Shown here piece by piece: positions 1 through 64,000 of a DNA stretch of 64,000 nt. The stretch covers positions 1 through 64,000 of the forward strand of contig JARFQY010000264.1 of NCBI GenBank assembly GCA_029287535.1, read 5' to 3'. Source of the stretch: Filomicrobium sp. Its GTDB lineage: Bacteria; Pseudomonadota; Alphaproteobacteria; Rhizobiales; Hyphomicrobiaceae. The translations under genes were made by a program, and so were the position numbers. Below the pieces are notes generated by a model. The model saw nothing but the letters and a program-made list of their open reading frames with translations, searched no databases and was not told where the DNA came from. The stretch's first letter is position 1, and every line of letters starts with the position of its first letter.

Positions 1-17
1 CGCTTGCGCATCCAATC

Positions 18-1337
18 TCAGTAGAACCGCGCGGCCTCGCCCGTTGCGGATCCGAGGATCTCGCCGTCCCACATTACCTTTCGGCCGCGCACGAAGGTGC
101 CGATGGGCCAGCCGGTCACTTGCTTGCCATCATAGGGCGTCCAACCGGCGCGGCTGGCGATCTTGTCGTTGGTGATCGTCTCGGTGCGTTTGAGATCGAC
201 AACGGCCAGGTCGGCGTCATAGCCAGCCGCGATGCGGCCCTTGTTACGCAATCCAAACAGGCGCTGGGGCCCGTGACCGGTGAGATCGACCAGGCGTTCC
301 AGTGTCAGACGGCCAGCGTTGACATGATCAAGCATGATGGGCAGGAGCGTCTGCACACCGGTCATGCCGGAGTGGGACTGCGGATAGGGGTGGTCTTTTT
401 CCTCGCGCGTGTGGGGGGCGTGATCGGAGCCCAAGACATCGACGGTACCATTGGCAAGTCCGGCCCAAATTCCCGCCTGGTTCCTGGCGTCGCGTACAGG
501 AGGGTTCATTTGGCAGTACGTGCCGAGGCGCTCGTAGCAATCGGGGGCAACCAAGGTGAGATGATGCGGGGTGACTTCGACGCTCGCCCATTCTCTGTGA
601 TGGGATAGGTATTCCATCTCCGCAGCGGTCGAGATGTGCAGGACGTGAACGCGGCTTCGGTGTTTCTCGGCGAGTGAGACGAGTTGCCTGGTGGCGATAA
701 GGGCGGCCTCTTCGTCGCGCCAAATGGGATGGGATGACGGGTCGCCTGGTACGCGCAAATCCTTCCTGGCGTTGAGACGGGCTTCATCTTCAGCATGGAA
801 CGCGGCACGGCGGGTGATCACCTTGATGATCTCTTCGAGTGCGACTTCGTTGTCGACCAATAGGGTCCCAGTGGATGAGCCGATGAACACTTTGATGCCA
901 GCCGAGCCAGGAAGCCGCTCCAGCTCGGGTATGTCGGCGATGTTATCCTCGGTGCCGCCAACGTAGAAGGCGAAGTCGCAGAACATTCTATGGTGGGCGC
1001 GCGAGACCTTATCGGCGAGAGCTTCGGCAGTCGTCGTATTGGGGTTGGTGTTGGGCATCTCAAAGACGGTTGTGACACCGCCTAGCACCGCGCCGCGGCT
1101 GCCGCTCTCGAGGTCCTCCTTGTGAGTCAGACCGGGTTCGCGGAAGTGCACCTGGCTATCGATTACGCCCGGCAAGATGGTAAGGCCCGTTGCGTCGATC
1201 ACTTCTCCGGCGGTGCCTGGATCGATGCTGCCGATATCTGCGATTTGCCCGTCCTTTATGGCGAGGTCGCGTGTGCCAATGCCATCGTGGTTGACGATCG
1301 TGCCACCCTTTAGGAGCAGGTCGAAGGTTTCCGGCAT
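18..1337 (-). CDS. pyrC: Dihydroorotase (class I type)
   Basis: Cytosolic amidohydrolase of pyrimidine synthesis that interconverts carbamoyl-aspartate and dihydroorotate. At 439 aa it has the usual class I length. Visible motifs are QVHFREPG near residue 62, the candidate carboxylated lysine in GIKVF (about K149), HAED near 181, HVLHIST near 231 and GSDHAPH near 303, in the order expected for a metal-dependent amidohydrolase. The first histidine of the usual HxH metal pair is glutamine (Q62). I recall this substitution from rhizobial homologues, but it could instead mark a non-catalytic pyrC' -like paralogue. No pyrB is visible beside it; the window begins just after its stop codon. It is divergent from ygfZ, and its ATG follows a purine-rich GAGAGGA. 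Confidence 0.85.
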   Translation of the reverse strand: MPETFDLLLKGGTIVNHDGIGTRDLAIKDGQIADIGSIDPGTAGEVIDATGLTILPGVIDSQVHFREPGLTHKEDLESGSRGAVLGGVTTVFEMPNTNPNTTTAEALADKVSRAHHRMFCDFAFYVGGTEDNIADIPELERLPGSAGIKVFIGSSTGTLLVDNEVALEEIIKVITRRAAFHAEDEARLNARKDLRVPGDPSSHPIWRDEEAALIATRQLVSLAEKHRSRVHVLHISTAAEMEYLSHHREWASVEVTPHHLTLVAPDCYERLGTYCQMNPPVRDARNQAGIWAGLANGTVDVLGSDHAPHTREEKDHPYPQSHSGMTGVQTLLPIMLDHVNAGRLTLERLVDLTGHGPQRLFGLRNKGRIAAGYDADLAVVDLKRTETITNDKIASRAGWTPYDGKQVTGWPIGTFVRGRKVMWDGEILGSATGEAARFY

Positions 1338-1463
1338 TGTCTTTAGATCCTCTCGGCATCGATCGGACCCTGGCCTTGGGCCCTTGTTTGCTGCGCGCCA
1401 TCTGCATAGTTAGTGCGAAGGCCTATCACAACCAGGTGCCGACAGAGAAGAAAGGACGTCCTC

Positions 1464-2363
1464 ATGACCGGTCCGAATTGCGTGTTGCTGCCCGACCGCG
1501 GGGTGATTGGCGTTACCGGTCCGGACGCCGAGAAGCTTCTGCAAGGTGTGATCACGGGCGATATGGAGTTGCTCAAGGAGGACCGGAATGCGCTGCATGC
1601 CGGTTTGTTGACCCCGCAAGGTAAGATCCTGTTCGACTTTTTTGTCGTGCGATCTGGCGACGGCTTCTTTATCGAGACCGGCCGGGAGCAGGTGGCGGAC
1701 CTCCTCAAGCGGCTTTCAATGTATAAGCTGCGTGCGGATGTTGGGATTGCAGACGAAAGCAGTGCTTATTCTGTGGTGGCGGTCTGGGGCAATGACGCCG
1801 GGTCGGTGATGAGCCGTTCGGAATACGTTGCATTTGCTGATCCGCGCCTGCCTGCGATGGGTTTCAGGGTCTTGTTGCCGACAGACAGCTCTGTCGCGCA
1901 GGAGCAGCTGCCAGGGGACGCCGTCGGTCTAGAGGACTATCAATCGATGCGGGTTGGCTTCGGCGTGCCCGAAGCGGGCAAGGACTACCAACTGGGTCAG
2001 ACGTTTCCCCATGAAGCGCTATTCGATCAGCTCGGGGGCGTTTCCTTCACCAAGGGCTGTTTTGTCGGTCAGGAGGTGGTGAGCCGGATGCAGCATCGCG
2101 GGACGGCACGTAAACGTGTGGTGCCGGTCGTTGCGAGCGGGTCGCTGCCAGAATCGGGAAGTGAAGTGCGGGCTGGCTCCTCGCTGATCGGGACACTTGG
2201 AAGTGTTTCGGGGAATAGCGCACTGGGCCTGCTGAGGTTGGACCGGGCGGCTGAAGCCATGGCCAAGGGGGAAGCCTTGAAGGTTGGCGAGGTCCCCGTC
2301 AGCATTGAGATTCCCGATTGGGCGACGTTCGGGCTTGGTGACCAGGCGGAGGCAGGGAAATGA
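1464..2363 (+). CDS. ygfZ: YgfZ/GcvT-like folate-binding protein
   Basis: Folate-dependent factor that supports maturation or repair of iron-sulfur enzymes (the YgfZ/IBA57 family). The signature KGCFVGQE lies near residues 197-204 of a 299-aa product, and the N-terminal half has the GcvT-like fold pattern, including an LLQGVITGD stretch. The ORF track starts at 1413, but the ATG at 1464 is preceded by AAAGGACG and begins the conserved part. The stop overlaps the start of tag by 4 nt (ATGA), so ygfZ, tag and the HD hydrolase are probably co-translated. Confidence 0.85.
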   Translation: MTGPNCVLLPDRGVIGVTGPDAEKLLQGVITGDMELLKEDRNALHAGLLTPQGKILFDFFVVRSGDGFFIETGREQVADLLKRLSMYKLRADVGIADESSAYSVVAVWGNDAGSVMSRSEYVAFADPRLPAMGFRVLLPTDSSVAQEQLPGDAVGLEDYQSMRVGFGVPEAGKDYQLGQTFPHEALFDQLGGVSFTKGCFVGQEVVSRMQHRGTARKRVVPVVASGSLPESGSEVRAGSSLIGTLGSVSGNSALGLLRLDRAAEAMAKGEALKVGEVPVSIEIPDWATFGLGDQAEAGK

Positions 2364-2971
2364 CATCGGCGGGCGGCGATCCGGCGCGCTGTCCCTGGCC
2401 GGGGATCGAGGCCGAGATATATGCCGATTATCATGACAGCGAATGGGGCGTTCCAAAACTCGGAGACAGGGAGCTTTTCGAAAAGCTGACCCTGGAAGGA
2501 TTTCAGTCCGGGCTGTCGTGGCTGACGATTTTGCGCAAACGCGAAAATTTTCGTACGGCCTTTGCAGGCTTTGACGTGGAACGGATCGCTGGTTTCGGTG
2601 AAAAGGATGTGGCGCGACTGATGAGTGACGCCGGCATCGTCCGCAACCGAGCGAAGATCGAAGCCACAATCAGCAATGCACAGGCCTTTTTGCAGATCGC
2701 CGAGCGGCAGAGTTTCAGCGCCCTGCTGTGGGGTTTCCTGGATAACGGCCCGATCGCAAATCGCTGGCGGACGTTCTCGGAAATTCCCGCTCAGACGGCC
2801 TTGTCGAAGCGGATCTCAAAGGAGTTGAAGGCGCGAGGGTTTCGCTTTGTCGGGCCAACGACAGCATATGCTTTCATGCAGTCGGTTGGTATGGTCAACG
2901 ATCATCTTTTAGCGTGCCATCGGCATCAGCCATGTGCCAAGTTGCAGGCTGGAGTTAAGCTTCCTGAATGA
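2360..2971 (+). CDS. tag: DNA-3-methyladenine glycosylase I
   Basis: Base-excision repair glycosylase that removes 3-methyladenine. The 203-aa product starts after a short tail with RCPW (Cys11), then YHDSEWG (His25), and ends with VNDHLLACH. Together these supply the two Cys and two His of the Tag zinc site. The helical LTLEGFQSGLSWLTIL segment corresponds to the base-binding pocket. It overlaps ygfZ upstream and the HD hydrolase downstream by 4 nt each, which indicates a tightly coupled operon. Confidence 0.9.
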   Translation: MTSAGGDPARCPWPGIEAEIYADYHDSEWGVPKLGDRELFEKLTLEGFQSGLSWLTILRKRENFRTAFAGFDVERIAGFGEKDVARLMSDAGIVRNRAKIEATISNAQAFLQIAERQSFSALLWGFLDNGPIANRWRTFSEIPAQTALSKRISKELKARGFRFVGPTTAYAFMQSVGMVNDHLLACHRHQPCAKLQAGVKLPE

Positions 2972-3618
2972 CAAACCGTAGCTCTTACATAAAGCCCAAG
3001 CGCTCGGGCGACAAAGAGGGGCAACCGCGGGCATGGCAGCGGATGCTCTCCGGCCGGCGTCTTGATCTGCTGGATCCTTCCCCGCTTGACATTGAGGTCG
3101 AAGACATCGCGCACGGGCTTGCACGTGTGGCGCGCTGGAATGGTCAAACGGTTGGTGATCACGCGCTCTCGGTGGCGCAGCATGCGCTCATCGTGGAAGA
3201 TATCGCGGCGGAGCGGAACCCGGGCTGGCAAGACGACTGGCGGCTGGCAGCTTTGCTGCATGATTCAGCGGAGTACGTCGTAGGTGATCTGATCTCCCCA
3301 TTCAAAAACGCGATTGGTCTGGACTACAGAGCATTTGAGACGAGATTACTGGAAGCGATCCATCGACGTTTCGGTTTGCCAGGCTCGTTGCCGCCAGAAG
3401 TTTCCGCGGAAATAAAGAGTGCGGATCGGATCGCTGCTTATTTCGAAGCGACGGTGCTGGCAGGTTTTGAAGAACGCGAAGCCTTGGAGTTTTTTGGACC
3501 GCCCAACAAGCTCAGTGGTGAGAAGAGATCCGAGCTGTCAGCACTTAAAGCGTTGCCCGCGCCGGCAGCGCAACAGGCGTTTCTTTCTCGGTTCGGTGGG
3601 CTTTTCCACGACCAATGA
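2968..3618 (+). CDS. HD-domain hydrolase, YfbR-like
   Basis: 216-aa predicted metal-dependent phosphohydrolase. The HD signature is visible as GDHALSVAQH followed by LLHDSAEYVVGD, and a later KSADR provides the last acidic ligand. The size and motif arrangement fit the YfbR/HDDC2 group, whose characterised members dephosphorylate deoxynucleoside monophosphates. That substrate is inferred from the family only. It is the third gene of the ygfZ-tag-HD overlap chain (ATGA with tag). No transmembrane segment is seen. Confidence 0.75.
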   Translation: MTNRSSYIKPKRSGDKEGQPRAWQRMLSGRRLDLLDPSPLDIEVEDIAHGLARVARWNGQTVGDHALSVAQHALIVEDIAAERNPGWQDDWRLAALLHDSAEYVVGDLISPFKNAIGLDYRAFETRLLEAIHRRFGLPGSLPPEVSAEIKSADRIAAYFEATVLAGFEEREALEFFGPPNKLSGEKRSELSALKALPAPAAQQAFLSRFGGLFHDQ

Positions 3619-3784
3619 GTTGGCCTCATACGCGGCTCTCGACGTGTATGGTTGAAGCAAATTGGCGACAGTAGGCCCGCGTCTTTCGCAATTCGGACTA
3701 GCAATGTTCCGAAAAACGCCATTATCGACCCCTAGATAAATTTGTATTCGCCGAATCGCAGCTCGGGCGGGAAAGCGGAAAGAG

Positions 3785-3810
3785 ATCAATTGATTGGGGA
3801 TTGATTGTGT
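3785..3810. promoter_or_regulatory. Palindrome and half-site repeat upstream of nadQ-like gene
   Basis: A perfect 10-bp palindrome ATCAATTGAT at 3785-3794 is followed a few bases later by another TTGATTG. It lies about 120 bp before the GTG start of the NadQ-like regulator, in an otherwise featureless 292-bp gap. It could be an autoregulatory operator. This is inference from symmetry and position only. Confidence 0.3.
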
Positions 3811-3910
3811 TGGGGGGAGGCCGCCATCGGCGGGCGCAATCGCGAGCTTGGTCGGTCTGTAAGCTCTCGGCGACGGGAGCAATACGGCCGCCGACACGGA
3901 GGTTGTCGCC

Positions 3911-4966
3911 GTGACGACAGGATTGAATATAAGTTCCGAGGTACCAAAAATGCCGGCCGCTGAGGTTACGAAGCGTCCGGTGCGTATTGAAAAATCTGGT
4001 GTTGAGATCGGTCTCAACGCTGCCATTGTATCGGTCGCGAACGACGAGCCTGTCGTTCTGGTGGTCCGTGACAATGCAGACAAAATGGGCACTGCCGAGG
4101 GGCTTCCGTTCGGACCTTTCTCACCCATTGATCACCGCACTCTGGAAATTGGCCTAAGGTCGTGGGTTAATGAACAGACCGGTATCAATCTTGGCTATGT
4201 CGAGCAGCTCTATACCTTCGGAGACCGCGGGCGGCATGCGCAGCCTGGCGATCTCAATCCACCCATTGTTTCGATTGGCTATCTGGCGCTGACGCGTGCT
4301 GGCTGTGCACAAGACCAGCGCTCTGGTGGTTGGCGAAGCTGGTATCACTTCTTTCCCTGGGAGGACTGGCGTAAAGGCCGGCCGGCAGTGATTGATGAGG
4401 TGATCGCACCGGAGCTGGCACGCTGGGCGGAAAGCCCGAACATCAGGCAGTCGCCGGCGCGTCCGATAGATCGCTACCAGCGGATGAAGATTTGCTTCGG
4501 ACTGGATGGTGCGACCTGGGACGAAGAAAAAGTTCTGGAACGCTATGAACTGCTTTACGAAGCAGGCTTGGTGACAGAAGCGCTGCGTGACCGACCAGAA
4601 ACCGCGAAAGCCATTGGCATATCCGCCGATCCTATCGGCTCGCCCATGCGCTTTGACCATCGCCGGATTCTGGCAACGGCAATCGGCCGGGTTCGGGCAA
4701 AGATCAAGTACCGGCCCGTCATTTTCGAATTGATGCCCGAAGAGTTCACGTTGTTTGAATTGCAAAAGCACGTCGAAGCAATTCTTGGTCCGCATCTGCA
4801 CAAACAGAATTTCCGGCGCCTGGTTGAAAGTGCCGGACTGGTCGAGCCGACGGGGGATGTCAAAACGCGCACCGGAGGCCGGCCGGCGAAGCTGTTCCGT
4901 TTCCGGCACGAGGTTTTGCTCGAGCGGCCAGCCCCAGGAGTTCGCATCAAGCTTGGACGGAGTTAA
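3911..4966 (+). CDS. nadQ: NadQ-like NAD biosynthesis regulator (NUDIX-like domain plus wHTH)
   Basis: 351-aa predicted transcriptional regulator. The N-terminal half (about residues 20-170) resembles a NUDIX domain, with the alphaproteobacterial signature GLPFGPF and LYTFGDRGRH, but I see no intact GX5EX7REUXEEXGU box, so a ligand-sensing rather than hydrolytic role is likely. The C-terminal 120 residues (from about RILATAIGRVR) form a winged-helix DNA-binding region ending in a GGRPAKLFRF wing. Known NadQ proteins repress NAD synthesis genes in rhizobia; no nad genes are adjacent here. The GTG start has CGGAGG 8 nt upstream; an in-frame ATG at 3950 is the alternative. Confidence 0.65.
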   Translation: MTTGLNISSEVPKMPAAEVTKRPVRIEKSGVEIGLNAAIVSVANDEPVVLVVRDNADKMGTAEGLPFGPFSPIDHRTLEIGLRSWVNEQTGINLGYVEQLYTFGDRGRHAQPGDLNPPIVSIGYLALTRAGCAQDQRSGGWRSWYHFFPWEDWRKGRPAVIDEVIAPELARWAESPNIRQSPARPIDRYQRMKICFGLDGATWDEEKVLERYELLYEAGLVTEALRDRPETAKAIGISADPIGSPMRFDHRRILATAIGRVRAKIKYRPVIFELMPEEFTLFELQKHVEAILGPHLHKQNFRRLVESAGLVEPTGDVKTRTGGRPAKLFRFRHEVLLERPAPGVRIKLGRS

Positions 4967-5146
4967 TAGCTCCGTGATGAAGTGAGCGTGCGGCGGTTTG
5001 TTTCTTGTCCGCTATGAACAGACCAAAGACGCTCTGGCCATTCTCAATGTGCTGGAGCGTATTCTCGTGCCGTTGACCGAAGCCAGCTTCGTCGACGCAC
5101 TGTGTCAGTCGGGTGACCTGGTCATTTCCGTAGCTAGGAGTTTGCG

Positions 5147-5183
5147 AAGGCAGGACTGTCGCGCAGTCCTGCCTTCTCGTTTT
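5147..5183 (+). terminator. Rho-independent terminator, 12-bp perfect stem
   Basis: AAGGCAGGACTG pairs perfectly with CAGTCCTGCCTT around a 5-nt loop (TCGCG), followed by CTCGTTTT. It lies 180 nt after the nadQ-like stop and before a convergent gene, so it may serve both strands. Confidence 0.85.
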
Positions 5184-5254
5184 GCCGTGTCGAGTGTTGA
5201 CGGGCCGGCGTCTCGCAAGCGCGGCAAGTCATAAGCCGCTCACGCCATGGAACG

Positions 5255-5971
5255 TTAGGGTTTTACCGACGGTTTTGAGAAGATGTGCCACGTGCCATCT
5301 GCGGCGATCGCCAGCCGGTACCAGGTCCATTGTTCGCCCTTGCGCATTTTTGCGGCTACTTCAGACGGCATGATTCGAAAAAGTTCGACTTCTTGCGATG
5401 GAGTGAGCTTGTTGGGCGGCAGCTCCGAGATGTAGGGCCAGACGAAGACGTCATTGTTTTCCAGATCCGGGCCGATCGGCAGCCGAGCGGGGTCGGAAGC
5501 GAGCAAATTACCAAGAATCGCAAGGATTTCACGGCCTGCTCCATCTTTTGACGTGTTGCGCCAATGAGCGATTGGGTCTTTATCGCGTGGGATTCCGAAT
5601 TCGGGGCGCAGTTCGTTCCATTCGATCGGTGTTCGCAGTTCCTCGATATCGCCGCTAGCGACGGCGATCAGAATGGCATCGCGCATTTCCTGGACAGGAA
5701 TCGGTAAATCGGCGATCGGTGATCGCTTGAGTGCTGGTGCGGTGGATGTGCGCGCGGTCTTGCTGTCCGCAAGGTTGGGTTCGGCGGCCAAGGATGGCGG
5801 CTCGCCCAGGCCATGGACAAGCCAGATCAGCGTGACTACCAATGCGCCGATTATGCTGGCAAGCGGCTTGGCGAGCCGTATGAAAGCGATTGCAGTCCGA
5901 AATGGGGGGACAGCACCTTTTGGTGAGGGAGTGTCAGATAATTTGGTTTTGAAGCGCAGCGATGCCGACAC
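5255..5971 (-). CDS. Conserved hypothetical membrane-anchored protein
   Basis: 238 aa. A single hydrophobic segment at about residues 33-52 (LASIIGALVVTLIWLVHG) follows a basic N-terminus, so the protein is probably anchored in the inner membrane with a periplasmic body. The body carries the stretch RDKDPIAHWR and a C-terminal WTWYRLAIAADGTWHIF that I associate with an uncharacterised family in rhizobia. No catalytic motif is recognisable. The start is a GTG with GTGGAGG upstream. It converges on the nadQ-like gene across a strong terminator. Confidence 0.6.
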   Translation of the reverse strand: MSASLRFKTKLSDTPSPKGAVPPFRTAIAFIRLAKPLASIIGALVVTLIWLVHGLGEPPSLAAEPNLADSKTARTSTAPALKRSPIADLPIPVQEMRDAILIAVASGDIEELRTPIEWNELRPEFGIPRDKDPIAHWRNTSKDGAGREILAILGNLLASDPARLPIGPDLENNDVFVWPYISELPPNKLTPSQEVELFRIMPSEVAAKMRKGEQWTWYRLAIAADGTWHIFSKPSVKP

Positions 5972-6064
5972 GGGGGGCCTCCACGGTCACTTACGTCTGG
6001 GACCCGACAGGTACGGTTGTCGATGGGACCGTCCGGCCTGCAGGCTTGAGGGAGGGGCATAAGC

Positions 6065-6754
6065 ATGCTGCCGAACCCTCTGGTTCTGCCTATTGGATTC
6101 GTTATCGGCATTCTTGTGGCGGCGCCTGTCGGACCCGTCAATATTCTCTGCATCCAAAGAGCCATTTCCAGGGGTCTTTGGGGTGGCGTAGCAGCGGGGC
6201 TCGGCGCGGTTCTGGGTGATGGGCTGGTGGCGTTTTCGGCGGCGATGGGCGTCGGTGCCATCTCGGGAGTTGTGAACTATCACCGCACCGCTATCCAGGT
6301 TGTCGGCGGACTGGTGCTGATCGGGGTTGGGTGGCGGCTTTACGCTACAGCGCCGGCGATCGAGGAAGGCAGTGAAAACGGCAATGGTAACGGTAGCCTG
6401 CTCTCCTACCTGTGGGATGTTCCCAAGACGTTTCTACTGACCATCACCAATCCTGGCGCCGTGCTTGGTCTGTTTGCGATCTTCGGCGGGATCAGCACGT
6501 TCGTAGAGGTAACGGGCCCCGTTGAGGCGTTGCTCATGGTTGGGGCCGTGATGGCGGGCAGCCTGAGCTGGTGGGTCGGCCTTTCCTATGTCGTTGCGCG
6601 ACTGCGTCATCGACTGTCGTTCGACCGATTGTCGCTTATCAACAGGATCGCCGGGCTGGCGCTGGTTGTCTTTGGCTTGGTTCTGATCGGCGAGATTGCC
6701 TATCTTTGGCTAACTGGCACCGCAGTCGCCGACATCAGCACAAATGGTGCGTGA
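6065..6754 (+). CDS. LysE/RhtB-family amino-acid exporter
   Basis: 229-aa inner-membrane protein with about six hydrophobic segments. The first contains the family hallmark AAPVGPVNILCIQRAISRG. This family exports amino acids or related metabolites; the substrate cannot be read from the sequence. A glycine/asparagine-rich cytoplasmic loop (NGNGNG) sits near residues 117-123. The ATG is preceded by a strong GAGGGAGGGG. It is divergent from the hypothetical at 5255-5971 and convergent with the small gene at 6772. Confidence 0.85.
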   Translation: MLPNPLVLPIGFVIGILVAAPVGPVNILCIQRAISRGLWGGVAAGLGAVLGDGLVAFSAAMGVGAISGVVNYHRTAIQVVGGLVLIGVGWRLYATAPAIEEGSENGNGNGSLLSYLWDVPKTFLLTITNPGAVLGLFAIFGGISTFVEVTGPVEALLMVGAVMAGSLSWWVGLSYVVARLRHRLSFDRLSLINRIAGLALVVFGLVLIGEIAYLWLTGTAVADISTNGA

Positions 6755-6771
6755 GTTTAGCCCGCCGCGGG

Positions 6772-7020
6772 TTAGTGCATTGCGCTCGAGTCGTCGGAAA
6801 ACTCACCCTGCCTAATGCGTGTCTCCAGGTTCTTCGCCATAGCCGCGACAGCCGTTTCGCCAAACATGGCAACCAGATCGCGCATACCAGTGAAGACCGC
6901 CGCGTATGCCATCAGTTCATGAGGCACGCCGTTTTTCGCGGCCTGGCTCCATGCGTCGTCTATGAGATCGAGCGCAAGCAGACTGTCTTCGCTGGAATGG
7001 CGGTTCTCGTCAGTGTGCAT
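6772..7020 (-). CDS. Small conserved hypothetical protein
   Basis: 82 aa, mostly helical, with the central sequence HELMAYAAVFTGMRDLVAMFGETAVAAMAKNLETRI. No signal peptide or membrane segment is seen. The ATG has a very good ribosome site (GGGGAGCG), which supports a real gene despite its size. The function is unknown. Confidence 0.6.
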   Translation of the reverse strand: MHTDENRHSSEDSLLALDLIDDAWSQAAKNGVPHELMAYAAVFTGMRDLVAMFGETAVAAMAKNLETRIRQGEFSDDSSAMH

Positions 7021-7169
7021 GTCCGCTCCCCATGAGGTTGTTGGTTTTCATCGTTCATTTGGGAGTAGCACAAAGCGATATGGCCGTGGGTTAGGCGACG
7101 CATTCATCGTAAACCGCCGGTCATGAGGTCAGTTCGGCAAAGACCGGCTGCAAGCCGGATTGGTCCCGC

Positions 7170-7583
7170 TCAGGGGTTCGACTTGACGAGCTTTTCGGCG
7201 ATTTCCGTGCCTTCCGTTAGAAACCGGCCGATGGCGGTTTTTGCAGATGCGGTGCAAACTTTGTAGGTGCGGCTGTAGCTGCGATAGCCAGCGTTGAAGC
7301 TGCGCGTCAATCTGGCGCGGCGTAGAGCCGTCGAACCTTCAGCGGTGATTAGTGTGCGCATCTGCTCGCGCCAGAGCTGGCCGTCCCCTGCGCCGCAAAG
7401 CTCGCGCAGATAGTGGACCGCGCCAAGGATTTCCGACAGTCGCAGAATTTGTGGGTCATAGGGCTTTGTCGCCTGGGCCCTGGCCCCATTCAATGCGGGT
7501 AGTGTGGCTGCTAGAAATACAACCATTACGAGAACGGCAGAACGTCTTGCGCACAACGCTTTGTTCGCGCGGCGACGCTCCAT
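7170..7583 (-). CDS. TIGR02301-type exported protein
   Basis: Predicted 137-aa secreted protein. With the chosen start (MERRRANKAL...) the N-terminus is a classic signal peptide: basic start, hydrophobic core VLVMVVFLAATLPAL and cleavage near ARAQA. The mature part begins KPYDPQILRLSEILGAVHYLRELCG, which I recognise as the TIGR02301 family; two conserved cysteines are present (in ELCG and KVCT). The function is unknown. The ORF track extends the start to 7688, but that overlaps the NUDIX gene heavily; an ATG at 7625 is another option. Confidence 0.65.
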   Translation of the reverse strand: MERRRANKALCARRSAVLVMVVFLAATLPALNGARAQATKPYDPQILRLSEILGAVHYLRELCGAGDGQLWREQMRTLITAEGSTALRRARLTRSFNAGYRSYSRTYKVCTASAKTAIGRFLTEGTEIAEKLVKSNP

Positions 7584-7596
7584 GTTCCGGCTTGCT

Positions 7597-8058
7597 TCAT
7601 TTGCGTGCAGTTCTCGTATTGTCATTGTGGCTGTCTTGATCCCCTTCAGCCTGTTCGCCGTTGTCCGGTAGAAGTGCGGCAGCAGCAAGGATCAAATCCT
7701 CCGCGCCTACTGTGAGATGATACGTCCGCAGCCTATCCAGGTTCACCCATCGCGCCGTCGCGGCATCATCCCCAGGCCGGAGCGAGCCAGACTGAGGACG
7801 GCCGAAAAACACCTCGAGTTCAATGCGTGCGTCCTCGACTTCCACGGTGTGGCGTCCAAGTTTGCCAATGATTCGGGCTATTATGCCGGTTTCTTCGAGA
7901 ACTTCACGGCTGACGGCTTCGGCTGGCGTTTCGCCCGGTTCGATTTTTCCACCAGGTAGGCTCCAGAGGCCGGCCATGGGAGGGTATCGGCGCTTTACGA
8001 GAAGAACGCTGCCGTTGTGGATTACTGCCATGCTGGCGCCTTGTGGCGTTTGCGTCAT
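7597..8058 (-). CDS. NUDIX hydrolase
   Basis: 153 aa. The complete NUDIX box GGKIEPGETPAEAVSREVLEETG is visible around residues 37-59, so the protein should be a Mg-dependent pyrophosphohydrolase. The length and the single domain fit MutT or ADP-ribose pyrophosphatase types. The C-terminus is an unusually polar tail (GDQDSHNDNTRT). It is the upstream partner of the exported TIGR02301-type gene, 13 nt apart. Confidence 0.85.
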   Translation of the reverse strand: MTQTPQGASMAVIHNGSVLLVKRRYPPMAGLWSLPGGKIEPGETPAEAVSREVLEETGIIARIIGKLGRHTVEVEDARIELEVFFGRPQSGSLRPGDDAATARWVNLDRLRTYHLTVGAEDLILAAAALLPDNGEQAEGDQDSHNDNTRTARK

Positions 8059-8158
8059 GGAGGTGCTTCCTTACGAAGCCAGCTGATGGCAAAGTCCAAG
8101 CCAGTAGGCAAAGCCGCTTCCCGTTTAGACAGCAAAGCGATACGGATCACGACCTGTC

Positions 8159-8839
8159 ATGTGCTCCCGATACAGCCTGACTTCGCCGCCCGAAGCCGTG
8201 CGAGAGACGTTTGGGTATGCCAACGTGGCCGAGTTTCCGCCGCGCTACAATATCGCGCCGACACAGCCAGTGGCTATCGTGCGCCGAGAAGCAACCGGTG
8301 AACGGGCGTTGGCGTTGGTGCGGTGGGGTCTCATTCCGTCCTGGGCGAAGGATCCCTCAAAGCTTTCCACGCTGATCAACGCGCGTTCAGAAACCGCGGC
8401 GGAGAAACCGTCGTTCCGCAGTTCGATGCGGCATCGCCGTTGCATAGTACCCGCCGATGCCTTTTACGAATGGACCGGCAAGCCGGGGGGTAAACAACCA
8501 CACATGATCCGGTTGCGCTCCGGACAAATCATGGGTTTTGCGGGTCTGTGGGAGCATTGGCTGGGCGCGGATGGCAGCGAGATCGAGACGATGGCCATAC
8601 TGACCGTACAAGCTAATGCCGACATGGCCGGCATTCACGACCGCATGCCGGTGATCTTGGACCCTGATCTTTACGAACACTGGCTCGATTGCCGCTCCGG
8701 ATCGTCGGTCGGTCTCAGTGACGTATTGCGGTCCCCACCGGAGGGCTCCATGGAGATTACAGCGGTGTCTCGCGAGCTCAACAATCCACGTAATGACCGC
8801 CCCGACGTTCAGTCTCCGGTGCAAGGAACGCTCCTTTAG
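8159..8839 (+). CDS. yedK: SOS response-associated (SRAP/YedK) protein
   Basis: 226 aa. SRAP-family proteins protect abasic sites in single-stranded DNA by forming a covalent thiazolidine link through Cys2. The product begins MCSRYS, so Cys2 is available after methionine removal. Other expected features are RYNIAPTQ near 37, NARSET near 76, the DAFYEW acidic site near 100 and GIHDRMPVIL near 160 with the catalytic-site histidine. The gene stands alone. Confidence 0.9.
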   Translation: MCSRYSLTSPPEAVRETFGYANVAEFPPRYNIAPTQPVAIVRREATGERALALVRWGLIPSWAKDPSKLSTLINARSETAAEKPSFRSSMRHRRCIVPADAFYEWTGKPGGKQPHMIRLRSGQIMGFAGLWEHWLGADGSEIETMAILTVQANADMAGIHDRMPVILDPDLYEHWLDCRSGSSVGLSDVLRSPPEGSMEITAVSRELNNPRNDRPDVQSPVQGTLL

Positions 8840-9165
8840 GTTGGTGTTGCTGCAACTCCTGTGGCCCGAGCCCCGGAGAGTGTGCGGCCAATACGCACTG
8901 GTAAATACAATTTCAACGAAGCAAGTAATTGATTTGCAAAAAGCTCGGGCTAATGACCATTGGAGGCGGGGCTGCTTGCGATGGCTCGCGTCAAGGCTGG
9001 CAAGAGGTTACTCTCGCTACTGTCGGCATGTCGGGGCTTGTAGGCCAGCGTGACTCGTGGATAACCCGGTCAGCATCTTGGCTAAGTGGTCCTTTTGTCG
9101 GCAATAACTCAGCGCGTAGCGCGGCGGATCTCCTGGGGGATATCTCGCGTAGAGGAGTAAGCATA
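8840..9165. other. 326-bp leader region before the Clp-N-like gene
   Basis: It is open in the frame of the downstream gene, so the ORF track starts at 8929, but the translated stretch is low-complexity and unlike a protein. The strong ribosome site AGAGGAGTAAG appears only just before 9166. No convincing promoter or RNA structure was found. Confidence 0.4.
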
Positions 9166-11037
9166 ATGAGTTACCGAGGTGGGGACCTAGATCTGCGCAC
9201 CCCGCAAGCCCACAGTGGGGCCGAGCGCGAAACGTTCGAGCCACCGCTTAATGGAACTCGCGAGTTCGATGATGCCGCTGACGCGCGATCGCCAATCTGG
9301 GTCGACGAGACTCTGATGGCTTGCTGCAACCATGCCTATGATATCGCGATGGCACATCGCTCAAGTGACGTTCGCATCGAGCATCTGCTCTTTGCACTCA
9401 CGCGAATTGATGATGCCGCTGAGGTTCTCGAGGCGAGCGGGGTGCGAGATGCCAGCCTGCGCCGGGAAGCGGGCGTGTACATCGCCAGCGAGATCCCGAT
9501 TGCGCCGACGAACGGTCAAACGAAGCCGCGTCGGTCTCCGGCATTGGAGCAGGCTCTCCGGCAAGCTGCGCATTACGCCCATGCGCGCAATCGGGCTGCG
9601 AGCGTTGCCGATCTCTTGTACGTCTTCACCGAACTCCATCCGGAGCTGCCGGGATTGCAGCTTTTACATCGCAATATGCCCAGCCTCGTTGGTGATCAAA
9701 GTGGCCAACAGTCCGTTTATCGGACGTTGCCCGATAGTGCTTTTTTCGCAGCAGCACCGGTCGAGCCTGCGCGCAGGCTGAGGCGGTCATCTTACTACGA
9801 TGACTATGCCGCCCACGAGCCGAACGTTTATCGTCAGGGTCTGCTGGAAAGCCATGCCGACGTGGTGCAGAACCCGCGTCTTGGCACACTCGAGAAAATG
9901 CTGGTGGCGCTGCGAGAAGACACCGGCCGGTTCGCGCAGGATTTGACGGGCCGGCTCGTTTCGCTTGAGAAGTCGTTTTCAGGTGGAACCGGCGCCGACG
10001 GTCGTGTCCTGCAACAAACCGCGGACAAGCTTGCCGGCATCGAGCTTTCGCTGACGGCGAAACTTGAGGATCTGGCGCGGCAGGCCTCACGGCTTGCCGG
10101 GCGTCTTGAGACGTTGGAAACACGTCTTGAATCGGCTTACGCCAGTGGCGGGATGGATTTGTCGCCGCTCAGTGGGCGGCTCGACAAACTGGAGACAATG
10201 ATCCGGGAGGACCGGGCTGCAGGTGATGCAATGGTTGCTCTCGTCGGTGACCGGGTGGCTGGCGAGGTGGATCAGAAGCTGCGTCACGTGGAGGGCGTGA
10301 TGCGCGACAGGGCAGCCGGCACCCTTGATCTGTCGCCAATCGAGAGCCGACTTAATGATATTGAGGCCGCGCTGCTTGGTTCGGCCGAGGGGCACCAAAC
10401 GGTGGAAGCGGTGACCTCGCGTGTCGAGGCGGCCGAGCATGCCATTAGCGGTCGGATCAGCGTGTTGCAGCAGGCGCACGCAAGTGAACGCGATCAAGTG
10501 CTGGCGCAACAGTCCGCTGACATCCGGCGAGTCGAAGAGGCATTGCAAGAGCGGGTTTCCGCGGTGGCGCGTCTCATCCAAGACACGCATGTCGAACGGG
10601 TCGAGCAGGCCAAGAAGATGGACGTCGTGGAAACCATGCTTGTCCAGCAGCGGCAGTCCGCCGCGGAAAGCCGTGAGACATCGGTGCAGGAACTGCGCGA
10701 AGTTCACGAAGCAATTGTCAAATTGAATGCCAACCAGCATACGCTGGCCGGCGCCATCGATCAGTGGCGCAGTGAGACGGTGAGCGACGTGAACGCGATT
10801 TCCCTGCGCCAGGCCGAGATGAACCAGGATAGTGAATTGACCTTGCAACGCCTCGAGCAAATTTCTGAGCGCACTGATGGCATGTATCGCGCGACGGTCG
10901 AGCGTTATCATCGCCGCAACCGATTCTGGTACTGGCTGTTTGGCACGGATGATTGGATCGGCTCGAGCTGGCAGTCGCAAGGCGCCATCGTGGACCGGGA
11001 TCTGGAAGCGGTTGGTAGCGAGCGGCCGCCGGTCTGA
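9166..11037 (+). CDS. Orphan Clp N-terminal domain protein with long coiled coil
   Basis: 623 aa from the ATG at 9166 (site AGAGGAG). Residues of about 45-170 contain two Clp-N (ClpA/ClpB amino-terminal) repeats: MACCNHAYDIAMAHRSSDVRIEHLLFALTR and the paired ALEQALRQAAHYAHARNRAASVADLLYVF. No AAA+ module, Walker A or Walker B follows. Residues of about 230-600 are heptad-rich and full of Leu, Glu, Gln and Arg (for example LAGRLETLETRLESAY), which predicts long coiled coils. The C-terminus carries an aromatic RNRFWYWLFGTDDW patch. It may be an adaptor or scaffold that uses the Clp-N fold to bind clients; that is inference. Confidence 0.65.
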   Translation: MSYRGGDLDLRTPQAHSGAERETFEPPLNGTREFDDAADARSPIWVDETLMACCNHAYDIAMAHRSSDVRIEHLLFALTRIDDAAEVLEASGVRDASLRREAGVYIASEIPIAPTNGQTKPRRSPALEQALRQAAHYAHARNRAASVADLLYVFTELHPELPGLQLLHRNMPSLVGDQSGQQSVYRTLPDSAFFAAAPVEPARRLRRSSYYDDYAAHEPNVYRQGLLESHADVVQNPRLGTLEKMLVALREDTGRFAQDLTGRLVSLEKSFSGGTGADGRVLQQTADKLAGIELSLTAKLEDLARQASRLAGRLETLETRLESAYASGGMDLSPLSGRLDKLETMIREDRAAGDAMVALVGDRVAGEVDQKLRHVEGVMRDRAAGTLDLSPIESRLNDIEAALLGSAEGHQTVEAVTSRVEAAEHAISGRISVLQQAHASERDQVLAQQSADIRRVEEALQERVSAVARLIQDTHVERVEQAKKMDVVETMLVQQRQSAAESRETSVQELREVHEAIVKLNANQHTLAGAIDQWRSETVSDVNAISLRQAEMNQDSELTLQRLEQISERTDGMYRATVERYHRRNRFWYWLFGTDDWIGSSWQSQGAIVDRDLEAVGSERPPV

Positions 11038-11079
11038 CTGACGGCGGGCACCGCGGACGAGGCGCCCGCTCAGCGGCCT

Positions 11080-12045
11080 TCAAGGCCGCGGGGCAGCCGC
11101 GCGGAGCAAGCGGTCGTTGATCGCTTCGCCAAGGCCCTCTCCGGGGATGGGTAGTACGGCAATTGAGCTGCAACCTTCGGCGTCGAGGGCGCGCAAGGCG
11201 GCGAATAGGTTCGCTGCGGCTTCGCGCAGGTTCCTCGTCTCGCTGAGGTTGATCATCGGGCCGCAATGGGGAGGGATCTGCGGACCAAAAGCAAGCAGAG
11301 CTTCGCCGGGTTCCGGAGAGGCAACGTTGAGGCGAACGCGCGCGCGCGGCGCGTAATGGCTAACGAGCTGACCGGGAGAGCGCGGAGCTTCAAATGAGTC
11401 CTGCCGCGGTCCCATTCGCTTGCCGAGGGCGGCTTCAATTTGGTCAACCGAGATGCCTCCCGGGCGAAGTAGGCTTGGTGCGCTTTCGGTCTGCGTGCTG
11501 CAATCGACAACAGTCGACTCGATGCCGACTTCACAGGGGCCGGCGTCGAGAATCAAATCGACGCTGTCGCCGAGATCAGATGCGACATGGGCCGCGGTTG
11601 TCGGACTTACACGTCCGGAGCGATTTGCCGACGGTGCCGCAATGGGAGTGGCAGCCGCCCTTAACACGGCTTGGCCCACCGGATGTGCCGGAACACGCAC
11701 TGCTAGTGTTGATAGACCGGCCGATACGAGGTCGCTGATGCCAGCATGGGGATGACACTGCAGCACAAGCGTCAGTGGCCCCGGCCAGAATGATCGAGCC
11801 AGCTTTTCCGCTTCGCCCGTAAAGACGGCGAACTCTCTTGCCGACGCCAAATCCGGGACATGCACAATGAGGGGATTGAAGGTTGGCCGGCGTTTGGTCT
11901 CGAAGATGCGAGCAACGGCCTCGCCGTTCATTGCGTCGGCGGCTAGTCCATAGACCGTTTCAGTCGGCAAGGCGACAAGGCCGCCGCGACGAAGGATATC
12001 GCCGGCCTTTTCAATCGCTTCAGTGTTGGCTTTGGCGATTTGCAT
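11080..12045 (-). CDS. sua5: Threonylcarbamoyl-AMP synthase (Sua5 type)
   Basis: 321 aa, the long Sua5 form with a YrdC-like catalytic domain (about 1-200) and a C-terminal Sua5 domain. It makes L-threonylcarbamoyladenylate for the t6A37 modification of ANN-decoding tRNAs. Visible motifs include LPTETVYGLAADA near 27, KRRPTFNPLIVHV near 51, SANRSGRVSPT near 140 and ESTVVDC near 176; a linker SPGQLVSHYAPRA follows. It is divergent from the acyl-CoA dehydrogenase gene. Confidence 0.92.
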   Translation of the reverse strand: MQIAKANTEAIEKAGDILRRGGLVALPTETVYGLAADAMNGEAVARIFETKRRPTFNPLIVHVPDLASAREFAVFTGEAEKLARSFWPGPLTLVLQCHPHAGISDLVSAGLSTLAVRVPAHPVGQAVLRAAATPIAAPSANRSGRVSPTTAAHVASDLGDSVDLILDAGPCEVGIESTVVDCSTQTESAPSLLRPGGISVDQIEAALGKRMGPRQDSFEAPRSPGQLVSHYAPRARVRLNVASPEPGEALLAFGPQIPPHCGPMINLSETRNLREAAANLFAALRALDAEGCSSIAVLPIPGEGLGEAINDRLLRAAAPRP

Positions 12046-12176
12046 TTTGTTCCCGACGTGCCCGCCTGCCTACAAATTGCTCGACTTCAAGCACTGTGCT
12101 TTGGTGCCTGCCAAGGAAAAAAACAGCAGTCCGGACGACTTGGCTCGACGCGTCCCTTCTCGGAGGCCGAATCCTC

Positions 12177-13952
12177 ATGGTTTATCAAGCGCCTGTCAAT
12201 GATATCATGTTTGCGCTCAAGTCGGCGGCCGGGCTCGACGAGCTGCTCGCGAGCGGTGTTTATGAAGGCCTCGATGAGGAGACGATCAAGGCGGTGCTTG
12301 ACGAGGCGGGTCGGTTTGCATCGGAGGTCCTTGATCCGCTGAACAGGACCGGCGACCAGCAGGGGGCCCAGCTCAGTGACGGTATCGTCGCGACACCGGA
12401 TGGCTGGGGGGAGGCCTATGAAAAGTTCACGGAGGCCGGATGGAACGGGTTGCCTTGTCCGCATGACTTCGGTGGTCAGGGGCTGCCGCAGATCCTTGCG
12501 ACGGCGGTCTGCGAGATGTGGAATGCTGCAAATATGTCGTTCGGAATGTGCCCGTTATTGACACAAGGGGCTATCGACGCTGTCACGATCGGCGGTTCCG
12601 AGGAGCTGAAGGCTCGCTATCTGCCGAAACTCGTTTCAGGTGAATGGACTGGGACGATGAACCTGACGGAGCCGCAAGCCGGCTCTGATCTGTCGATGCT
12701 CAAGGCGCGCGCGGAGCCGCGCTCGGATGGCACATACCGATTGTTTGGTACGAAGATATACATCAGCTACGGCGAGCATGAGCTGGCCCGCAATATCATC
12801 CACCTGGTGTTGGCGCGGTTGCCAGATGCGCCGGCGGGGACGCGTGGAATTTCTTTGTTCCTGGTGCCGAAGTTGTTGGTCAATAGCGACGGCTCGATCG
12901 GGGATCGCAACGATGTCGTCTGTGCGGGGCTCGAGGAGAAGCTTGGGATTCATGGCAGTCCGACATGCGTGATGAACTACGGCGAAAAAGACGGCGCGAT
13001 TGGCTACCTCGTTGGTGAGGAAAACAAAGGCCTGGCGACGATGTTCATTATGATGAACGCGGCGCGGCTGGCGGTCGGCATGCAAGGCGTTGCGATCGCG
13101 GACCGGGCGACGCAACACGCGCTTATCTACGCGCATGAACGCCGGCAAGGGCGGGGTGCAGATGGCGGGCCGGACCCCGTTGCGATCGTGGAACATGCCG
13201 ACGTGCGACGCATGCTGCTCACCATGCAGGCGATGACGCAGGCGGCGCGGATGATATGTCTGGTCACGGCACGCGAAACAGATATCGCGCGTCATATGGA
13301 TGATGCGAATGCACGCGCACGGGGGCAGGCCCGCGTGGCGCTCTTAACGCCGGTCGCCAAAGCCTTTGCCACAGACGTTGGCTGCGAAGTTGCTTCGCTT
13401 GGTGTTCAGGTGCATGGCGGCATGGGTTTCGTGGAAGAGACAGGGGCCGCGCAATACTATCGCGATGCGCGCATTCTGCCGATCTACGAAGGCACTAACG
13501 GCATCCAGGCGATCGACTTGGTGACGCGGAAAATTCCGCTCGAAGACGGTGAAGTTCTGCAAGACTATTTGAAGGAACTCGAGCAGATTGTGACGGACGT
13601 GACCCGTTCAAACAGGGTTTCATTCGGTTCTATGGGCGAGCGGCTCGGTGAGGCTCTAGCAAGCTTGAGTGAAGCTTCGGCGTGGCTTGGCGAAGCGCTG
13701 CGTTCCAATCCGCAGGCGGCATTGGCTGGAGCCACTCCTTATCTGAAGCTGTTCGGGATAACGGCAGGTGGCTGTTACTTGGCGCGCGGCGCACTTGCGG
13801 CCGAAGAGCATGGCGAAGATCGCGAGCGTGCCATCGACCTGGCACGGTTCTTTGCCGAGAACATTGCCGTGCAGGCGCCGGGGTTATCGGTATCGATCAC
13901 CAAGGGCGCCGACTCGTTATTGGAAGTCCCGTTGAAAAGGTATTCTGCATGA
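12177..13952 (+). CDS. Acyl-CoA dehydrogenase (long, DmdC-like subfamily)
   Basis: 591-aa flavoprotein. The order is an N-terminal extension starting VYQAPVNDIMFAL, the central domain with MNLTEPQAGSDLSMLKARA, the G-H-M-rich QVHGGMGFVEETGAAQYYRDARILPIYEGTNGIQA near 415-455, and a C-terminal extension typical of the large family that includes 3-methylmercaptopropionyl-CoA dehydrogenases. The catalytic glutamate is in YEGTNG. The actual substrate is not determinable. The ATG at 12177 has CGGAGG; the ORF-track start at 11883 runs antisense through sua5. It overlaps the enoyl-CoA hydratase by 4 nt. Confidence 0.88.
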   Translation: MVYQAPVNDIMFALKSAAGLDELLASGVYEGLDEETIKAVLDEAGRFASEVLDPLNRTGDQQGAQLSDGIVATPDGWGEAYEKFTEAGWNGLPCPHDFGGQGLPQILATAVCEMWNAANMSFGMCPLLTQGAIDAVTIGGSEELKARYLPKLVSGEWTGTMNLTEPQAGSDLSMLKARAEPRSDGTYRLFGTKIYISYGEHELARNIIHLVLARLPDAPAGTRGISLFLVPKLLVNSDGSIGDRNDVVCAGLEEKLGIHGSPTCVMNYGEKDGAIGYLVGEENKGLATMFIMMNAARLAVGMQGVAIADRATQHALIYAHERRQGRGADGGPDPVAIVEHADVRRMLLTMQAMTQAARMICLVTARETDIARHMDDANARARGQARVALLTPVAKAFATDVGCEVASLGVQVHGGMGFVEETGAAQYYRDARILPIYEGTNGIQAIDLVTRKIPLEDGEVLQDYLKELEQIVTDVTRSNRVSFGSMGERLGEALASLSEASAWLGEALRSNPQAALAGATPYLKLFGITAGGCYLARGALAAEEHGEDRERAIDLARFFAENIAVQAPGLSVSITKGADSLLEVPLKRYSA

Positions 13953-14725
13953 GCATTGACGACGTTGAAGTGCGCGCCGGCGAGGGCATGAACATCATCC
14001 GGCTGGTGCGGCCGGCGAAGAAGAATGCCTTATCAACCGCAATGTACCGCGCCATCTCGGAGGGACTGGAAGCCGGCGAACGGGACCGTGATGTTCGCGT
14101 GCATGTGCTGCTGGGCAGCGACGGCGTGTTCTCGGCGGGTAATGACCTTGGAGATTTCCTCGCTCAGGGCGGCGTTGCTGGACAGGGTTTTGACGACGGG
14201 CTGCGTTTCTTGCGGCTCCTGCCAATGCTGAAGAAGCCGATTGTCGCCGGAGTCGATGGCCTTGCAGTTGGTGTCGGTACGACGATTCTGTTCCATTGCG
14301 ACCTTGTCTACGCCAGTGGTCGCTCGACGTTTTCGACGCCGTTTGTTGATTTGGGTCTTGTGCCGGAGGCTGGATCGAGCCTTCTGGCGCCGCAACGGCT
14401 TGGCTATGCCCGGGCCTTTGAATTGCTGGTTCTCGGTGAGCCCTTCAGCGCCGAGAGGTTGCTGTCTGCTGGTCTTATCAATGCAGTTGTCGATGAAGGT
14501 GAAGTTGAACGAACGGCTATCGATGCGGCTCGCCGATTAGCTGCAAAGCCGGCCGCGGCGGTGGCCTCTTCGCGATCGTTGCTACGCGGTGATCTCGTTC
14601 CCCTTGGCGAGCGGATCGAAGCAGAGGTCAGGCTGTTCAAGGAACGCCTGTCTTCGGCGGAAGCGCAGGCCGCATTCACTGCCTTCTTGCACAAACCGAC
14701 ACGCGGCGATGGTACAGCCGACTGA
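13949..14725 (+). CDS. Enoyl-CoA hydratase/isomerase family protein
   Basis: 258-aa crotonase-fold enzyme. It starts at the ATGA overlap with the dehydrogenase, so the two are co-translated and probably act in sequence in acyl-CoA oxidation. Visible features are the oxyanion-hole segments SDGVFSAGNDLGDF near 52 and VDGLAVGVGTTILFHCDLVYAS near 90, followed by FVDLGLVPEAGSSLLAPQRLGYARAFELL. Glu at PEAGS is in the position of one catalytic glutamate, while the first hydratase glutamate is less clear, so isomerase activity is possible. Confidence 0.85.
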   Translation: MSIDDVEVRAGEGMNIIRLVRPAKKNALSTAMYRAISEGLEAGERDRDVRVHVLLGSDGVFSAGNDLGDFLAQGGVAGQGFDDGLRFLRLLPMLKKPIVAGVDGLAVGVGTTILFHCDLVYASGRSTFSTPFVDLGLVPEAGSSLLAPQRLGYARAFELLVLGEPFSAERLLSAGLINAVVDEGEVERTAIDAARRLAAKPAAAVASSRSLLRGDLVPLGERIEAEVRLFKERLSSAEAQAAFTAFLHKPTRGDGTAD

Positions 14726-14781
14726 ATCTCGCCAAGCCAGCACGATAAGCACCACTGGGGTCTTCACGGAGATTGTTGAGG

Positions 14782-16299
14782 ATGCGCGTTCGTTGGATGC
14801 AGTTCGCTGTCGCTAGCCTTGTCGCAGGCGGACTGCTTTTGAGCGCCAGTCCTGCCGGTCATGCGCACTGGCTTACGAAGTTTCTGAAGGAAGCCGGTGA
14901 AGCGGGGCAGGATGCCGCCACAACCGCGCCGCGTCTGGGAATTGCTGCGCTAGACGAGGCGACTGCGGTTTTGAGGCGCCTGCCGGCAACGGGTGACAGG
15001 CGGCTCGCTCTGGCGGCTCATGCGACGCCCGAGGGGCATTGGAAGTTCACAAACCGGGATGGGGACGTGTTCACAGCGGCGACGCCCGACGAGATGGGCC
15101 GCGTGACCCGGAGCCTCGCACCCGACGCGCCGGACGGGCGCCCCCTCAGCCTCTATCTCTCCGAGGATACCGTCTTCTTGAAGCCCGACCTGATTGCCAA
15201 TTTGCCCGCGGGGGCTCGGCTCTACATGGTGTTCGGGAAGCAGTTCTTTCCGCTGGTTCGGTCGGGTAGCGGTACGGCACAAAACCTGTTTGTTCGTGTG
15301 CGCCCACAGGTGCTCGTCAAGGTTGGTGGGAAGGCGGTTTTCAAGGAGACCATATGGCAACTTGAGCGCCGGTTGCCGCGCGGCAAAGTCCGTGTGCTGT
15401 CGCTACGACCGGGCGGTGCAGCCACCTTGGCACCGCAACCGCGTGTCGACAAAAGCAACGGACTGCCACTTGCCGACGAGATCGACCCAGGCCGGCTGTC
15501 CGAAGCGCTTGCTAGTATCGGCGGGCAGACCGCCATCGTCACGGGCCGTATTGAGGGCGATCTCCTGCACGTGATTCCCGCATCGGGAGGGCCCCAGACG
15601 CTGTCGCTGACAGCGTTGCGTGAAACAGCCAAACAGGCCGATATCAATCTGGTCGTCTTGCATGCGGCCAAGCCGCTGCAACCTGGAGGACGCAACTGGC
15701 TCTGGCAGACAATCGAGGTCGGCGGCCTCGATGATGCGCTTGCGAGAGCGACGTTCGGGGACTTCCTTGACGCGCTTGCTGGCGGGCGCGGAAAATTCAA
15801 GGTTGCAGCGCAAGCGACCGGCGATCGCCGGGTCTTCATTGAGGCCAAGCCTGAGACCTCGAGCCGAAACTTCGTCGATAGCGTCGGAACGTGGGTTGGT
15901 GATGCGGTCTCAGACGTCGCGGGGCAGGTGGTGACCGAGAGCGTGTCAGGATTCATGACTTCGCAAGCCCGGCAACGAGAACTCGACCAGCGGATCATCC
16001 CTGGTGTTCCCTCGGACGTCCAATTCTACTACATCGGCGCGCTGGTGATGGGCGCGATTGGGTGGAGCGTCGCGTCACGTTGGTGGCGGGCGATCTGGCC
16101 AAGCGAACGGCGTGGTGAGTACCGCGGCAGTTTTGGCTTCGATGCGGCGCGGTTTGTGCGCGGTTTTGTGTTTGTATTCGTCTTTCTACCGATCGTTGGA
16201 CCGTTTGCCTTACTTGCCATGCTGCTCTTACAACTCATCAACATCGTATCCATGCCGGTTCGCTTTTTGCGGCATATATTCGGCTATGGACAGGCATGA
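14782..16299 (+). CDS. Large exported/membrane-anchored protein of unknown function
   Basis: 505 aa. A signal peptide (MRVRWMQFAVASLVAGGLLLSAS...AHA) is followed by a roughly 370-residue extracytoplasmic region, then a segment near QFYYIGALVMGAIGWSVASRWW and another strongly hydrophobic one FVFVFVFLPIVGPFALLAMLLLQLI close to the C-terminus, giving two C-terminal membrane helices. The soluble region has repeated alpha/beta stretches and no recognised catalytic motif. I do not recognise the family. ATG 14782 was chosen over TTG 14773 because the signal peptide begins there. Confidence 0.55.
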   Translation: MRVRWMQFAVASLVAGGLLLSASPAGHAHWLTKFLKEAGEAGQDAATTAPRLGIAALDEATAVLRRLPATGDRRLALAAHATPEGHWKFTNRDGDVFTAATPDEMGRVTRSLAPDAPDGRPLSLYLSEDTVFLKPDLIANLPAGARLYMVFGKQFFPLVRSGSGTAQNLFVRVRPQVLVKVGGKAVFKETIWQLERRLPRGKVRVLSLRPGGAATLAPQPRVDKSNGLPLADEIDPGRLSEALASIGGQTAIVTGRIEGDLLHVIPASGGPQTLSLTALRETAKQADINLVVLHAAKPLQPGGRNWLWQTIEVGGLDDALARATFGDFLDALAGGRGKFKVAAQATGDRRVFIEAKPETSSRNFVDSVGTWVGDAVSDVAGQVVTESVSGFMTSQARQRELDQRIIPGVPSDVQFYYIGALVMGAIGWSVASRWWRAIWPSERRGEYRGSFGFDAARFVRGFVFVFVFLPIVGPFALLAMLLLQLINIVSMPVRFLRHIFGYGQA

Positions 16300-16362
16300 G
16301 GTCCGTGACGATGCTGCTGAATGTGTCTAGCTTGTCGCGAAAGGTCAAAGGGAGCGGCAAAG

Positions 16363-17244
16363 ATGGCAGAGCTGAGTGGAAAGACATTACTCATCACTGG
16401 TGCAAGCCGGGGTATCGGGCTGGCTATCGGATTGCGCGCTGCTCGTGACGGCGCAAACGTGGCTGTTCTTGCCAAAACAGCGCAACCGCATCCAAAACTG
16501 AAGGGCACCATCCATACTGCCGCAGCCGAGATCGAAGCAGCCGGCGGGCGGGCGTTGGCTTTGCAGTGCGATATCCGAGACGAGGCGCAAATCGAAGCTG
16601 CCGTGGCGCAGACGGCGGCGACGTTCGGGGGGATCGATATCTGCGTCAACAACGCTTCAGCGATTTCGCTCACTAAGCTGACCGACACGGAGCCTAAGCG
16701 GATCGATCTCATGTTCGACATCAACACGCGCGGGGCACTGTTGGTGACCAAGGCCTGTCTGCCGCACCTGAAGCAGTCTGAAAACGCGCATGTGCTGATG
16801 ATTTCGCCGCCACTCGACATGAAGCCGCAATGGTTTGCCGGTCATGTCGCCTATTCGATCTCAAAGTACGGGATGAGCCTGGCGGTTCTCGGCCTGGCGC
16901 GTGAACTCAGGGACGATGGCATTGCGGTCAATGCGCTTTGGCCGAGGACTACAATTGCGACGGCCGCGATCGAAAATGTACTGGGCGGCGACGCATTGAT
17001 GCGGATGAGCCGCAAACCGGAGATCTTGGGGGATGCCGCGCATCTCGTCTTCCGGCAGTCGGCCTCCATGTTCAGCGGCAACTTCCTTATCGATGATACG
17101 TTCCTGCACAAAGTTGGCGGCGTGAACGACTTCGAGCCTTACAAGGTCGAGGCCGGCGCCTTATTGGCCCCTGATTTCTTTGTTCCGGCGGAATCGCGGC
17201 CACCGCCCGGCGTCACGCTTGCGCCGGCATCGATGCTAAAATGA
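16363..17244 (+). CDS. Short-chain dehydrogenase (HSDL2-like)
   Basis: 293-aa NAD(P)-dependent oxidoreductase. The Rossmann motif TGASRGIG is near residue 11, NNAS near 92 and the catalytic AYSISK tyrosine/lysine pair near 160. The TAQPHPKLKGTIHTAAAEIEAAGG insert after beta-strand 2 and the LWPRTTIATAA loop resemble the hydroxysteroid-dehydrogenase-like 2 subgroup. The substrate is unknown. The ATG follows GGGAGCGGCAAAG; the ORF-track start at 16321 is upstream of this site. Lipid context nearby (dehydrogenase and hydratase) is suggestive only. Confidence 0.85.
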   Translation: MAELSGKTLLITGASRGIGLAIGLRAARDGANVAVLAKTAQPHPKLKGTIHTAAAEIEAAGGRALALQCDIRDEAQIEAAVAQTAATFGGIDICVNNASAISLTKLTDTEPKRIDLMFDINTRGALLVTKACLPHLKQSENAHVLMISPPLDMKPQWFAGHVAYSISKYGMSLAVLGLARELRDDGIAVNALWPRTTIATAAIENVLGGDALMRMSRKPEILGDAAHLVFRQSASMFSGNFLIDDTFLHKVGGVNDFEPYKVEAGALLAPDFFVPAESRPPPGVTLAPASMLK

Positions 17245-17364
17245 AAGCCCGGGGGCACCGGTTTGCTTTGGCATCATACGGACTTTGCGTGACAGAGCCG
17301 CGGCCTTTGCGGTAAGGCTTGACCAAACAAAACCCAAAGGAAACGAGCGAGGGCCAGCAGCCGA

Positions 17365-18312
17365 ATGCCCACACTTCTCATCACCCATCCCTGTTTCGTT
17401 GATCATGACACGGGGCCAGGCCATCCCGAGCGCCCGGATCGGATGCGCGCCATCGATCGGGTCCTGGCCCATGATTACTTCGATGACTTGGTCCGCGAAG
17501 AGGCGCCACTACGGGGCGATATTGAGGAGCAGATCCTGCTGGCGCACCCCAAGCGCTATCTCGACATGATCAAGGATGCCCGACCTGAAGCCGGTGAAGG
17601 CCGGGTGCATTTGGACGGTGATACGGTGATGTCGCCGGGCACTTGGAAGGCGGCCACTCACGCCGTCGGCGCGGGGCTGCGTGCCGTCGATCAGGTGATG
17701 GATGAAGGGTCAGGGATCCGAAACGCCTTTTGCCAGGTGCGTCCATGCGGGCACCATGCCGAGACAGACCGAGCCATGGGCTTTTGTCTGTTCGCCAATG
17801 TTGCCATCGCAGGAATGTACGCGCGCAAGAAGCACGGGGCTGAACGCGTCGCAGTGATTGATTATGACGTGCACCATGGCAATGGAACGCAGGATATCTT
17901 CTGGTCGGAAAAGGACTTGTTCTTTGCCTCCACGCATCAAATGCCGCTGTTTCCAGGCACCGGCGCGGCATCGGAGACGGGAGTCGGCAATATCTTCAAT
18001 GCGCCGCTGCGGTCGGGCGACGCCGGAGAGCGGTTCCGGGATGCCTTCGAATCGCGAATTTTTCCGGGCCTGAAGAACTTCAGTCCAGATATCATACTGA
18101 TTTCGGCGGGTTTCGATGCCCATGAGGCCGACCCACTGGCCAGCTTGCGGCTGGTCGAGGCGGATTTTTTGTGGATCACCGAACAACTTGTCAGCTATGC
18201 CGAGCGCCAGTGTGACGGCCGGATTGTTTCAATGCTGGAAGGCGGTTACGACCTGACGGCGCTGGCGCGGTCGGTCGGCGTGCATGTTCGGGCCATGATG
18301 GACGCCGGCTGA
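17365..18312 (+). CDS. Histone deacetylase-like amidohydrolase
   Basis: 315 aa, zinc-dependent deacetylase family (class II HDAC / acetylpolyamine amidohydrolase / AcuC group). Key elements are [12 protein letters not shown] near 17, [20 protein letters not shown] near 128 (the HH pair and glycine-rich loop), [12 protein letters not shown] near 167 (zinc-binding Asp and His) and [13 protein letters not shown] near 250 (second Asp). The substrate in this lineage is not established; small acetylated amines are plausible. Confidence 0.85.
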
Positions 18313-18382
18313 ATTCGAGATTGTCGCAACAAGGCTTCTACAGCGACATGAAGGCCGTGATCCGGCTTGGAGAGACAACATA

Positions 18383-18640
18383 ATGGCGGCAAAGACTAAT
18401 CCCGATCACAAGGATATCGCTCAACTCAGTTTTGAGAAGGCGCTGACAGAGCTGGAAAGGATTGTGGGGAAGCTTGAGCGAGGTGACGTCGAGTTGGAGG
18501 AATCGATCGCGATGTATGAGCGCGGCGAGGCCTTGAAGGCCCACTGCAATCGCCTTTTGGCGCAGGCCGAGGCCAAGGTGGAGAAGATTACCGTCGATAC
18601 CGAAGGCCAACCTTCGGGGACCGAGCCGCTCGACCCATAA
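18383..18640 (+). CDS. xseB: Exodeoxyribonuclease VII small subunit
   Basis: 85-aa subunit of the ExoVII single-strand nuclease. The family core is plain: [37 protein letters not shown], then [15 protein letters not shown]. The ATG has GGAGAGACAA upstream. It lies between the HDAC-like gene and dxs, the usual neighbourhood in alphaproteobacteria; no xseA is present in the window. Confidence 0.93.
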
Positions 18641-18708
18641 GCGCCGATATTTGCGTCCATGAGAGACCTGAAGGCAAAAGATTACAGCGATTTGAGCTTT
18701 TTGATACC

Positions 18709-18724
18709 TGTCCTGAAGAGGACA
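18709..18724. promoter_or_regulatory. Short inverted repeat in the dxs leader
   Basis: TGTCCT and AGGACA form a 6-bp inverted repeat with a GAAG loop in the 215-bp gap before dxs. It may be an operator or a small RNA hairpin; nothing else supports either. Confidence 0.2.
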
Positions 18725-18855
18725 AGTGAGTATAGTGAGCGCTTGCGGCGGGGCCGTGAGCGGGCTTTATGGCCCGTCTTAGCAATCCGTTTGAAGTGCG
18801 CAACGTAGGTCTCCTACTTGGAGTTCCGTATTCGGACTCCGGAGACGAGGTGATA

Positions 18856-20787
18856 ATGACGAACACACTGCAGCCCTCCCCAAAACCGCTCCTCGATACC
18901 GTAAATGACCCGGCCGGCTTACGTGCCCTTCCGGAAAGCGACCTGGAACAATTCACCGCGGAATTGCGACAAGAGCTGATCGAGGCAGTTTCGGTGACCG
19001 GTGGGCATCTTGGCGCTGGACTTGGCGTCGTTGAGCTCACCGTTGCCTTGCATTGGGTCTTTGATACGCCAAAGGACAGGCTGATCTGGGATGTCGGGCA
19101 TCAGGCCTACCCGCACAAAATTCTCACAGGGCGCCGTTCGCGGATCCGCACGCTGCGACAACCCAACGGCCTGTCTGGTTTCACCAAGCGCAGCGAGAGC
19201 GACTACGATGCGTTCGGGGCGGGGCATTCCTCGACATCGATTTCGGCCGGTCTCGGCATGGCGGTGGCCCGTGATCTCAAGGGTGGGCAAAACAACGTCA
19301 TTTCGGTAATTGGCGACGGGGCCTTGTCGGCGGGAATGGCTTATGAAGCCATGAACAATGCCGGCGCGCGCGATGAGCGGCTGATCGTCGTGCTCAACGA
19401 CAATGACATGTCAATTGCACCGCCGACCGGTGCCATGTCGGCCTACCTGGCGCGAGTCACTTCGAGCGGTCCCTATCTCTATGTCCGCGATATTGCCAAG
19501 TTGCTTGCCAAGCGTTTGCCCAAGAGCTGGGAACGGCGCGCAGCGCGGGTTGAAGAATACACCCGACACTTGTGGCAAGGCGGTGCCTGGTTCGAGGAAC
19601 TCGGCTTCTATTATATCGGCCCGATCGACGGTCACGACTATAATCAGCTGCTGCCTGTCCTAAAGAACGTGCGTGATGCCAAACAAGGCCCGATCCTGGT
19701 GCATGTCGTGACGCGCAAAGGCAAGGGGTATGCGCCAGCAGAAGAATCCGACGACAAATACCATGGCGTCGCGAAGTTCAATGTGGTGACCGGCGCACAG
19801 ATCAAGGCCAAGGCGAATGCGCCAAGTTACACGAAGGTCTTCGGGCAAAGCCTTGTTCAAGAGGCAAACGAAGACGAGCGCATCATAGGGATCACGGCGG
19901 CGATGCCGTCGGGGACCGGGATTGACCTGTTTGGCAAGGCGTTCCCCGATAGGACCTTCGACGTCGGGATCGCCGAGCAGCACGCGGTGACCTTTGCGGC
20001 TGGCCTTGCCTGCGAAGGCATGAAGCCATTCTGCGCGATCTATTCGACCTTCCTGCAGCGGGCATACGACCAAGTTGTCCATGATGTTGCGATCCAGAAA
20101 CTCCCGGTGAGGTTTCCGATCGATCGGGCCGGGCTCGTTGGCGCGGACGGGGCGACGCATGCAGGAGCGTTTGACATCACGTACCTTGGCTGTCTGCCGA
20201 ATTTCGTTGTCATGTCGCCATCAGATGAAAGCGAATTGAAGCATATGGTCCGGACGGCCGCTGTTTACGACGACGGTCCCATCGCGTTCCGTTATCCTCG
20301 CGGTGAAGGGACCGGCGTTGACATGCCCGAGCGCGGACAAGAGCTTGAGATTGGCCGCGGGCGCATTGTTCGCGAGGGGACATCGGTAGCGCTGTTGTCG
20401 TTGGGGACGCGCCTGGACGAATGCCTCAAGGCTGCAGATGAGTTGGCGCGCTACGGGCTATCCACGACGGTTGCCGATGCTCGATTTGCAAAGCCGCTCG
20501 ACGAAGATCTCGTTGCAAGATTGGCGCGAGAACACGAGGTCCTGGTGACCATAGAGGAAGGTTCGATCGGCGGGTTCGCCAGCTACGTGCTGCAATATCT
20601 GGCGCACAGTGGTGCGCTTGATAGTGGCTTGAAGGTTCGTCCTATGGTTCTGCCAGACCGTTTCCTTGATCATGGCAAGCCGCCCGAGATGTACAAAGCC
20701 TCCGGACTGGCAAGCGACGGGATCGTAGCGACCGTCTTCTCGGCCTTGGGACGCGAGACTGACTCGGCGAGTGCTGATCGCGCGTAG
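18856..20787 (+). CDS. dxs: 1-deoxy-D-xylulose-5-phosphate synthase
   Basis: 643-aa thiamine-diphosphate enzyme that condenses pyruvate and glyceraldehyde-3-phosphate, the entry step of the MEP isoprenoid pathway. The TPP/Mg motif [18 protein letters not shown] is near 153-170 with VVLNDNDMS after it. The catalytic-histidine segments are seen ([14 protein letters not shown] near 45, [13 protein letters not shown] near 78), as is [18 protein letters not shown] near 369 with the conserved glutamate. ATG 18856 has GACGAGG and begins the family homology; the ORF-track start at 18769 is too early. Confidence 0.95.
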
Positions 20788-20826
20788 CACCGGCCCGCTG
20801 GCGACTTCTTTCACGGTGAAATGCCA

Positions 20827-20866
20827 CCGGGTGCGCCTGGACCATGATCGGCCCAGGCGCCGCCGG
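20827..20866. terminator. Hairpin in convergent dxs/unknown gap
   Basis: CCGG-GT-GCGCCTGG pairs with CCAGGCGC-CG-CCGG around a 12-nt loop, giving a 14-bp imperfect GC stem between convergent genes. There is no U-tract, so a terminator role is tentative. Confidence 0.4.
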
Positions 20867-20892
20867 TATCCCGTAAGGTCTCTGGTGGTTTC

Positions 20893-21009
20893 CTACTTCT
20901 TTGCCAGTTCAGGATAGCGCTTGGCGCACTTCTTGTGCACGAAGTCGTTGATTTCATCGATCAGTTGCACTGGGTGGAACGGGTGGCGGCTTTCGCTGAA
21001 TTGCCGTTC
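20893..21009 (-). pseudogene. Degenerate paralogous C-terminal fragment
   Basis: In the same frame as the upstream gene (21022-21828 body), but after its TAG and a second in-frame TAA, a readable stretch ends QLIDEINDFVHKKCAKRYPELAKK and a TAG. It closely resembles the real gene's MVRQVNKFVHRKCNQRYGPKA (shared NxFVHxKCxxRY). The fragment has no ATG; a GTG could start a 24-residue peptide. The simplest reading is the leftover tail of a tandem duplicate or of an originally longer protein. Confidence 0.6.
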
Positions 21010-21018
21010 TTACGGCCG

Positions 21019-21828
21019 CTAATTTTCGGTGGCGCTAGCGGTGCCCGACGTGGCTTGATCCAGCTCTTCTGCTGTCTTGGAATCTTCATTCTTCTTGAGG
21101 GATTCGACGCGCTGTTTCTCGCGGGCTTTCAACTTGGCCTTGCGTGCAGCACGTTCCTTGCGACGCTTGGCGGCGCGTTCGCGCTTCTTGCGACGTGCGA
21201 TTGCCTTCGGGCCGTATCGCTGGTTACATTTTCGGTGTACAAATTTATTAACCTGCCTGACCATCTCGGAATGGAAGATGCCAAGCGTGTCTTCGAGCTT
21301 TGCGGTCGTCCAGACAAACGTAGACAGAGGCTCTGGACCGTCGATATTCTTCAGCTTGATCCAGATCTTCCTGACCCGGCCGTTCTTGAATTTGAGCTTG
21401 GGCGCAAGGCTGGCCGTGAGCGGTTTTGTGCCTTGACTGGTTTCGACCATGCATTTGACGTTGTGCCGGCGAACCGTGAACTCATACTTCGGTGCGGTGA
21501 GGGCCTTCACGATGTGGCGTCTGCTGATATTGAGTTTTACGGAACACTGAGCGTCACCAAAGCCCCAAGAGATCGATTTCGACTTCGCTCCCTTTTTGAT
21601 GTCCTTTTTGCCCCAGGTCTTTTCAAGATTGCAGCGCAAGCGGCCTTTGGGGGGCTTCTTGTCCAAAATCTGCCGACAAAGCTTCTCTTCACAGGCCAAT
21701 AGCTGTGCTTTTTCGCGCTCGTTAGCGCTTAGGGCGTGGGCCGGCGAAGCGGCCGGTGCGAGTGCAAGCGCGCCAAGAAGTGCCGTGAAGCTTGAAATCC
21801 AGATTGTCTTTGGCGGAAGCCGGACCAT
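21019..21828 (-). CDS. Exported basic protein of unknown function
   Basis: 269 aa from ATG 21828 (AGAAAGGT upstream). A signal peptide (MVRLPPKTIWISSFTALLGALALAPAASPAHA) precedes a domain with cysteines in ACEEKLCRQ, LRCNLEK, AQCSVKL, VKCMVE and RKCNQRY, which could form disulfides in the periplasm. The last 70 residues are a Lys/Arg/Ala helix (KRERAAKRRKERAARKAKLKA) and an acidic tail. The body contains KTWGKKDIKKG and WGFGDAQC. The family is not recognised. It is divergent from the oxidase subunit IV gene. Downstream lies an in-frame decayed copy of its KC-x4-Y segment. Confidence 0.6.
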   Translation of the reverse strand: MVRLPPKTIWISSFTALLGALALAPAASPAHALSANEREKAQLLACEEKLCRQILDKKPPKGRLRCNLEKTWGKKDIKKGAKSKSISWGFGDAQCSVKLNISRRHIVKALTAPKYEFTVRRHNVKCMVETSQGTKPLTASLAPKLKFKNGRVRKIWIKLKNIDGPEPLSTFVWTTAKLEDTLGIFHSEMVRQVNKFVHRKCNQRYGPKAIARRKKRERAAKRRKERAARKAKLKAREKQRVESLKKNEDSKTAEELDQATSGTASATEN

Positions 21829-21894
21829 GGAGACCTTTCTTGATTGCGTTGTACGACCCATGAAAAAAGGGCGCAGACGCGGCAATCGGCTAGC

Positions 21895-21925
21895 TTGACA
21901 TTCCAAAATGCTTAAACTCTCTATT
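21895..21925 (+). promoter_or_regulatory. Candidate promoter for oxidase subunit IV gene
   Basis: A perfect TTGACA at 21895-21900 is followed at 17-19 bp spacing by a poor -10 (TCTATT best match). It lies about 100 bp before the small oxidase subunit gene. The -35 match is strong and the -10 is weak. Confidence 0.4.
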
Positions 21926-22027
21926 GCTTCAATTCGTAGAGAGTCTCACCAATGGCTGTACCCGCCCCTCGGTCCGGACAATGTGGAGGCGGCAACAGAA
22001 CCCACACAAACGGGAGGAATTTGTCAC

Positions 22028-22171
22028 ATGAGTGTCGATCTTAGCGACGGTCACCCAGATATGGACTATGAAGAGCACCGCCGTACCTACAGAGGCTTCC
22101 TGATTGGAACACAAGTGCTCGTGGCATTCGTCGTGATCTTGCTCATCGGGATGGCATTCTTTCTGGTCTGA
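22028..22171 (+). CDS. aa3-type cytochrome c oxidase subunit IV (small bacterial form)
   Basis: 47 aa. Polar N-terminus with DMDYEEHRRTYRGFL, then one membrane helix (TQVLVAFVVILLIGMAFFLV), the pattern of the small subunit IV found with aa3 oxidases of alphaproteobacteria. It would sit in the inner membrane with the terminal oxidase, whose main subunits are not in this window. The ATG follows CGGGAGGAAT. It precedes the pnt genes, an arrangement I associate with rhizobia. Confidence 0.8.
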   Translation: MSVDLSDGHPDMDYEEHRRTYRGFLIGTQVLVAFVVILLIGMAFFLV

Positions 22172-22375
22172 TCATCCGTCTTGATTGGACCACTGGCGGC
22201 CCTGAGCCCTTCTCGAGCATACTTCCTGCAAAAGTTGTGTTGTCAGGCGCTGCGCCCTGCGTAAGTTTCTTTGAGGTCGAGCATCGGGTTGCGCCGTCGC
22301 TTGCGCGCCGCGATTTGCTTGAAACCTCTTTCTCTTGGCCGTCATTCCGACGGTCTGCGACAATCGGAAAACTCC

Positions 22376-23518
22376 ATGGTCACGATCGCTGTTACGGCCG
22401 AGCCTGAAGAAGAGACTCGTGTCGCCGTTTCTCCTGACACGGTCAAAAAACTGGTTGCAGCCGGCTGCAAGGTTCGGATCGAATCCGGCGCGGGCGCGCG
22501 TTCGCGGTTCACCGACGACGCCTACGCGGCACAGGGCGCGGAAATCGTTGCGAGCCGCGCGGATGCTCTGAAGGGCGCGGATGCCCTATTGGGCGTGCGG
22601 CGCCCAAGCAATGAAGACATTGCAGCATTGGCCCCCGGTGCCGTGGTCGTGGCCATGCTCGACCCATTCGGCGACCGCGGAGAGCTTGAGGCGCTTGCGG
22701 GGACGAAGGCCAAGCTTTTCACGATGGAATTCATGCCTCGTACGACCCGTGCCCAGTCCATGGACGTGCTGTCCAGTCAGGCCAACCTGGCCGGATACAA
22801 GGCGGTTGTGGATGCGGCTTCAGAATTCGGCGCCGCCGTGCCGATGATGATGACTCCGGCCGGCACCGTGCCGGCTGCCAAGGCGTTTATCATGGGCGTT
22901 GGTGTGGCCGGGCTGCAGGCGATCGCGACCGCGCGGCGTCTCGGCGCCATTGTGACTGCAACGGATGTGCGACCGGCGACGAAGGAACAGGTTCAATCAC
23001 TTGGCGCGAAGTTCATTGCCGTCGAGGATGAGGAATTCCAGCAAGCCCAGACCGCTGGCGGATACGCCAAGGAAATGTCCGCCGAGTACAAGACAAAACA
23101 AGCGGAACTGGTTGCCAAGCATGTGACCGCACAGGACATGGTCATCACCACCGCGCTCATTCCAGGCCGACCGGCACCGACGCTGATCACGGCGGACATG
23201 GTTTCAAAAATGAAGCCTGGTGCCGTGATCGTTGATCTTGCCGCTGAGCGCGGCGGAAACTGCGAGCTCACAAAGCCCGGCGAGACGATTGTTACCGACA
23301 ACGGTGTCACCATCGTTGGCCCGATCAATTACGCGGGGACCGTGCCGGTTAACGCATCCAGTCTCTACGCCAGGAATTTGTTGTCCTTCGTCAGCTTGAT
23401 GATCAACAAGGATGACGGCACGCTGGACATCAACTGGGACGACGACATCATCCAAGGCACGCTTTTGGCGAAGGATGGGGCGTTGGTGCATCCCAACCTC
23501 ACTCAACAGGCCGCTTAG
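22376..23518 (+). CDS. pntAA: NAD(P) transhydrogenase, soluble alpha-1 subunit
   Basis: 380 aa, NAD(H)-binding domain I of the proton-pumping transhydrogenase. Visible: [17 protein letters not shown] near 10, a pyridine-nucleotide segment [27 protein letters not shown] near 170, and the [16 protein letters not shown] motif near 285 contacting NADH. The protein ends before the membrane part, so the subunit is split into alpha1 and alpha2 as in many alphaproteobacteria. ATG 22376 begins the homology; the longer ORF is not needed. Confidence 0.93.
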
Positions 23519-23546
23519 CGCCGCATATCTCAGGGAGCGCTTAAAC

Positions 23547-23945
23547 GTGAACATCAAGCAGCTTTTCAAAGGGCTCTCGGCCGCGGCGGCGATCGGGTTC
23601 GCTTTCACAACGCCAGCTTACGCGGCCGGCGGAGACAGTGTTGATCCGTGGGTTTATCAGATCATGGTCTTCGTGATCGCGATCTTTGTTGGCTACTACG
23701 TCGTGTGGAGCGTGACGCCTGCACTGCACACACCGCTGATGTCGGTGACCAACGCGGTGTCGTCGGTGATCGTTGTCGGCGCGTTGCTTGCCGTTGGTAT
23801 TTCGGGTGTGGCCAGTACAGGTAGCCTGGCCGCCAAGATTTTCGGCTTCCTGGCGCTGGTCATGGCTTCGGTCAACATCTTCGGCGGCTTCCTGGTCACC
23901 AGCCGAATGCTCGCAATGTACAAGAAAAAGGAGCCGAAGCGCTGA
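23547..23945 (+). CDS. pntAB: NAD(P) transhydrogenase, membrane alpha-2 subunit
   Basis: 132 aa with about four hydrophobic helices ([55 protein letters not shown]). This is the membrane part that couples proton movement to hydride transfer between NADH and NADP. It starts at GTG 23547 with AGGGAGCGC. It follows pntAA by 28 nt and precedes pntB by 60 nt, which implies a three-gene operon. Confidence 0.92.
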
Positions 23946-24005
23946 CGGCGCTGGGCTTGCACAACTCTTCGCGTCCGCGATAGTCCCCCTTGGAAAGCTT
24001 GAATC

Positions 24006-25424
24006 ATGCAGGAACTGATCCCGCCAAATCTCGCTGCGCTCCTTTATCTGGTTGCGGGCGTGCTGTTTATTCTGACGCTGCGGGGCCTTTCGCACCCGGA
24101 AACTTCGCGGCAGGGCAACTTCTACGGCATGGTGGGCATGGCGCTCGCCATCTTCACGACCCTGGCGCTGCTGCCTGGGCTTGGTGACTGGACGACGTGG
24201 TTGCTCATCATCGCCGGCATCGGTATTGGCGGAACCATCGGGGCCAAAATCGCTCGCGACATCCCGATGACTTCGATGCCGGAACTCGTTGCCGCGTTCC
24301 ACTCGCTGGTGGGTATGGCCGCGGTATTCGTGGCGGCAGCGGCGCTTTATGCGCCGGATGCTTTCGGGATCGGAACGCCGGGCAACATCAAGGCCGCAAG
24401 CCTCCTGGAAATGTCGTTGGGCTCGGCCATTGGTGCAATCACCTTCACGGGTTCGGTAATCGCCTTCGCAAAGCTATCGGGCCGTATGTCCGGCGCGCCG
24501 ATCATCCTGCCGATGCGGCACGTCGTGAATCTCGCGATATTCGTGGCGATCGTGGCCTTGATCCTGCTGTTCATGACGTCGGGTGGTGCCAAGACGTACT
24601 TCTGGCTGATCACGTTCCTGGCGCTTCTGATTGGCGTTTTGATCATCATTCCGATCGGCGGTGCCGACATGCCGGTCGTGGTGTCGATGCTCAACTCCTA
24701 CTCAGGGTGGGCGGCGGCCGGTATCGGTTTCACGCTGGGCAACATCGCCCTGATCATCACAGGCGCGCTGGTTGGTTCGTCGGGTGCGATCTTGTCCTAC
24801 ATCATGTGTAAGGGCATGAACCGCTCCTTCATCTCGGTGATCCTTGGCGGTTTTGGTGGCGAGACCGCGGGGCCGAGTGGCGACGGTGAGCAGAAGGCTG
24901 CCAAAATCGGTGGTGCGGAAGATGCCGCCTATATCCTCAAGAACGCTCAGAAAGTCATTATCGTACCGGGGTACGGAATGGCGGTCGCGCAGGCGCAGCA
25001 CGCTCTTCGCGAAATGGCAGATGCGCTGAAGGAAGAAGGCGTTGAGGTTTCTTACGCGATCCACCCGGTGGCGGGCCGTATGCCCGGACACATGAACGTG
25101 CTGCTGGCGGAAGCGAATGTCCCTTATGATGAGGTCTTTGAGCTGGAAGACATCAACTCTGAGTTCTCGCAGGCCGACGCCGTTTACGTTATCGGTGCCA
25201 ATGACGTCGTCAATCCGGCGGCCGAGGATGATCCCAGTTCGCCGATCTACGGCATGCCCGTCCTACAGATCTGGAAGGCCGGCACGGTGCTGTTTAACAA
25301 GCGATCGCTGGCGTCGGGATACGCGGGCATCGACAACCCTGTGTTCTATCGCGACAACACGATCATGGTGCTGGGTGATGCCAAGAAGATGACCGAACAA
25401 ATCGCCAAATCCGTCGGTGATTAA
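24006..25424 (+). CDS. pntB: NAD(P) transhydrogenase, beta subunit
   Basis: 472 aa. The first half is membrane domain II (about eight helices, beginning NLAALLYLVAGVLFILTL). The C-terminal domain III binds NADP(H), shown by IVPGYGMAVAQAQHALREM near 319 and HPVAGRMPGHMNVLLAEANVPYD near 354. With pntAA and pntAB it forms the energy-linked transhydrogenase that makes NADPH at the expense of the proton gradient. A terminator follows. Confidence 0.95.
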   Translation: MQELIPPNLAALLYLVAGVLFILTLRGLSHPETSRQGNFYGMVGMALAIFTTLALLPGLGDWTTWLLIIAGIGIGGTIGAKIARDIPMTSMPELVAAFHSLVGMAAVFVAAAALYAPDAFGIGTPGNIKAASLLEMSLGSAIGAITFTGSVIAFAKLSGRMSGAPIILPMRHVVNLAIFVAIVALILLFMTSGGAKTYFWLITFLALLIGVLIIIPIGGADMPVVVSMLNSYSGWAAAGIGFTLGNIALIITGALVGSSGAILSYIMCKGMNRSFISVILGGFGGETAGPSGDGEQKAAKIGGAEDAAYILKNAQKVIIVPGYGMAVAQAQHALREMADALKEEGVEVSYAIHPVAGRMPGHMNVLLAEANVPYDEVFELEDINSEFSQADAVYVIGANDVVNPAAEDDPSSPIYGMPVLQIWKAGTVLFNKRSLASGYAGIDNPVFYRDNTIMVLGDAKKMTEQIAKSVGD

Positions 25425-25470
25425 CCCGGCGGTTGTTCCTCTAACTCGTCAATGTGTCGAGTCCCTAAAT

Positions 25471-25512
25471 AGCCTTGCTGGCAAATCGTCATGATTTGCT
25501 GCAAGGCTTTTT
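25471..25512 (+). terminator. Rho-independent terminator after pntB
   Basis: AGCCTTGC(TG)GCAAATC pairs with GATTTGC(T)GCAAGGCT with a small bulge and loop GTCAT, followed by TTTTT. It ends the coxIV-pnt transcription unit. Confidence 0.8.
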
Positions 25513-25552
25513 CATTGGGCGGAGCAACATCCGTCAAATAGGGGATTGCCAG

Positions 25553-26371
25553 ATGCTAATGCGTATCTTGCGACTGGGCCTCCTGGCCGTCATGCTGGCT
25601 TATGCGGCATTCGTGCTGGTGATGTTCGTCAACCAGCGATCCTATGTATTTGGCCTGGACCCTTCCAGTGAACTCAATAACCCGGGAGCACTCGCCATTC
25701 CCGGCAGTACGCGCGTGGCGATCCCAACCGCAGACGGTGAGACCCTAGCCGGTTGGTACTTGCCACCACGGGATAAAGACGGTCCCGTCTTCTTGTTCCT
25801 GCATGGCAAGAGTGGTGGTCTCGAAAGGAAGAAGCTGCGTTGGCAGCAAATCGCAGAACACGGCGCGGGTGTGCTTGCTTTGTCCTACCGCGGATATCCC
25901 GGTTCTACCGGTTCTCCCAGTGAAGAGGGGCTCTACGAAGACGCGCGAGCAGCCTTCAACTGGCTGGCAAAGCGGCACGGTCCAGATCAAATTGTTGTAC
26001 ATGGCCTGTCATTGGGGACGGGCGTCGCAGCCAAACTCGCCACCGAAGTCGACGCGCAAGCTTTGATCTTGGAGGCGCCTTATACAGCGATCGTGGACGT
26101 CGCTGGCGAGCGTCATCCTTACTTGCCGGTCGGTCTTCTACTTTGGGACCAATTTCCCACGCGAGACTTCATCGGGGATGTGAAAATGCCGGTGTTGATT
26201 GCTCATGGTAACGAGGACACGGTGGTTCCGTTTGAGCATTCCAAGCGGCTTTTCGAGCTTGCACCGGAGCCCAAGAAGTTGCTGAAGATGCCAGGTAGCG
26301 ACCACAACAGCCTCGTTCGCGACGGCCTCTATCCCCATATCTGGCGGTTCTTGGCTAATCCGCAGGGGTAA
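25553..26371 (+). CDS. Alpha/beta hydrolase (BEM46/ABHD13-like), membrane-anchored
   Basis: 272 aa. One N-terminal hydrophobic helix (RILRLGLLAVMLAYAAFVLVMFV), then an alpha/beta-hydrolase core: FLFLHGKSGG near 80, SYRGYPGSTGSPSEEGLYEDA, nucleophile elbow HGLSLGTG near 147, a late aspartate in HGNEDTVVPFEHS and histidine in GSDHNSLV, so the Ser-Asp-His triad is complete. It is probably a periplasm- or cytosol-facing serine esterase; the substrate is unknown. It is a paralogue of the hydrolase at 27182. Confidence 0.75.
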   Translation: MLMRILRLGLLAVMLAYAAFVLVMFVNQRSYVFGLDPSSELNNPGALAIPGSTRVAIPTADGETLAGWYLPPRDKDGPVFLFLHGKSGGLERKKLRWQQIAEHGAGVLALSYRGYPGSTGSPSEEGLYEDARAAFNWLAKRHGPDQIVVHGLSLGTGVAAKLATEVDAQALILEAPYTAIVDVAGERHPYLPVGLLLWDQFPTRDFIGDVKMPVLIAHGNEDTVVPFEHSKRLFELAPEPKKLLKMPGSDHNSLVRDGLYPHIWRFLANPQG

Positions 26372-26505
26372 TGCTCGCGTTTATACTTGGCGTAATCCTG
26401 CATCATCGCGTGGATTTGAGGACCTATTCCACAGATGGTCTTTAGAAGACGGCGCGTTCATGTATCATCGGCGGCTGGGTCTACTTGGGCACAAAGGAGT
26501 TTTCC

Positions 26506-27018
26506 TTGGTTCGCGCAACACTGGCTTTGATCTTCTCGCTTCTCCTCATGGCGCCTGCGCCAAAGTCGACTGAGGCGGCTGGCCCTGGTTTTCGCGTTGC
26601 TGGAATGCCTATGAGCTGCAAGGACTTTCGGGGGCGGACGGTTCTGGCACTGCAGGTCTCAGACCTCGGCGATGTCGGCCGAATCTGGGTGGTAAATACG
26701 GTGCCCTACATCTTGCTCGACCCGGAGCTCATGCGCACTTTGCCGCGACCTTTACAGATCTTCTTCTACGCGCACGAGTGTGCCCACCATGTGCTCGGTC
26801 ACTGGTACAATCGGACGCTCAATAGCGAAAAGGAAGCGGATTGCTGGGCCATCAGGTACGGTCGAGATCGAGGCATTTTCCGACGGCAGATAGTGGTCGA
26901 TTTTGAACCTTGGTTAGCCAAGAGCCGTGGCTCGGCCTTTGGGCACCTTCCCGGCCGCGAGCGCGTCAAACATATGCTGGCTTGTTTTGACGGTCCGTCG
27001 GAGACCGCGCAGCAGTGA
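26506..27018 (+). CDS. Exported metallopeptidase-like protein (HECAHH motif)
   Basis: 170 aa. The start is TTG at 26506, chosen because AAAGGAGT ends 5 nt before it, and the product then begins with a signal peptide (VRATLALIFSLLLMAPAP). A zincin HExxH motif, HECAHH, is near residue 88, and a downstream EKEADCWAIRYG supplies the likely third ligand (Glu). It therefore looks like a small periplasmic zinc peptidase. It sits between two paralogous alpha/beta hydrolases on the same strand. I do not recognise a named family with confidence. Confidence 0.6.
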   Translation: MVRATLALIFSLLLMAPAPKSTEAAGPGFRVAGMPMSCKDFRGRTVLALQVSDLGDVGRIWVVNTVPYILLDPELMRTLPRPLQIFFYAHECAHHVLGHWYNRTLNSEKEADCWAIRYGRDRGIFRRQIVVDFEPWLAKSRGSAFGHLPGRERVKHMLACFDGPSETAQQ

Positions 27019-27181
27019 CGCATCTGCAACGCCAGCTGACTCGTGGATGGCTGCATTCGCGAAAGGCAAGTCTCGCTCTTGATTCGCGTTGTTCCTTGAT
27101 TCACGCTTTTCTTGGATTGAGGTTCTCGGGCAGGGGTCTCTTCGGGCAGAATTTAGTATGCGTTTTGGGGGCACGGATTTC

Positions 27182-28012
27182 ATGCTGATGATTGGCACTT
27201 TGATTGCGCTGGCTTGTATCGTCCTTGTTGTCATTGTGGGATCGCCGTTCCTGGAACGCGGACTGATGTACGCGCCGGACCCGACCTACATGAAGCCCGA
27301 ACGGGCCGGCCTAAGCGGCTTCCATGAGGAGATTTTAGAGACAGCCGACGGTGAAGAGCTGATCACCTGGTATTCGCCGGCGCAGCGTGGGCAGCCGACG
27401 CTGCTTTACATTCACGGCAACGCCGGAACGCTGGCCGATCGGGCCGAGCGGATTTCCAACTACCAGTCCCATGGACGCGGCGTGTTGATTATGAGCTACC
27501 GGGGCTATTCGGGATCCACGGGTCGCCCGTCTGAGAGGGCAAACGTATCCGATGCCGTGCTGGCCTATGATACGCTGAGAGGATGGGGCGTCGAGCCTGA
27601 GGATATCATTGTTTACGGGGAGTCGATTGGGTCGGGCATTGCGGTTCAAGTGGCAAAGCAGCGCCCCATCTCGGGGTTGGTTTTGGACGCTCCGTACACC
27701 TCAATCGTCGACGTTGCCGAGCTTCATTATCCCTATCTTCCCGGACGCCTTATGATGCGGGACCGCTATGAGACATTGCGCCACTTAAAAAAGGTGGAAG
27801 CGCCTCTACTCGTGATCCATGGCGAAATTGACCAGATAATCCCCGTTGAGATGGGTCGCAAGGTGGCGGCGAGCGCGCCAGGGCCCGCGGAAATCGTTAC
27901 GTTTCCAGAGGCGGGGCATACCGATCACTTCCTTTATGGCTCCTATGAAGCCATCAATGAGTGGATCGACAGGCGGCGCCGTCAAAGCAAGCCGATGGCG
28001 GAAGCCGGCTGA
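27182..28012 (+). CDS. Alpha/beta hydrolase (BEM46-like), membrane-anchored
   Basis: 276 aa from the ATG at 27182 (GGGGGC upstream; 27158 is the alternative). An N-terminal helix (MLMIGTLIALACIVLVVIV) leads into YIHGNAGTLADR, SYRGYSGSTGRPSERANVSDA, nucleophile YGESIGSG near 148, HGEIDQIIP with the acid residue and EAGHTDHF with the histidine. The two hydrolases share SYRGYxGSTGxPSE and DAPYTxIVDVA-type segments, so they are duplicates. No function is assigned beyond serine hydrolase. Confidence 0.78.
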   Translation: MLMIGTLIALACIVLVVIVGSPFLERGLMYAPDPTYMKPERAGLSGFHEEILETADGEELITWYSPAQRGQPTLLYIHGNAGTLADRAERISNYQSHGRGVLIMSYRGYSGSTGRPSERANVSDAVLAYDTLRGWGVEPEDIIVYGESIGSGIAVQVAKQRPISGLVLDAPYTSIVDVAELHYPYLPGRLMMRDRYETLRHLKKVEAPLLVIHGEIDQIIPVEMGRKVAASAPGPAEIVTFPEAGHTDHFLYGSYEAINEWIDRRRRQSKPMAEAG

Positions 28013-28024
28013 GGCGAGCTGCAC

Positions 28025-28060
28025 GCAAAAAAGCCGGCACAATCGCGTGCGCCGGCTTAA
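28025..28060 (-). terminator. Terminator for rpsU
   Basis: Read on the minus strand, AAGCCGGC pairs with GCCGGCTT across a short loop and is followed by TTTTTT. It lies 38 nt after the rpsU stop and just after the plus-strand hydrolase stop, so it may separate convergent genes. Confidence 0.75.
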
Positions 28061-28095
28061 CCCATACGGATCCCATTCCTGCCCCTGCCGGTTTA

Positions 28096-28329
28096 TTACC
28101 GGCTGCGGGTCTTGCCTTTCGAAGGCAAGAGACCTTCGCGTTGCGCGCGTTTGCGGGCGAGCTTGCGGGCGCGGCGAATGGCCTCGGCCTTTTCGCGTGC
28201 ACGCTTTTCGGATGGCTTTTCGTAGTAATTCCGGAGCTTCATCTCACGGAAGATACCCTCACGCTGCATTTTCTTCTTCAGCGCCTTAAGGGCTTGATCG
28301 ACATTGTTATCGCGAACGAGAACCTGCAC
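28096..28329 (-). CDS. rpsU: 30S ribosomal protein S21
   Basis: 77 aa, beginning (GTG) [24 protein letters not shown] and ending in the basic extension typical of alphaproteobacterial S21. It is a small-subunit protein involved in translation initiation. The ORF track reaches back to 28410, but no ATG is near the family start; a GTG at 28329 with AAAGGATAGGG ahead of it gives the exact S21 N-terminus. This is a clear case for a non-ATG start. Confidence 0.93.
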
Positions 28330-28487
28330 GCGTATCCCTATCCTTTCGTTGAGCAGTCGCTGACAGCTATTGAAGTATGAGTCGCTGGTCAGGCCCTGGG
28401 CCCGTTCCACAGCGGTTAAACTTGTACGGATTGCGGACGGGATAACACGTCCGGGACCCGATTGTCCACTTGGTTCGAAACCACCTT

Positions 28488-29573
28488 TCAGCTCTGGGTC
28501 TTTGGGGAGACACTGGTGAAATGCCCCATTTTGCGGCCCGGGCGGGCTTCTCGCTTGCCATAGACATGGAGGCAGGTGTCTGAATCGGCCGCCAGCGCCT
28601 GCCAGTCGTTGACGTCCGCACCTATGAGATTGGTCATCACCGCGTCGACGCTGCGATCCGTTGGCGCAATTGGCCAGCCCGAAACCGCACGAATATGGTT
28701 CTCAAACTGGCAAACGGGGCAGGCATCCAGCGTCCAGTGACCGGAATTGTGGACCCGAGGCGCCATTTCGTTAACGACCAGTGGGGCCTCGGCGTCGGCG
28801 CCAACGAAGAACAACTCAACCGCAAGAACGCCTACGTAATCAAGCGCGCCGGCGATCCGCTCGGCGATCTCGACTGCCTTGCTGGCGATCGAGGAAGGCA
28901 GCGGGCTGGGCACGGTCGAGGTGGCCAGGATACCGTCGACGTGCGTGTTAATGGGGATGTCGTAGCTCACGGTATTCCCACCGAGATCCCGGACGAGAAT
29001 GACCGAGACCTCATACTCAAAGTCGACGAAGCCCTCCAAGATTGCCGGCGCGCGGCCAACCTGATCGAGTGCTGTGGCGGCGTCGGAGGGTGCCGCGATG
29101 CGCACTTGGCCTTTTCCGTCATAACCGAAGCGGCGGGTCTTCAAGAGTGCGGGCGTGCCGATTTGCTGCAAAGCATGCGTCAGGTCGGCATCGCTATCGA
29201 TGGTGGCGAAGGGGGCAACGGGCAGACCGAGGCTTGCAACGAACTGTTTCTCAACGAGACGGTCCTGAGCAACTTCAAGGGCGCGGGCGCCGGGGCGCAC
29301 CGGCTTTTCTGCGGCTGCAGCAGCGGCGGCGGCGAGCGGAACGTTTTCAAATTCGTAGGTGACGACGTCGACTTCGCGGGCCCAGGCGGCGATTGCTTTG
29401 GTATCCTCGTAGGACCCGACGGTGTGGCGGCTGGCGACATCGAATGCGGGACCGGTAGCGTCAGAGTAGATATGCACTTGCTGGCCCAACTGCGCAGCGG
29501 CGACCGCCAACATGCGGCCGAGCTGGCCACTTCCCAGAATTCCAATCACCGATCCGGGGGCAAGCGCGCTCAT
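28488..29573 (-). CDS. purK: N5-carboxyaminoimidazole ribonucleotide synthase
   Basis: 361-aa ATP-grasp enzyme that carboxylates AIR in purine synthesis. Features: the N-terminal [16 protein letters not shown] nucleotide motif, TYEFENVP near 72, the ATP-grasp lobe with [12 protein letters not shown] near 145, and the C-terminal [27 protein letters not shown] near 268. It starts 6 nt after purE in the purE-purK operon. Confidence 0.95.
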
Positions 29574-29579
29574 AATCCT

Positions 29580-30104
29580 TCAGGTTTCGTTGTCGTCGGA
29601 AGGGAACTCCGCAACGGCTTCGGTTTGGCGCTGACGCCAATCCGCGATTCGTTGACTCAAGCCAGTGTCTTCGAGCGCTAGAATTTGTGCGGCCATGAGG
29701 GCTGCGTTGGCGGCACCGGGTTCGCCGATCGCCAGGGTGCCGACGGGGACGCCGCAGGGCATCTGAACAATCGAGTACAGGCTATCAAGACCACGCATCG
29801 ATCGTGATTTTATCGGTACGCCAAACACAGGAAGGAGTGACATTGATGCGGTCATGCCCGGAAGGTGTGCGGCGCCGCCAGCGCCGGCGATGATGACCTT
29901 CAGTCCGCGCGACTGAGCTTGCTTTGCATAATCATAGAGCCGGTCAGGCGTGCGGTGCGCTGATACAATGCGGGCTTCGTAAGGGACCAGCAACTCGTCA
30001 AGCAGGGCGGCCGCACGTTTCATCGTCGGCCAGTCGGACTGACTGCCCATAATGATGCCGACGAGGGCTTCGGCTCGACCACTTCTGGCGGCGTTTTCGC
30101 TCAT
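29580..30104 (-). CDS. purE: N5-CAIR mutase
   Basis: 174-aa class I PurE that moves the carboxylate to give CAIR. The conserved [12 protein letters not shown] is near residue 18, [17 protein letters not shown] near 45 and the [14 protein letters not shown] loop with the catalytic histidine near 73. ATG 30104 (CGGAGCG) was preferred to 30122. It is followed by purK. Confidence 0.95.
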
Positions 30105-30189
30105 TCGCGCTCCGAATGGCATGAATGCAAGGACGTGAACCGGAAAGACGTTCTGTTTACTTTTGCTGGCCTGCAGCGAATCTCTTAAC

Positions 30190-30207
30190 GGCCCGAGAAA
30201 GCGGGCC
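30190..30207. promoter_or_regulatory. Hairpin in the purE/CBS divergent gap
   Basis: GGCCCG pairs with CGGGCC around a 6-nt loop within the 290-bp divergent region. With no U-tract it is not an obvious terminator; it may be a leader structure of purE. Confidence 0.25.
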
Positions 30208-30394
30208 TTCTAAACGACGCGGGGGGCGGACGCAAGCGTGAAGTTTCTTGCGCAGCGGAAATATGAACGCGTTTCCATTCACTCTGGCGCGCAGACTGAA
30301 GTTGCCGAGAGCAGGTGGGATGCCTAGTGTTAGATAAGGGCGCTACCGATGAACCATAAGCGCCGACCGCGACGTCGGCGAATGGAGCCGCGTC

Positions 30395-30829
30395 ATGCTG
30401 GTCTCAGACATTCTCAAGGAGAAGGGCCACACTATTCGCACTGTGCCGCCCACCCTCACAATCGGTGAACTCTCCAATCGACTTCGCACCGAAAAAGTTG
30501 GCGCCATGATCGTCTCGATCGATGGGCGCAGCCTCGATGGTATCATCAGTGAGCGCGATATCGTTCATGGTCTTGCCGATCATGGTGCACATCTTGACTC
30601 GGTTCCCGTTGCCGAACTCTGCACCAGTGCCGTGCATACATGCCGGCCTGACGACTCGGTTGGCAAGGTCGCACGGCTGATGACGGTCAGGCGCGTGCGT
30701 CATGTGCCGGTGGTGCAAGACGACAGACTGGTCGGGATAGTCAGCATCGGCGACGTCCTGAAACATCGTCTCGTCGAGGTCCAACTGGAAGCGAATGTTC
30801 TTCGCGATGTCGCGATCGCGGTGAGATAG
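30395..30829 (+). CDS. CBS-domain protein
   Basis: 144 aa, two CBS repeats and nothing else: VSDILKEKGHTIRTVPPTLTIGELSNRL / IISERDIVHGL and CRPDDSVGKVARLMTVRRVRHVPVVQDDRLVGIVSIGDVL. Such proteins sense adenine nucleotides and regulate partners; the partner is not evident. The purE/purK genes are divergent neighbours, which may be coincidence. It ends 9 nt from the convergent ligase. Confidence 0.85.
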   Translation: MLVSDILKEKGHTIRTVPPTLTIGELSNRLRTEKVGAMIVSIDGRSLDGIISERDIVHGLADHGAHLDSVPVAELCTSAVHTCRPDDSVGKVARLMTVRRVRHVPVVQDDRLVGIVSIGDVLKHRLVEVQLEANVLRDVAIAVR

Positions 30830-30837
30830 GCTGGCGG

Positions 30838-32433
30838 TCAAAGCAGCGCTTTCACCGTTGCAAGCGTATCGGCTTCGTTTGCGGGCTTGTCCCATCGTAT
30901 GCGCGCGATGCGGGGGAACCGCATGGCGATACCAGATTTGTGACGGCTTGAAAGCTGGACGGCATCGAAGGCGACTTCAAGGACCAGTTTGGGTTCGACG
31001 GCGCGGACAGGCCCGAAACGGTCAGTCGTATTGTTGCGGACGAAACGATCCAGTTCCCGGAGTTCTTCGTCGGTGAAGCCCGAGTAGGCTTTGCCGACAG
31101 GAACGAGCCGCACTTCGCCCGGCTCAAGTGCCGCTGAGCTATCATCGACCCAGACGCCGAACGTGTAATCAGAGTAGTACGACGAGCGCTTGCCGGACCC
31201 GCGCTGGGCATACATCAATACGCAATCGAGGGTGAGTGGTGCGCGCTTCCACTTCCACCAATGTCCCTTGGGGCGACCGGCGATATAGGGGCTCGACTTC
31301 CGCTTGAGCATCAGGCCCTCGATACCGCTGGCACGCGTTTTGGACCAGATTTCCGACAGGGCGTGAAAGTCCGCGAATGGCACCTGTTCCGAAAGATCGG
31401 TCAGGGGTGCGGGCGCATTCGCATACCATGCCTCCAAGCGGCGCCGGCGTTCCTCAAAGGGCAATTCGCGCAGGTCGTCATCACCTTCCAGCAGCAAATC
31501 ATAGAGCCGCACGTGGGCTGGAAACTCTCGCAGTTGGCGCGCCGATACGGTTTTTCGATTCAGGCGTTGCTGCAGGTCGTTGAAGGGGGCGACTTCTTCG
31601 TCGCGCACGACCAGCAATTCTCCATCGAGTACGCAATGGCGTCCGGTGAAGGCCGACGCGATGTCTGGGAAAGCACGTGAGATGTCGTCGCCGGTTCTTG
31701 AGAACAGGCGCATATCGCCGCCTACCGCCGCGATCTGTACGCGGATGCCATCCCATTTCCATTCGGCTGCAAGGTCCGTTGGATCGAGCTGTGGCCAATC
31801 ACTGTCTTCGATCGGATGCGCAAGCATCATTGGCCGGAATACCGGTCGGCCGCCCGGATCAGGCCGGTCGGCTGTGCCATCAAGCCAGGCAAACAGGTCC
31901 AGATAAGGCGGGTCCAGCGCATGCCAGACCTCTTCGATTTCGCCGACTTCGCGGGTGAACGCCTGGGCTATGGCGGTTTTCGCTAGTCTGGCCGAAACGC
32001 CAACCCGGGGTGCGCCTCCCAAAAGTTTGAGGAGGGCGAAGCGACCCGAAATGTCGAGGCGATCGAGGGTGTTCGAAAGAAGCTTCGGAATGTCATTTCT
32101 CGAGACGGTTTCGAAGTCGGCGACGACGGCAGCGAGCGCCGGCGGGTCATAGCCTCTCACTTGTTCGGGCCAGAGCAGGGAGACGGTCTCGGCAGTGTCG
32201 CCGACGTAATCGCGGGACAAGCGATAAAGTTGCGGATCGACCGTGGCGGACAGGAGTTCCGGAAGGATGCGGCGCAGGGGTAGTGAAAACGGCAGCCCAT
32301 CGGTCAGCGCGGCAAGCGCCCAGCCTCGGTCCGGGTCCGGTGTGGTCTGAAAGTAGTGCGCCAGTAGAGCCAGCTTGCGATTGCGGCTTTGCGTGTATGC
32401 AAGATTGTCCAGAAGACGGGCGAAACGCTGCAT
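30838..32433 (-). CDS. Cisplatin-damage-response ATP-dependent DNA ligase
   Basis: 531 aa. The adenylation motif KWDGIRVQI (catalytic lysine) lies near residue 226 after an N-terminal ligase domain starting MQRFARLLDNLAYTQSRNRKLALL. Nucleotidyltransferase motifs include VLDGELLV, EGLMLKR and WWKWKRAPLT, with an OB-fold domain after them. The size and N-terminus match the ligase of the alphaproteobacterial cisplatin/ligase-associated repair set. Its partner exonuclease is 5 nt upstream. The usual helicase and endonuclease partners are not adjacent here. Confidence 0.9.
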   Translation of the reverse strand: MQRFARLLDNLAYTQSRNRKLALLAHYFQTTPDPDRGWALAALTDGLPFSLPLRRILPELLSATVDPQLYRLSRDYVGDTAETVSLLWPEQVRGYDPPALAAVVADFETVSRNDIPKLLSNTLDRLDISGRFALLKLLGGAPRVGVSARLAKTAIAQAFTREVGEIEEVWHALDPPYLDLFAWLDGTADRPDPGGRPVFRPMMLAHPIEDSDWPQLDPTDLAAEWKWDGIRVQIAAVGGDMRLFSRTGDDISRAFPDIASAFTGRHCVLDGELLVVRDEEVAPFNDLQQRLNRKTVSARQLREFPAHVRLYDLLLEGDDDLRELPFEERRRRLEAWYANAPAPLTDLSEQVPFADFHALSEIWSKTRASGIEGLMLKRKSSPYIAGRPKGHWWKWKRAPLTLDCVLMYAQRGSGKRSSYYSDYTFGVWVDDSSAALEPGEVRLVPVGKAYSGFTDEELRELDRFVRNNTTDRFGPVRAVEPKLVLEVAFDAVQLSSRHKSGIAMRFPRIARIRWDKPANEADTLATVKALL

Positions 32434-32438
32434 GAGAG

Positions 32439-33491
32439 CTAGTCACCCTCGTCCTCAAATCCAACCAGGGTCAGAGCGCGGGCCGAGATGCCCATCAGCC
32501 CCAGTTGGTGGACCAGCGCATCCTCGCGGCCGTGGGTGACCCAGACCTCTTGAGCACCGGTCTGCTCGATGGTTTCGATCAGCTCCGGCCAATCCGCATG
32601 GTCGGAGACAATCAAGGGAAGCTCAACGCCGCGTTGGCGGGCGCGGCCGCGGACTCGCATCCAGCCGCTGGCGAATGCCGTTGCAGGGTCGGCAAAACGG
32701 CGGGACCAACGGTCTGCCAGAGCCGACGGCGGGCACATCACCAGCTGGCCGGCGTAGTCCCGGCGGCGAGCAGCCTTCTCGGTCTCAATGGTGCTGACGG
32801 GCCCCATCGGGATGCCGCACTGCTGGTAGAATTCCGTCAGCTGAACCAGCGCGCCATGCAGGTGGATCGTCTGGTCGAACCCCGCCTGGCGCAGTAACGC
32901 GATCATGCGCTGGCATTTGCCGAGGCCGTATACGCCCAGCATGTGGGTCCGGTCTGGCTGTTGACGAATAGCCCCTACAAGACGATGGGCCTCCCTGTCG
33001 GCGGGCTCGTGGCGGAATACGGGAAGCGCGAATGTCGCCTCGGTCACGAAGATATCGCAAGGCACGAGTTCAAATGGTTCGCAGGTGGGATCAGCAGCAC
33101 GCTTATAGTCGCCGGAAATGACGACGCGTGTCCCAGCACGTTCGATGATGATCTGCGCGGAGCCGAGAATATGCCCCGCTGGAACGAACCTGACGCTGAC
33201 GCCGTTCACCGAGTTGGTTTCGCCATAGCGGACGGTCTGGAACATGCCGGCGCAGCCGTCGCCGTAGCGTATTTTCATTATGGAGATCGTTTCGGCTGTC
33301 GCCAGCACGGCGCCGTGCCCGCTGCGGGCATGATCCGCATGTCCGTGCGTTATCAGCGCCTTATCCACAGGTTTGTTCGGATCAATGAAGAAACCACCGG
33401 GCTCGCAGAAGAGTCCCTCCGGACGTGGGTAGAGCCAACGTTCGGCAGGGTGTCGTTTGCCCAGAGGCAGCGGTCTGGAAGACGTCTGCAT
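32439..33491 (-). CDS. Ligase-associated DNA damage response exonuclease
   Basis: 350 aa, metallo-beta-lactamase/beta-CASP fold. The metal motif ITHGHADHARSGH is near residue 46, followed by PAGHILGSAQ, ISGDYKR and late VSDHADWPEL and HGREDAL segments. It is the first gene of the pair with the DNA ligase. The start at 33491 (MQTSSRPLPLG) is likely; the ORF track begins four codons earlier. Confidence 0.88.
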   Translation of the reverse strand: MQTSSRPLPLGKRHPAERWLYPRPEGLFCEPGGFFIDPNKPVDKALITHGHADHARSGHGAVLATAETISIMKIRYGDGCAGMFQTVRYGETNSVNGVSVRFVPAGHILGSAQIIIERAGTRVVISGDYKRAADPTCEPFELVPCDIFVTEATFALPVFRHEPADREAHRLVGAIRQQPDRTHMLGVYGLGKCQRMIALLRQAGFDQTIHLHGALVQLTEFYQQCGIPMGPVSTIETEKAARRRDYAGQLVMCPPSALADRWSRRFADPATAFASGWMRVRGRARQRGVELPLIVSDHADWPELIETIEQTGAQEVWVTHGREDALVHQLGLMGISARALTLVGFEDEGD

Positions 33492-33552
33492 TGTGGTTGG
33501 CAAACGTTGATTGATTGTGTTGCGAATTGGTCACATATGGTGTGGCAGACCC

Positions 33553-33759
33553 TCAGGCAATAATGTCCGGGGTCAGCTGATCTTCGACAGTGCGGATGCG
33601 GTCTTTCAGGGCGAGTTTTTCCTTTTTCAGCCGCTTAATCGTGAGTTGGTCAGCGGCGCCGGAAAGTTCAAGCTCCGCGATCTCCTCATCAAGCGAACGG
33701 TGGCGCTGTTGCAGCGACACCAGATCATCGCGCAATTTCTGCTCTTGCTCGCGGTCCAT
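33553..33759 (-). CDS. YdcH/DUF465 small coiled-coil protein
   Basis: 68 aa, almost entirely heptad-like helix: LRDDLVSLQQRHRSLDEEIAELEL... IKRLKKEKLALKDRIRTVEDQL. The RHRSLDEEI and LKKEKLALKDRI blocks are the DUF465/YdcH signature. The function is unknown. A second member of the family is encoded divergently at 34019. Confidence 0.8.
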   Translation of the reverse strand: MDREQEQKLRDDLVSLQQRHRSLDEEIAELELSGAADQLTIKRLKKEKLALKDRIRTVEDQLTPDIIA

Positions 33760-34018
33760 GTGTTCTTCGTGCAGCTCTCATCCCATGCACCCGTAACTAT
33801 CGGCCTGTTCGCAGGTTTCCGCAAGTCAGGACTGAGAAGGTTGACGTCTGAATACCGCCATGAGTCACTAGGTCGCAGACGGCCAAACGGTCCGCGATGG
33901 GGCGCGTTGTGAGGGGCCTTTTAGGGTAATGACAAAATGTGAGGCCGCGGCCAATGGACATTCCGAAAATGATCTGTCACGTTTTATATGTCATGAAACC
34001 GCGAATGGAGGAGCAAGG

Positions 34019-34195
34019 ATGTCGCTTGAAGGTCATCTTGCAGAACTCACTGAGAAACACCGCCTTCTTGACGAGCAGATAGTTGAAGAGGCCGCTAGGC
34101 CCGGGTCCGATGACGTCGTCGTTCGACGGATGAAACAGGAAAAACTGAAGCTTAAAGAAGAGATTGAGCGTCTTAAACACGTGACGCGACACTAG
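34019..34195 (+). CDS. YdcH/DUF465 small coiled-coil protein
   Basis: 58 aa from ATG 34019 (GGAGGAGCAAGG upstream). LAELTEKHRLLDEQI and MKQEKLKLKEEIERL match the same signature as the minus-strand copy. The ORF track starts at 33929, but that extension has a poor site and poor composition. It forms a divergent duplicate pair with 33553-33759. Confidence 0.8.
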   Translation: MSLEGHLAELTEKHRLLDEQIVEEAARPGSDDVVVRRMKQEKLKLKEEIERLKHVTRH

Positions 34196-34270
34196 TCTCA
34201 ATCCCCTTGACCGCAGCGGCCGCTCGGCCTTCACAAAAGGCTGCGGGTACCATTTTCAGGTTCATACTGG

Positions 34271-34298
34271 CGGATGCGCAAGCGGGCTTGCGCGTCCG
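34271..34298. terminator. Strong stem-loop at GH3 3' end
   Basis: CGGATGCGCAAG pairs with CTTGCGCGTCCG (one G:U) around loop CGGG. No U-tract is present on either strand. Position after both the convergent YdcH-like gene and the GH3 stop suggests a terminator or processing stem. Confidence 0.45.
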
Positions 34299-34328
34299 GA
34301 GGTTGGCGGTCTGGCTCTTGTCCAAGAG

Positions 34329-35603
34329 CTATTCGACGCGTGCTGATCGATGTGGTGCGGGCTTGGGGATCGGCATGTCTTCCGGCCACAGTTGAGTTCG
34401 AGGCGAGAACCGCGCGGCATGTTTGTCGAGGCGTGCGCGGCTTTCGGCGAGTGCGGACTCGTTGAATTCGCCGCGCTCGTGGGCTTTCAGCATGGCGTAG
34501 AGGACGTGATAGACGAGATCGCCATCAGCGGTCAGCAAGATGATGTCGACGCCAGCTCGCAATGCGTCGACGGAGGCCTTGCCGATGCCGCCTGGACGCC
34601 GATTGATGGCCCCCATGTCGAGATCGTCGGTAATGATCAGGCCATCGTAGTCCCATTCTTCACGCAGCAGCCCCGTAATCACCGAACTTGACGCCGACGC
34701 AGGATTGTCCTTGTCGACGGCTTCCAGCTTGGCATGTCCGATCATCATGGCGGCGGGCGTGGTGGCGGTGAGGCTCCAAAAAGGGATCCAGTCGGCGGCC
34801 TCGAGTTCCTCGCGCGATTTGGTTAACGAGGCTTGGCGGATGTGGGTGTCCGTCTTGACGCCCTCCAGTCCGGGGAAGTGTTTCAAAGTGCACAGAACGC
34901 GCCAGCTGGCGAGCGCGTTGCAGTAGGTTTCAGCAGCCTCGATTATGAGATCTGGGTCATTTGAGATTGCGCGCCGGATCAGGTGTGTTCTGCGGTCCCG
35001 GCGCAGACGCTTCTTGGGCTTCAAGTCAACGACGGGCGCGAAGTTCAAATTGACGCCGAGTTCGGAAAGTCCGACGGCCTGCGTTTCGGCGAAGTTGCGG
35101 GTGATTTCCTCACGCTCTTCGGCTGTCTCGACCCGGCGCAACTTCCGGCCAAGCGATTTCTGGCGACGCAACGGAGGGGAGAGATGCGCGACCAAGCCAC
35201 CCTCCTGATCGGTCGCGATCCATAGTGGGCGGAGCGTGTTTCCCTTCGCAAGCTCCCGGAACCGCTTGAACTCCCGGGCCAGGCGTCCGCGTGAGCGCCT
35301 GCGGGCATTGCGCCGGGTGACGAACACCCCGCCGATGGCCCCGCGCTTCAGCAATGGTGTCAGCTGTCTGCCGCGATGATAGCCGATGATGACGTGGCTG
35401 CCGAATTTGCGGAGGAGATCAGGCGGCGCCGCGAGAACGGCCCGTTTCTTCGCCGCAAGCGAGACCTTCTTTTCCGAAGCGAGTGCCCACGCGGGTGCGC
35501 TGATTATCGCCAGCGCCGCAACGCAAGCGAGAATTGCAGTGGCGGCCCACTGGAAGCGTTGGCTTGGAAAAATGCCGTGGAGGCACGTTATGGGACCTTT
35601 CAA
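34329..35603 (-). CDS. Exported glycoside hydrolase family 3 protein (NagZ-like)
   Basis: 424 aa from a TTG at 35603, which has CTGAGG upstream (TTG 35612 is the alternative). A signal-type hydrophobic helix WAATAILACVAALAIISAPAWA precedes the GH3 barrel. Motifs are ATDQEGGLVAHL, the NagZ-type catalytic KHFPGLEGVKTDTH near 235, MIGHAKLE and the nucleophile-bearing GLIITDDLDMGAI near 315. It is probably a beta-N-acetylhexosaminidase acting on peptidoglycan fragments; export is unusual because NagZ is normally cytosolic. It lacks an ATG start. Confidence 0.8.
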   Translation of the reverse strand: MKGPITCLHGIFPSQRFQWAATAILACVAALAIISAPAWALASEKKVSLAAKKRAVLAAPPDLLRKFGSHVIIGYHRGRQLTPLLKRGAIGGVFVTRRNARRRSRGRLAREFKRFRELAKGNTLRPLWIATDQEGGLVAHLSPPLRRQKSLGRKLRRVETAEEREEITRNFAETQAVGLSELGVNLNFAPVVDLKPKKRLRRDRRTHLIRRAISNDPDLIIEAAETYCNALASWRVLCTLKHFPGLEGVKTDTHIRQASLTKSREELEAADWIPFWSLTATTPAAMMIGHAKLEAVDKDNPASASSSVITGLLREEWDYDGLIITDDLDMGAINRRPGGIGKASVDALRAGVDIILLTADGDLVYHVLYAMLKAHERGEFNESALAESRARLDKHAARFSPRTQLWPEDMPIPKPAPHRSARVE

Positions 35604-35756
35604 GCCGGGCAACCTCAGATCCGTTGGCGATGCGTGCTGCGTGTCGTCGAATCTTCACGCGCGGAAACTAACACGTGCGGCGAGCGAAGATCTGCATTGT
35701 GTAACGCATAAGGTGTAGCAGGCTTGCTAAGGCTTGTTTAACAGCGTCGGCCCGAA

Positions 35757-37382
35757 TTAGTCCTTCGCCATCTCTCGCAGCTTGAATTTCTGGATTTTAC
35801 CGGTCGACGTCTTGGGCACTTCCGAGAAAATGACGTGGCGCGGACACTTGTAATGTGCCAGGTGCTGCCGACAGAAGGTCATGACATCTTCAGCGGTGAG
35901 ATTCTCCCCGGGCTTCAACTCGATAAAGGCGCAGGGCGTTTCACCCCATTTCTCATCGGGCTTGGCAACGACCGCGCAGTAGGCGACCGCCGGGTGCTTA
36001 TAGAGAACATCCTCCACTTCGATTGAGGAGATGTTTTCACCACCGGAAATAATGATGTCCTTGGAGCGATCCTTCAGCTGGATGTATCCGTCCGGGTGTA
36101 GAACGCCAAGGTCACCGGAGTGGAACCAGCCGCCGGCAAACGCATCGTCAGTGGCTTTAGGGTTCTTCAAATAGCCCTTCATGACGTTGTTGCCTCGGAA
36201 CATGACCTCGCCCAGGCTCTCACCGTCGGCAGGAACTTGCGTCATGGTCTGCGGGTCCATCACGGTGAGATCTTCCAATGTGACGTAGCGCACGCCTTGA
36301 CGGATACGCTTGTCGGCAATCGCCTCAGGCGGGAGATCGTCCCAGGCGGGGTTCCATTCGTTGATCACGGCAGGCCCGTAGGTTTCGGTCAGCCCATAAA
36401 GGTGAGTGAGCTTGAATCCAGCCGCGGCCATGGCGTTAAGCACCGACTGGGGTGGGGGTGCGGCAGCGTGATTGAAAGCAACCGTATGGTGGAATTCGCG
36501 GCGTTCTTCAGGCTTGGCGTTGAGCAGAACCGACATCACGATCGGAGCACCGGACAGGTGGGTCACCTTGTGGTCGGCGATAGCGTCATACATTGCCTTG
36601 GCGCGGACCCAGCGCAAGCAGACATGGGTGCCGGCGACAGTTGACAGCGACCAGGGGAAGCACCAGCCGTTGCAGTGGAACATGGGCAGCGTCCACAAAT
36701 AGACCGGGAACCGGTCCATGCCCGTGGCAATGGTGTTGGAATAGCACATGAGACCGGCGCCGCGGTGATGGTAGACAACGCCCTTGGGATTGCCGGTTGT
36801 GCCTGAAGTGTAATTCAGCGAGATGGCATCCCACTCATCATCCGGCATCTTCCAGGCAAATTCCGGATCGCCGCCGGCGACGAGTGCCTCATACTCCGTA
36901 TAGGAAAGCTGTTCGCCATCCTGAGGAAACTCGGGGTCCTGGTAGTCGATGATCAACGGTTTGACCTTGGCCTGAGCCAGCGCGTCCTTCATGACCGCAG
37001 AGAACTCGCGGTCGACGATCAGCACCTTGGTCTCGGCGTGGTCGAGCTGGAACGCGATAATGGGAGCATCGAGACGGGTGTTGATGGAATGCAGTACCGC
37101 GCCCGTCATCGGTACGGCGTAGTGGGCCTCGAGCATCGGTGGCGTGTTGGCGAGCATAACTGAAACGGTGTCGCCTTTGCCGACGTACTTGCCAGCCAAC
37201 GCCGATGCAAGCCGGCGGGCGCGAGTATAAAACTCAGCGTAGGTGTAGCGGGCATTGCCGTGAATGATCGCCGTTTGGTCAGGATAAACCATGGCGGCGC
37301 GCTCCAGAAAGGTCACCGGAGTCAGCGGCTGGTGATTGGCTGGGTTCCTGTCAAGATTCTGTTCGTAGGGATTTGCGGTCAT
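35757..37382 (-). CDS. Acyl-CoA synthetase (medium-chain / DmdB-like)
   Basis: 541 aa, ANL adenylate-forming enzyme. Core motifs are NYTSGTTGNPKGVVYHHRGA (phosphate-binding loop) near 185, LYGLTETYGP near 325, GWFHSGDLGVLHPDGYIQLKDRSKDIIISGGENIS near 415, and a C-terminal lysine in STGKIQKF near 530. It activates fatty or related acids to CoA thioesters. The subgroup resembles medium-chain and 3-methylmercaptopropionate ligases; which acid is used cannot be read. Confidence 0.85.
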   Translation of the reverse strand: MTANPYEQNLDRNPANHQPLTPVTFLERAAMVYPDQTAIIHGNARYTYAEFYTRARRLASALAGKYVGKGDTVSVMLANTPPMLEAHYAVPMTGAVLHSINTRLDAPIIAFQLDHAETKVLIVDREFSAVMKDALAQAKVKPLIIDYQDPEFPQDGEQLSYTEYEALVAGGDPEFAWKMPDDEWDAISLNYTSGTTGNPKGVVYHHRGAGLMCYSNTIATGMDRFPVYLWTLPMFHCNGWCFPWSLSTVAGTHVCLRWVRAKAMYDAIADHKVTHLSGAPIVMSVLLNAKPEERREFHHTVAFNHAAAPPPQSVLNAMAAAGFKLTHLYGLTETYGPAVINEWNPAWDDLPPEAIADKRIRQGVRYVTLEDLTVMDPQTMTQVPADGESLGEVMFRGNNVMKGYLKNPKATDDAFAGGWFHSGDLGVLHPDGYIQLKDRSKDIIISGGENISSIEVEDVLYKHPAVAYCAVVAKPDEKWGETPCAFIELKPGENLTAEDVMTFCRQHLAHYKCPRHVIFSEVPKTSTGKIQKFKLREMAKD

Positions 37383-37615
37383 CGCTCACTGGCCGAGGTT
37401 TGTTTTGATGCAGATTGGTGGGGGACGCTAGCCAAACTCGGCCGCTGGTTCAATCGGATATGTGTTGCAGTGCGACATACGCGGCGATGCGCCTTCACAA
37501 CGGACTCCATTCAAAAACGAGCTTAGCGGTTGCAGGCTGCGTGGTATTGGTTAACCTATATCCATCGAACTGGAGATTGGTTGTGAGTCGGCCCACGGAC
37601 TTGGGAGACGACGCG

Positions 37616-37699
37616 ATGTGCAACTCAAACCGCGAGGGCATCGCCTTTTTCATACTGGCGACGCTCATAGCACTGACACCACTGGTGTTGTTTGTTTAA
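37616..37699 (+). CDS. Putative 27-aa membrane microprotein
   Basis: MCNSNREGIAFFILATLIALTPLVLFV: a short polar head and one 19-residue hydrophobic helix. The ATG has GGGAGACGACG upstream. It sits in a gap between divergent acyl-CoA synthetase genes. The ORF track buries it in a longer frame from 37415. No family is recognised, so this is a guess supported by start site and composition. Confidence 0.4.
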   Translation: MCNSNREGIAFFILATLIALTPLVLFV

Positions 37700-38043
37700 T
37701 GCCGCTTTGACCGCCAACGGCGGTGCGGACGCCCACTTTCGTATACAGCGCCTTGCGTTCGCCGACGCGCGTCGGCTTGGCGCGTAGCGACACGGCGAAA
37801 CAGCAAAACTCGTCCCGAATACCTCCCGGTCCGGCAATATTGCGAGCCGGCGAACACGATGCTCGGCGGCACCATTTGGTGGTCCTGCGACCATGGTCTG
37901 TAGCGCAAACAGCTGAATGCTGACTAACAACAGCCGGCGATTAGCCCAATTGCGCATGCGCTGCAGTATTGCGCTTCTTGGGTAACAGGAGCACACAGAA
38001 ATCATCACGCAGAACAAGGCCTTTGTATCCGGGAGATGCACTC
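37700..38043. other. 344-bp region before prpE
   Basis: No gene or clear promoter was seen. Antisense ORFs here have unconvincing composition. The prpE ATG and ribosome site GGGAG lie at its right edge. Confidence 0.4.
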
Positions 38044-39960
38044 ATGTCGCAATCGTCCAGCCGATATCACGAAGTCTATCAGTCATGGCGCAACGATCCG
38101 GAGGCTTTCTGGGGCGAAGCTGCGCGGGATGTGTCTTGGTACAAACTGTGGGATCAGGTGCTCGATCCATACATGGGGCAATATGGGCGGTGGTTTGCGG
38201 GCGCGGAATGCAACACGGCCTACAACTGCCTAGACCGACATGTTGAAGCCGGCCGCGGCGATCAACCGGCGCTGATCTATGACAGCCCGGTTACCGATAC
38301 TGTCAGGACTTACACCTACAGCGAATTGACCGATGAAGTGGCGACACTGGCGGCGGCCCTTGTCGATATCGGTGTCAAGAGGGGCGACAGGGTGGTCCTC
38401 TACATGCCGATGATTCCCGAAGCAGTGATGGGGATGCTGGCGTGCGCACGAATTGGAGCAGTCCACTCGGTCGTGTTCGGCGGTTTCGCGGCGAATGAAC
38501 TGGCGGCCCGCATCGACGATGCAAAGCCTGTCGCTATTCTTTCGGCTTCATGCGGGATCGAAGGCAGCCGGGTTGTGCAGTACAAGCCGTTGCTCGACCA
38601 GGCGATCGAAGTGGCACAAAACAAACCTAAGGCTTGTCTGATCCTGCAGCGCGACCAAGCCGTGGCAAACATGATCCCGGGGCGGGACTATGACTGGGCC
38701 GAGGTCATTGCCGATTTGAAGGGGCGGTCGCGCAAAGCCGATCCCGTTGCCGTTAAAGCCACCGACCCGCTCTACATCCTCTACACCTCGGGGACGACCG
38801 GGCAGCCAAAAGGCGTTGTTCGCGATAACGGCGGACACATGGTTGCGCTGAAGTGGACGATGAAGAATTTCTACGACATCTCGCCGGGCGAAGTCTTTTG
38901 GGCAGCGTCCGATGTCGGATGGGTCGTGGGGCACTCCTACATCTGCTATGCGCCGCTGTTGCATGGTGCGACGACGCTAGTCTACGAGGGCAAACCAGTC
39001 GGAACGCCGGACGCCGGAGCGTTCTGGAGGGTCATCTCGCAGCACAATGTCGTTGCATTGTTCACAGCTCCCACGGCGTTCCGGGCCATCAAGAAGGAGG
39101 ATCCCGAGGGAACGTTCATCGGCAAATATGACCTGTCAAATCTGCGCACGTTGTTCCTTGCAGGTGAGCGAGCTGATCCAGCCACCATTCAGTGGGCAGA
39201 AGCAAAGCTCAAGGTCCCGGTCATTGACCACTGGTGGCAAACGGAAACCGGCTGGGCTATCGCCGGGAACCCTGTTGGTCTGGGCCTGCTCCCCGTGAAG
39301 TATGGTTCGCCGACCGTTGCAATGCCCGGCTACGACTTACGTGTCCTCGATGAAAGCGGCCAGGAAGTTCCAGCGGGCGAGCATGGAACGATTACGATCA
39401 AGCTGCCGTTGCCACCTTCATGCCTGCCGACGCTTTGGGGTGACGATCAACGCTTTAGGGATAGCTATCTGTCCCAGTTCGAAGGGTACTACTCGACCTC
39501 GGACGCAGGCTATGTCGACGAGAACGGCTATGTGTACGTGATGGCGCGGACCGATGACGTGATCAACGTCGCGGGCCACAGATTGTCGACAGGCCAGATG
39601 GAGGAGGTTGTCGCGACGCATCCGGATGTGGCTGAGTGCGCGGTCATCGGGGTTGCTGATCAGCTCAAGGGCCAGCTGCCAGCAGGCTTCCTCGTACTAA
39701 ACTCTGGTGTGAACCGCGACTCCAAGGACATCGAGGCGGAGATCGTCAAACTGGTGCGCGCTGAGATTGGGCCGGTGGCGGCCTTCAAGAACGTGATGGT
39801 AGTGCCGCGACTTCCAAAGACCCGTTCCGGAAAAATTCTGCGTGCGACGATGCGAAAGATTGCAGACGGCGAGGACTGGAAGATGCCGGCTACGATCGAT
39901 GATCCGGCGATCCTCGATGAGATCAAGACGGTTCTCGACGGGCGGCGTGCGGCGGGCTAG
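38044..39960 (+). CDS. prpE: Propionyl-CoA synthetase
   Basis: 638 aa. Acetyl/propionyl-CoA synthetase family: YHEVYQSWRNDPEAFWGEAA start, YILYTSGTTGQPKGVVRDNGGH near 250, WAASDVGWVVGHSYICY, WWQTETGWAI near 395, YYSTSDAGYVDENGYVYVMARTDDVINVAGHRLSTGQMEEV near 478 and KTRSGKILR with the acetylatable lysine near 595. The DRHVEAGRGDQPALIYDSPVT start is PrpE-like rather than Acs-like. ATG 38044 has GGGAGATG upstream. The stop overlaps the convergent trcR stop in a shared CTAG. Confidence 0.9.
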   Translation: MSQSSSRYHEVYQSWRNDPEAFWGEAARDVSWYKLWDQVLDPYMGQYGRWFAGAECNTAYNCLDRHVEAGRGDQPALIYDSPVTDTVRTYTYSELTDEVATLAAALVDIGVKRGDRVVLYMPMIPEAVMGMLACARIGAVHSVVFGGFAANELAARIDDAKPVAILSASCGIEGSRVVQYKPLLDQAIEVAQNKPKACLILQRDQAVANMIPGRDYDWAEVIADLKGRSRKADPVAVKATDPLYILYTSGTTGQPKGVVRDNGGHMVALKWTMKNFYDISPGEVFWAASDVGWVVGHSYICYAPLLHGATTLVYEGKPVGTPDAGAFWRVISQHNVVALFTAPTAFRAIKKEDPEGTFIGKYDLSNLRTLFLAGERADPATIQWAEAKLKVPVIDHWWQTETGWAIAGNPVGLGLLPVKYGSPTVAMPGYDLRVLDESGQEVPAGEHGTITIKLPLPPSCLPTLWGDDQRFRDSYLSQFEGYYSTSDAGYVDENGYVYVMARTDDVINVAGHRLSTGQMEEVVATHPDVAECAVIGVADQLKGQLPAGFLVLNSGVNRDSKDIEAEIVKLVRAEIGPVAAFKNVMVVPRLPKTRSGKILRATMRKIADGEDWKMPATIDDPAILDEIKTVLDGRRAAG

Positions 39961-40832
39961 TCCTTCTGCTCGCTGACGGCAGTCTCGGGCTCGGGAGCCT
40001 GGTCGGCTGTGACCGGCTCGGCTTCCTCCGCAGGCTCAATCTCCGCAGGCTCAATGGCCTCGCTCTCCGCGGGTTCGGAGAATGTGACGTCCGGCTGCTC
40101 GTCGTCAGCGGCTTCCTCCGCTCCACTGGACAGCTGCTGCAAGCGCGCGAAGACCTCCGCCTCTTCTTCTGCGTCGGATTGTTCGCGTATGTGCGGTTCC
40201 AAGTCGGGTTGCGGGCCCAGCCCCGGAACGGTCTCGGAAGCCGGCAGTAGCGCGCCGCCGGGACCGGGAATCGGGGCGCCGGCGGGACGTTCGGCATCAG
40301 CCCGCTTGGCGGCTTTCTGCACTTCAGCGTCGAGGTCCAGCTGTTTGCAAAGACCCAGCGTCACAGGGTCCTGAGGAACAAGGTTCGGTGTATTCCAGTG
40401 TGTTCGTTCGCGGATCTGGGTGATGGTCGGCTTGGTCGTGCCGACCAGTCTGATGATCTGGCTGTCCTTCAACTCGGGGTGTTGGCGCAGCAACCACAGG
40501 ACGGCGTTGGGTCGGTCGTGACGGCGCGAAACCGGCGTATAGCGCGGGCGCTTCTTTCTGGTCGCGGTCTGCGGCAAGACAACCTTTTGCTCGGCCATGC
40601 GGAGCTTGTGAGCGGGGTCTTTCTCGCCGCGCTCGATTTCCTCGCGCGTCAGCTGACCCGATGTCACCGGGTCCATGCCTTTGATGCCTTGCGCGACATC
40701 CCCGTCGGCGATGCCCTTAACTTCCAGGGTGTGGAGTCCACACAGTACAGCGATCTGCTCGAATGTGAGGGCCGTGTTATCGACTAGCCATACGGCTGTC
40801 GCCTTGGGCATAAGGGGCTTGCGATCGCTCAT
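39957..40832 (-). CDS. trcR: TrcR/DUF1013 cell-cycle transcriptional regulator
   Basis: 291 aa. N-terminal DUF1013 domain (MPKATAVWLVDNTALTFEQIAVLCGLHTLEVKGIADGDVAQGIKGMDPVTSGQLT) with a helix-turn-helix-like region and a second motif PNAVLWLLRQHPELKDSQIIRLVGTTKPTI; then a long acidic Pro/Glu/Ala tail to the C-terminus. The family is restricted to alphaproteobacteria and linked to cell-cycle transcription. The start at 40832 (MSDRKPLMPK) follows a purine-rich site; 40862 is the ORF-track start. It is convergent with prpE with a 4-nt overlap. Confidence 0.85.
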   Translation of the reverse strand: MSDRKPLMPKATAVWLVDNTALTFEQIAVLCGLHTLEVKGIADGDVAQGIKGMDPVTSGQLTREEIERGEKDPAHKLRMAEQKVVLPQTATRKKRPRYTPVSRRHDRPNAVLWLLRQHPELKDSQIIRLVGTTKPTITQIRERTHWNTPNLVPQDPVTLGLCKQLDLDAEVQKAAKRADAERPAGAPIPGPGGALLPASETVPGLGPQPDLEPHIREQSDAEEEAEVFARLQQLSSGAEEAADDEQPDVTFSEPAESEAIEPAEIEPAEEAEPVTADQAPEPETAVSEQKD

Positions 40833-41135
40833 AGGTTCTCTTTTCCGGTCCGCAGGCGGCATTTTCTAAGTGCCGGCAGACCTACAACTCGTTAGTAAGA
40901 CTTCAGGGATTGGGGTTAAATAAGCGCGCCAAGGGGGAGATTGCAAGGTCGCCGTAGGATGAAATGTGGCCAGATGGCCGTAGGGCCAGGATCCCGCTGG
41001 GAGCTGGCGGGATTAGCCATTGGGACTATTGCCCCTGTTGTCCCTGGCTTTTTCCATCATTAGGGTGGCGAACTCAGTGCGCGCCCAAACAACAAACGGG
41101 ACAGACAAATGGTGGGGCCGGGAGAAGCGGAATTG
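40833..41135. other. 303-bp trcR / maoC divergent region
   Basis: I see no gene. One TTAA half-site occurs (GGTTAAATAAG), but no second half at CtrA spacing, so no CtrA box is claimed. Confidence 0.3.
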
Positions 41136-41570
41136 ATGCTGGAGACGGGGAAAACCTACTATTTCGAGGATCTCGAGTTGGGCATGGAGGCTTCGGTGTC
41201 GAAGACCGTCACCATGGCCGATATCGAAGCCTATGCCGCCGTTTCAGGCGACTACAACCCCGTGCATATGGACCCCGAGTTCGCCGCCAACACGATCTTC
41301 AAGCAGGTTATTGCCCACGGTTTACTGACCGCCAGTTACATTTCGACCGTGTTCGGAATGAAGATGCCAGGGCCCGGTGCGATCTATGTGTCGCAGTCGC
41401 TGAACTTCAAAGCTCCCGTGAAAATTGGCGATGAAGTGCTGGCGCGCGTGGTCGTTGCCGACTTGATGCCGGCGAAAAACCGGGCGCGATTTGATTGTTT
41501 TTGCACCGTTCGCGGCAAGATCGTTCTCGACGGTGAAGCAAACATGATGGTGCCCAGGCGGCCGGAGTAA
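41136..41570 (+). CDS. MaoC-like (R)-enoyl-CoA hydratase
   Basis: 144 aa hotdog-fold dehydratase. The hydratase-2 motif is clear: SGDYNPVHMDPEFAANTIFKQVIAHGLLTASYIS near 38-72, with the catalytic Asp and His. Family members feed (R)-3-hydroxyacyl-CoA into PHA synthesis or other fatty-acid routes; which one applies is open. The start at 41136 (MLETGKTYYF) follows GGGAGAAGCGG; 41109 is the alternative. Confidence 0.85.
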   Translation: MLETGKTYYFEDLELGMEASVSKTVTMADIEAYAAVSGDYNPVHMDPEFAANTIFKQVIAHGLLTASYISTVFGMKMPGPGAIYVSQSLNFKAPVKIGDEVLARVVVADLMPAKNRARFDCFCTVRGKIVLDGEANMMVPRRPE

Positions 41571-41682
41571 CCCTCACTTGACGCAAAGTTGCTTGCAAGG
41601 CGGCCACGCACGGCCCTAATAGCTTTGCTCCGGCATCGGGCTCGTCACCATAGGTTCCCAGAACTCACATGCCAGAACTCTC

Positions 41683-42642
41683 ATGATTGTCATCCGCGAT
41701 GGAGAAGATGTTCCGCAAGGCGCGCGCGGTGGAGTCTTCGCGATTGGCAACTTCGACGGCGTGCATCGTGGGCACAAGGCGCTGATTTCCCGAGCCGTGG
41801 CGGAGGCCCGTGAAACAGGGCGGCCGGCTGGTGTAATCGTCTTTGAGCCCCATCCCCGAGAGTTCTTTCATCCCGAGGAACCGCACTTCCGTTTGACCCC
41901 TTTGGCCGAAAAGCTGCGGCTGTTGGAACAGCTGGGTCTCGACCTGGTCGTAGTCCTCGAATTCAACCGAGAATTCGCCAGCCGCACCGCGGCAAGCTTC
42001 ATTAAGGACATCTTGGTCGGCTGGCTCGGGGTGTCGCATGTGGTGATCGGCTACGATTTCTTTTTTGGCCAGAAACGGGCCGGTACCCCTGAGACCATGC
42101 AGCTTGCCGGTCAGGAAGCCGGCTTCGGCACCACCATCGTCGCGCAGCAGGCCGAGGACGGCGAAGTCTTTTCTTCGACCGCCATCCGGCTGCATCTCGC
42201 GCAAGGAGATGTCGCAGGAGCGGCCTTGCAGCTTGGGCATAGGTGGCGGGTTGCCGGTGTCGTGACAAGTGGCCAGCGGCTGGGTCGCGAGTTAGGTTTT
42301 CCGACCGCGAATATTGAGCTTCCTCCCGCGACGGCGTTGATGCACGGCATCTATGCCGTGCGCGTCCTTTCCGGCGGAAACTGGTACGGCGGCGCGGCGT
42401 ATCTTGGCGGACGGCCAAGCGTTGATGCCGGACCTGTGCGGCTCGAAGTCTTTATTCTAGATTTTGACGGTGACCTTTACGAGAAGGACATCGCGATCGA
42501 ATTCGTCGCATTCGTGCGTGGGGACCGGCGGTTTGACAGTCTGGAGGCGCTCAAGGAGCAAATAGCGCTTGATGTCGAAAGAGTCCGGGAAATGTTGAGG
42601 GATGCCGGGGATTCTTCGTCAGACTGCGTCTCTTCGTCCTGA
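41683..42642 (+). CDS. ribF: Bifunctional riboflavin kinase/FAD synthetase
   Basis: 319 aa. The N-terminal FAD synthetase domain has FAIGNFDGVHRGHKALI near 19 and FSSTAIRLHLAQGDV near 164; the C-terminal riboflavin kinase domain starts LGRELGFPTANIELP near 200 and has VFILDFDGDLYEKDIAIEFV near 265. It makes FMN and then FAD. The final residues (SSSDCVSSS) are a short polar tail. Confidence 0.95.
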   Translation: MIVIRDGEDVPQGARGGVFAIGNFDGVHRGHKALISRAVAEARETGRPAGVIVFEPHPREFFHPEEPHFRLTPLAEKLRLLEQLGLDLVVVLEFNREFASRTAASFIKDILVGWLGVSHVVIGYDFFFGQKRAGTPETMQLAGQEAGFGTTIVAQQAEDGEVFSSTAIRLHLAQGDVAGAALQLGHRWRVAGVVTSGQRLGRELGFPTANIELPPATALMHGIYAVRVLSGGNWYGGAAYLGGRPSVDAGPVRLEVFILDFDGDLYEKDIAIEFVAFVRGDRRFDSLEALKEQIALDVERVREMLRDAGDSSSDCVSSS

Positions 42643-42839
42643 GAACAAATTTTCTTGGTTGGTTTAGAGACGTTATGCACCGCAGTTCCGGGCAGCGGCG
42701 GTGAAGCGCATCGCCGATGCTGAGCCTGGCTGCTAGACTGACGTGATGAGGGAGTGTCAACGGACTTGGTAGATCAAGCGTTGTTGGGGGTCTGACTTCA
42801 CCTGCGCGAGGTGGATGTGAGAATGGCGTAAGGGGCACA

Positions 42840-44129
42840 ATGGAAGAACAGCTGCCGTTTCTCCTACTCATTGCAATCGTTACGCTGGCGGCGGTGATCT
42901 CCGGTCTCATCATGGTGTGGCTGCGACAGCCGCCGATGGTCGGCTACATCCTGGCCGGGCTGGTCTTGGGACCTGCTGGCGTGGGGTTTATGCCGCGCGT
43001 AGACGCGGTGCCGCTGATCGCAGAGTTCGGGGTGCTGTTTTTATTGTTCGTGATCGGCATGGAGATCAGTCTCAAGGCCTTTATCGCGAACATTCGACCG
43101 GCGGTGCTGACGGTCGTGGGGCAGTTGGTCGTCGCACTCCTGGCGATGATGCTGTTTGGCGCATTCTTGGATTGGCGCTTCGAGCAGGTGGTGCTGCTGG
43201 CGTTCGTCGTGACCATGTCGTCAACGGCAGTTGCATTGAAACTCCTTGACGATATCGGCGAGTTGCGCAGCGACCTTGGCCGGATCGTCGTGGCGGTGAT
43301 GATCGCGCAAGACATCGCCGTCGTGCCGATGCTGATTATTGCCAACGCTTTCCAAGCCGGTGGGACCGTCGAACCTGGAACCTTTGCTACGGTCGTGCTG
43401 GCGATCGGGCTGTTGATGGCGTTTATCGCCTTTGTCGGGCCGCGCGGGAAACTGCAGTTCCCCGGACAGGACCGGATCCTCGGCCGGGTGGAGATGGTGA
43501 CTTTGGTGGCGCTCCTGGTTTGCTCGACCATGGCCGTCATCACCGGAGTTGCGGGGATGTCGCCGGCCTACGGGGCATTCCTAGCCGGGCTGATCATCGG
43601 CAAGACAACGCTGAGGTCGCAGGCGATCCATGCGATGGAACCGATCCAGGGCGTGTTGATGGTCTTGTTCTTCGTGGCGATCGGTCTGCTTCTCGATGTC
43701 AATTTTATTCTCGAAAACCTCGCGTTGGTGACTGCCTTCGTTCTGTGCACCTTGATCCTCAAGTCGATCGCGAATATTGCGATCCTGTATTCCGTCGGGA
43801 TGCCATGGAACACGGCCTATCAGGCAGGTCTCATCATGGGCCAAATTGGTGAGTTTTCATTTGTGCTGGCGGCCATTGGGCTTGCCAATGCCGTGCTTGA
43901 CCCGGTCGGCTACAAGCTTGCGATTTCGGTGATTGTTCTGTCGTTGCTGTTCAGTCCGATTTGGACACGGGCGGTGAAACAGGCACACGTTGCGACGCAG
44001 CAGCGCATTGGCAGCTTGAAGGTTGCGTTTTTCTCGCAGGCCGGGCCGGACAACGAAAACGCCCCTAAGGGTCGCAACAGGGCGCCTCTTGGTGGTCCGC
44101 AGGTCGAAAAAGAGCGCGAAAAGACCTGA
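42840..44129 (+). CDS. Cation:proton antiporter (CPA2 / KefB-like membrane domain)
   Basis: 429 aa with about 12 hydrophobic segments. PPMVGYILAGLVLGPAGVGF near 25 and VVAVMIAQDIAVVPMLI near 150 are CPA2 signatures, the last with the paired-Asp-region aspartate. The protein ends in a short basic/proline tail with no NAD-binding RCK domain, so the usual regulatory module is absent. It exports monovalent cations in exchange for protons. Confidence 0.85.
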   Translation: MEEQLPFLLLIAIVTLAAVISGLIMVWLRQPPMVGYILAGLVLGPAGVGFMPRVDAVPLIAEFGVLFLLFVIGMEISLKAFIANIRPAVLTVVGQLVVALLAMMLFGAFLDWRFEQVVLLAFVVTMSSTAVALKLLDDIGELRSDLGRIVVAVMIAQDIAVVPMLIIANAFQAGGTVEPGTFATVVLAIGLLMAFIAFVGPRGKLQFPGQDRILGRVEMVTLVALLVCSTMAVITGVAGMSPAYGAFLAGLIIGKTTLRSQAIHAMEPIQGVLMVLFFVAIGLLLDVNFILENLALVTAFVLCTLILKSIANIAILYSVGMPWNTAYQAGLIMGQIGEFSFVLAAIGLANAVLDPVGYKLAISVIVLSLLFSPIWTRAVKQAHVATQQRIGSLKVAFFSQAGPDNENAPKGRNRAPLGGPQVEKEREKT

Positions 44130-44253
44130 GGCCAATCGCTCGGTGATGGCGATTCAAGGCGTATGTGGCGACGCTTCTGGTGGCTTCAGGGGCCCGGCGT
44201 GCTAGAACGCCCGCCAAACCGCATTCAAGAACTCCAAACGGGCTGAAAGATCG

Positions 44254-47200
44254 ATGGCGAAAAACGATGAGGTCGTGGGGACCGGCGATAAAGCTTCAGG
44301 GCGCAACTGGGGCGAGACACTGTATCTGCCGAAGACCGATTTTCCGATGCGCGCCGGGTTGCCGAAGCTGGAGCCAAAGCTCTTGGAGCGCTGGGAGAAG
44401 ATCGGGCTTTATGACAAGCTGCGCGATGTAGCGTAGGGTCGGCAAAAATTCGTGCTTCATGACGGCCCGCCTTATGCCAACGGCAACATTCACATTGGAC
44501 ATGCGCTCAACAAGATCCTCAAAGATCTGGTTGTGAAATCACAGCAGATGCTGGGGCACGACTCCAACTACGTGCCGGGCTGGGACTGTCACGGGCTTCC
44601 TATCGAGTGGAAGATCGAGGAGCAATACCGCGCCAAGGGCAAGAACAAGGACGAAATCCCGATCAACGAATTCCGCGCCGAGTGCCGTCAATTCGCAGCG
44701 AAGTGGCTTGATGTGCAGCGCGAGGAATTCAAGCGGCTTGGAGTCGTGGGAGACTGGGAGAACCCTTACTCGACCATGGCGTTCTCAGCAGAAGCGACAA
44801 TTGCCAATGAGCTGATGAAGTTCGCAAAGAGCGGACAGCTTTACCGCGGCTCGAAGCCGGTGATGTGGTCGGTCGTTGAGAAGACGGCACTTGCGGAGGC
44901 CGAGGTCGAGTACCAGGACTATCAGTCCGACCAGATTTGGGTGAAGTTTCCGCTTCAAGGGCCGGTCAGCTACATCCATGACGCGCATGAGAGCGCGCAC
45001 CATGCCGACGGTGCCTTCGTCTTGATCTGGACCACGACGCCCTGGACCATCCCGGGGAACCGGGCGATTAGCTATTCGGCGAAGATCAGCTACGGACTCT
45101 TCGAAGTGACCGAGGCGCCGGAAGGCAACTGGCTGGGCGTGGGCGAGAAGGTTGTTGTCGCCGAGGGATTGGCCGAGGACGTCTTCAGCAAGGCGAAGGT
45201 CACGGGCTTCCAGAGACTCGGCACCGTTTCACCCGACCTGAGCAAGCTGGTGTGCTCACATCCGCTTCGCGGGCTTGCAGGCGGTTATGAGTTTGACGTT
45301 CCTCTTTTTGAAGGCGATCACGTCACTGACGACACGGGCACGGGATTTGTGCATACGGCGCCCGGACACGGATCGGACGATTACATCATCTGGATGAACT
45401 CGCAGAAGATGCTGCGAGAAAGGGATATTGATCCGACCATCCCCTTCACCGTCGACGCCGACGGCGCCTTCACCGAGCAGGCGCCGGGCTTCACCGGCAA
45501 GCGTGTGTTGAAGGAAAACGGTAACAAGGGCGATGCCAACGAGGCGGTGATCAAGGCGTTGGCGGAAGCCGGCATGATGGTCGCCAGGTCGCGGCTGAAA
45601 CACCAGTACCCGCACTCGTGGCGTTCGAAGAAGCCCGTGATCTTCCGCAATACGCCGCAGTGGTTCATCTCGATGGATCGACCGCTTGGCGGTGACTCTG
45701 GCACCAACAGCACGCTGCGCGAACTGGCTCTCCAGGAAATCGAACGCGTCGAGTGGGTACCGGCCTCCGGTGAAAACCGCATTACCGGTATGATCGAGAA
45801 CCGGCCCGACTGGGTGGTGTCGCGGCAGCGCGCCTGGGGTGTGCCGATCTGCGTTTTCCGGAACACGGAGACCGAGGAGATCATCCCGGGGCCAGGGTTC
45901 GCGAAATCGGCGGAGCTGGCGGAGCGGATCCGTTCGGCCTTCTACGACAAGGGCGCTGATGTGTGGTTCGAGGAGGGGGCGAAAGACCGTTTCCTCTATG
46001 GGCTTGTCGACGACCCTGGAGCGTGGGAGCAGGTGCGCGACGTACTTGACGTCTGGTTTGATTCCGGCTCCACGCATGCCTTCACCATGGAGGACCCCGA
46101 GCACTTCCCCGGACTTGCCGGTATCCGCCGCACGCTCGATAGCGGTCAGGACCGGGTGATGTACCTGGAGGGTTCCGACCAGCACCGTGGATGGTTCCAC
46201 TCGTCGCTTCTGGAAAGTTGCGGGACGCGTGGACGTGCGCCCTACGATGTCGTCCTGACGCATGGCTTCGTTCTCGATGAGAACGGTCAGAAGATGTCGA
46301 AGTCGTTGAAGAACGTCACCGCGCCGCAGGAGGTGATAGAGCGGTCGGGAGCGGACATTCTACGCCTTTGGGTGGCGGCGTCCGACTATTCGGATGATCT
46401 CAGGATCGGGCCGGAGATCATCAAGACGTTCGCGGAAACCTATCGCAAGATGCGCAATACGATCCGCTGGATGCTGGGTGCTCTGGCGCACTTCAATGAG
46501 GATGACAGGATCGACATCGCCGCGATGCCGGAACTGGAAAAGCTGATGCTGCACCGGTTGTCGGAAATCGGTCCAGAGGTCCGCACGGCTTACGCCTCGT
46601 ACGACTACCGCCGCGTGGTTCACATCATGACTCAGTTCCTCAACACGGACCTATCGGCCTTCTATTTCGACATCCGCAAGGATGCACTCTACTGCGATGC
46701 GCCATCGAGCGTGCGGCGCAAGGCGGCGCTGACGGTTATTGATGAAGTCCTCAAGGCGACGGCGCTTTGGCTAGCACCAATTCTCTCGTTCACGGCGGAG
46801 GAGGCGTGGCTCTCGCGCTATCCTAGCGAGGGTGGCTCGGTGCATCTGAATGACTTTCCACTGATGTCGCGGCTGTGGCGCAACGAGGATGTCGCGGAAC
46901 GCTGGGACAAGGTGCGGGCGGTTCGCCGCGTGGTGACCGGTGCGCTGGAACTCGAACGGGCAGACAAGCGGATTGGCTCGAGCCTTGAGGCGGCGCCGAC
47001 TGTGTACATCTCCGACGCAGCGGTGTCGGCGGCCATTGATAGCGTCGACCTCGCAGAAGTCTGCATTACGAGCGGCATTGAAGTGGTGAGCGGGGTTGCT
47101 CCCGAGGGGGCTTTCAAGCTGGCGGACGTTTCTGGCGTCGGCGTCGTGCCCACGCTCGCAGTTGGCACTAAATGTGCGCGTTCGTGGCGAATCACAGATG

Positions 47201-47280
47201 ATGTCGGCTCTGATCCGGACTATCCAGAGCTGTCGGCGCGTGACGCTGCAGCCATGCGGGAAATCGACGGGGCGGCTTAG
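44254..47280 (+). CDS. ileS: Isoleucyl-tRNA synthetase, interrupted by in-frame TAG
   Basis: If read through, 1008 aa: N-terminal [30 protein letters not shown], the HIGH motif in [12 protein letters not shown] near 78, an editing domain in the middle and [13 protein letters not shown] with the KMSKS lysine near 678. However, codon 61 is TAG (44434-44436) between LRDVA and [12 protein letters not shown], a site where I expect lysine (AAG). The two halves are in one frame. Restart at GTG 44452 would drop the first 66 residues. The C-terminal zinc-finger cysteines are mostly gone (CARSW...LSARD), which I believe is normal in this group. lspA begins at the next base after the stop. Confidence 0.85.
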
Positions 47281-47826
47281 ATGGCGGATGGTGTGAAGGT
47301 GGCCGATATCAAGGCGGGCCGATCCTGGCTCTGGGGGCCGTATTCCCGGCTCGGGCTATGGTCAGCCTTGCTCACATTACTGGTCGATCAGGCGCACAAG
47401 TGGTGGATGATCCTCGGCCTCGGTATGCGCGAAGGTGATCGATTCGGGCTACTGCCGTTCCTGGAGATCATCTACGTCAAGAATACCGGAATTAGTTACT
47501 CGCTATTCGATAGCGCCAGCTTTGAATGGCAGCTGACTCTTGCCGGCTTCGCTGCGGTCGTCTCATTGGCCCTGTGGGTCTGGCTTGCCAGGTCATCCAC
47601 AGGCTGGCTGATGGCGATCAGTCTGGGTCTTATCATTGGCGGGGCAATCGGGAATGCCATTGACCGCGTGCTGCTCGGCGGGGTTGCAGATTTCTTTTTG
47701 TTACATGCCTTTGGCTATTCTTGGTATGTCTTCAACATTGCAGATATCGCAATAGTTGCTGGAGTCGCTGGGCTTTTGTATGACTCTGTCATAGCGAGTC
47801 GCAATGATGACACAAAGTCAGCCTAG
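47281..47826 (+). CDS. lspA: Lipoprotein signal peptidase II
   Basis: 181 aa inner-membrane aspartyl protease that cleaves lipoprotein signal peptides. It has four hydrophobic helices. Family boxes are LVDQAHKWW near 39, VKNTGISYSLF near 67, GGAIGNAIDRVLLGGVADFF near 120 (first catalytic Asp) and WYVFNIADIAIVAG near 148 (second Asp). The start abuts the ileS stop, so the two are co-transcribed, as in many bacteria. Confidence 0.95.
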   Translation: MADGVKVADIKAGRSWLWGPYSRLGLWSALLTLLVDQAHKWWMILGLGMREGDRFGLLPFLEIIYVKNTGISYSLFDSASFEWQLTLAGFAAVVSLALWVWLARSSTGWLMAISLGLIIGGAIGNAIDRVLLGGVADFFLLHAFGYSWYVFNIADIAIVAGVAGLLYDSVIASRNDDTKSA

Positions 47827-47894
47827 CGCGTAGTATTCAGGGGTGGAGTGCTTGAACGGAGCCCGTTGGCTTCGGAAGCGCAGGAGACAGCCAA

Positions 47895-48383
47895 ATGCCT
47901 TGGGGGGACTTCCAAAGCAGAACTGGGAAGAGCTGGCGTGCGGTCGCAGCGGCCGCGCTGGCAGCGCTATGTGTTAGCGCCTGTTCTGCTGGCGATGTTG
48001 AGTTCGAAGGCAAGCTTTTTGAGCTGGCTGGCATGAATAACATCGGAAAGAACAGATCAACCCCAAAAATGACGGAGCGCTCGGGGCTTATCGTGCCGCC
48101 CGATCTGAAGCGGCTGCCCGATCCCAATCAGCCTCCGCCGCAGGATCCGGGCAGTGATTTGCTTGCTTCCATCGAGGACCCCGACCAGGTGAAGGTCGTC
48201 GACCAGGCAGAGCTGCAACGCCGCCAGGCCGAAGCCTGTAAGAACTACGAATTGGCCAAAGCCCAAGGTGATCTTGACGCAGATCATATGAAGGGTCCGC
48301 TTGGGTCCTGCCGAAAATCTGCGCTGAATTTGATCGGTGCTGATGGGTCGTCGCTCTTCGGCTCGAACGCAGAGAGCAAGTAG
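47895..48383 (+). CDS. Lipoprotein (DUF3035/BamF-like candidate)
   Basis: 162 aa. Signal peptide with a lipobox (AALCVSAC, Cys30), so it is a substrate for the upstream LspA. The mature part includes RSGLIVPPDLKRLPDPNQPPP, which fits the VPPDF..L-P-like core of DUF3035 proteins found after lspA in alphaproteobacteria. A link to the BAM complex is known for some members; here it is inference. The ATG has CAGGAGACAG. Confidence 0.6.
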   Translation: MPWGDFQSRTGKSWRAVAAAALAALCVSACSAGDVEFEGKLFELAGMNNIGKNRSTPKMTERSGLIVPPDLKRLPDPNQPPPQDPGSDLLASIEDPDQVKVVDQAELQRRQAEACKNYELAKAQGDLDADHMKGPLGSCRKSALNLIGADGSSLFGSNAESK

Positions 48384-48637
48384 CCTTACCGAGATACGCA
48401 AGGCGACTGAATCGTCGGCGCCGCCGGGAAACCGCGCTAACGTATTGGCGTTGCGTGTTCATTTCCGCTTTCTCCGACATGAACCCGTTGTCATTTGACT
48501 CTCAACCAAGACCGCTGAACTCTTGGGCGCCTCAGTTACCGGCTTTTCGCAAGCTGGCGACCGGCCGCCGGGTCGGAAAAGTGTTGCCTCCGGCGCGTAT
48601 TCTCCATCAGCCCAACAGGTTTCCAGGATAGGCTTTT

Positions 48638-50062
48638 ATGCGCAACACTGGCGTTTGTCGCTTCTCTCAAATCCTCTCAACCCTTCTTTTGGCCCTCATG
48701 ACAACAGCTACCCTTTCAGCCCTTGATGCTCGAGCGGGCGATGCATCGTCGCGAGCGAACACTTTCCAACTGGACAACGGGATGCAGGTGATCGTCATCC
48801 CGGATCGGCGTGCACCGGTGGTCACGCATATGGTTTGGTACCGGGTCGGTGCCGCCGACGAGCCAAAAGGCGCATCAGGTATTGCCCACTTCCTCGAGCA
48901 CCTGATGTTCAAGTCGACGGAAAAGATCGCGATCGGAGAGTTCTCCAAGATCGTTGCCAGGATGGGCGGACAGGACAACGCCTTTACCAGTCAGGATGCA
49001 ACGGCGTATTTCCAGCGCATCGCCAAGGACAGGCTGGGTGATGTGATGGCTATGGAAGCCGACCGGATGGTCAACCTGCGGCTTACCGAGAAGGAAGTGT
49101 TGACCGAGCGCGATGTGATCTTGGAAGAGCGCCGCTCACGCACCGACAACAACCCCGGTGCGATCTTGACCGAACAAATGGATGCAGCACTGTATTACTC
49201 GCACCCCTATGGCACGCCAATCATCGGCTGGACCCACGAGATTTCCCAGCTAGACCAGAACGATGCCATCGAGTTTTACAAACTGTTCTATGCGCCCAAC
49301 AATGCCATTCTCGTCGTCGCTGGTGATGTCAGCGTCGAAGAAGTGAAGGAGCTGGCGGAACAGACCTACGGCAAGGTGCCGGCGAATAGCAGCATGAACA
49401 TCAAGCGGGAGCGACCGGCGGAGCCACCGCACCTGGTGCCGCGACGCCTGCAACTCAATGATCCTCGTGCTGGCAGGGCATCATTCCACCGGTTCTACCA
49501 CGCACCATCGTATGTCAAATCCAAACCTGGCGAAGCGGAGTCACTGGACCTCCTGATGAAGATACTTGCGTCGGGTTCGACGAGCCGTCTTTACAAGCGG
49601 CTGGTGGTTGAAAAGAAGCTTGCTTCAAGTGCCGGCGGGTGGTTTTACGGTGACGGCTACGACAGCGGGAAAATCTCGGTCTACGCCGTCGCCAACAGTG
49701 GTGTGAAGCTTGAGACGATCGAGGCCGAAATTGATGCCCTCATTGCAGAGATTGCCGAAGGTGGTGTCACCGAGGCTGAGCTGAAGCGGGCCAAGAACAG
49801 CCTGAACGCTGAGTTCATTTATGGCCTCGATAGCCAGAGCACCATGGCACGGCGCTATGGCTGGGCGGCGGTCGTCGGGCAGTCGGTGTCCGATGTCGAC
49901 ACTTGGCCAGAAGAGATCAACAAGGTTTCGGCAGAACAAGTGAAGGATGCGGCACAACGGCACCTCGACTTGCGCCGTTCAGTGACGGGGTATCTCATCC
50001 CAGAGGCGGTACCGCCGTCAGGACAGAGAGCCGATAACGTAACCTCGCCAACGAAGGGTTAG
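48638..50062 (+). CDS. M16 peptidase, active-type subunit
   Basis: 474 aa. Signal peptide (MRNTGVCRFSQILSTLLLALMTTATLSALDARA), then an M16 domain with the inverted zinc motif HFLEHLMF near 84 (HxxEH) and a downstream glutamate in the ERDVILEERR region near 160. It degrades periplasmic peptides. The adjacent M16 gene lacks the zinc motif, so the two likely form the catalytic/structural pair seen in this family. Confidence 0.88.
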   Translation: MRNTGVCRFSQILSTLLLALMTTATLSALDARAGDASSRANTFQLDNGMQVIVIPDRRAPVVTHMVWYRVGAADEPKGASGIAHFLEHLMFKSTEKIAIGEFSKIVARMGGQDNAFTSQDATAYFQRIAKDRLGDVMAMEADRMVNLRLTEKEVLTERDVILEERRSRTDNNPGAILTEQMDAALYYSHPYGTPIIGWTHEISQLDQNDAIEFYKLFYAPNNAILVVAGDVSVEEVKELAEQTYGKVPANSSMNIKRERPAEPPHLVPRRLQLNDPRAGRASFHRFYHAPSYVKSKPGEAESLDLLMKILASGSTSRLYKRLVVEKKLASSAGGWFYGDGYDSGKISVYAVANSGVKLETIEAEIDALIAEIAEGGVTEAELKRAKNSLNAEFIYGLDSQSTMARRYGWAAVVGQSVSDVDTWPEEINKVSAEQVKDAAQRHLDLRRSVTGYLIPEAVPPSGQRADNVTSPTKG

Positions 50063-50073
50063 GGGATCGATCA

Positions 50074-51444
50074 ATGAGCAAAACTCTCGTCCTGCCATCA
50101 AAGCCGCTGGGACAACGCTTCGCGGGAGCGGGCATGTTGGCCCTCGTCACCCTCGTTTTCCTTTTCAGCTCCATGCGACCTGGCAACACTATGGACATCA
50201 AAGAAGTCAAAAGCCCAGGCGGCATCGAAGCCTGGCTGGTTGAATCGCATCAGGTTCCGCTGCTCGCGCTGCGCTTCGCGTTTGCCGGTGGCAGTACCCA
50301 AGACCCGGTGGGCAAGGCGGGCGTTGCCAACTTCGTATCCGGGATGCTGGACGAAGGTGCTGGCGATCTCAAAGCCGCCGAGTTCCAAGAGCGCATGGAG
50401 GAGATTGCCATGCGTATGAAATTCGACGACTCTCGCGACACGTTCTACGGCACTGTGCAGACGCTCACCAAAAACCGCGACGAAGCCATGGAGCTTTTGA
50501 AGCTGGCGCTGACCAAGCCACGCTTTGACGAGGATGCCATTGAACGTGTGCGCCTTCAGCTGCTGGCCGGGCTTGCCTACGAAGCGAAGTCACCCGACAG
50601 GTTGGCGGCCCGTAAGTGGTATGAAACAGCTTTCGGGGGCCACGCCTACGGGATCTCGCCACGGGGAACCGAAGCCTCGATCAATCAGATCGGCCGGTCC
50701 GATCTTGAGGCGTTCCGCAAAAGGAACTTTGCCAAGAGCAACCTGAAAATCGTTGCGGTTGGCGACATTACGGAAGCGGAGCTGGGGAAGCTTCTTGACG
50801 ATGTATTTGGCGACCTGCCTGAGAAGGCAGAGCTACAGCCGGTTGCCGAAACGAACCCGGCGCGCGGCGGGCGGCTTGAAATCGTTGAGATGAATGTTCC
50901 TCAATCCGTGGCGGTCTTCGGCATGGGCGGGCTCAAGCGAAAGGATCCTGATTTCCTGGCGGCGTTCGTGCTCAACCACATCATTGGCGGCGGCGGATTC
51001 TCGGCGATCCTGATGGAAGAGGTTCGTGAAAAAAGAGGCCTGGCCTATTCGGTCTACAGCTACCTCAGTCCGATGGACCGTTCCGCCGTATACATGGGCG
51101 GGGTTGCGACCAAGAACGACTCGATCGCTGAATCTCTAAAGATCATACGCGGTGAGTTGTTGAAGATAGCTGAGCAAGGTGTTTCGGAAGAGGATCTGAA
51201 GAACGCCAAGGACAATCTCACCGGCTCTTACGCCTTGCGTTTTGACACGAATTCGAAGATAGCAAGCCAGCTGCTCGGGATCCTGGTGGAGGACATGGGC
51301 ATCGATTATGTCACGAAACGCAACGAGTGGATTGAAGCGCTGACTGTCGATGACCTCAAGCGCGCCGCGGCGCGATTCCTCAAACCAGAGGACCTCATCG
51401 TCGTTGTCGTCGGAAAGCCCAAGGGGTTGACTCCTAAGGGCTGA
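50074..51444 (+). CDS. M16 peptidase, non-catalytic-type partner
   Basis: 456 aa. N-terminal signal or anchor (GAGMLALVTLVFLFSSM), then an M16 fold; where the partner has HFLEH, this protein has VANFVSGMLDEG, so the zinc site is gone. The C-terminal half retains VEMNVPQSVAVFGMGGLKR and the GGGGFSAILMEEVREKRGLAYSVYSYLSP block used in substrate grip. It is 11 nt after the active-type gene. Confidence 0.85.
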   Translation: MSKTLVLPSKPLGQRFAGAGMLALVTLVFLFSSMRPGNTMDIKEVKSPGGIEAWLVESHQVPLLALRFAFAGGSTQDPVGKAGVANFVSGMLDEGAGDLKAAEFQERMEEIAMRMKFDDSRDTFYGTVQTLTKNRDEAMELLKLALTKPRFDEDAIERVRLQLLAGLAYEAKSPDRLAARKWYETAFGGHAYGISPRGTEASINQIGRSDLEAFRKRNFAKSNLKIVAVGDITEAELGKLLDDVFGDLPEKAELQPVAETNPARGGRLEIVEMNVPQSVAVFGMGGLKRKDPDFLAAFVLNHIIGGGGFSAILMEEVREKRGLAYSVYSYLSPMDRSAVYMGGVATKNDSIAESLKIIRGELLKIAEQGVSEEDLKNAKDNLTGSYALRFDTNSKIASQLLGILVEDMGIDYVTKRNEWIEALTVDDLKRAAARFLKPEDLIVVVVGKPKGLTPKG

Positions 51445-51458
51445 GGGAGTTGGCCGGT

Positions 51459-52835
51459 ATGGCAGGTGACGGGACAAACGGACCATCGCGCGTGCGCGGT
51501 GGTTCCATTTATGACTTCGACATCTCTGGGTGTCTGAGCGCCAAGATCGGTCGGCACGGGTTGGCCCCCGAGGAACTGGATGCGTCGTTCGCCCAAATGG
51601 AGACCGAGTTCCGTCGTCTTCAGGACGAGGTGCAAAGTCTGAGCCTGCCAATCCTCAGAATTGCATCAGAACGTGATGACATCGCCCAAGCCAAGGCGGC
51701 GCTAAGCAAACTATCCGCTGGCGCCGGCACGCTCGTGTTTTTCGGCACCGGTGGCTCAGGACTTGGCGGTCAGGCGCTGGCGCAGTTTGCCGGCTGGAAT
51801 ATTCCGGGCATGCATGTTCCCGGACAGGACAAGCGTCCGCGCACGCGTTTCTACGATAATCTCGATCCGTCAACCTTGGCCGGTGTTTTCAGAACACTGG
51901 ATCTCAGGTCTTCGCGATTCATTATCACGTCGAAGTCTGGCGGAACGGCAGAAACCCTGGCGCAGGCGATCGCCACTTTGTCCGCCGTCAAGGAAGCCGG
52001 GCTTGCAGAGCAGATTCCCGAGATGTTTCTGGGCATTACGGAAGAAGCAGACGGCGGCAAAGCCGGAGGGTTGAGGCGGCTGCTCGACGAGCACAAGGTG
52101 CCGATGTTGCCGCATCCCAAGGACATCGGGGGTCGCTTTTCTTGCCTCACGGTCGTCGGGCTTCTGCCGGCCATGGCTCGCGGTCTTGATGCTGGCGAGG
52201 TGCGGGCTGGCGCGCAAAGCATCGTCGATGCGCTTTTGTCCGCGCAAAAGGTGAGCGATTTTGTTCCGGCCGTCTCAGCTGCGACCTCGGTCGCCTTATC
52301 CCAAGAGCGGGGAATCCGTTCACTGGTGCTCATGCCCTACATTGACCGGCTGGCATCCTTGAGCCGTTGGTTCGTACAGTTGTGGGCTGAAAGCCTTGGC
52401 AAAGACGGCAAGGGGACGACGCCGATTGCAGCGCTAGGACCGCTTGACCAGCATAGCCAGCTGCAGCTGTTCATGGATGGCCCCCGCGAACATTTGATTA
52501 CGCTGATCCGGACGCGAACGCACGGCACGGGACCTGTCATCGACAATGAATTGGCGCAGTTGGCAGGTGCGGACTATATGGCCGGACGGACTGTCGGAGA
52601 TATCGTTGCCGCGCAGGCGAGCGCACTTCCTGAGGCTTTAGCGGAGGCCGGGCGGCCCGTCCGCACACTGGATATCCACAGCCTCGATGAGCGAACGATC
52701 GGAGCGGTTATGATGCACTTCATGGTCGAAACGATTCTCGCCGGACGCGTGCTTGGCGTCGATCCATTTGACCAGCCCGCCGTGGAACTCGCAAAGGTGC
52801 TGACGCGCGAACGGCTGGGGCAACCGCCAAGATAG
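51459..52835 (+). CDS. pgi: Glucose-6-phosphate isomerase (short form)
   Basis: 458 aa from ATG 51459 (GAGGGAG). Phosphosugar-binding loops [14 protein letters not shown] near 92 and [13 protein letters not shown] near 154 are clear, then [15 protein letters not shown] near 227 and the late histidine/lysine region. At under 500 aa it is the short form resembling the isomerase domain of bifunctional transaldolase/PGI enzymes. It interconverts glucose-6-P and fructose-6-P. Confidence 0.9.
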
Positions 52836-52857
52836 CAACGATACTCAGAGGCCGGCT

Positions 52858-54672
52858 TTGCTTATCCGCCAACTCACGCCAGAGACGATCAACCGGATTG
52901 CGGCAGGTGAGGTTATCGAGCGGCCCGCCAGCGTCGTTAAAGAGCTGGTGGAGAATGCGATTGATGCCGGCGCCCAGAACATTGAGGTCGTTACGGCGTC
53001 GGGCGGCCTTTCGCTCATTCGCGTAAGCGACGACGGCCTTGGCATGACGGCAGTTGACCTGGCGCTGTGTATCGAGCGGCATGCGACCTCGAAACTCACT
53101 GACGAAGACCTCTTTGACATCCGCAGTCTCGGATTCCGGGGCGAGGCGCTACCGTCGATCGGTTCGATCGCACGCCTTGAAATCGCAAGCCGCGCGCGCG
53201 GTGCAAGCGAGGCCTTCTCGATCATTGTCGATAAGGGACGAAAGGCGCCAGAGCGGCCAGCAGTAATCAATCGCGGGACGCGTATCGAGGTAACCGACTT
53301 GTTTTCGGCGACTCCGGCCCGGCTCAAGTTCCTGAAGTCGGAGAGAGCCGAAAACCAGGCGACGGCGGATGTCGTCAAGCGCTTGGCGATGGCGCATCCG
53401 GAAATCGGTTTCACGCTGGTGATGGGGGAGCGGGCCAGTCTGAAGTATCCGCCTCAAGAGGTTTCCCCGGATGGCCTGTTGCAGCGGTTGGCACGGATTA
53501 TGGGACGTGACTTTCAGGCGGACGCCGTTGAGGTCGCCGGCGGACGCGACGGTGTTCGCATTGCCGGATTCGTCGGATTGCCGACGTTGAACCGGGGTGA
53601 TCCCAGTCAGCAGTTCCTCTTCGTCAACGGACGACCGGTCAAGGACCGATTGCTGATCGGTGCGTTGCGGGCAGCTTACGGCGATACGCTGCCACGGGGG
53701 CGGTATCCCTATGTGGCGCTGTTCATTGATCTCGAGCCGAGAGACGTCGATGTCAACGTACACCCGGCCAAGACGGAGGTTCGCTTCAAGGACGCAGGGG
53801 CCGTTCGCGGGCTTGTCGTAGGTGCTGTCAGGCACGCTCTGGAGCAGTCGGCAAACCGCGCTTCCGCACAAGGGGGCAAAGAGACGATCGGAGCATTTTC
53901 GGCTTCTGGACGGCCTTCTGGGCCCCCGTCAGCGGTGGCGTCGAGAGGGTCGGCTCAGCGGCGGCCAGCCCGCATGGCTCCGTCGGCACGTGGTGGTTTT
54001 TCAGAGAGTTGGCAGGCGCCGTTCGAGGAGCTCGACGCGACTTCGGCGAACACGGCGGCCAACAGCGAGCCAGTCGCCGAGGGCGTGCAGGACAAGCCGC
54101 TTGGTGCGGCGCGTGCGCAATTGCACGAGACCTACATCCTGGCGCAGACCCATGATGCCGTGGTCATCGTCGACCAGCATGCCGCGCACGAGCGGCTGGT
54201 CTTCGAGCGGCTCAAAAACATGCTTTCAAGCGGGGGCGTCGCGCGTCAGGGGCTGCTTATCCCGGAAGTCATCGAACTGGCACCCGAGGAGGTCGAGGCG
54301 CTGGTCGGGCGGGCTGAGGAACTCGCATCACTGGGGCTTGTCATCGATGGTTTTGGAGCCGAAGCGGTTGTCGTGCGCGAGGTGCCGGCTCTACTCGGCC
54401 CCTGCGATACAAAAGGGTTGGTGCGAGACCTGGCGGCAGAAATCCTGCAGGAACTTGGGCCTGGAGCGCTGACCGACCGACTTGAGAGCGTGGCGTCGCG
54501 GATGGCTTGCCATGGCAGTGTCCGGGCGGGCCGGCGACTGACGCCGGAGGAAATGAATGCCCTGTTGCGGGAGATGGAAGCGACACCTTTTTCCGGGCAG
54601 TGCAATCACGGACGGCCGACGTATGTGGAGCTCAAGTTGAGCGATATCGAGCGGCTTTTCGGCAGACGATAA
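52858..54672 (+). CDS. mutL: DNA mismatch repair protein MutL
   Basis: 604 aa. GHKL ATPase N-terminus: [12 protein letters not shown] (motif I), DDGLGM (II), [10 protein letters not shown] (III) and [10 protein letters not shown] with ATPARLKFL. The C-terminal dimer domain contains [12 protein letters not shown], a match to the MutL endonuclease motif DQHA(X)2E(X)4E, as expected in organisms without MutH. The start is TTG 52858 with GAGG upstream; no ATG exists at the family start. Confidence 0.95.
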
Positions 54673-54697
54673 CGGCCCATAACCCCACCGGAGCAAA

Positions 54698-54739
54698 CAT
54701 AGAAAACGCCGCCGATGGCAGCGCTTCTATGGTCGTTTT
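54698..54739. terminator. Hairpin between convergent mutL and tolC
   Basis: CATAGAA pairs with TTCTATG around a 20-nt loop and is followed by GTCGTTTTA. It is a weak bidirectional terminator candidate in a 97-bp convergent gap. Confidence 0.35.
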
Positions 54740-54769
54740 AGGATCAATGTGCGACGGGCGGCCGAGACA

Positions 54770-56299
54770 TTACTTCATCGAATGGCGGCGGCCATGCGAC
54801 TCCCACAAGTCCAGTCTCTCGCGGCGGCCATCCCGGTGGGTAATGGAAATGCCCCACCATTTGCGGCGAACTTCCGCGTAGTGCATCTCGGGATCGTAAA
54901 CCGTTGCCGTTACGCCGATGACATCGGCAGTGAAGCGGCCAATCGCCGACAACAGCGTGTAGGCAGCGACGATGTTGTTGCGACGGGTTTCGGCGAGGCT
55001 CACCTGCGCGTCCAAAAGTTCCTGTTCGGCGTTGAGAACGTCGAGCAACGTCCGCTGGCCAACTTTTTCCTCTTCACGAACGCCGGTCAAAGCCGTTTGG
55101 TTCGCTTCGACCTGGGTCCGGTCCGAGACAAGCTGGGCCTGTGTTGTCTGGAATGCGGCCCACGCGGTAATGATCTCTTCGCGAACCTCGGTACGGGCGT
55201 CCTCGACCTCTTGCAGGCGGCTGACGTGTGTGTGCTTTGAGGCGCGGACACGCGCGGAAACTTCCCCACCTTGATAGATGGGGACGTTGAGGCGGCCTGT
55301 GAGCTCGGTTCGCTCGCTTTCAGCGAGGTTCGACGACTCGCTGAATCCGTTCCGATAGCTCGCGTCCAACGTCAGCGACGGCAAGAGTTCGCCCCGGATT
55401 ACATCAACATTGTGCCGAGCCGCTTGCTCAAGATAAAGAGCCTGGATAACAAGCGGGTTTTCGTTTTCACCGATCGACAAGGCTTCATCGAGCGACTTTG
55501 GAAGCAGGCTCCAAGGTAGGCCCGGCTCGATCAGACCGCGAGGCGGGTTGCCAACAACGCGTTCGTAGCGTGCACGAGCGGATTTGAGGTTGCCGCGCGC
55601 AAGGTCGAGATCCGAGACCGACCGCGCACGGCGGGCTTTCGCCTGGGATACGTCCGTACGGGTGACTTCACCGACTTCGAAACGGTCGGTTGTTGCCGTC
55701 AATTCGCGCGTCAGAACTTTGACGTTGTTTTCCTGCAGGCGGACAATCGCCCTGTCGCGGATCACGTCCATGTAGGCCGTCGCGGCTTCCAGCAGGACTT
55801 GCCTTTCGACTTCGCGGAGCGTTTCGCGGCCGGCTCTGACATTAGCCTCGGCTTCAGCAACGGAGTTACTGGTCCGGAAACCATCGAAAAGGTTCTGCTG
55901 CACGCCAATGCTGTAGTCGCGCGGATAAAGGGTATCGCCCGTGCGGAGGCTCGTTGTTAGCCTGCCGGTATTGGGATCGAATGCCGCACCGCGCGTCCCA
56001 GCCTCATCGCGCAGCCGATCGCGGATATCCGAGATTCCAACGTTGGCGCCACCATCGACTCGCGGGAGGTATCCCGAGCGTGCCTGCGGCACAGACTCAT
56101 CAGTGGCGCGCAGACGAGCACGCTCGGCGTCCAGGCGCGGGTTGTAGCGGTAGGCGGAGGCCAGAGCCTCATCAAGCGATTCGGCTAACGCCTGTGGCGC
56201 CGGCGAGAATAACGAGGCGATGATCGCGGCCGCGGCGAGACAGGAAAACCGAACGGCAGCCTTGGTCCGCTGATATTTGGATGCTCTAGAATCGGTCAT
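54770..56299 (-). CDS. tolC: TolC-family outer-membrane efflux/secretion protein
   Basis: 509 aa from ATG 56299 (TTG 56329 is the ORF-track start). Signal peptide AAVRFSCLAAAAIIASLFSPAPQALA, then SLDEALASAYRYNPRLDAERARLRATDE and the paired repeat SLDEALSIGENENPLVIQALYLEQA, which reflects TolC's internal duplication. The later DVLNAEQELLDAQVSLAETRRN is the second family block. It forms a trimeric outer-membrane channel for type I secretion or RND pumps. pcm lies just upstream on the same strand. Confidence 0.92.
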   Translation of the reverse strand: MTDSRASKYQRTKAAVRFSCLAAAAIIASLFSPAPQALAESLDEALASAYRYNPRLDAERARLRATDESVPQARSGYLPRVDGGANVGISDIRDRLRDEAGTRGAAFDPNTGRLTTSLRTGDTLYPRDYSIGVQQNLFDGFRTSNSVAEAEANVRAGRETLREVERQVLLEAATAYMDVIRDRAIVRLQENNVKVLTRELTATTDRFEVGEVTRTDVSQAKARRARSVSDLDLARGNLKSARARYERVVGNPPRGLIEPGLPWSLLPKSLDEALSIGENENPLVIQALYLEQAARHNVDVIRGELLPSLTLDASYRNGFSESSNLAESERTELTGRLNVPIYQGGEVSARVRASKHTHVSRLQEVEDARTEVREEIITAWAAFQTTQAQLVSDRTQVEANQTALTGVREEEKVGQRTLLDVLNAEQELLDAQVSLAETRRNNIVAAYTLLSAIGRFTADVIGVTATVYDPEMHYAEVRRKWWGISITHRDGRRERLDLWESHGRRHSMK

Positions 56300-56479
56300 G
56301 TGATGAATCGGATTTCCCGTGTCTATCAACGCGAGACGACATTAATACCCCATTGCAATTCACTTGTGAGCTATACGATTCTGGGCTTCGCTACGATGGC
56401 TACAGAGTGCGATCCACACTTTACGTGTTCTCAACAACACGGGCCGCCTAGGGTGTGAAACGGCCGAAGAGTCGTGTGA

Positions 56480-56508
56480 ACTATAGCTTATGCGGGGATT
56501 CGGGGTAA
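56480..56508 (-). promoter_or_regulatory. Candidate tolC promoter
   Basis: On the minus strand TTACCC, 17-bp spacer, TATAGT: a 4/6 and 5/6 match to the sigma-70 consensus. It lies 180 nt upstream of the tolC ATG in the 335-bp gap after pcm (56300-56634), in which I saw no gene. Confidence 0.35.
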
Positions 56509-56634
56509 TCCGGCGACCGATCGGTCATGCGCTTCGTGTGCGATCCGTTGCAAGATACACACACTCTTGTTCACTCGTTGGTAACCTATTTGGACGCCAC
56601 AGAAGATTAGGCGGCGGATTATCTAGCGGCAGGC

Positions 56635-57306
56635 CTAAAATACGAACGTCGGCTCCTTGGCGAAGCCCGGCAAGAGAGGCGCGCCGGCCTCGAATTCCTC
56701 CTGCTCATCAAAGGTCGCGCCGACGCGGCGCCAGAGGACGACAACAGAGTACATAGGCTGTCCGCGGATTGCGATCAGGCGTCCGCCGTCCTTGAGCTGG
56801 TCGAGAAGTCCGGCCGGCATTTGCTCAATCCGACCACCGATGAAAATGGCATCATAAGGGCCCTCGTCGGGGTAGCCATTGGTGAGTTCACCGGTGACGA
56901 CGGCGACATTATCGAAGGAAAGCTCCGAGAGTACCTTAGTCGCGGTCTCGGCCAAACCGGTGTCGGACTCGAGCGCGACGACCGTTTCGGCGAGCTTGCC
57001 GAGAAGCGCGGCGGAATAACCCGTGCCGCAGCCGACGTCGAGTACAACGTCCTTGCTATCGATCTGCGCCAGCTGGATCATCTTGGCCAGAGTTCGGGGC
57101 GCGAGAAGTGAGCGTGGCTCAACGCCAGGTGTGGGTTTAGCGAGCGCGACGTCCTCGTCCATGTAGGCCATTGGCTTCAGGTTTGCGGGAACGAACTGCT
57201 CTCGCGGCGTTTCCAGCATCGCACGGATAATCCGGCGATCGGTTATGTCGCTGGGCCGGACTTGCGATTCAACCATGTTTTTGCGTTGCTGGACGAAGTC
57301 GGCCAT
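56635..57306 (-). CDS. pcm: Protein-L-isoaspartate O-methyltransferase family
   Basis: 223 aa. N-terminal QQRKNMVESQVRPSDITDRRIIRAMLETPREQFVP, a SAM-binding VLDVGCGTGYSAALLGKLAETVVALE near 80, and PYDAIFIGGRIEQMP near 145. These alphaproteobacterial pcm-type proteins next to tolC are annotated as isoaspartyl methyltransferases; some homologues may have another substrate. ATG 57306 (AGAGGTGG) was chosen over the 57423 start. Confidence 0.85.
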   Translation of the reverse strand: MADFVQQRKNMVESQVRPSDITDRRIIRAMLETPREQFVPANLKPMAYMDEDVALAKPTPGVEPRSLLAPRTLAKMIQLAQIDSKDVVLDVGCGTGYSAALLGKLAETVVALESDTGLAETATKVLSELSFDNVAVVTGELTNGYPDEGPYDAIFIGGRIEQMPAGLLDQLKDGGRLIAIRGQPMYSVVVLWRRVGATFDEQEEFEAGAPLLPGFAKEPTFVF

Positions 57307-57556
57307 GGCCACCTCTGTTGGAAACGATTGAGACTGGATCGTGAGGACAGTGCAGATTGTCCCGCAGGTTCGGTGGCACACTAGAGCATTCCGGACATTT
57401 GCAAAATCGGCTATCAGCCGCATGCCCAGAGGTTACCTATCAAACCGCCGCAGCGTAGGACTTGCGGGGCGATTTGGCGATTGCAGTTCTACGACAGGCT
57501 GTGATAAACGACGCTCTCGCCCGGCTGGCACCACCTGAATGCGGGCGGACCAGGCT

Positions 57557-57630
57557 GGCCACGTGGCGGAGTGGTGACGCAGCGGACTGCAAATCCGTAT
57601 ACGCCGGTTCGATTCCGGCCGTGGCCTCCA
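57557..57630 (+). tRNA. tRNA-Cys (GCA)
   Basis: Acceptor GGCCACG pairs with CGTGGCC, discriminator U and an encoded CCA. The anticodon loop CTGCAAA gives GCA; the T-arm GGTTCGATTCC is canonical. Its last 17 bases recur at 59080-59096. Confidence 0.95.
57614..57630 (+). repeat. Direct repeat, tRNA-Cys 3' end (left att candidate)
   Basis: 17 bases (starting TCCGGCCG, ending CCTCCA) are the 3' end of tRNA-Cys, identical to 59080-59096. Flanking bases differ, so the match ends sharply. Span includes one upstream T. Confidence 0.85.
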
Positions 57631-57933
57631 GCCTGACCACATAGCTGATTGTTTTCAGCTTCTTAAGCAGAAGTGGGGCGCGCTCTGCGGGAACGCGAGA
57701 CACAATTCTGTTCTGTGCTCAGTGCGGCTGCAGAATCTTATTTGCGGCAATTCGAAAACCCTCAATCGCGCGCTTAGAAGTGAAGGGGCCGAAGCCCGAA
57801 TAGAAAGGGCGGCTCGAAAGGCGTGTGCACGTCCCTTTGTCAGTGATATCGTTCCATCACAATCGAAGAGCGAAGGAGGTCGCTGCCGACAGAGAGCAGG
57901 CGGCGCAATTCGCCGTTTGTTGGGTAACCGCGA

Positions 57934-58926
57934 ATGAAAAATGCCGATGGCAAAACGGATGTCATTGACGATGTCAGCCTTCTGGGACCGGGGCCTTCGG
58001 ACCTTGTCAAACTCAGGCTGAATGATCCGAACGCATACAACAAAGTCTCTGAGTGGGAGTTCGATTTCCGACAGATTGGCGCTGGCCCACCAGACGTCTG
58101 TATGATTCTCCGAAAGGGAAGGTCGGTCGAGATCAACCATGCGATTTATTCGCCCGAATGCCATCAGGTGGGGATGGTCCCACCGGAGACCATCAACTTG
58201 ATCGTGATGATCACCCCGACCATGAAGACCTGGCGAGGCATTGAGCTTGATAAGCCTTGCCTCCTCAGTTGTGGTCCCGAACAAGAGTTCGAGGGTGTCA
58301 ACACGCCGAACTCGCGAGAGATCAACTTTTCGGTTTCGAAACATCGGCTCTTCGAGCTTGCCGACTGCCTTGGACTTGATGTCCCCCGAGACATCCTGCG
58401 CTCAGCGCCCGTGTGGGTAACACACAATCCTTCGAGGCTGAATGCGATCATCCAAAGGGCGTCCTATTTCGTGGCACCTCCGGCGGTCCACATGACCGGG
58501 GTCGATGAGGAAGACCTCCTAAGAGATCTGCTCATTGCCCTCAACGATGCGCGGGAACAGGACGATCGAAGCAGTTTGCGGATACGGTCACCAGCTGTCG
58601 AAAAGGCCCTTGCATGCATGGAGGACTGCGCTGACGAAGCCATGCCGATCAGCAAGATTTGCTCTGAGATTGGGGTTTCATGGCGCTCTCTCGATCGCGC
58701 CTTCCTGGAGCGTTTTGGCATAGGACCGAAGGCCTACCAGACGCGATTGCGAATGAGCCGAGCGCGTTCGGAGATTATGGGGAAGGGTGCAGACTGTCTG
58801 GTCTCGGATGTGGCGAACAAGTGGGGCTTTTGGCATATGGGCAAGTTCGCCCAAGACTACAAAACTCTGTTTGGCGAACTCCCGTCCGAAACGCGGGGGC
58901 GGCGGCCGTTCCTCTTTGCGGAGTGA
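57934..58926 (+). CDS. AraC-family transcriptional regulator
   Basis: 330 aa. The C-terminal 100 residues have the double helix-turn-helix of AraC/XylS: ALACMEDCADEAMPISKICSEIGVSWRSLDRAFLERFGIGPKAYQTRLRMSRARSEI and VSDVANKWGFWHMGKFAQDYKTLFGELPSE. The N-terminal 200 residues are a sensor-like region that I do not recognise. The start is ATG 57934. It is the sole recognisable gene within the tRNA-Cys-bounded element, with noticeable use of AGA/AGG and CGA arginine codons, which fits foreign origin. Confidence 0.88.
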   Translation: MKNADGKTDVIDDVSLLGPGPSDLVKLRLNDPNAYNKVSEWEFDFRQIGAGPPDVCMILRKGRSVEINHAIYSPECHQVGMVPPETINLIVMITPTMKTWRGIELDKPCLLSCGPEQEFEGVNTPNSREINFSVSKHRLFELADCLGLDVPRDILRSAPVWVTHNPSRLNAIIQRASYFVAPPAVHMTGVDEEDLLRDLLIALNDAREQDDRSSLRIRSPAVEKALACMEDCADEAMPISKICSEIGVSWRSLDRAFLERFGIGPKAYQTRLRMSRARSEIMGKGADCLVSDVANKWGFWHMGKFAQDYKTLFGELPSETRGRRPFLFAE

Positions 58927-59292
58927 AGACCATTGGAAAAACGCGCGCGCGACCAAAGGTTGCGACTGTCGGTCTGGCTCAACAATAAGTCGGACACGTT
59001 TCTCTGGAAATCTCGCGAAAACCGCGGTGGTTTGGAGGTACGCTTTTCGCCAAGTCATTGGTATCAGCAACTTAGGTCGTCCGGCCGTGGCCTCCAAAGA
59101 CTTGCGCGGCGCCTTGCGATGTTGCGGTTCCCGGGCTGGCGCACTTGTTTTGCCGGCGCGAACGGGCGCTTGTGAATAGGGCTTCAACTTGCCGGCTCAT
59201 TCTGCTATCAAGCGCGCCTTGGCCGTAAACGAGGCAGTTTGGCGGCGTCAGCAAAGGCGCAAGGCTAGGTTTCTGCCTGCGGCGTTTGGACA
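58927..59292. other. Gap between AraC gene and tRNA-Asn
   Basis: Contains the right repeat (59080-59096) and otherwise nothing I can support. A TTG-start ORF at 58933-59175 runs through the repeat and has poor composition, so it is not called. Confidence 0.5.
59080..59096 (+). repeat. Direct repeat of tRNA-Cys 3' end (right att candidate)
   Basis: 17-base exact copy of the tRNA-Cys 3' end in the same orientation, without the rest of the tRNA. It marks the right border of the element. Confidence 0.85.
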
Positions 59293-59367
59293 TTCCGTGG
59301 TAGCTCAGCGGTAGAGCATCCGACTGTTAATCGGACGGTCGTAGGTTCGAATCCTACCCACGGAGCC
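59293..59367 (+). tRNA. tRNA-Asn (GTT)
   Basis: Acceptor TCCGTGG pairs with CCACGGA, discriminator G and encoded CCA. The anticodon loop CTGTTAA gives GTT; D-arm AGCTCAGCGGTAGAGC and T-arm GGTTCGAATCC are canonical. Confidence 0.96.
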
Positions 59368-59402
59368 ACTTTTCATGAAATCGTGTTGGCGGATGGCCGC
59401 AT

Positions 59403-60602
59403 ATGCCGAGAAGGCCTGAGGGACGCTCCTCGCACACCGCAAAGAAAGCCACCGGCCGGAAAGTTGCGTCCAGCAAGGCCCGTGCGAGCAGCAAGGCGGC
59501 GACCAAGCCCGCCAAGCAATCGGCAAAGGCAGCGGCCAAATCCTCAAAAGTCTCTGTTGGCCGAAAGGCCGAGCAAGATGGCGTCCCCAGCGCGCGACGT
59601 GCTGGGGCGACAAAAGCCCCTGGCAAGCCTGCGGCGGGCGGCAGGAAGCGATCGCGCGCAACGGGTTTGGGTGATGAGCGGCCAACCCGTTCACCGAGGG
59701 CGGGGGGCAAGAAACCCGTAAAAGGAGGCACAGCGGAGGTTCGACCAGGAGCCAAGCCACCGCGCCGTTCGGTTCGATCCTCCGGCCCAAACGGTCCGCC
59801 TGAGCCGATGCGCATCGCACGTGCCATGGCGCGGTCAGGTCTGTGCTCGCGTCGAGAGGCGGAGCGCTGGATTGACGAGGGCCGGGTCAGCGTCAATGGC
59901 AAGCGATTGACCAGTCCGGCGGTCGAGGTCGGGCCTAAGGATCTCATCAAGGTCGACGGTGTGCCGATGCCTACGGCGGAGCCCGTACAACTTTGGCGCT
60001 ACCACAAGCCCAAGGGGCTGGTGACGACGAACAGCGATCCGCAGGGCCGCACCACGGTCTTCGAAAGCCTACCGGAAGACATGCCGCGCGTCGTCTCGGT
60101 CGGACGTCTTGATTTCAATACCGAGGGGCTTTTGCTCCTGACCAACGATGGAGCTCTTTCTCGGCATTTGGAATTGCCGTCGACGGGCTGGCTGCGTCGC
60201 TACCGCGTGCGTGCCTGGGGCGACATCACGCAGGCCGACCTCGACAGGCTCAAAGACGGCATCACCGTCGAAGGGGTTCGCTATGGTCCGATAGAGGCGA
60301 CGCTCGATACGATCCAGGCCTCGAATGTATGGCTGACGATCGGGCTCAGGGAAGGCAAGAACAGGGAAGTGCGAAAAGTTCTGGCGCATCTCGGGCTGGA
60401 GGTGAACCGACTAATTCGCATCTCCTACGGGCCCTTCCAACTCGCCGAGCTGAAACCGGGAGCCGTAGACTCGGTGCGTCGCCGGGTTCTGGCCGATCAA
60501 CTCGGACAGCGCTTGGCGCGAGAAATCGGGTTGGCGGATGCCGGCGAGGCGGAAGCCGGGCGCCGGGGCGGAAAGACCAAGCGCCAGCGGAACGATGGTT
60601 GA
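59403..60602 (+). CDS. rluB: 23S rRNA pseudouridine synthase (RluB family)
   Basis: 399 aa. The first ~135 residues are a Lys/Ala/Ser/Arg-rich disordered extension (KKATGRKVASSKARASSKAATK). Then come an S4 domain (ARAMARSGLCSRREAERWIDEGRVSVNGK) and the RluB/RsuA catalytic domain with VGRLDFNTEGLLLLTNDG (catalytic Asp near 235), then EGKNREVRKVLAHLGLEVNRLIRISYGPF. It pseudouridylates large-subunit rRNA. The stop overlaps the rsmD start by one base (TGATG). Confidence 0.92.
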   Translation: MPRRPEGRSSHTAKKATGRKVASSKARASSKAATKPAKQSAKAAAKSSKVSVGRKAEQDGVPSARRAGATKAPGKPAAGGRKRSRATGLGDERPTRSPRAGGKKPVKGGTAEVRPGAKPPRRSVRSSGPNGPPEPMRIARAMARSGLCSRREAERWIDEGRVSVNGKRLTSPAVEVGPKDLIKVDGVPMPTAEPVQLWRYHKPKGLVTTNSDPQGRTTVFESLPEDMPRVVSVGRLDFNTEGLLLLTNDGALSRHLELPSTGWLRRYRVRAWGDITQADLDRLKDGITVEGVRYGPIEATLDTIQASNVWLTIGLREGKNREVRKVLAHLGLEVNRLIRISYGPFQLAELKPGAVDSVRRRVLADQLGQRLAREIGLADAGEAEAGRRGGKTKRQRNDG

Positions 60603-61168
60603 TGCGGATCGTTGGAGGAAAATTCAAAGGCAGGGCGCTGAAGACGCCCAGGGGGTCGGCTACGCGCCCAACATCCGACCGGATCCGCGAAGCGATATTC
60701 AACGTGCTCGCGCATTGTGGGCATTGTCCTTCGCTCGAAAATGCACGTGTCATTGATCTTTTCGCAGGCACAGGAGCGCTCGGGATTGAAGCGATTTCGC
60801 GTGGGGCTTCTTATGCGCTTTTCGTCGAGGAGAGTGCTTCGGCCCGTGCCGTGATCCGGCAGAACATCGAGGCCTTGAGCTTGCAGGGGATCACACGCGT
60901 GTTCCGCCGTGACGCGACTCATTTGGGTCAAGCTGGATCGCGCGACAGCTACGCCTTCGCCTTTCTCGATCCTCCTTACGGCAAGGGCCTGGGCGAGATG
61001 GCCTTAAGGGCACTTGCCGGCGGCGGCTGGATGGCCGACGGCTCGGTCGCCGTGATCGAGGAGCGCGCCGGGCAGCCGATCGTTTTGCCTGGGGGGTTCG
61101 AGAGTTTTGACGCGCGGACTTACGGGGATACCGCGATCACCTTCGCCTCTTTCACGGGGCGGGGGTGA
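60602..61168 (+). CDS. rsmD: 16S rRNA m2G966 methyltransferase
   Basis: 188 aa. MRIVGGKFKGRAL start, TRPTSDRIREAIFNVL near 22, the SAM site VIDLFAGTGALGIEAISRGA near 49 and the catalytic FLDPPYGKG near 122. It methylates G966 of 16S rRNA. The start is the ATG in the TGATG junction with rluB; the ORF-track start at 60329 is upstream in another gene's frame. Confidence 0.94.
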   Translation: MRIVGGKFKGRALKTPRGSATRPTSDRIREAIFNVLAHCGHCPSLENARVIDLFAGTGALGIEAISRGASYALFVEESASARAVIRQNIEALSLQGITRVFRRDATHLGQAGSRDSYAFAFLDPPYGKGLGEMALRALAGGGWMADGSVAVIEERAGQPIVLPGGFESFDARTYGDTAITFASFTGRG

Positions 61169-61173
61169 GTTCC

Positions 61174-62163
61174 ATGGCTTTCAAATTGATCGATGCCGAA
61201 CGCGGCGGGCTTAACGGCTGGGTTGAAGCTGGTCTGTTCGTTTTGGCGATTTCCGCACTGACCGTCGTCTACGCAATCGCGCAGCAGGCCGGGGCGCACA
61301 TCGTCGTCTTCATCCTCTACGCGATGGGCTTTGCTGCCATCGGGATGCTTGCCATTACCGGGCTGGGTCAGCACCCGCTCAAGGTCGCGCTTGCCCGCGA
61401 GAGCATGGTCTTTGGTTGGTCGACGGTCTTGTTGGAGGCCTTTTACTTCCTATTGCTCGGATTCATGACCCCGGCGGAAACCAGCCTCTCACTGCGTTTG
61501 TCGGTTCCCGTGTCGCTCATTGTTGGCTGGCTGTTCTTTCAACGCGAGATGACGGGCAGGCTTTGGCTTGGCACGGCGCTCATCGTTGCCGCGGTTGTAC
61601 CGATCCTGATGGGTGTCGAAGACGATGCGCGGATCGTTGCGGGACTACTGGCGCTCATTTGTTCGCTGGTTGTCGCGGTCAAGACTTTTGCCAGCGAGTT
61701 TCATCCCGCCAATCGGGCTGCCCGGAACCTCTACGACAAGCTGCGGGTCACCGGGCTCGTCGTACTTGCAACGACCTTGATCGGCGCGGCTGTCGTCGCG
61801 CCGCTTGTCTTGCTCGCCGCCGGCGGAGTTGTTCCACAAGGGAGTTTTATCCCTCCGGTTGTTGCTTTTTGGCATCCGCCAACACTTGTCACGGCCATCG
61901 CGATTGGCGCGCCGGTGTTTGTTGCGATGACCTATTTGACCTTCTCATCAGTAGTGAAGATCGGGACAGAGAGCTTCCTGGCCACGAGTGCATTCACGCC
62001 GTTTTCCGTGCTGGCGATCGAATACCTTGCCGCGGCTTTCGGACTGCTGACGGTGGGGACTTTCGACATGCGGCTGATGCCGTTCATCGCACTCGGCATC
62101 GTTGGCGTGCTGATTGTTGTTCATGCACGGCACCATGGCGGCCAATCTCGCGAATCGCGCTAG
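61174..62163 (+). CDS. EamA/DMT-like membrane transporter
   Basis: 329 aa, about ten hydrophobic helices in two five-helix halves, as in drug/metabolite transporters (PAETSLSLRLSVPVSLIVGWLFFQREMTGRLWLGTALIVAAVV holds the family hallmark in half one). Export of a small metabolite is inferred. ATG 61174 has GGGGGTGAG; a GTG at 61165 in a GTGA overlap with rsmD is the alternative. Confidence 0.75.
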   Translation: MAFKLIDAERGGLNGWVEAGLFVLAISALTVVYAIAQQAGAHIVVFILYAMGFAAIGMLAITGLGQHPLKVALARESMVFGWSTVLLEAFYFLLLGFMTPAETSLSLRLSVPVSLIVGWLFFQREMTGRLWLGTALIVAAVVPILMGVEDDARIVAGLLALICSLVVAVKTFASEFHPANRAARNLYDKLRVTGLVVLATTLIGAAVVAPLVLLAAGGVVPQGSFIPPVVAFWHPPTLVTAIAIGAPVFVAMTYLTFSSVVKIGTESFLATSAFTPFSVLAIEYLAAAFGLLTVGTFDMRLMPFIALGIVGVLIVVHARHHGGQSRESR

Positions 62164-62363
62164 GTCAGGTATGGAGACATGCCATATCGGCGCCCAGGAT
62201 GCCTGTTAGTGGGTATCCTGATCGGCATCGAGAGCGCGGTTTGTTAATCGTTTTGCACCGGTCCAGCGGGTGCGCGTTGATGCAGCTGAGGCAACACGAT
62301 AAGAGATTCAAGGCGTTTGGGGGTGGCCCGTAGGCCGGGCGAAACAGGTGGCGAGGAATTGCA

Positions 62364-63878
62364 ATGAGCACCAATGGCGCGAGCGAACCCAGCATGGAGG
62401 AGATCCTGGCCTCCATTCGGAACATCATTGCTCAGGACCCTGCCGATAGCGACCAGGATTTCAACGAGGCGACTGCGAAAACCGGGCCTGAGCGGGCCAG
62501 CGGTCTGTCGCCGTTTGGGTCCGCAATAACGGAATTAGCGCCGGAGCCAGAGGTCTCGAAGCCAACGCAGCCACTCGGTGAGCGGTTGCTGCAAGTCACA
62601 AAGCAGCCGGAGCCGGCGAAGCCCGAAGAGACGCAAAGCGCTTCCGCAACAGGTGCCGAGAAGGGGGCTGACAGCTTGACAAAGGCAACTGCGGCCAGTG
62701 CGGCACCATCTGCGATCGATGCCACCAAAGTGACGGGCAAGGCGGTTCCAGCGGATGACTTTTCCGACGTTTTTGAAGAGCCTCTAAAGCCATCACCGGT
62801 CGCGGCGCCCGTCTCACCGAAGGCTGGCAGCACGGCGCAGCCGGCCAAGGATCAGGCCGTTTCTCAAACGCCTGCGGAACCGCTCAGCTCGCCGACGGTG
62901 AGAGCCGCCGAACCGACAGCGGAAACCGGTCGTGAATTTGCAAAGGTGCCTGAGGCCAAGCCGGAACCTCAAGTCGCGGAAGGACCTGACAGCACGACTG
63001 CCGCGCCAGCGGCCGGCGGTTTTGATTTCGCCAAATTGCGGGCCCGGGCCCCTCTGACAGCCGCCGACGAGCTGCAAAGGTTTTCAAGTGATATCGAGCC
63101 CGAGACGGAACCGCTTCCGTTGGCACGCTCGGATGCTCCCTCAAAGAACGAGAGCGACGAGGCCAAACCAGCCGACGCGAATGCAGAGCCCGCTCAGCCG
63201 CGCGTCATCGCCGCCATGCCGCAGCAGTCCGCCCCGGTCGACAAGCCTTCGTCGTCCTGGGAATCCGTTGCGGCTGCAGCGAAGGCGGCTGCGGATCAGC
63301 CGGTTGCGACTACGGCCGCCGTCGAGCCTGACAAAGTCGAGCCCGGCTTCAAGAGTGCGAATGTCGGCTTCCTGGCAGCTTCGCCGCGTCCGCTTGAAGC
63401 CAAGTCCAAGGCGCAAAGCAGCGGTGATGATTTCTTCAAGGCCGTAGCCGGTGAAGCCGTCGGCGACGAGGCCCCCAAGAAAGCCGAGCCGAAAGTCGAC
63501 CTGCCCGATCAGGCAGCTGAGGGTGAAGAGGCCAAGCGGGCGGCCGAAGTTCCGGCTCCGGAAGCTGTCGTTACAACGCGAGACGAAACGGTACAGCAAA
63601 CCGAGCTTGTCGAGACGGCTGTCACGTCCGTGTCAGCAGCCAAGGACCCGCTGAAGGGCGCGGATAGCCTGACGGCGGCCGGCATTCTGGTATCAAGCGA
63701 AGGCGGCGGTGTGCGTACGCTGGAAGACACGGTGGCTGATCTCCTACGTCCGCTGTTGCGAGAGTGGCTCGAAAACAACATGCCGCGGATCGTGGAGAAC
63801 GCGCTTCGCCTTGAAGTGGCGGAAAGCGTCAAGAAGCAGCTCGAAAAGACCGTGCGTGGGCCTAACGGTCTGTCCTGA
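62364..63878 (+). CDS. popZ: PopZ-like polar organizer (DUF2497), long form
   Basis: 504 aa. An N-terminal helix SMEEILASIRNIIAQD starts the protein, a very long Pro/Glu/Ala/Lys-rich disordered linker fills about 30-430, and the C-terminus LEDTVADLLRPLLREWLENNMPRIVENALRLEVAESVKKQLE is the PopZ oligomerisation helices. In Caulobacter, PopZ (a much shorter protein) gathers ParB and polar factors at the cell pole. Here the linker is several-fold longer. The ATG follows GCGAGGAAT. ValS is usually next, beyond the window. Confidence 0.9.
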   Translation: MSTNGASEPSMEEILASIRNIIAQDPADSDQDFNEATAKTGPERASGLSPFGSAITELAPEPEVSKPTQPLGERLLQVTKQPEPAKPEETQSASATGAEKGADSLTKATAASAAPSAIDATKVTGKAVPADDFSDVFEEPLKPSPVAAPVSPKAGSTAQPAKDQAVSQTPAEPLSSPTVRAAEPTAETGREFAKVPEAKPEPQVAEGPDSTTAAPAAGGFDFAKLRARAPLTAADELQRFSSDIEPETEPLPLARSDAPSKNESDEAKPADANAEPAQPRVIAAMPQQSAPVDKPSSSWESVAAAAKAAADQPVATTAAVEPDKVEPGFKSANVGFLAASPRPLEAKSKAQSSGDDFFKAVAGEAVGDEAPKKAEPKVDLPDQAAEGEEAKRAAEVPAPEAVVTTRDETVQQTELVETAVTSVSAAKDPLKGADSLTAAGILVSSEGGGVRTLEDTVADLLRPLLREWLENNMPRIVENALRLEVAESVKKQLEKTVRGPNGLS

Positions 63879-63906
63879 ACGGCCGTAATTGCAAAGAAAG
63901 CATCAG

Positions 63907-63929
63907 ATTGAGCCCGCAACGGGCTCAAT
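63907..63929 (+). terminator. Stem-loop after popZ
   Basis: ATTGAGCCCG pairs perfectly with CGGGCTCAAT (10 bp) around a CAA loop. No U-tract follows, so termination is likely but not certain. Confidence 0.5.
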
Positions 63930-64000
63930 CCTGGATTGCGCTGCGCCGGATGCCCTCGGAAGGTTAGGTGATTGCAGGTCTTGCGGCCTATACAATAGGT

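Follow-up and report, generated by a model that had tools for sequence, protein, structure and literature searches.

The systems closest to the locus examined here are already described. A cis-mobilizable element (CIME) is a decayed ICE or IME that has kept attL and attR and has lost its integration and transfer genes (PMC5704250). Islander, which describes a T-stem class of attachment sites in tRNA genes, rejects candidates that are without an integrase or shorter than 2 kb (PMC4383910). In Sinorhizobium meliloti, integration is reported to have a hot spot at the tRNA-Asn gene numbered 030, which comes after tRNA-Cys 029 (PMC11476347). How, then, does a 1466-bp segment that lies between a tRNA-Cys and a tRNA-Asn gene, and whose sole substantial gene encodes an AraC-family regulator, compare with these? 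We examined it in a 64-kb window (the whole stretch of DNA that was analysed) from a 4.5-Mb draft genome in 379 contigs.

The direct repeat and the empty site

The insertion target, tRNA-Cys (GCA), is intact and has an encoded CCA (57557–57630, + strand; ARAGORN; 69.2 bits with the Rfam tRNA model). Its last 17 bases (57614–57630, + strand) recur exactly, in direct orientation and on the downstream side, at 59080–59096 (+ strand), as a displaced tRNA-Cys 3' end. The repeat, TCCGGCCGTGGCCTCCA, comprises, as read off the sequence, the last base of the T-loop, the 3' strand of the T-stem, the 3' strand of the acceptor stem, the discriminator T and CCA. On the right lies tRNA-Asn (GTT; 59294–59368, + strand; ARAGORN), which has the same position in those relatives whose site is empty.

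Could the repeat be a coincidence? By an arithmetic estimate the probability of an exact 17-mer match is about 1e-5. Allowing up to three mismatches, we found no third match in the 64-kb window, where shuffled sequences average 0.39 matches. In the whole genome there are only these two exact copies, and the two further matches with two mismatches stand at the same level as a reversed-pattern control. Uniqueness across the genome, together with the comparison with shuffles, rules out a chance origin. The first-pass annotation had reported this exact direct recurrence and judged it very unlikely by chance; both statements hold, and the 17-mer is not widespread in the genome.

What does the locus look like when unoccupied? 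In four genomes of the same genus (G001, G005, G007 and G008), tRNA-Cys is followed after 163–246 bp by tRNA-Asn, and a similarly short adjacency is seen in several other genera of the family. The 1466 bp from 57631 to 59096 (+ strand) are missing from this spacer in all four. Excising them in silico leaves a spacer of 197 bp (59097–59293, + strand), which is of ordinary length and is assigned to the ancestral spacer by alignment with the relatives. Within it a block at about 59173–59222 (GGGCTTCAACTT..CTGCTATCAAGCGCGCCTTG), just upstream of tRNA-Asn, is kept in G001, G005, G008 and G004 and partly in G007; it is probably the tRNA-Asn promoter. This conserved block survives beyond the distal repeat, on its right-hand side, and 57631–59096 is therefore an insertion. 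The empty sites have no repeat of the occupied type, the tRNA 3' end recurring downstream over 10 bp at best. In G004 the assembly breaks exactly at the CCA end of tRNA-Cys (contigs C181 and C158; L100 and L099), and the other contig has its start 19 bp within the tRNA end, which would fit an occupied or mixed site.

One might suppose instead that the locus carried the AraC gene ancestrally, that the relatives lost it and that the 17-mer is coincidental. The sample of the genus gives this idea some room, for it consists of eight genomes, two of which (G002 and G006) are without a usable tRNA-Cys locus. However, the spacer is short in four same-genus genomes and in several other genera, the gene hardly occurs in the order or the class, and a 17-mer exactly at the boundary is so rare by chance that we regard an ancestral AraC gene as very improbable indeed.

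At 55.6% the GC content of the insert is lower than that of the window (59.3%), by about 2 sd. Its codon usage is only mildly atypical, fifth lowest among 39 ORFs, a signal too weak to serve as proof of foreign origin. Rfam found no structured RNA in the insert apart from the two flanking tRNAs, and promoter and terminator consensus searches gave nothing exceeding shuffles. The first-pass annotation had proposed to look for an empty site in relatives, for a deviating GC content and for codon bias: the first two were found, the third is present in so mild a form that it proves nothing about foreignness, and the four empty sites stand against a clade-wide occupation of the tRNA by this AraC gene.

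A recurrent integration site and a missing integrase

Do related genomes carry larger elements at the same tRNA, as was suggested when the locus was first annotated? They do: the tRNA-Cys site is a hotspot throughout the family, occupied by islands of 2.4–24 kb, most of them with tyrosine integrases. Among 103 family genomes searched, several show tRNA-Cys followed by a distant partial copy. Exact suffix repeats of 48, 46, 44 and 40 bp occur in G023, G031, G027 and G081, respectively, at distances of 15.7, 16.1, 12.4 and 2.4 kb downstream. The islands of G023, G031, G027, G115, G011 and G095 have tyrosine integrases inside or alongside them, and the island integrases at tRNA-Cys fall into at least three sequence groups. 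In G003, foreign-looking genes lie downstream of tRNA-Cys.

Two further loci deserve mention. The unit at tRNA-Cys in G081 (L109, 5429–7818) is 2.4 kb long, is bounded by its exact 40-bp repeats and gave no integrase match. In G006 (L103), two decayed tRNA-Asn 3' fragments (258–305 and 3533–3558) lie about 3.2 kb apart, upstream of an RluB-type gene, with ORFs between them that by eye read as glycosyltransferase-like and carbamoyltransferase-like. The fragments can be read as old tandem insertions at tRNA-Asn, and the neighbouring tRNA-Asn is thus used as an integration site too.

In the window element itself there is no counterpart to the relatives' integrases. A genome-wide PF00589 search gave no match on this contig. 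Within the insert, tblastn with 17 integrases gave nothing credible, Pfam and PHROGs likewise found no integrase or remnant of one, no transfer genes were detected by these three approaches, and no excisionase or other mobility remnant was found. The initial description of one AraC-family gene between the repeats and no integrase is thus borne out. We considered whether a cognate integrase might lie elsewhere in the genome. The genome's non-Xer integrases resemble the relatives' tRNA-Cys integrases at no more than about 30% identity along part of the length, or in a short fragment, and this lack of close likeness rules that candidate out.

Might the insertion have been made by no integrase at all? 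Illegitimate recombination or a template switch could have placed AraC DNA together with a tRNA fragment at the hotspot, and the absence of a recombinase and the shortness of the repeat are in keeping with this. On the other hand, the repeat runs from the border of T-loop and T-stem precisely to CCA, like the T-stem class of Islander (PMC4383910), and the relatives' integrases use the tRNA-Cys site. We consider an integrase-free insertion improbable.

The regulator, its relatives and a second copy

The regulator (57934–58926, + strand; 330 aa) was recognized by the Pfam family HTH_18 (E 7.5e-18) and further placed by a structure model, gene neighbourhoods and a tree. Its AlphaFold model is confident (mean pLDDT 80.8) and comprises two domains, predicted to be a beta-rich, cupin-like N-terminal domain and a double HTH. 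Foldseek with this model returned AraC-family structures, the best match lying over the HTH domain. Full-length relatives are scarce: one in a Rhizobiales MAG (37% identity), one in a Rubricoccaceae MAG (34%) and two on Ruegeria plasmids (31–36%; WP_172978549.1 and WP_117873755.1). Only two genomes of the order exceed 30% over the full length (32–37%), one of them being that same Rhizobiales MAG, and no homologue was found at E 1e-30 in the remaining class-sample genomes. Peptide patterns found no copy in viral contigs, and the likeness of phage matches is mostly limited to the HTH domain.

In a tree of 39 proteins the window AraC falls in a clade of seven members (support 99/97), the loci of which span Alphaproteobacteria and Rhodothermota (L093, L094, L127, L146, L149 and L150). 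A divergently transcribed sulfatase gene adjoins all six of the other members, with a small gene in between on the Ruegeria plasmids; more distant AraC relatives are mostly without a sulfatase neighbour. Upstream of the window AraC, tRNA-Cys and pcm stand in place of the sulfatase. No sulfatase gene occurs within the 64-kb window, and a search for a sulfatase remnant in the insert yielded noise only. A member of the clade with no divergently adjacent sulfatase of its own, the window AraC is an orphan, because its six clade partners are all sulfatase-linked while tRNA-Cys and pcm precede it. In the literature searched, we found no described regulator of this sulfatase-divergent clade.

Is the orphan alone in its genome? 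Contig C77 (L115, 11794–12458) carries the start of a paralog 444 bp after tRNA-Val (CAC); the contig ends inside the gene, and there is no sulfatase upstream. The two proteins are 54–60% identical over some 45 N-terminal residues, and the DNA is 72% identical over 216 bp that include about 70 bp of leader and the first codons. The non-coding leader of the window gene, 57631–57933 (+ strand), takes part in this match with its last ~70 bp and yielded no sulfatase or integrase remnant. The order is again tRNA then AraC, and outside the AraC start region the copies differ. Upstream of tRNA-Val the contig is syntenic with same-genus genomes and downstream the flanks have nothing in common, so that tRNA-Val too has the look of an integration site. 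A search for another tRNA-Val repeat found none, and the distal end is not assembled, the contig ending first. By a rough estimate, a given gene would lie this close to a tRNA by chance in about 1% of cases. The paralog is thus a further orphaned regulator of this type beside a tRNA gene.

These observations bear on the main rival to the reading that we prefer, that of a remnant of a larger island. The element could be a passenger or satellite with no integrase of its own: a compact cassette of 1.5 kb, made up of the regulator and an att site, that the integrases of other islands insert in trans at tRNA-Cys and, in a related form, at tRNA-Val. The paralog with its identical tRNA-then-AraC order speaks for it, as does the integrase-free 2.4-kb element of G081, which sits between 40-bp repeats at tRNA-Cys as well. 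However, the two copies are unalike outside the AraC start and the tRNA-Val copy has shown no second repeat, none of the genome's integrases resembles the relatives' tRNA-Cys integrases, and viral contigs contain no copy by peptide patterns. We rate the passenger as unlikely, the most credible of the alternatives all the same.

On what might an orphan act? At least eight DUF3604 genes of near-full length occur in the genome, several as tandem pairs (contigs C314, C128, C273, C319 and C134; L197–L201), and full-length DUF3604 is found in none of the same-genus genomes G001, G004, G007 and G008. Sulfatase genes lie elsewhere in the genome, on contigs C102, C203, C206 and C236. From the neighbourhoods of its relatives, the window AraC would be expected to control sulfatase genes, and regulation in trans of the genome's sulfatase and DUF3604 genes is plausible. 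The first-pass suggestion that the element may tie a foreign regulator to a host regulon thereby takes a more specific form. Searches for 12-mers or motifs common to the AraC leader and the regions upstream of DUF3604 or sulfatase genes returned only isolated words at chance level. On contig C203 (L121, 34–2232 and 6458–7039), a sulfatase 58% identical to that of Ruegeria has a divergent short ORF that resembles a truncated AraC N-terminus and is similar to the beginning of a further AraC on that contig; it is possibly a case of gene decay.

A bolder extension would combine these elements. Tiny elements that lack an integrase, each with an orphan AraC of the sulfatase type, may form a family that moves between tRNA-Cys and tRNA-Val by means of other islands' integrases; the regulator would then spread apart from its operon and rewire resident sulfatase and DUF3604 genes. 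We regard this as speculative, and the odds as heavily against it.

Origin and comparison with known systems

We conclude that 57631–59096 is best explained as a CIME-like deletion remnant of an integrase-borne island at the tRNA-Cys 3' end (probability about 0.58). An integrase-bearing island would have entered tRNA-Cys at its 3' end, a site hit repeatedly in this Hyphomicrobiales family, rebuilding the tRNA end and displacing the 17-bp copy to the far side. A later deletion would have removed the integrase and most of the cargo, presumably including the divergent sulfatase gene, and left the tRNA-proximal AraC between att-like repeats. The orphan may still act in trans on sulfatase and DUF3604 genes elsewhere. 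That a sulfatase partner is missing here follows from the nearest AraC relatives, which are all sulfatase-divergent and group with the window protein in a single clade; the sporadic occurrence of the gene, hardly found in the order and class samples, also counts for a remnant.

Several points count against it, among them the only mildly atypical codon usage and the draft state of the genome. Independent random deletions would less readily leave a paralog at a second tRNA, and with no mobility remnant nothing is left to prove that an integrase made the insertion or that the element was formerly larger. We infer a tyrosine integrase and a once larger element, and since the 17-bp repeat is shorter than the relatives' 40–48 bp, an integrase of a different class must be assumed. 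Searches of the order, the class and viral contigs found no ancestor island with this AraC. Of the first-pass reading, a deleted island or a satellite that borrowed an integrase, the insertion at the tRNA-Cys 3' end stands, upheld by the empty sites, the larger islands in the family and the lower GC; of the two origins the deleted island is the likelier.

How does the element compare with the islands of its own family? Those of G023, G031, G027, G115 and G081 share its target tRNA and spacer. They differ in size (12–24 kb, and 2.4 kb in G081), in repeats that, where measured, are 40–48 bp long and reach the anticodon arm, and in the presence of an integrase (none was found in G081); they have no DNA in common with the insert. 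The sulfatase-divergent AraCs of the Ruegeria plasmids and of the Rhizobiales and Rubricoccaceae MAGs, in the same clade at 31–37% identity, share the HTH domain and an alignable N-terminal domain with the window AraC. Unlike them, it stands alone between tRNA genes. This suggests that transcription factors can be stranded beside tRNA genes, away from their operon of origin. Given a second orphan at another tRNA and at least eight DUF3604 genes, action in trans by the orphaned regulator becomes a testable question.

With a CIME the element shares att-like direct repeats at a tRNA 3' end, the 17-bp copies being putative attL and attR, and a content of cargo only with no integrase. It differs in being only 1.47 kb long, with one gene and no sign of a conjugation origin. 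Like the islands of Islander it consists of an intact tRNA, an insert and a displaced 3' tRNA fragment in direct orientation, and its empty site is preserved in relatives; unlike them it has no integrase gene within or overlapping it and, at 1466 bp, falls below the 2-kb cut-off. Objects of this kind are filtered out of Islander by these two requirements. The element is genuine yet rather unremarkable, something that a mobile element left behind or carried along, and of an already known type; more interesting are the orphan status of its sulfatase-linked regulator and the second tRNA-associated copy. It offers a clear example of a tRNA-bounded insertion that a standard island catalogue passes over because of its small size and scant gene content.
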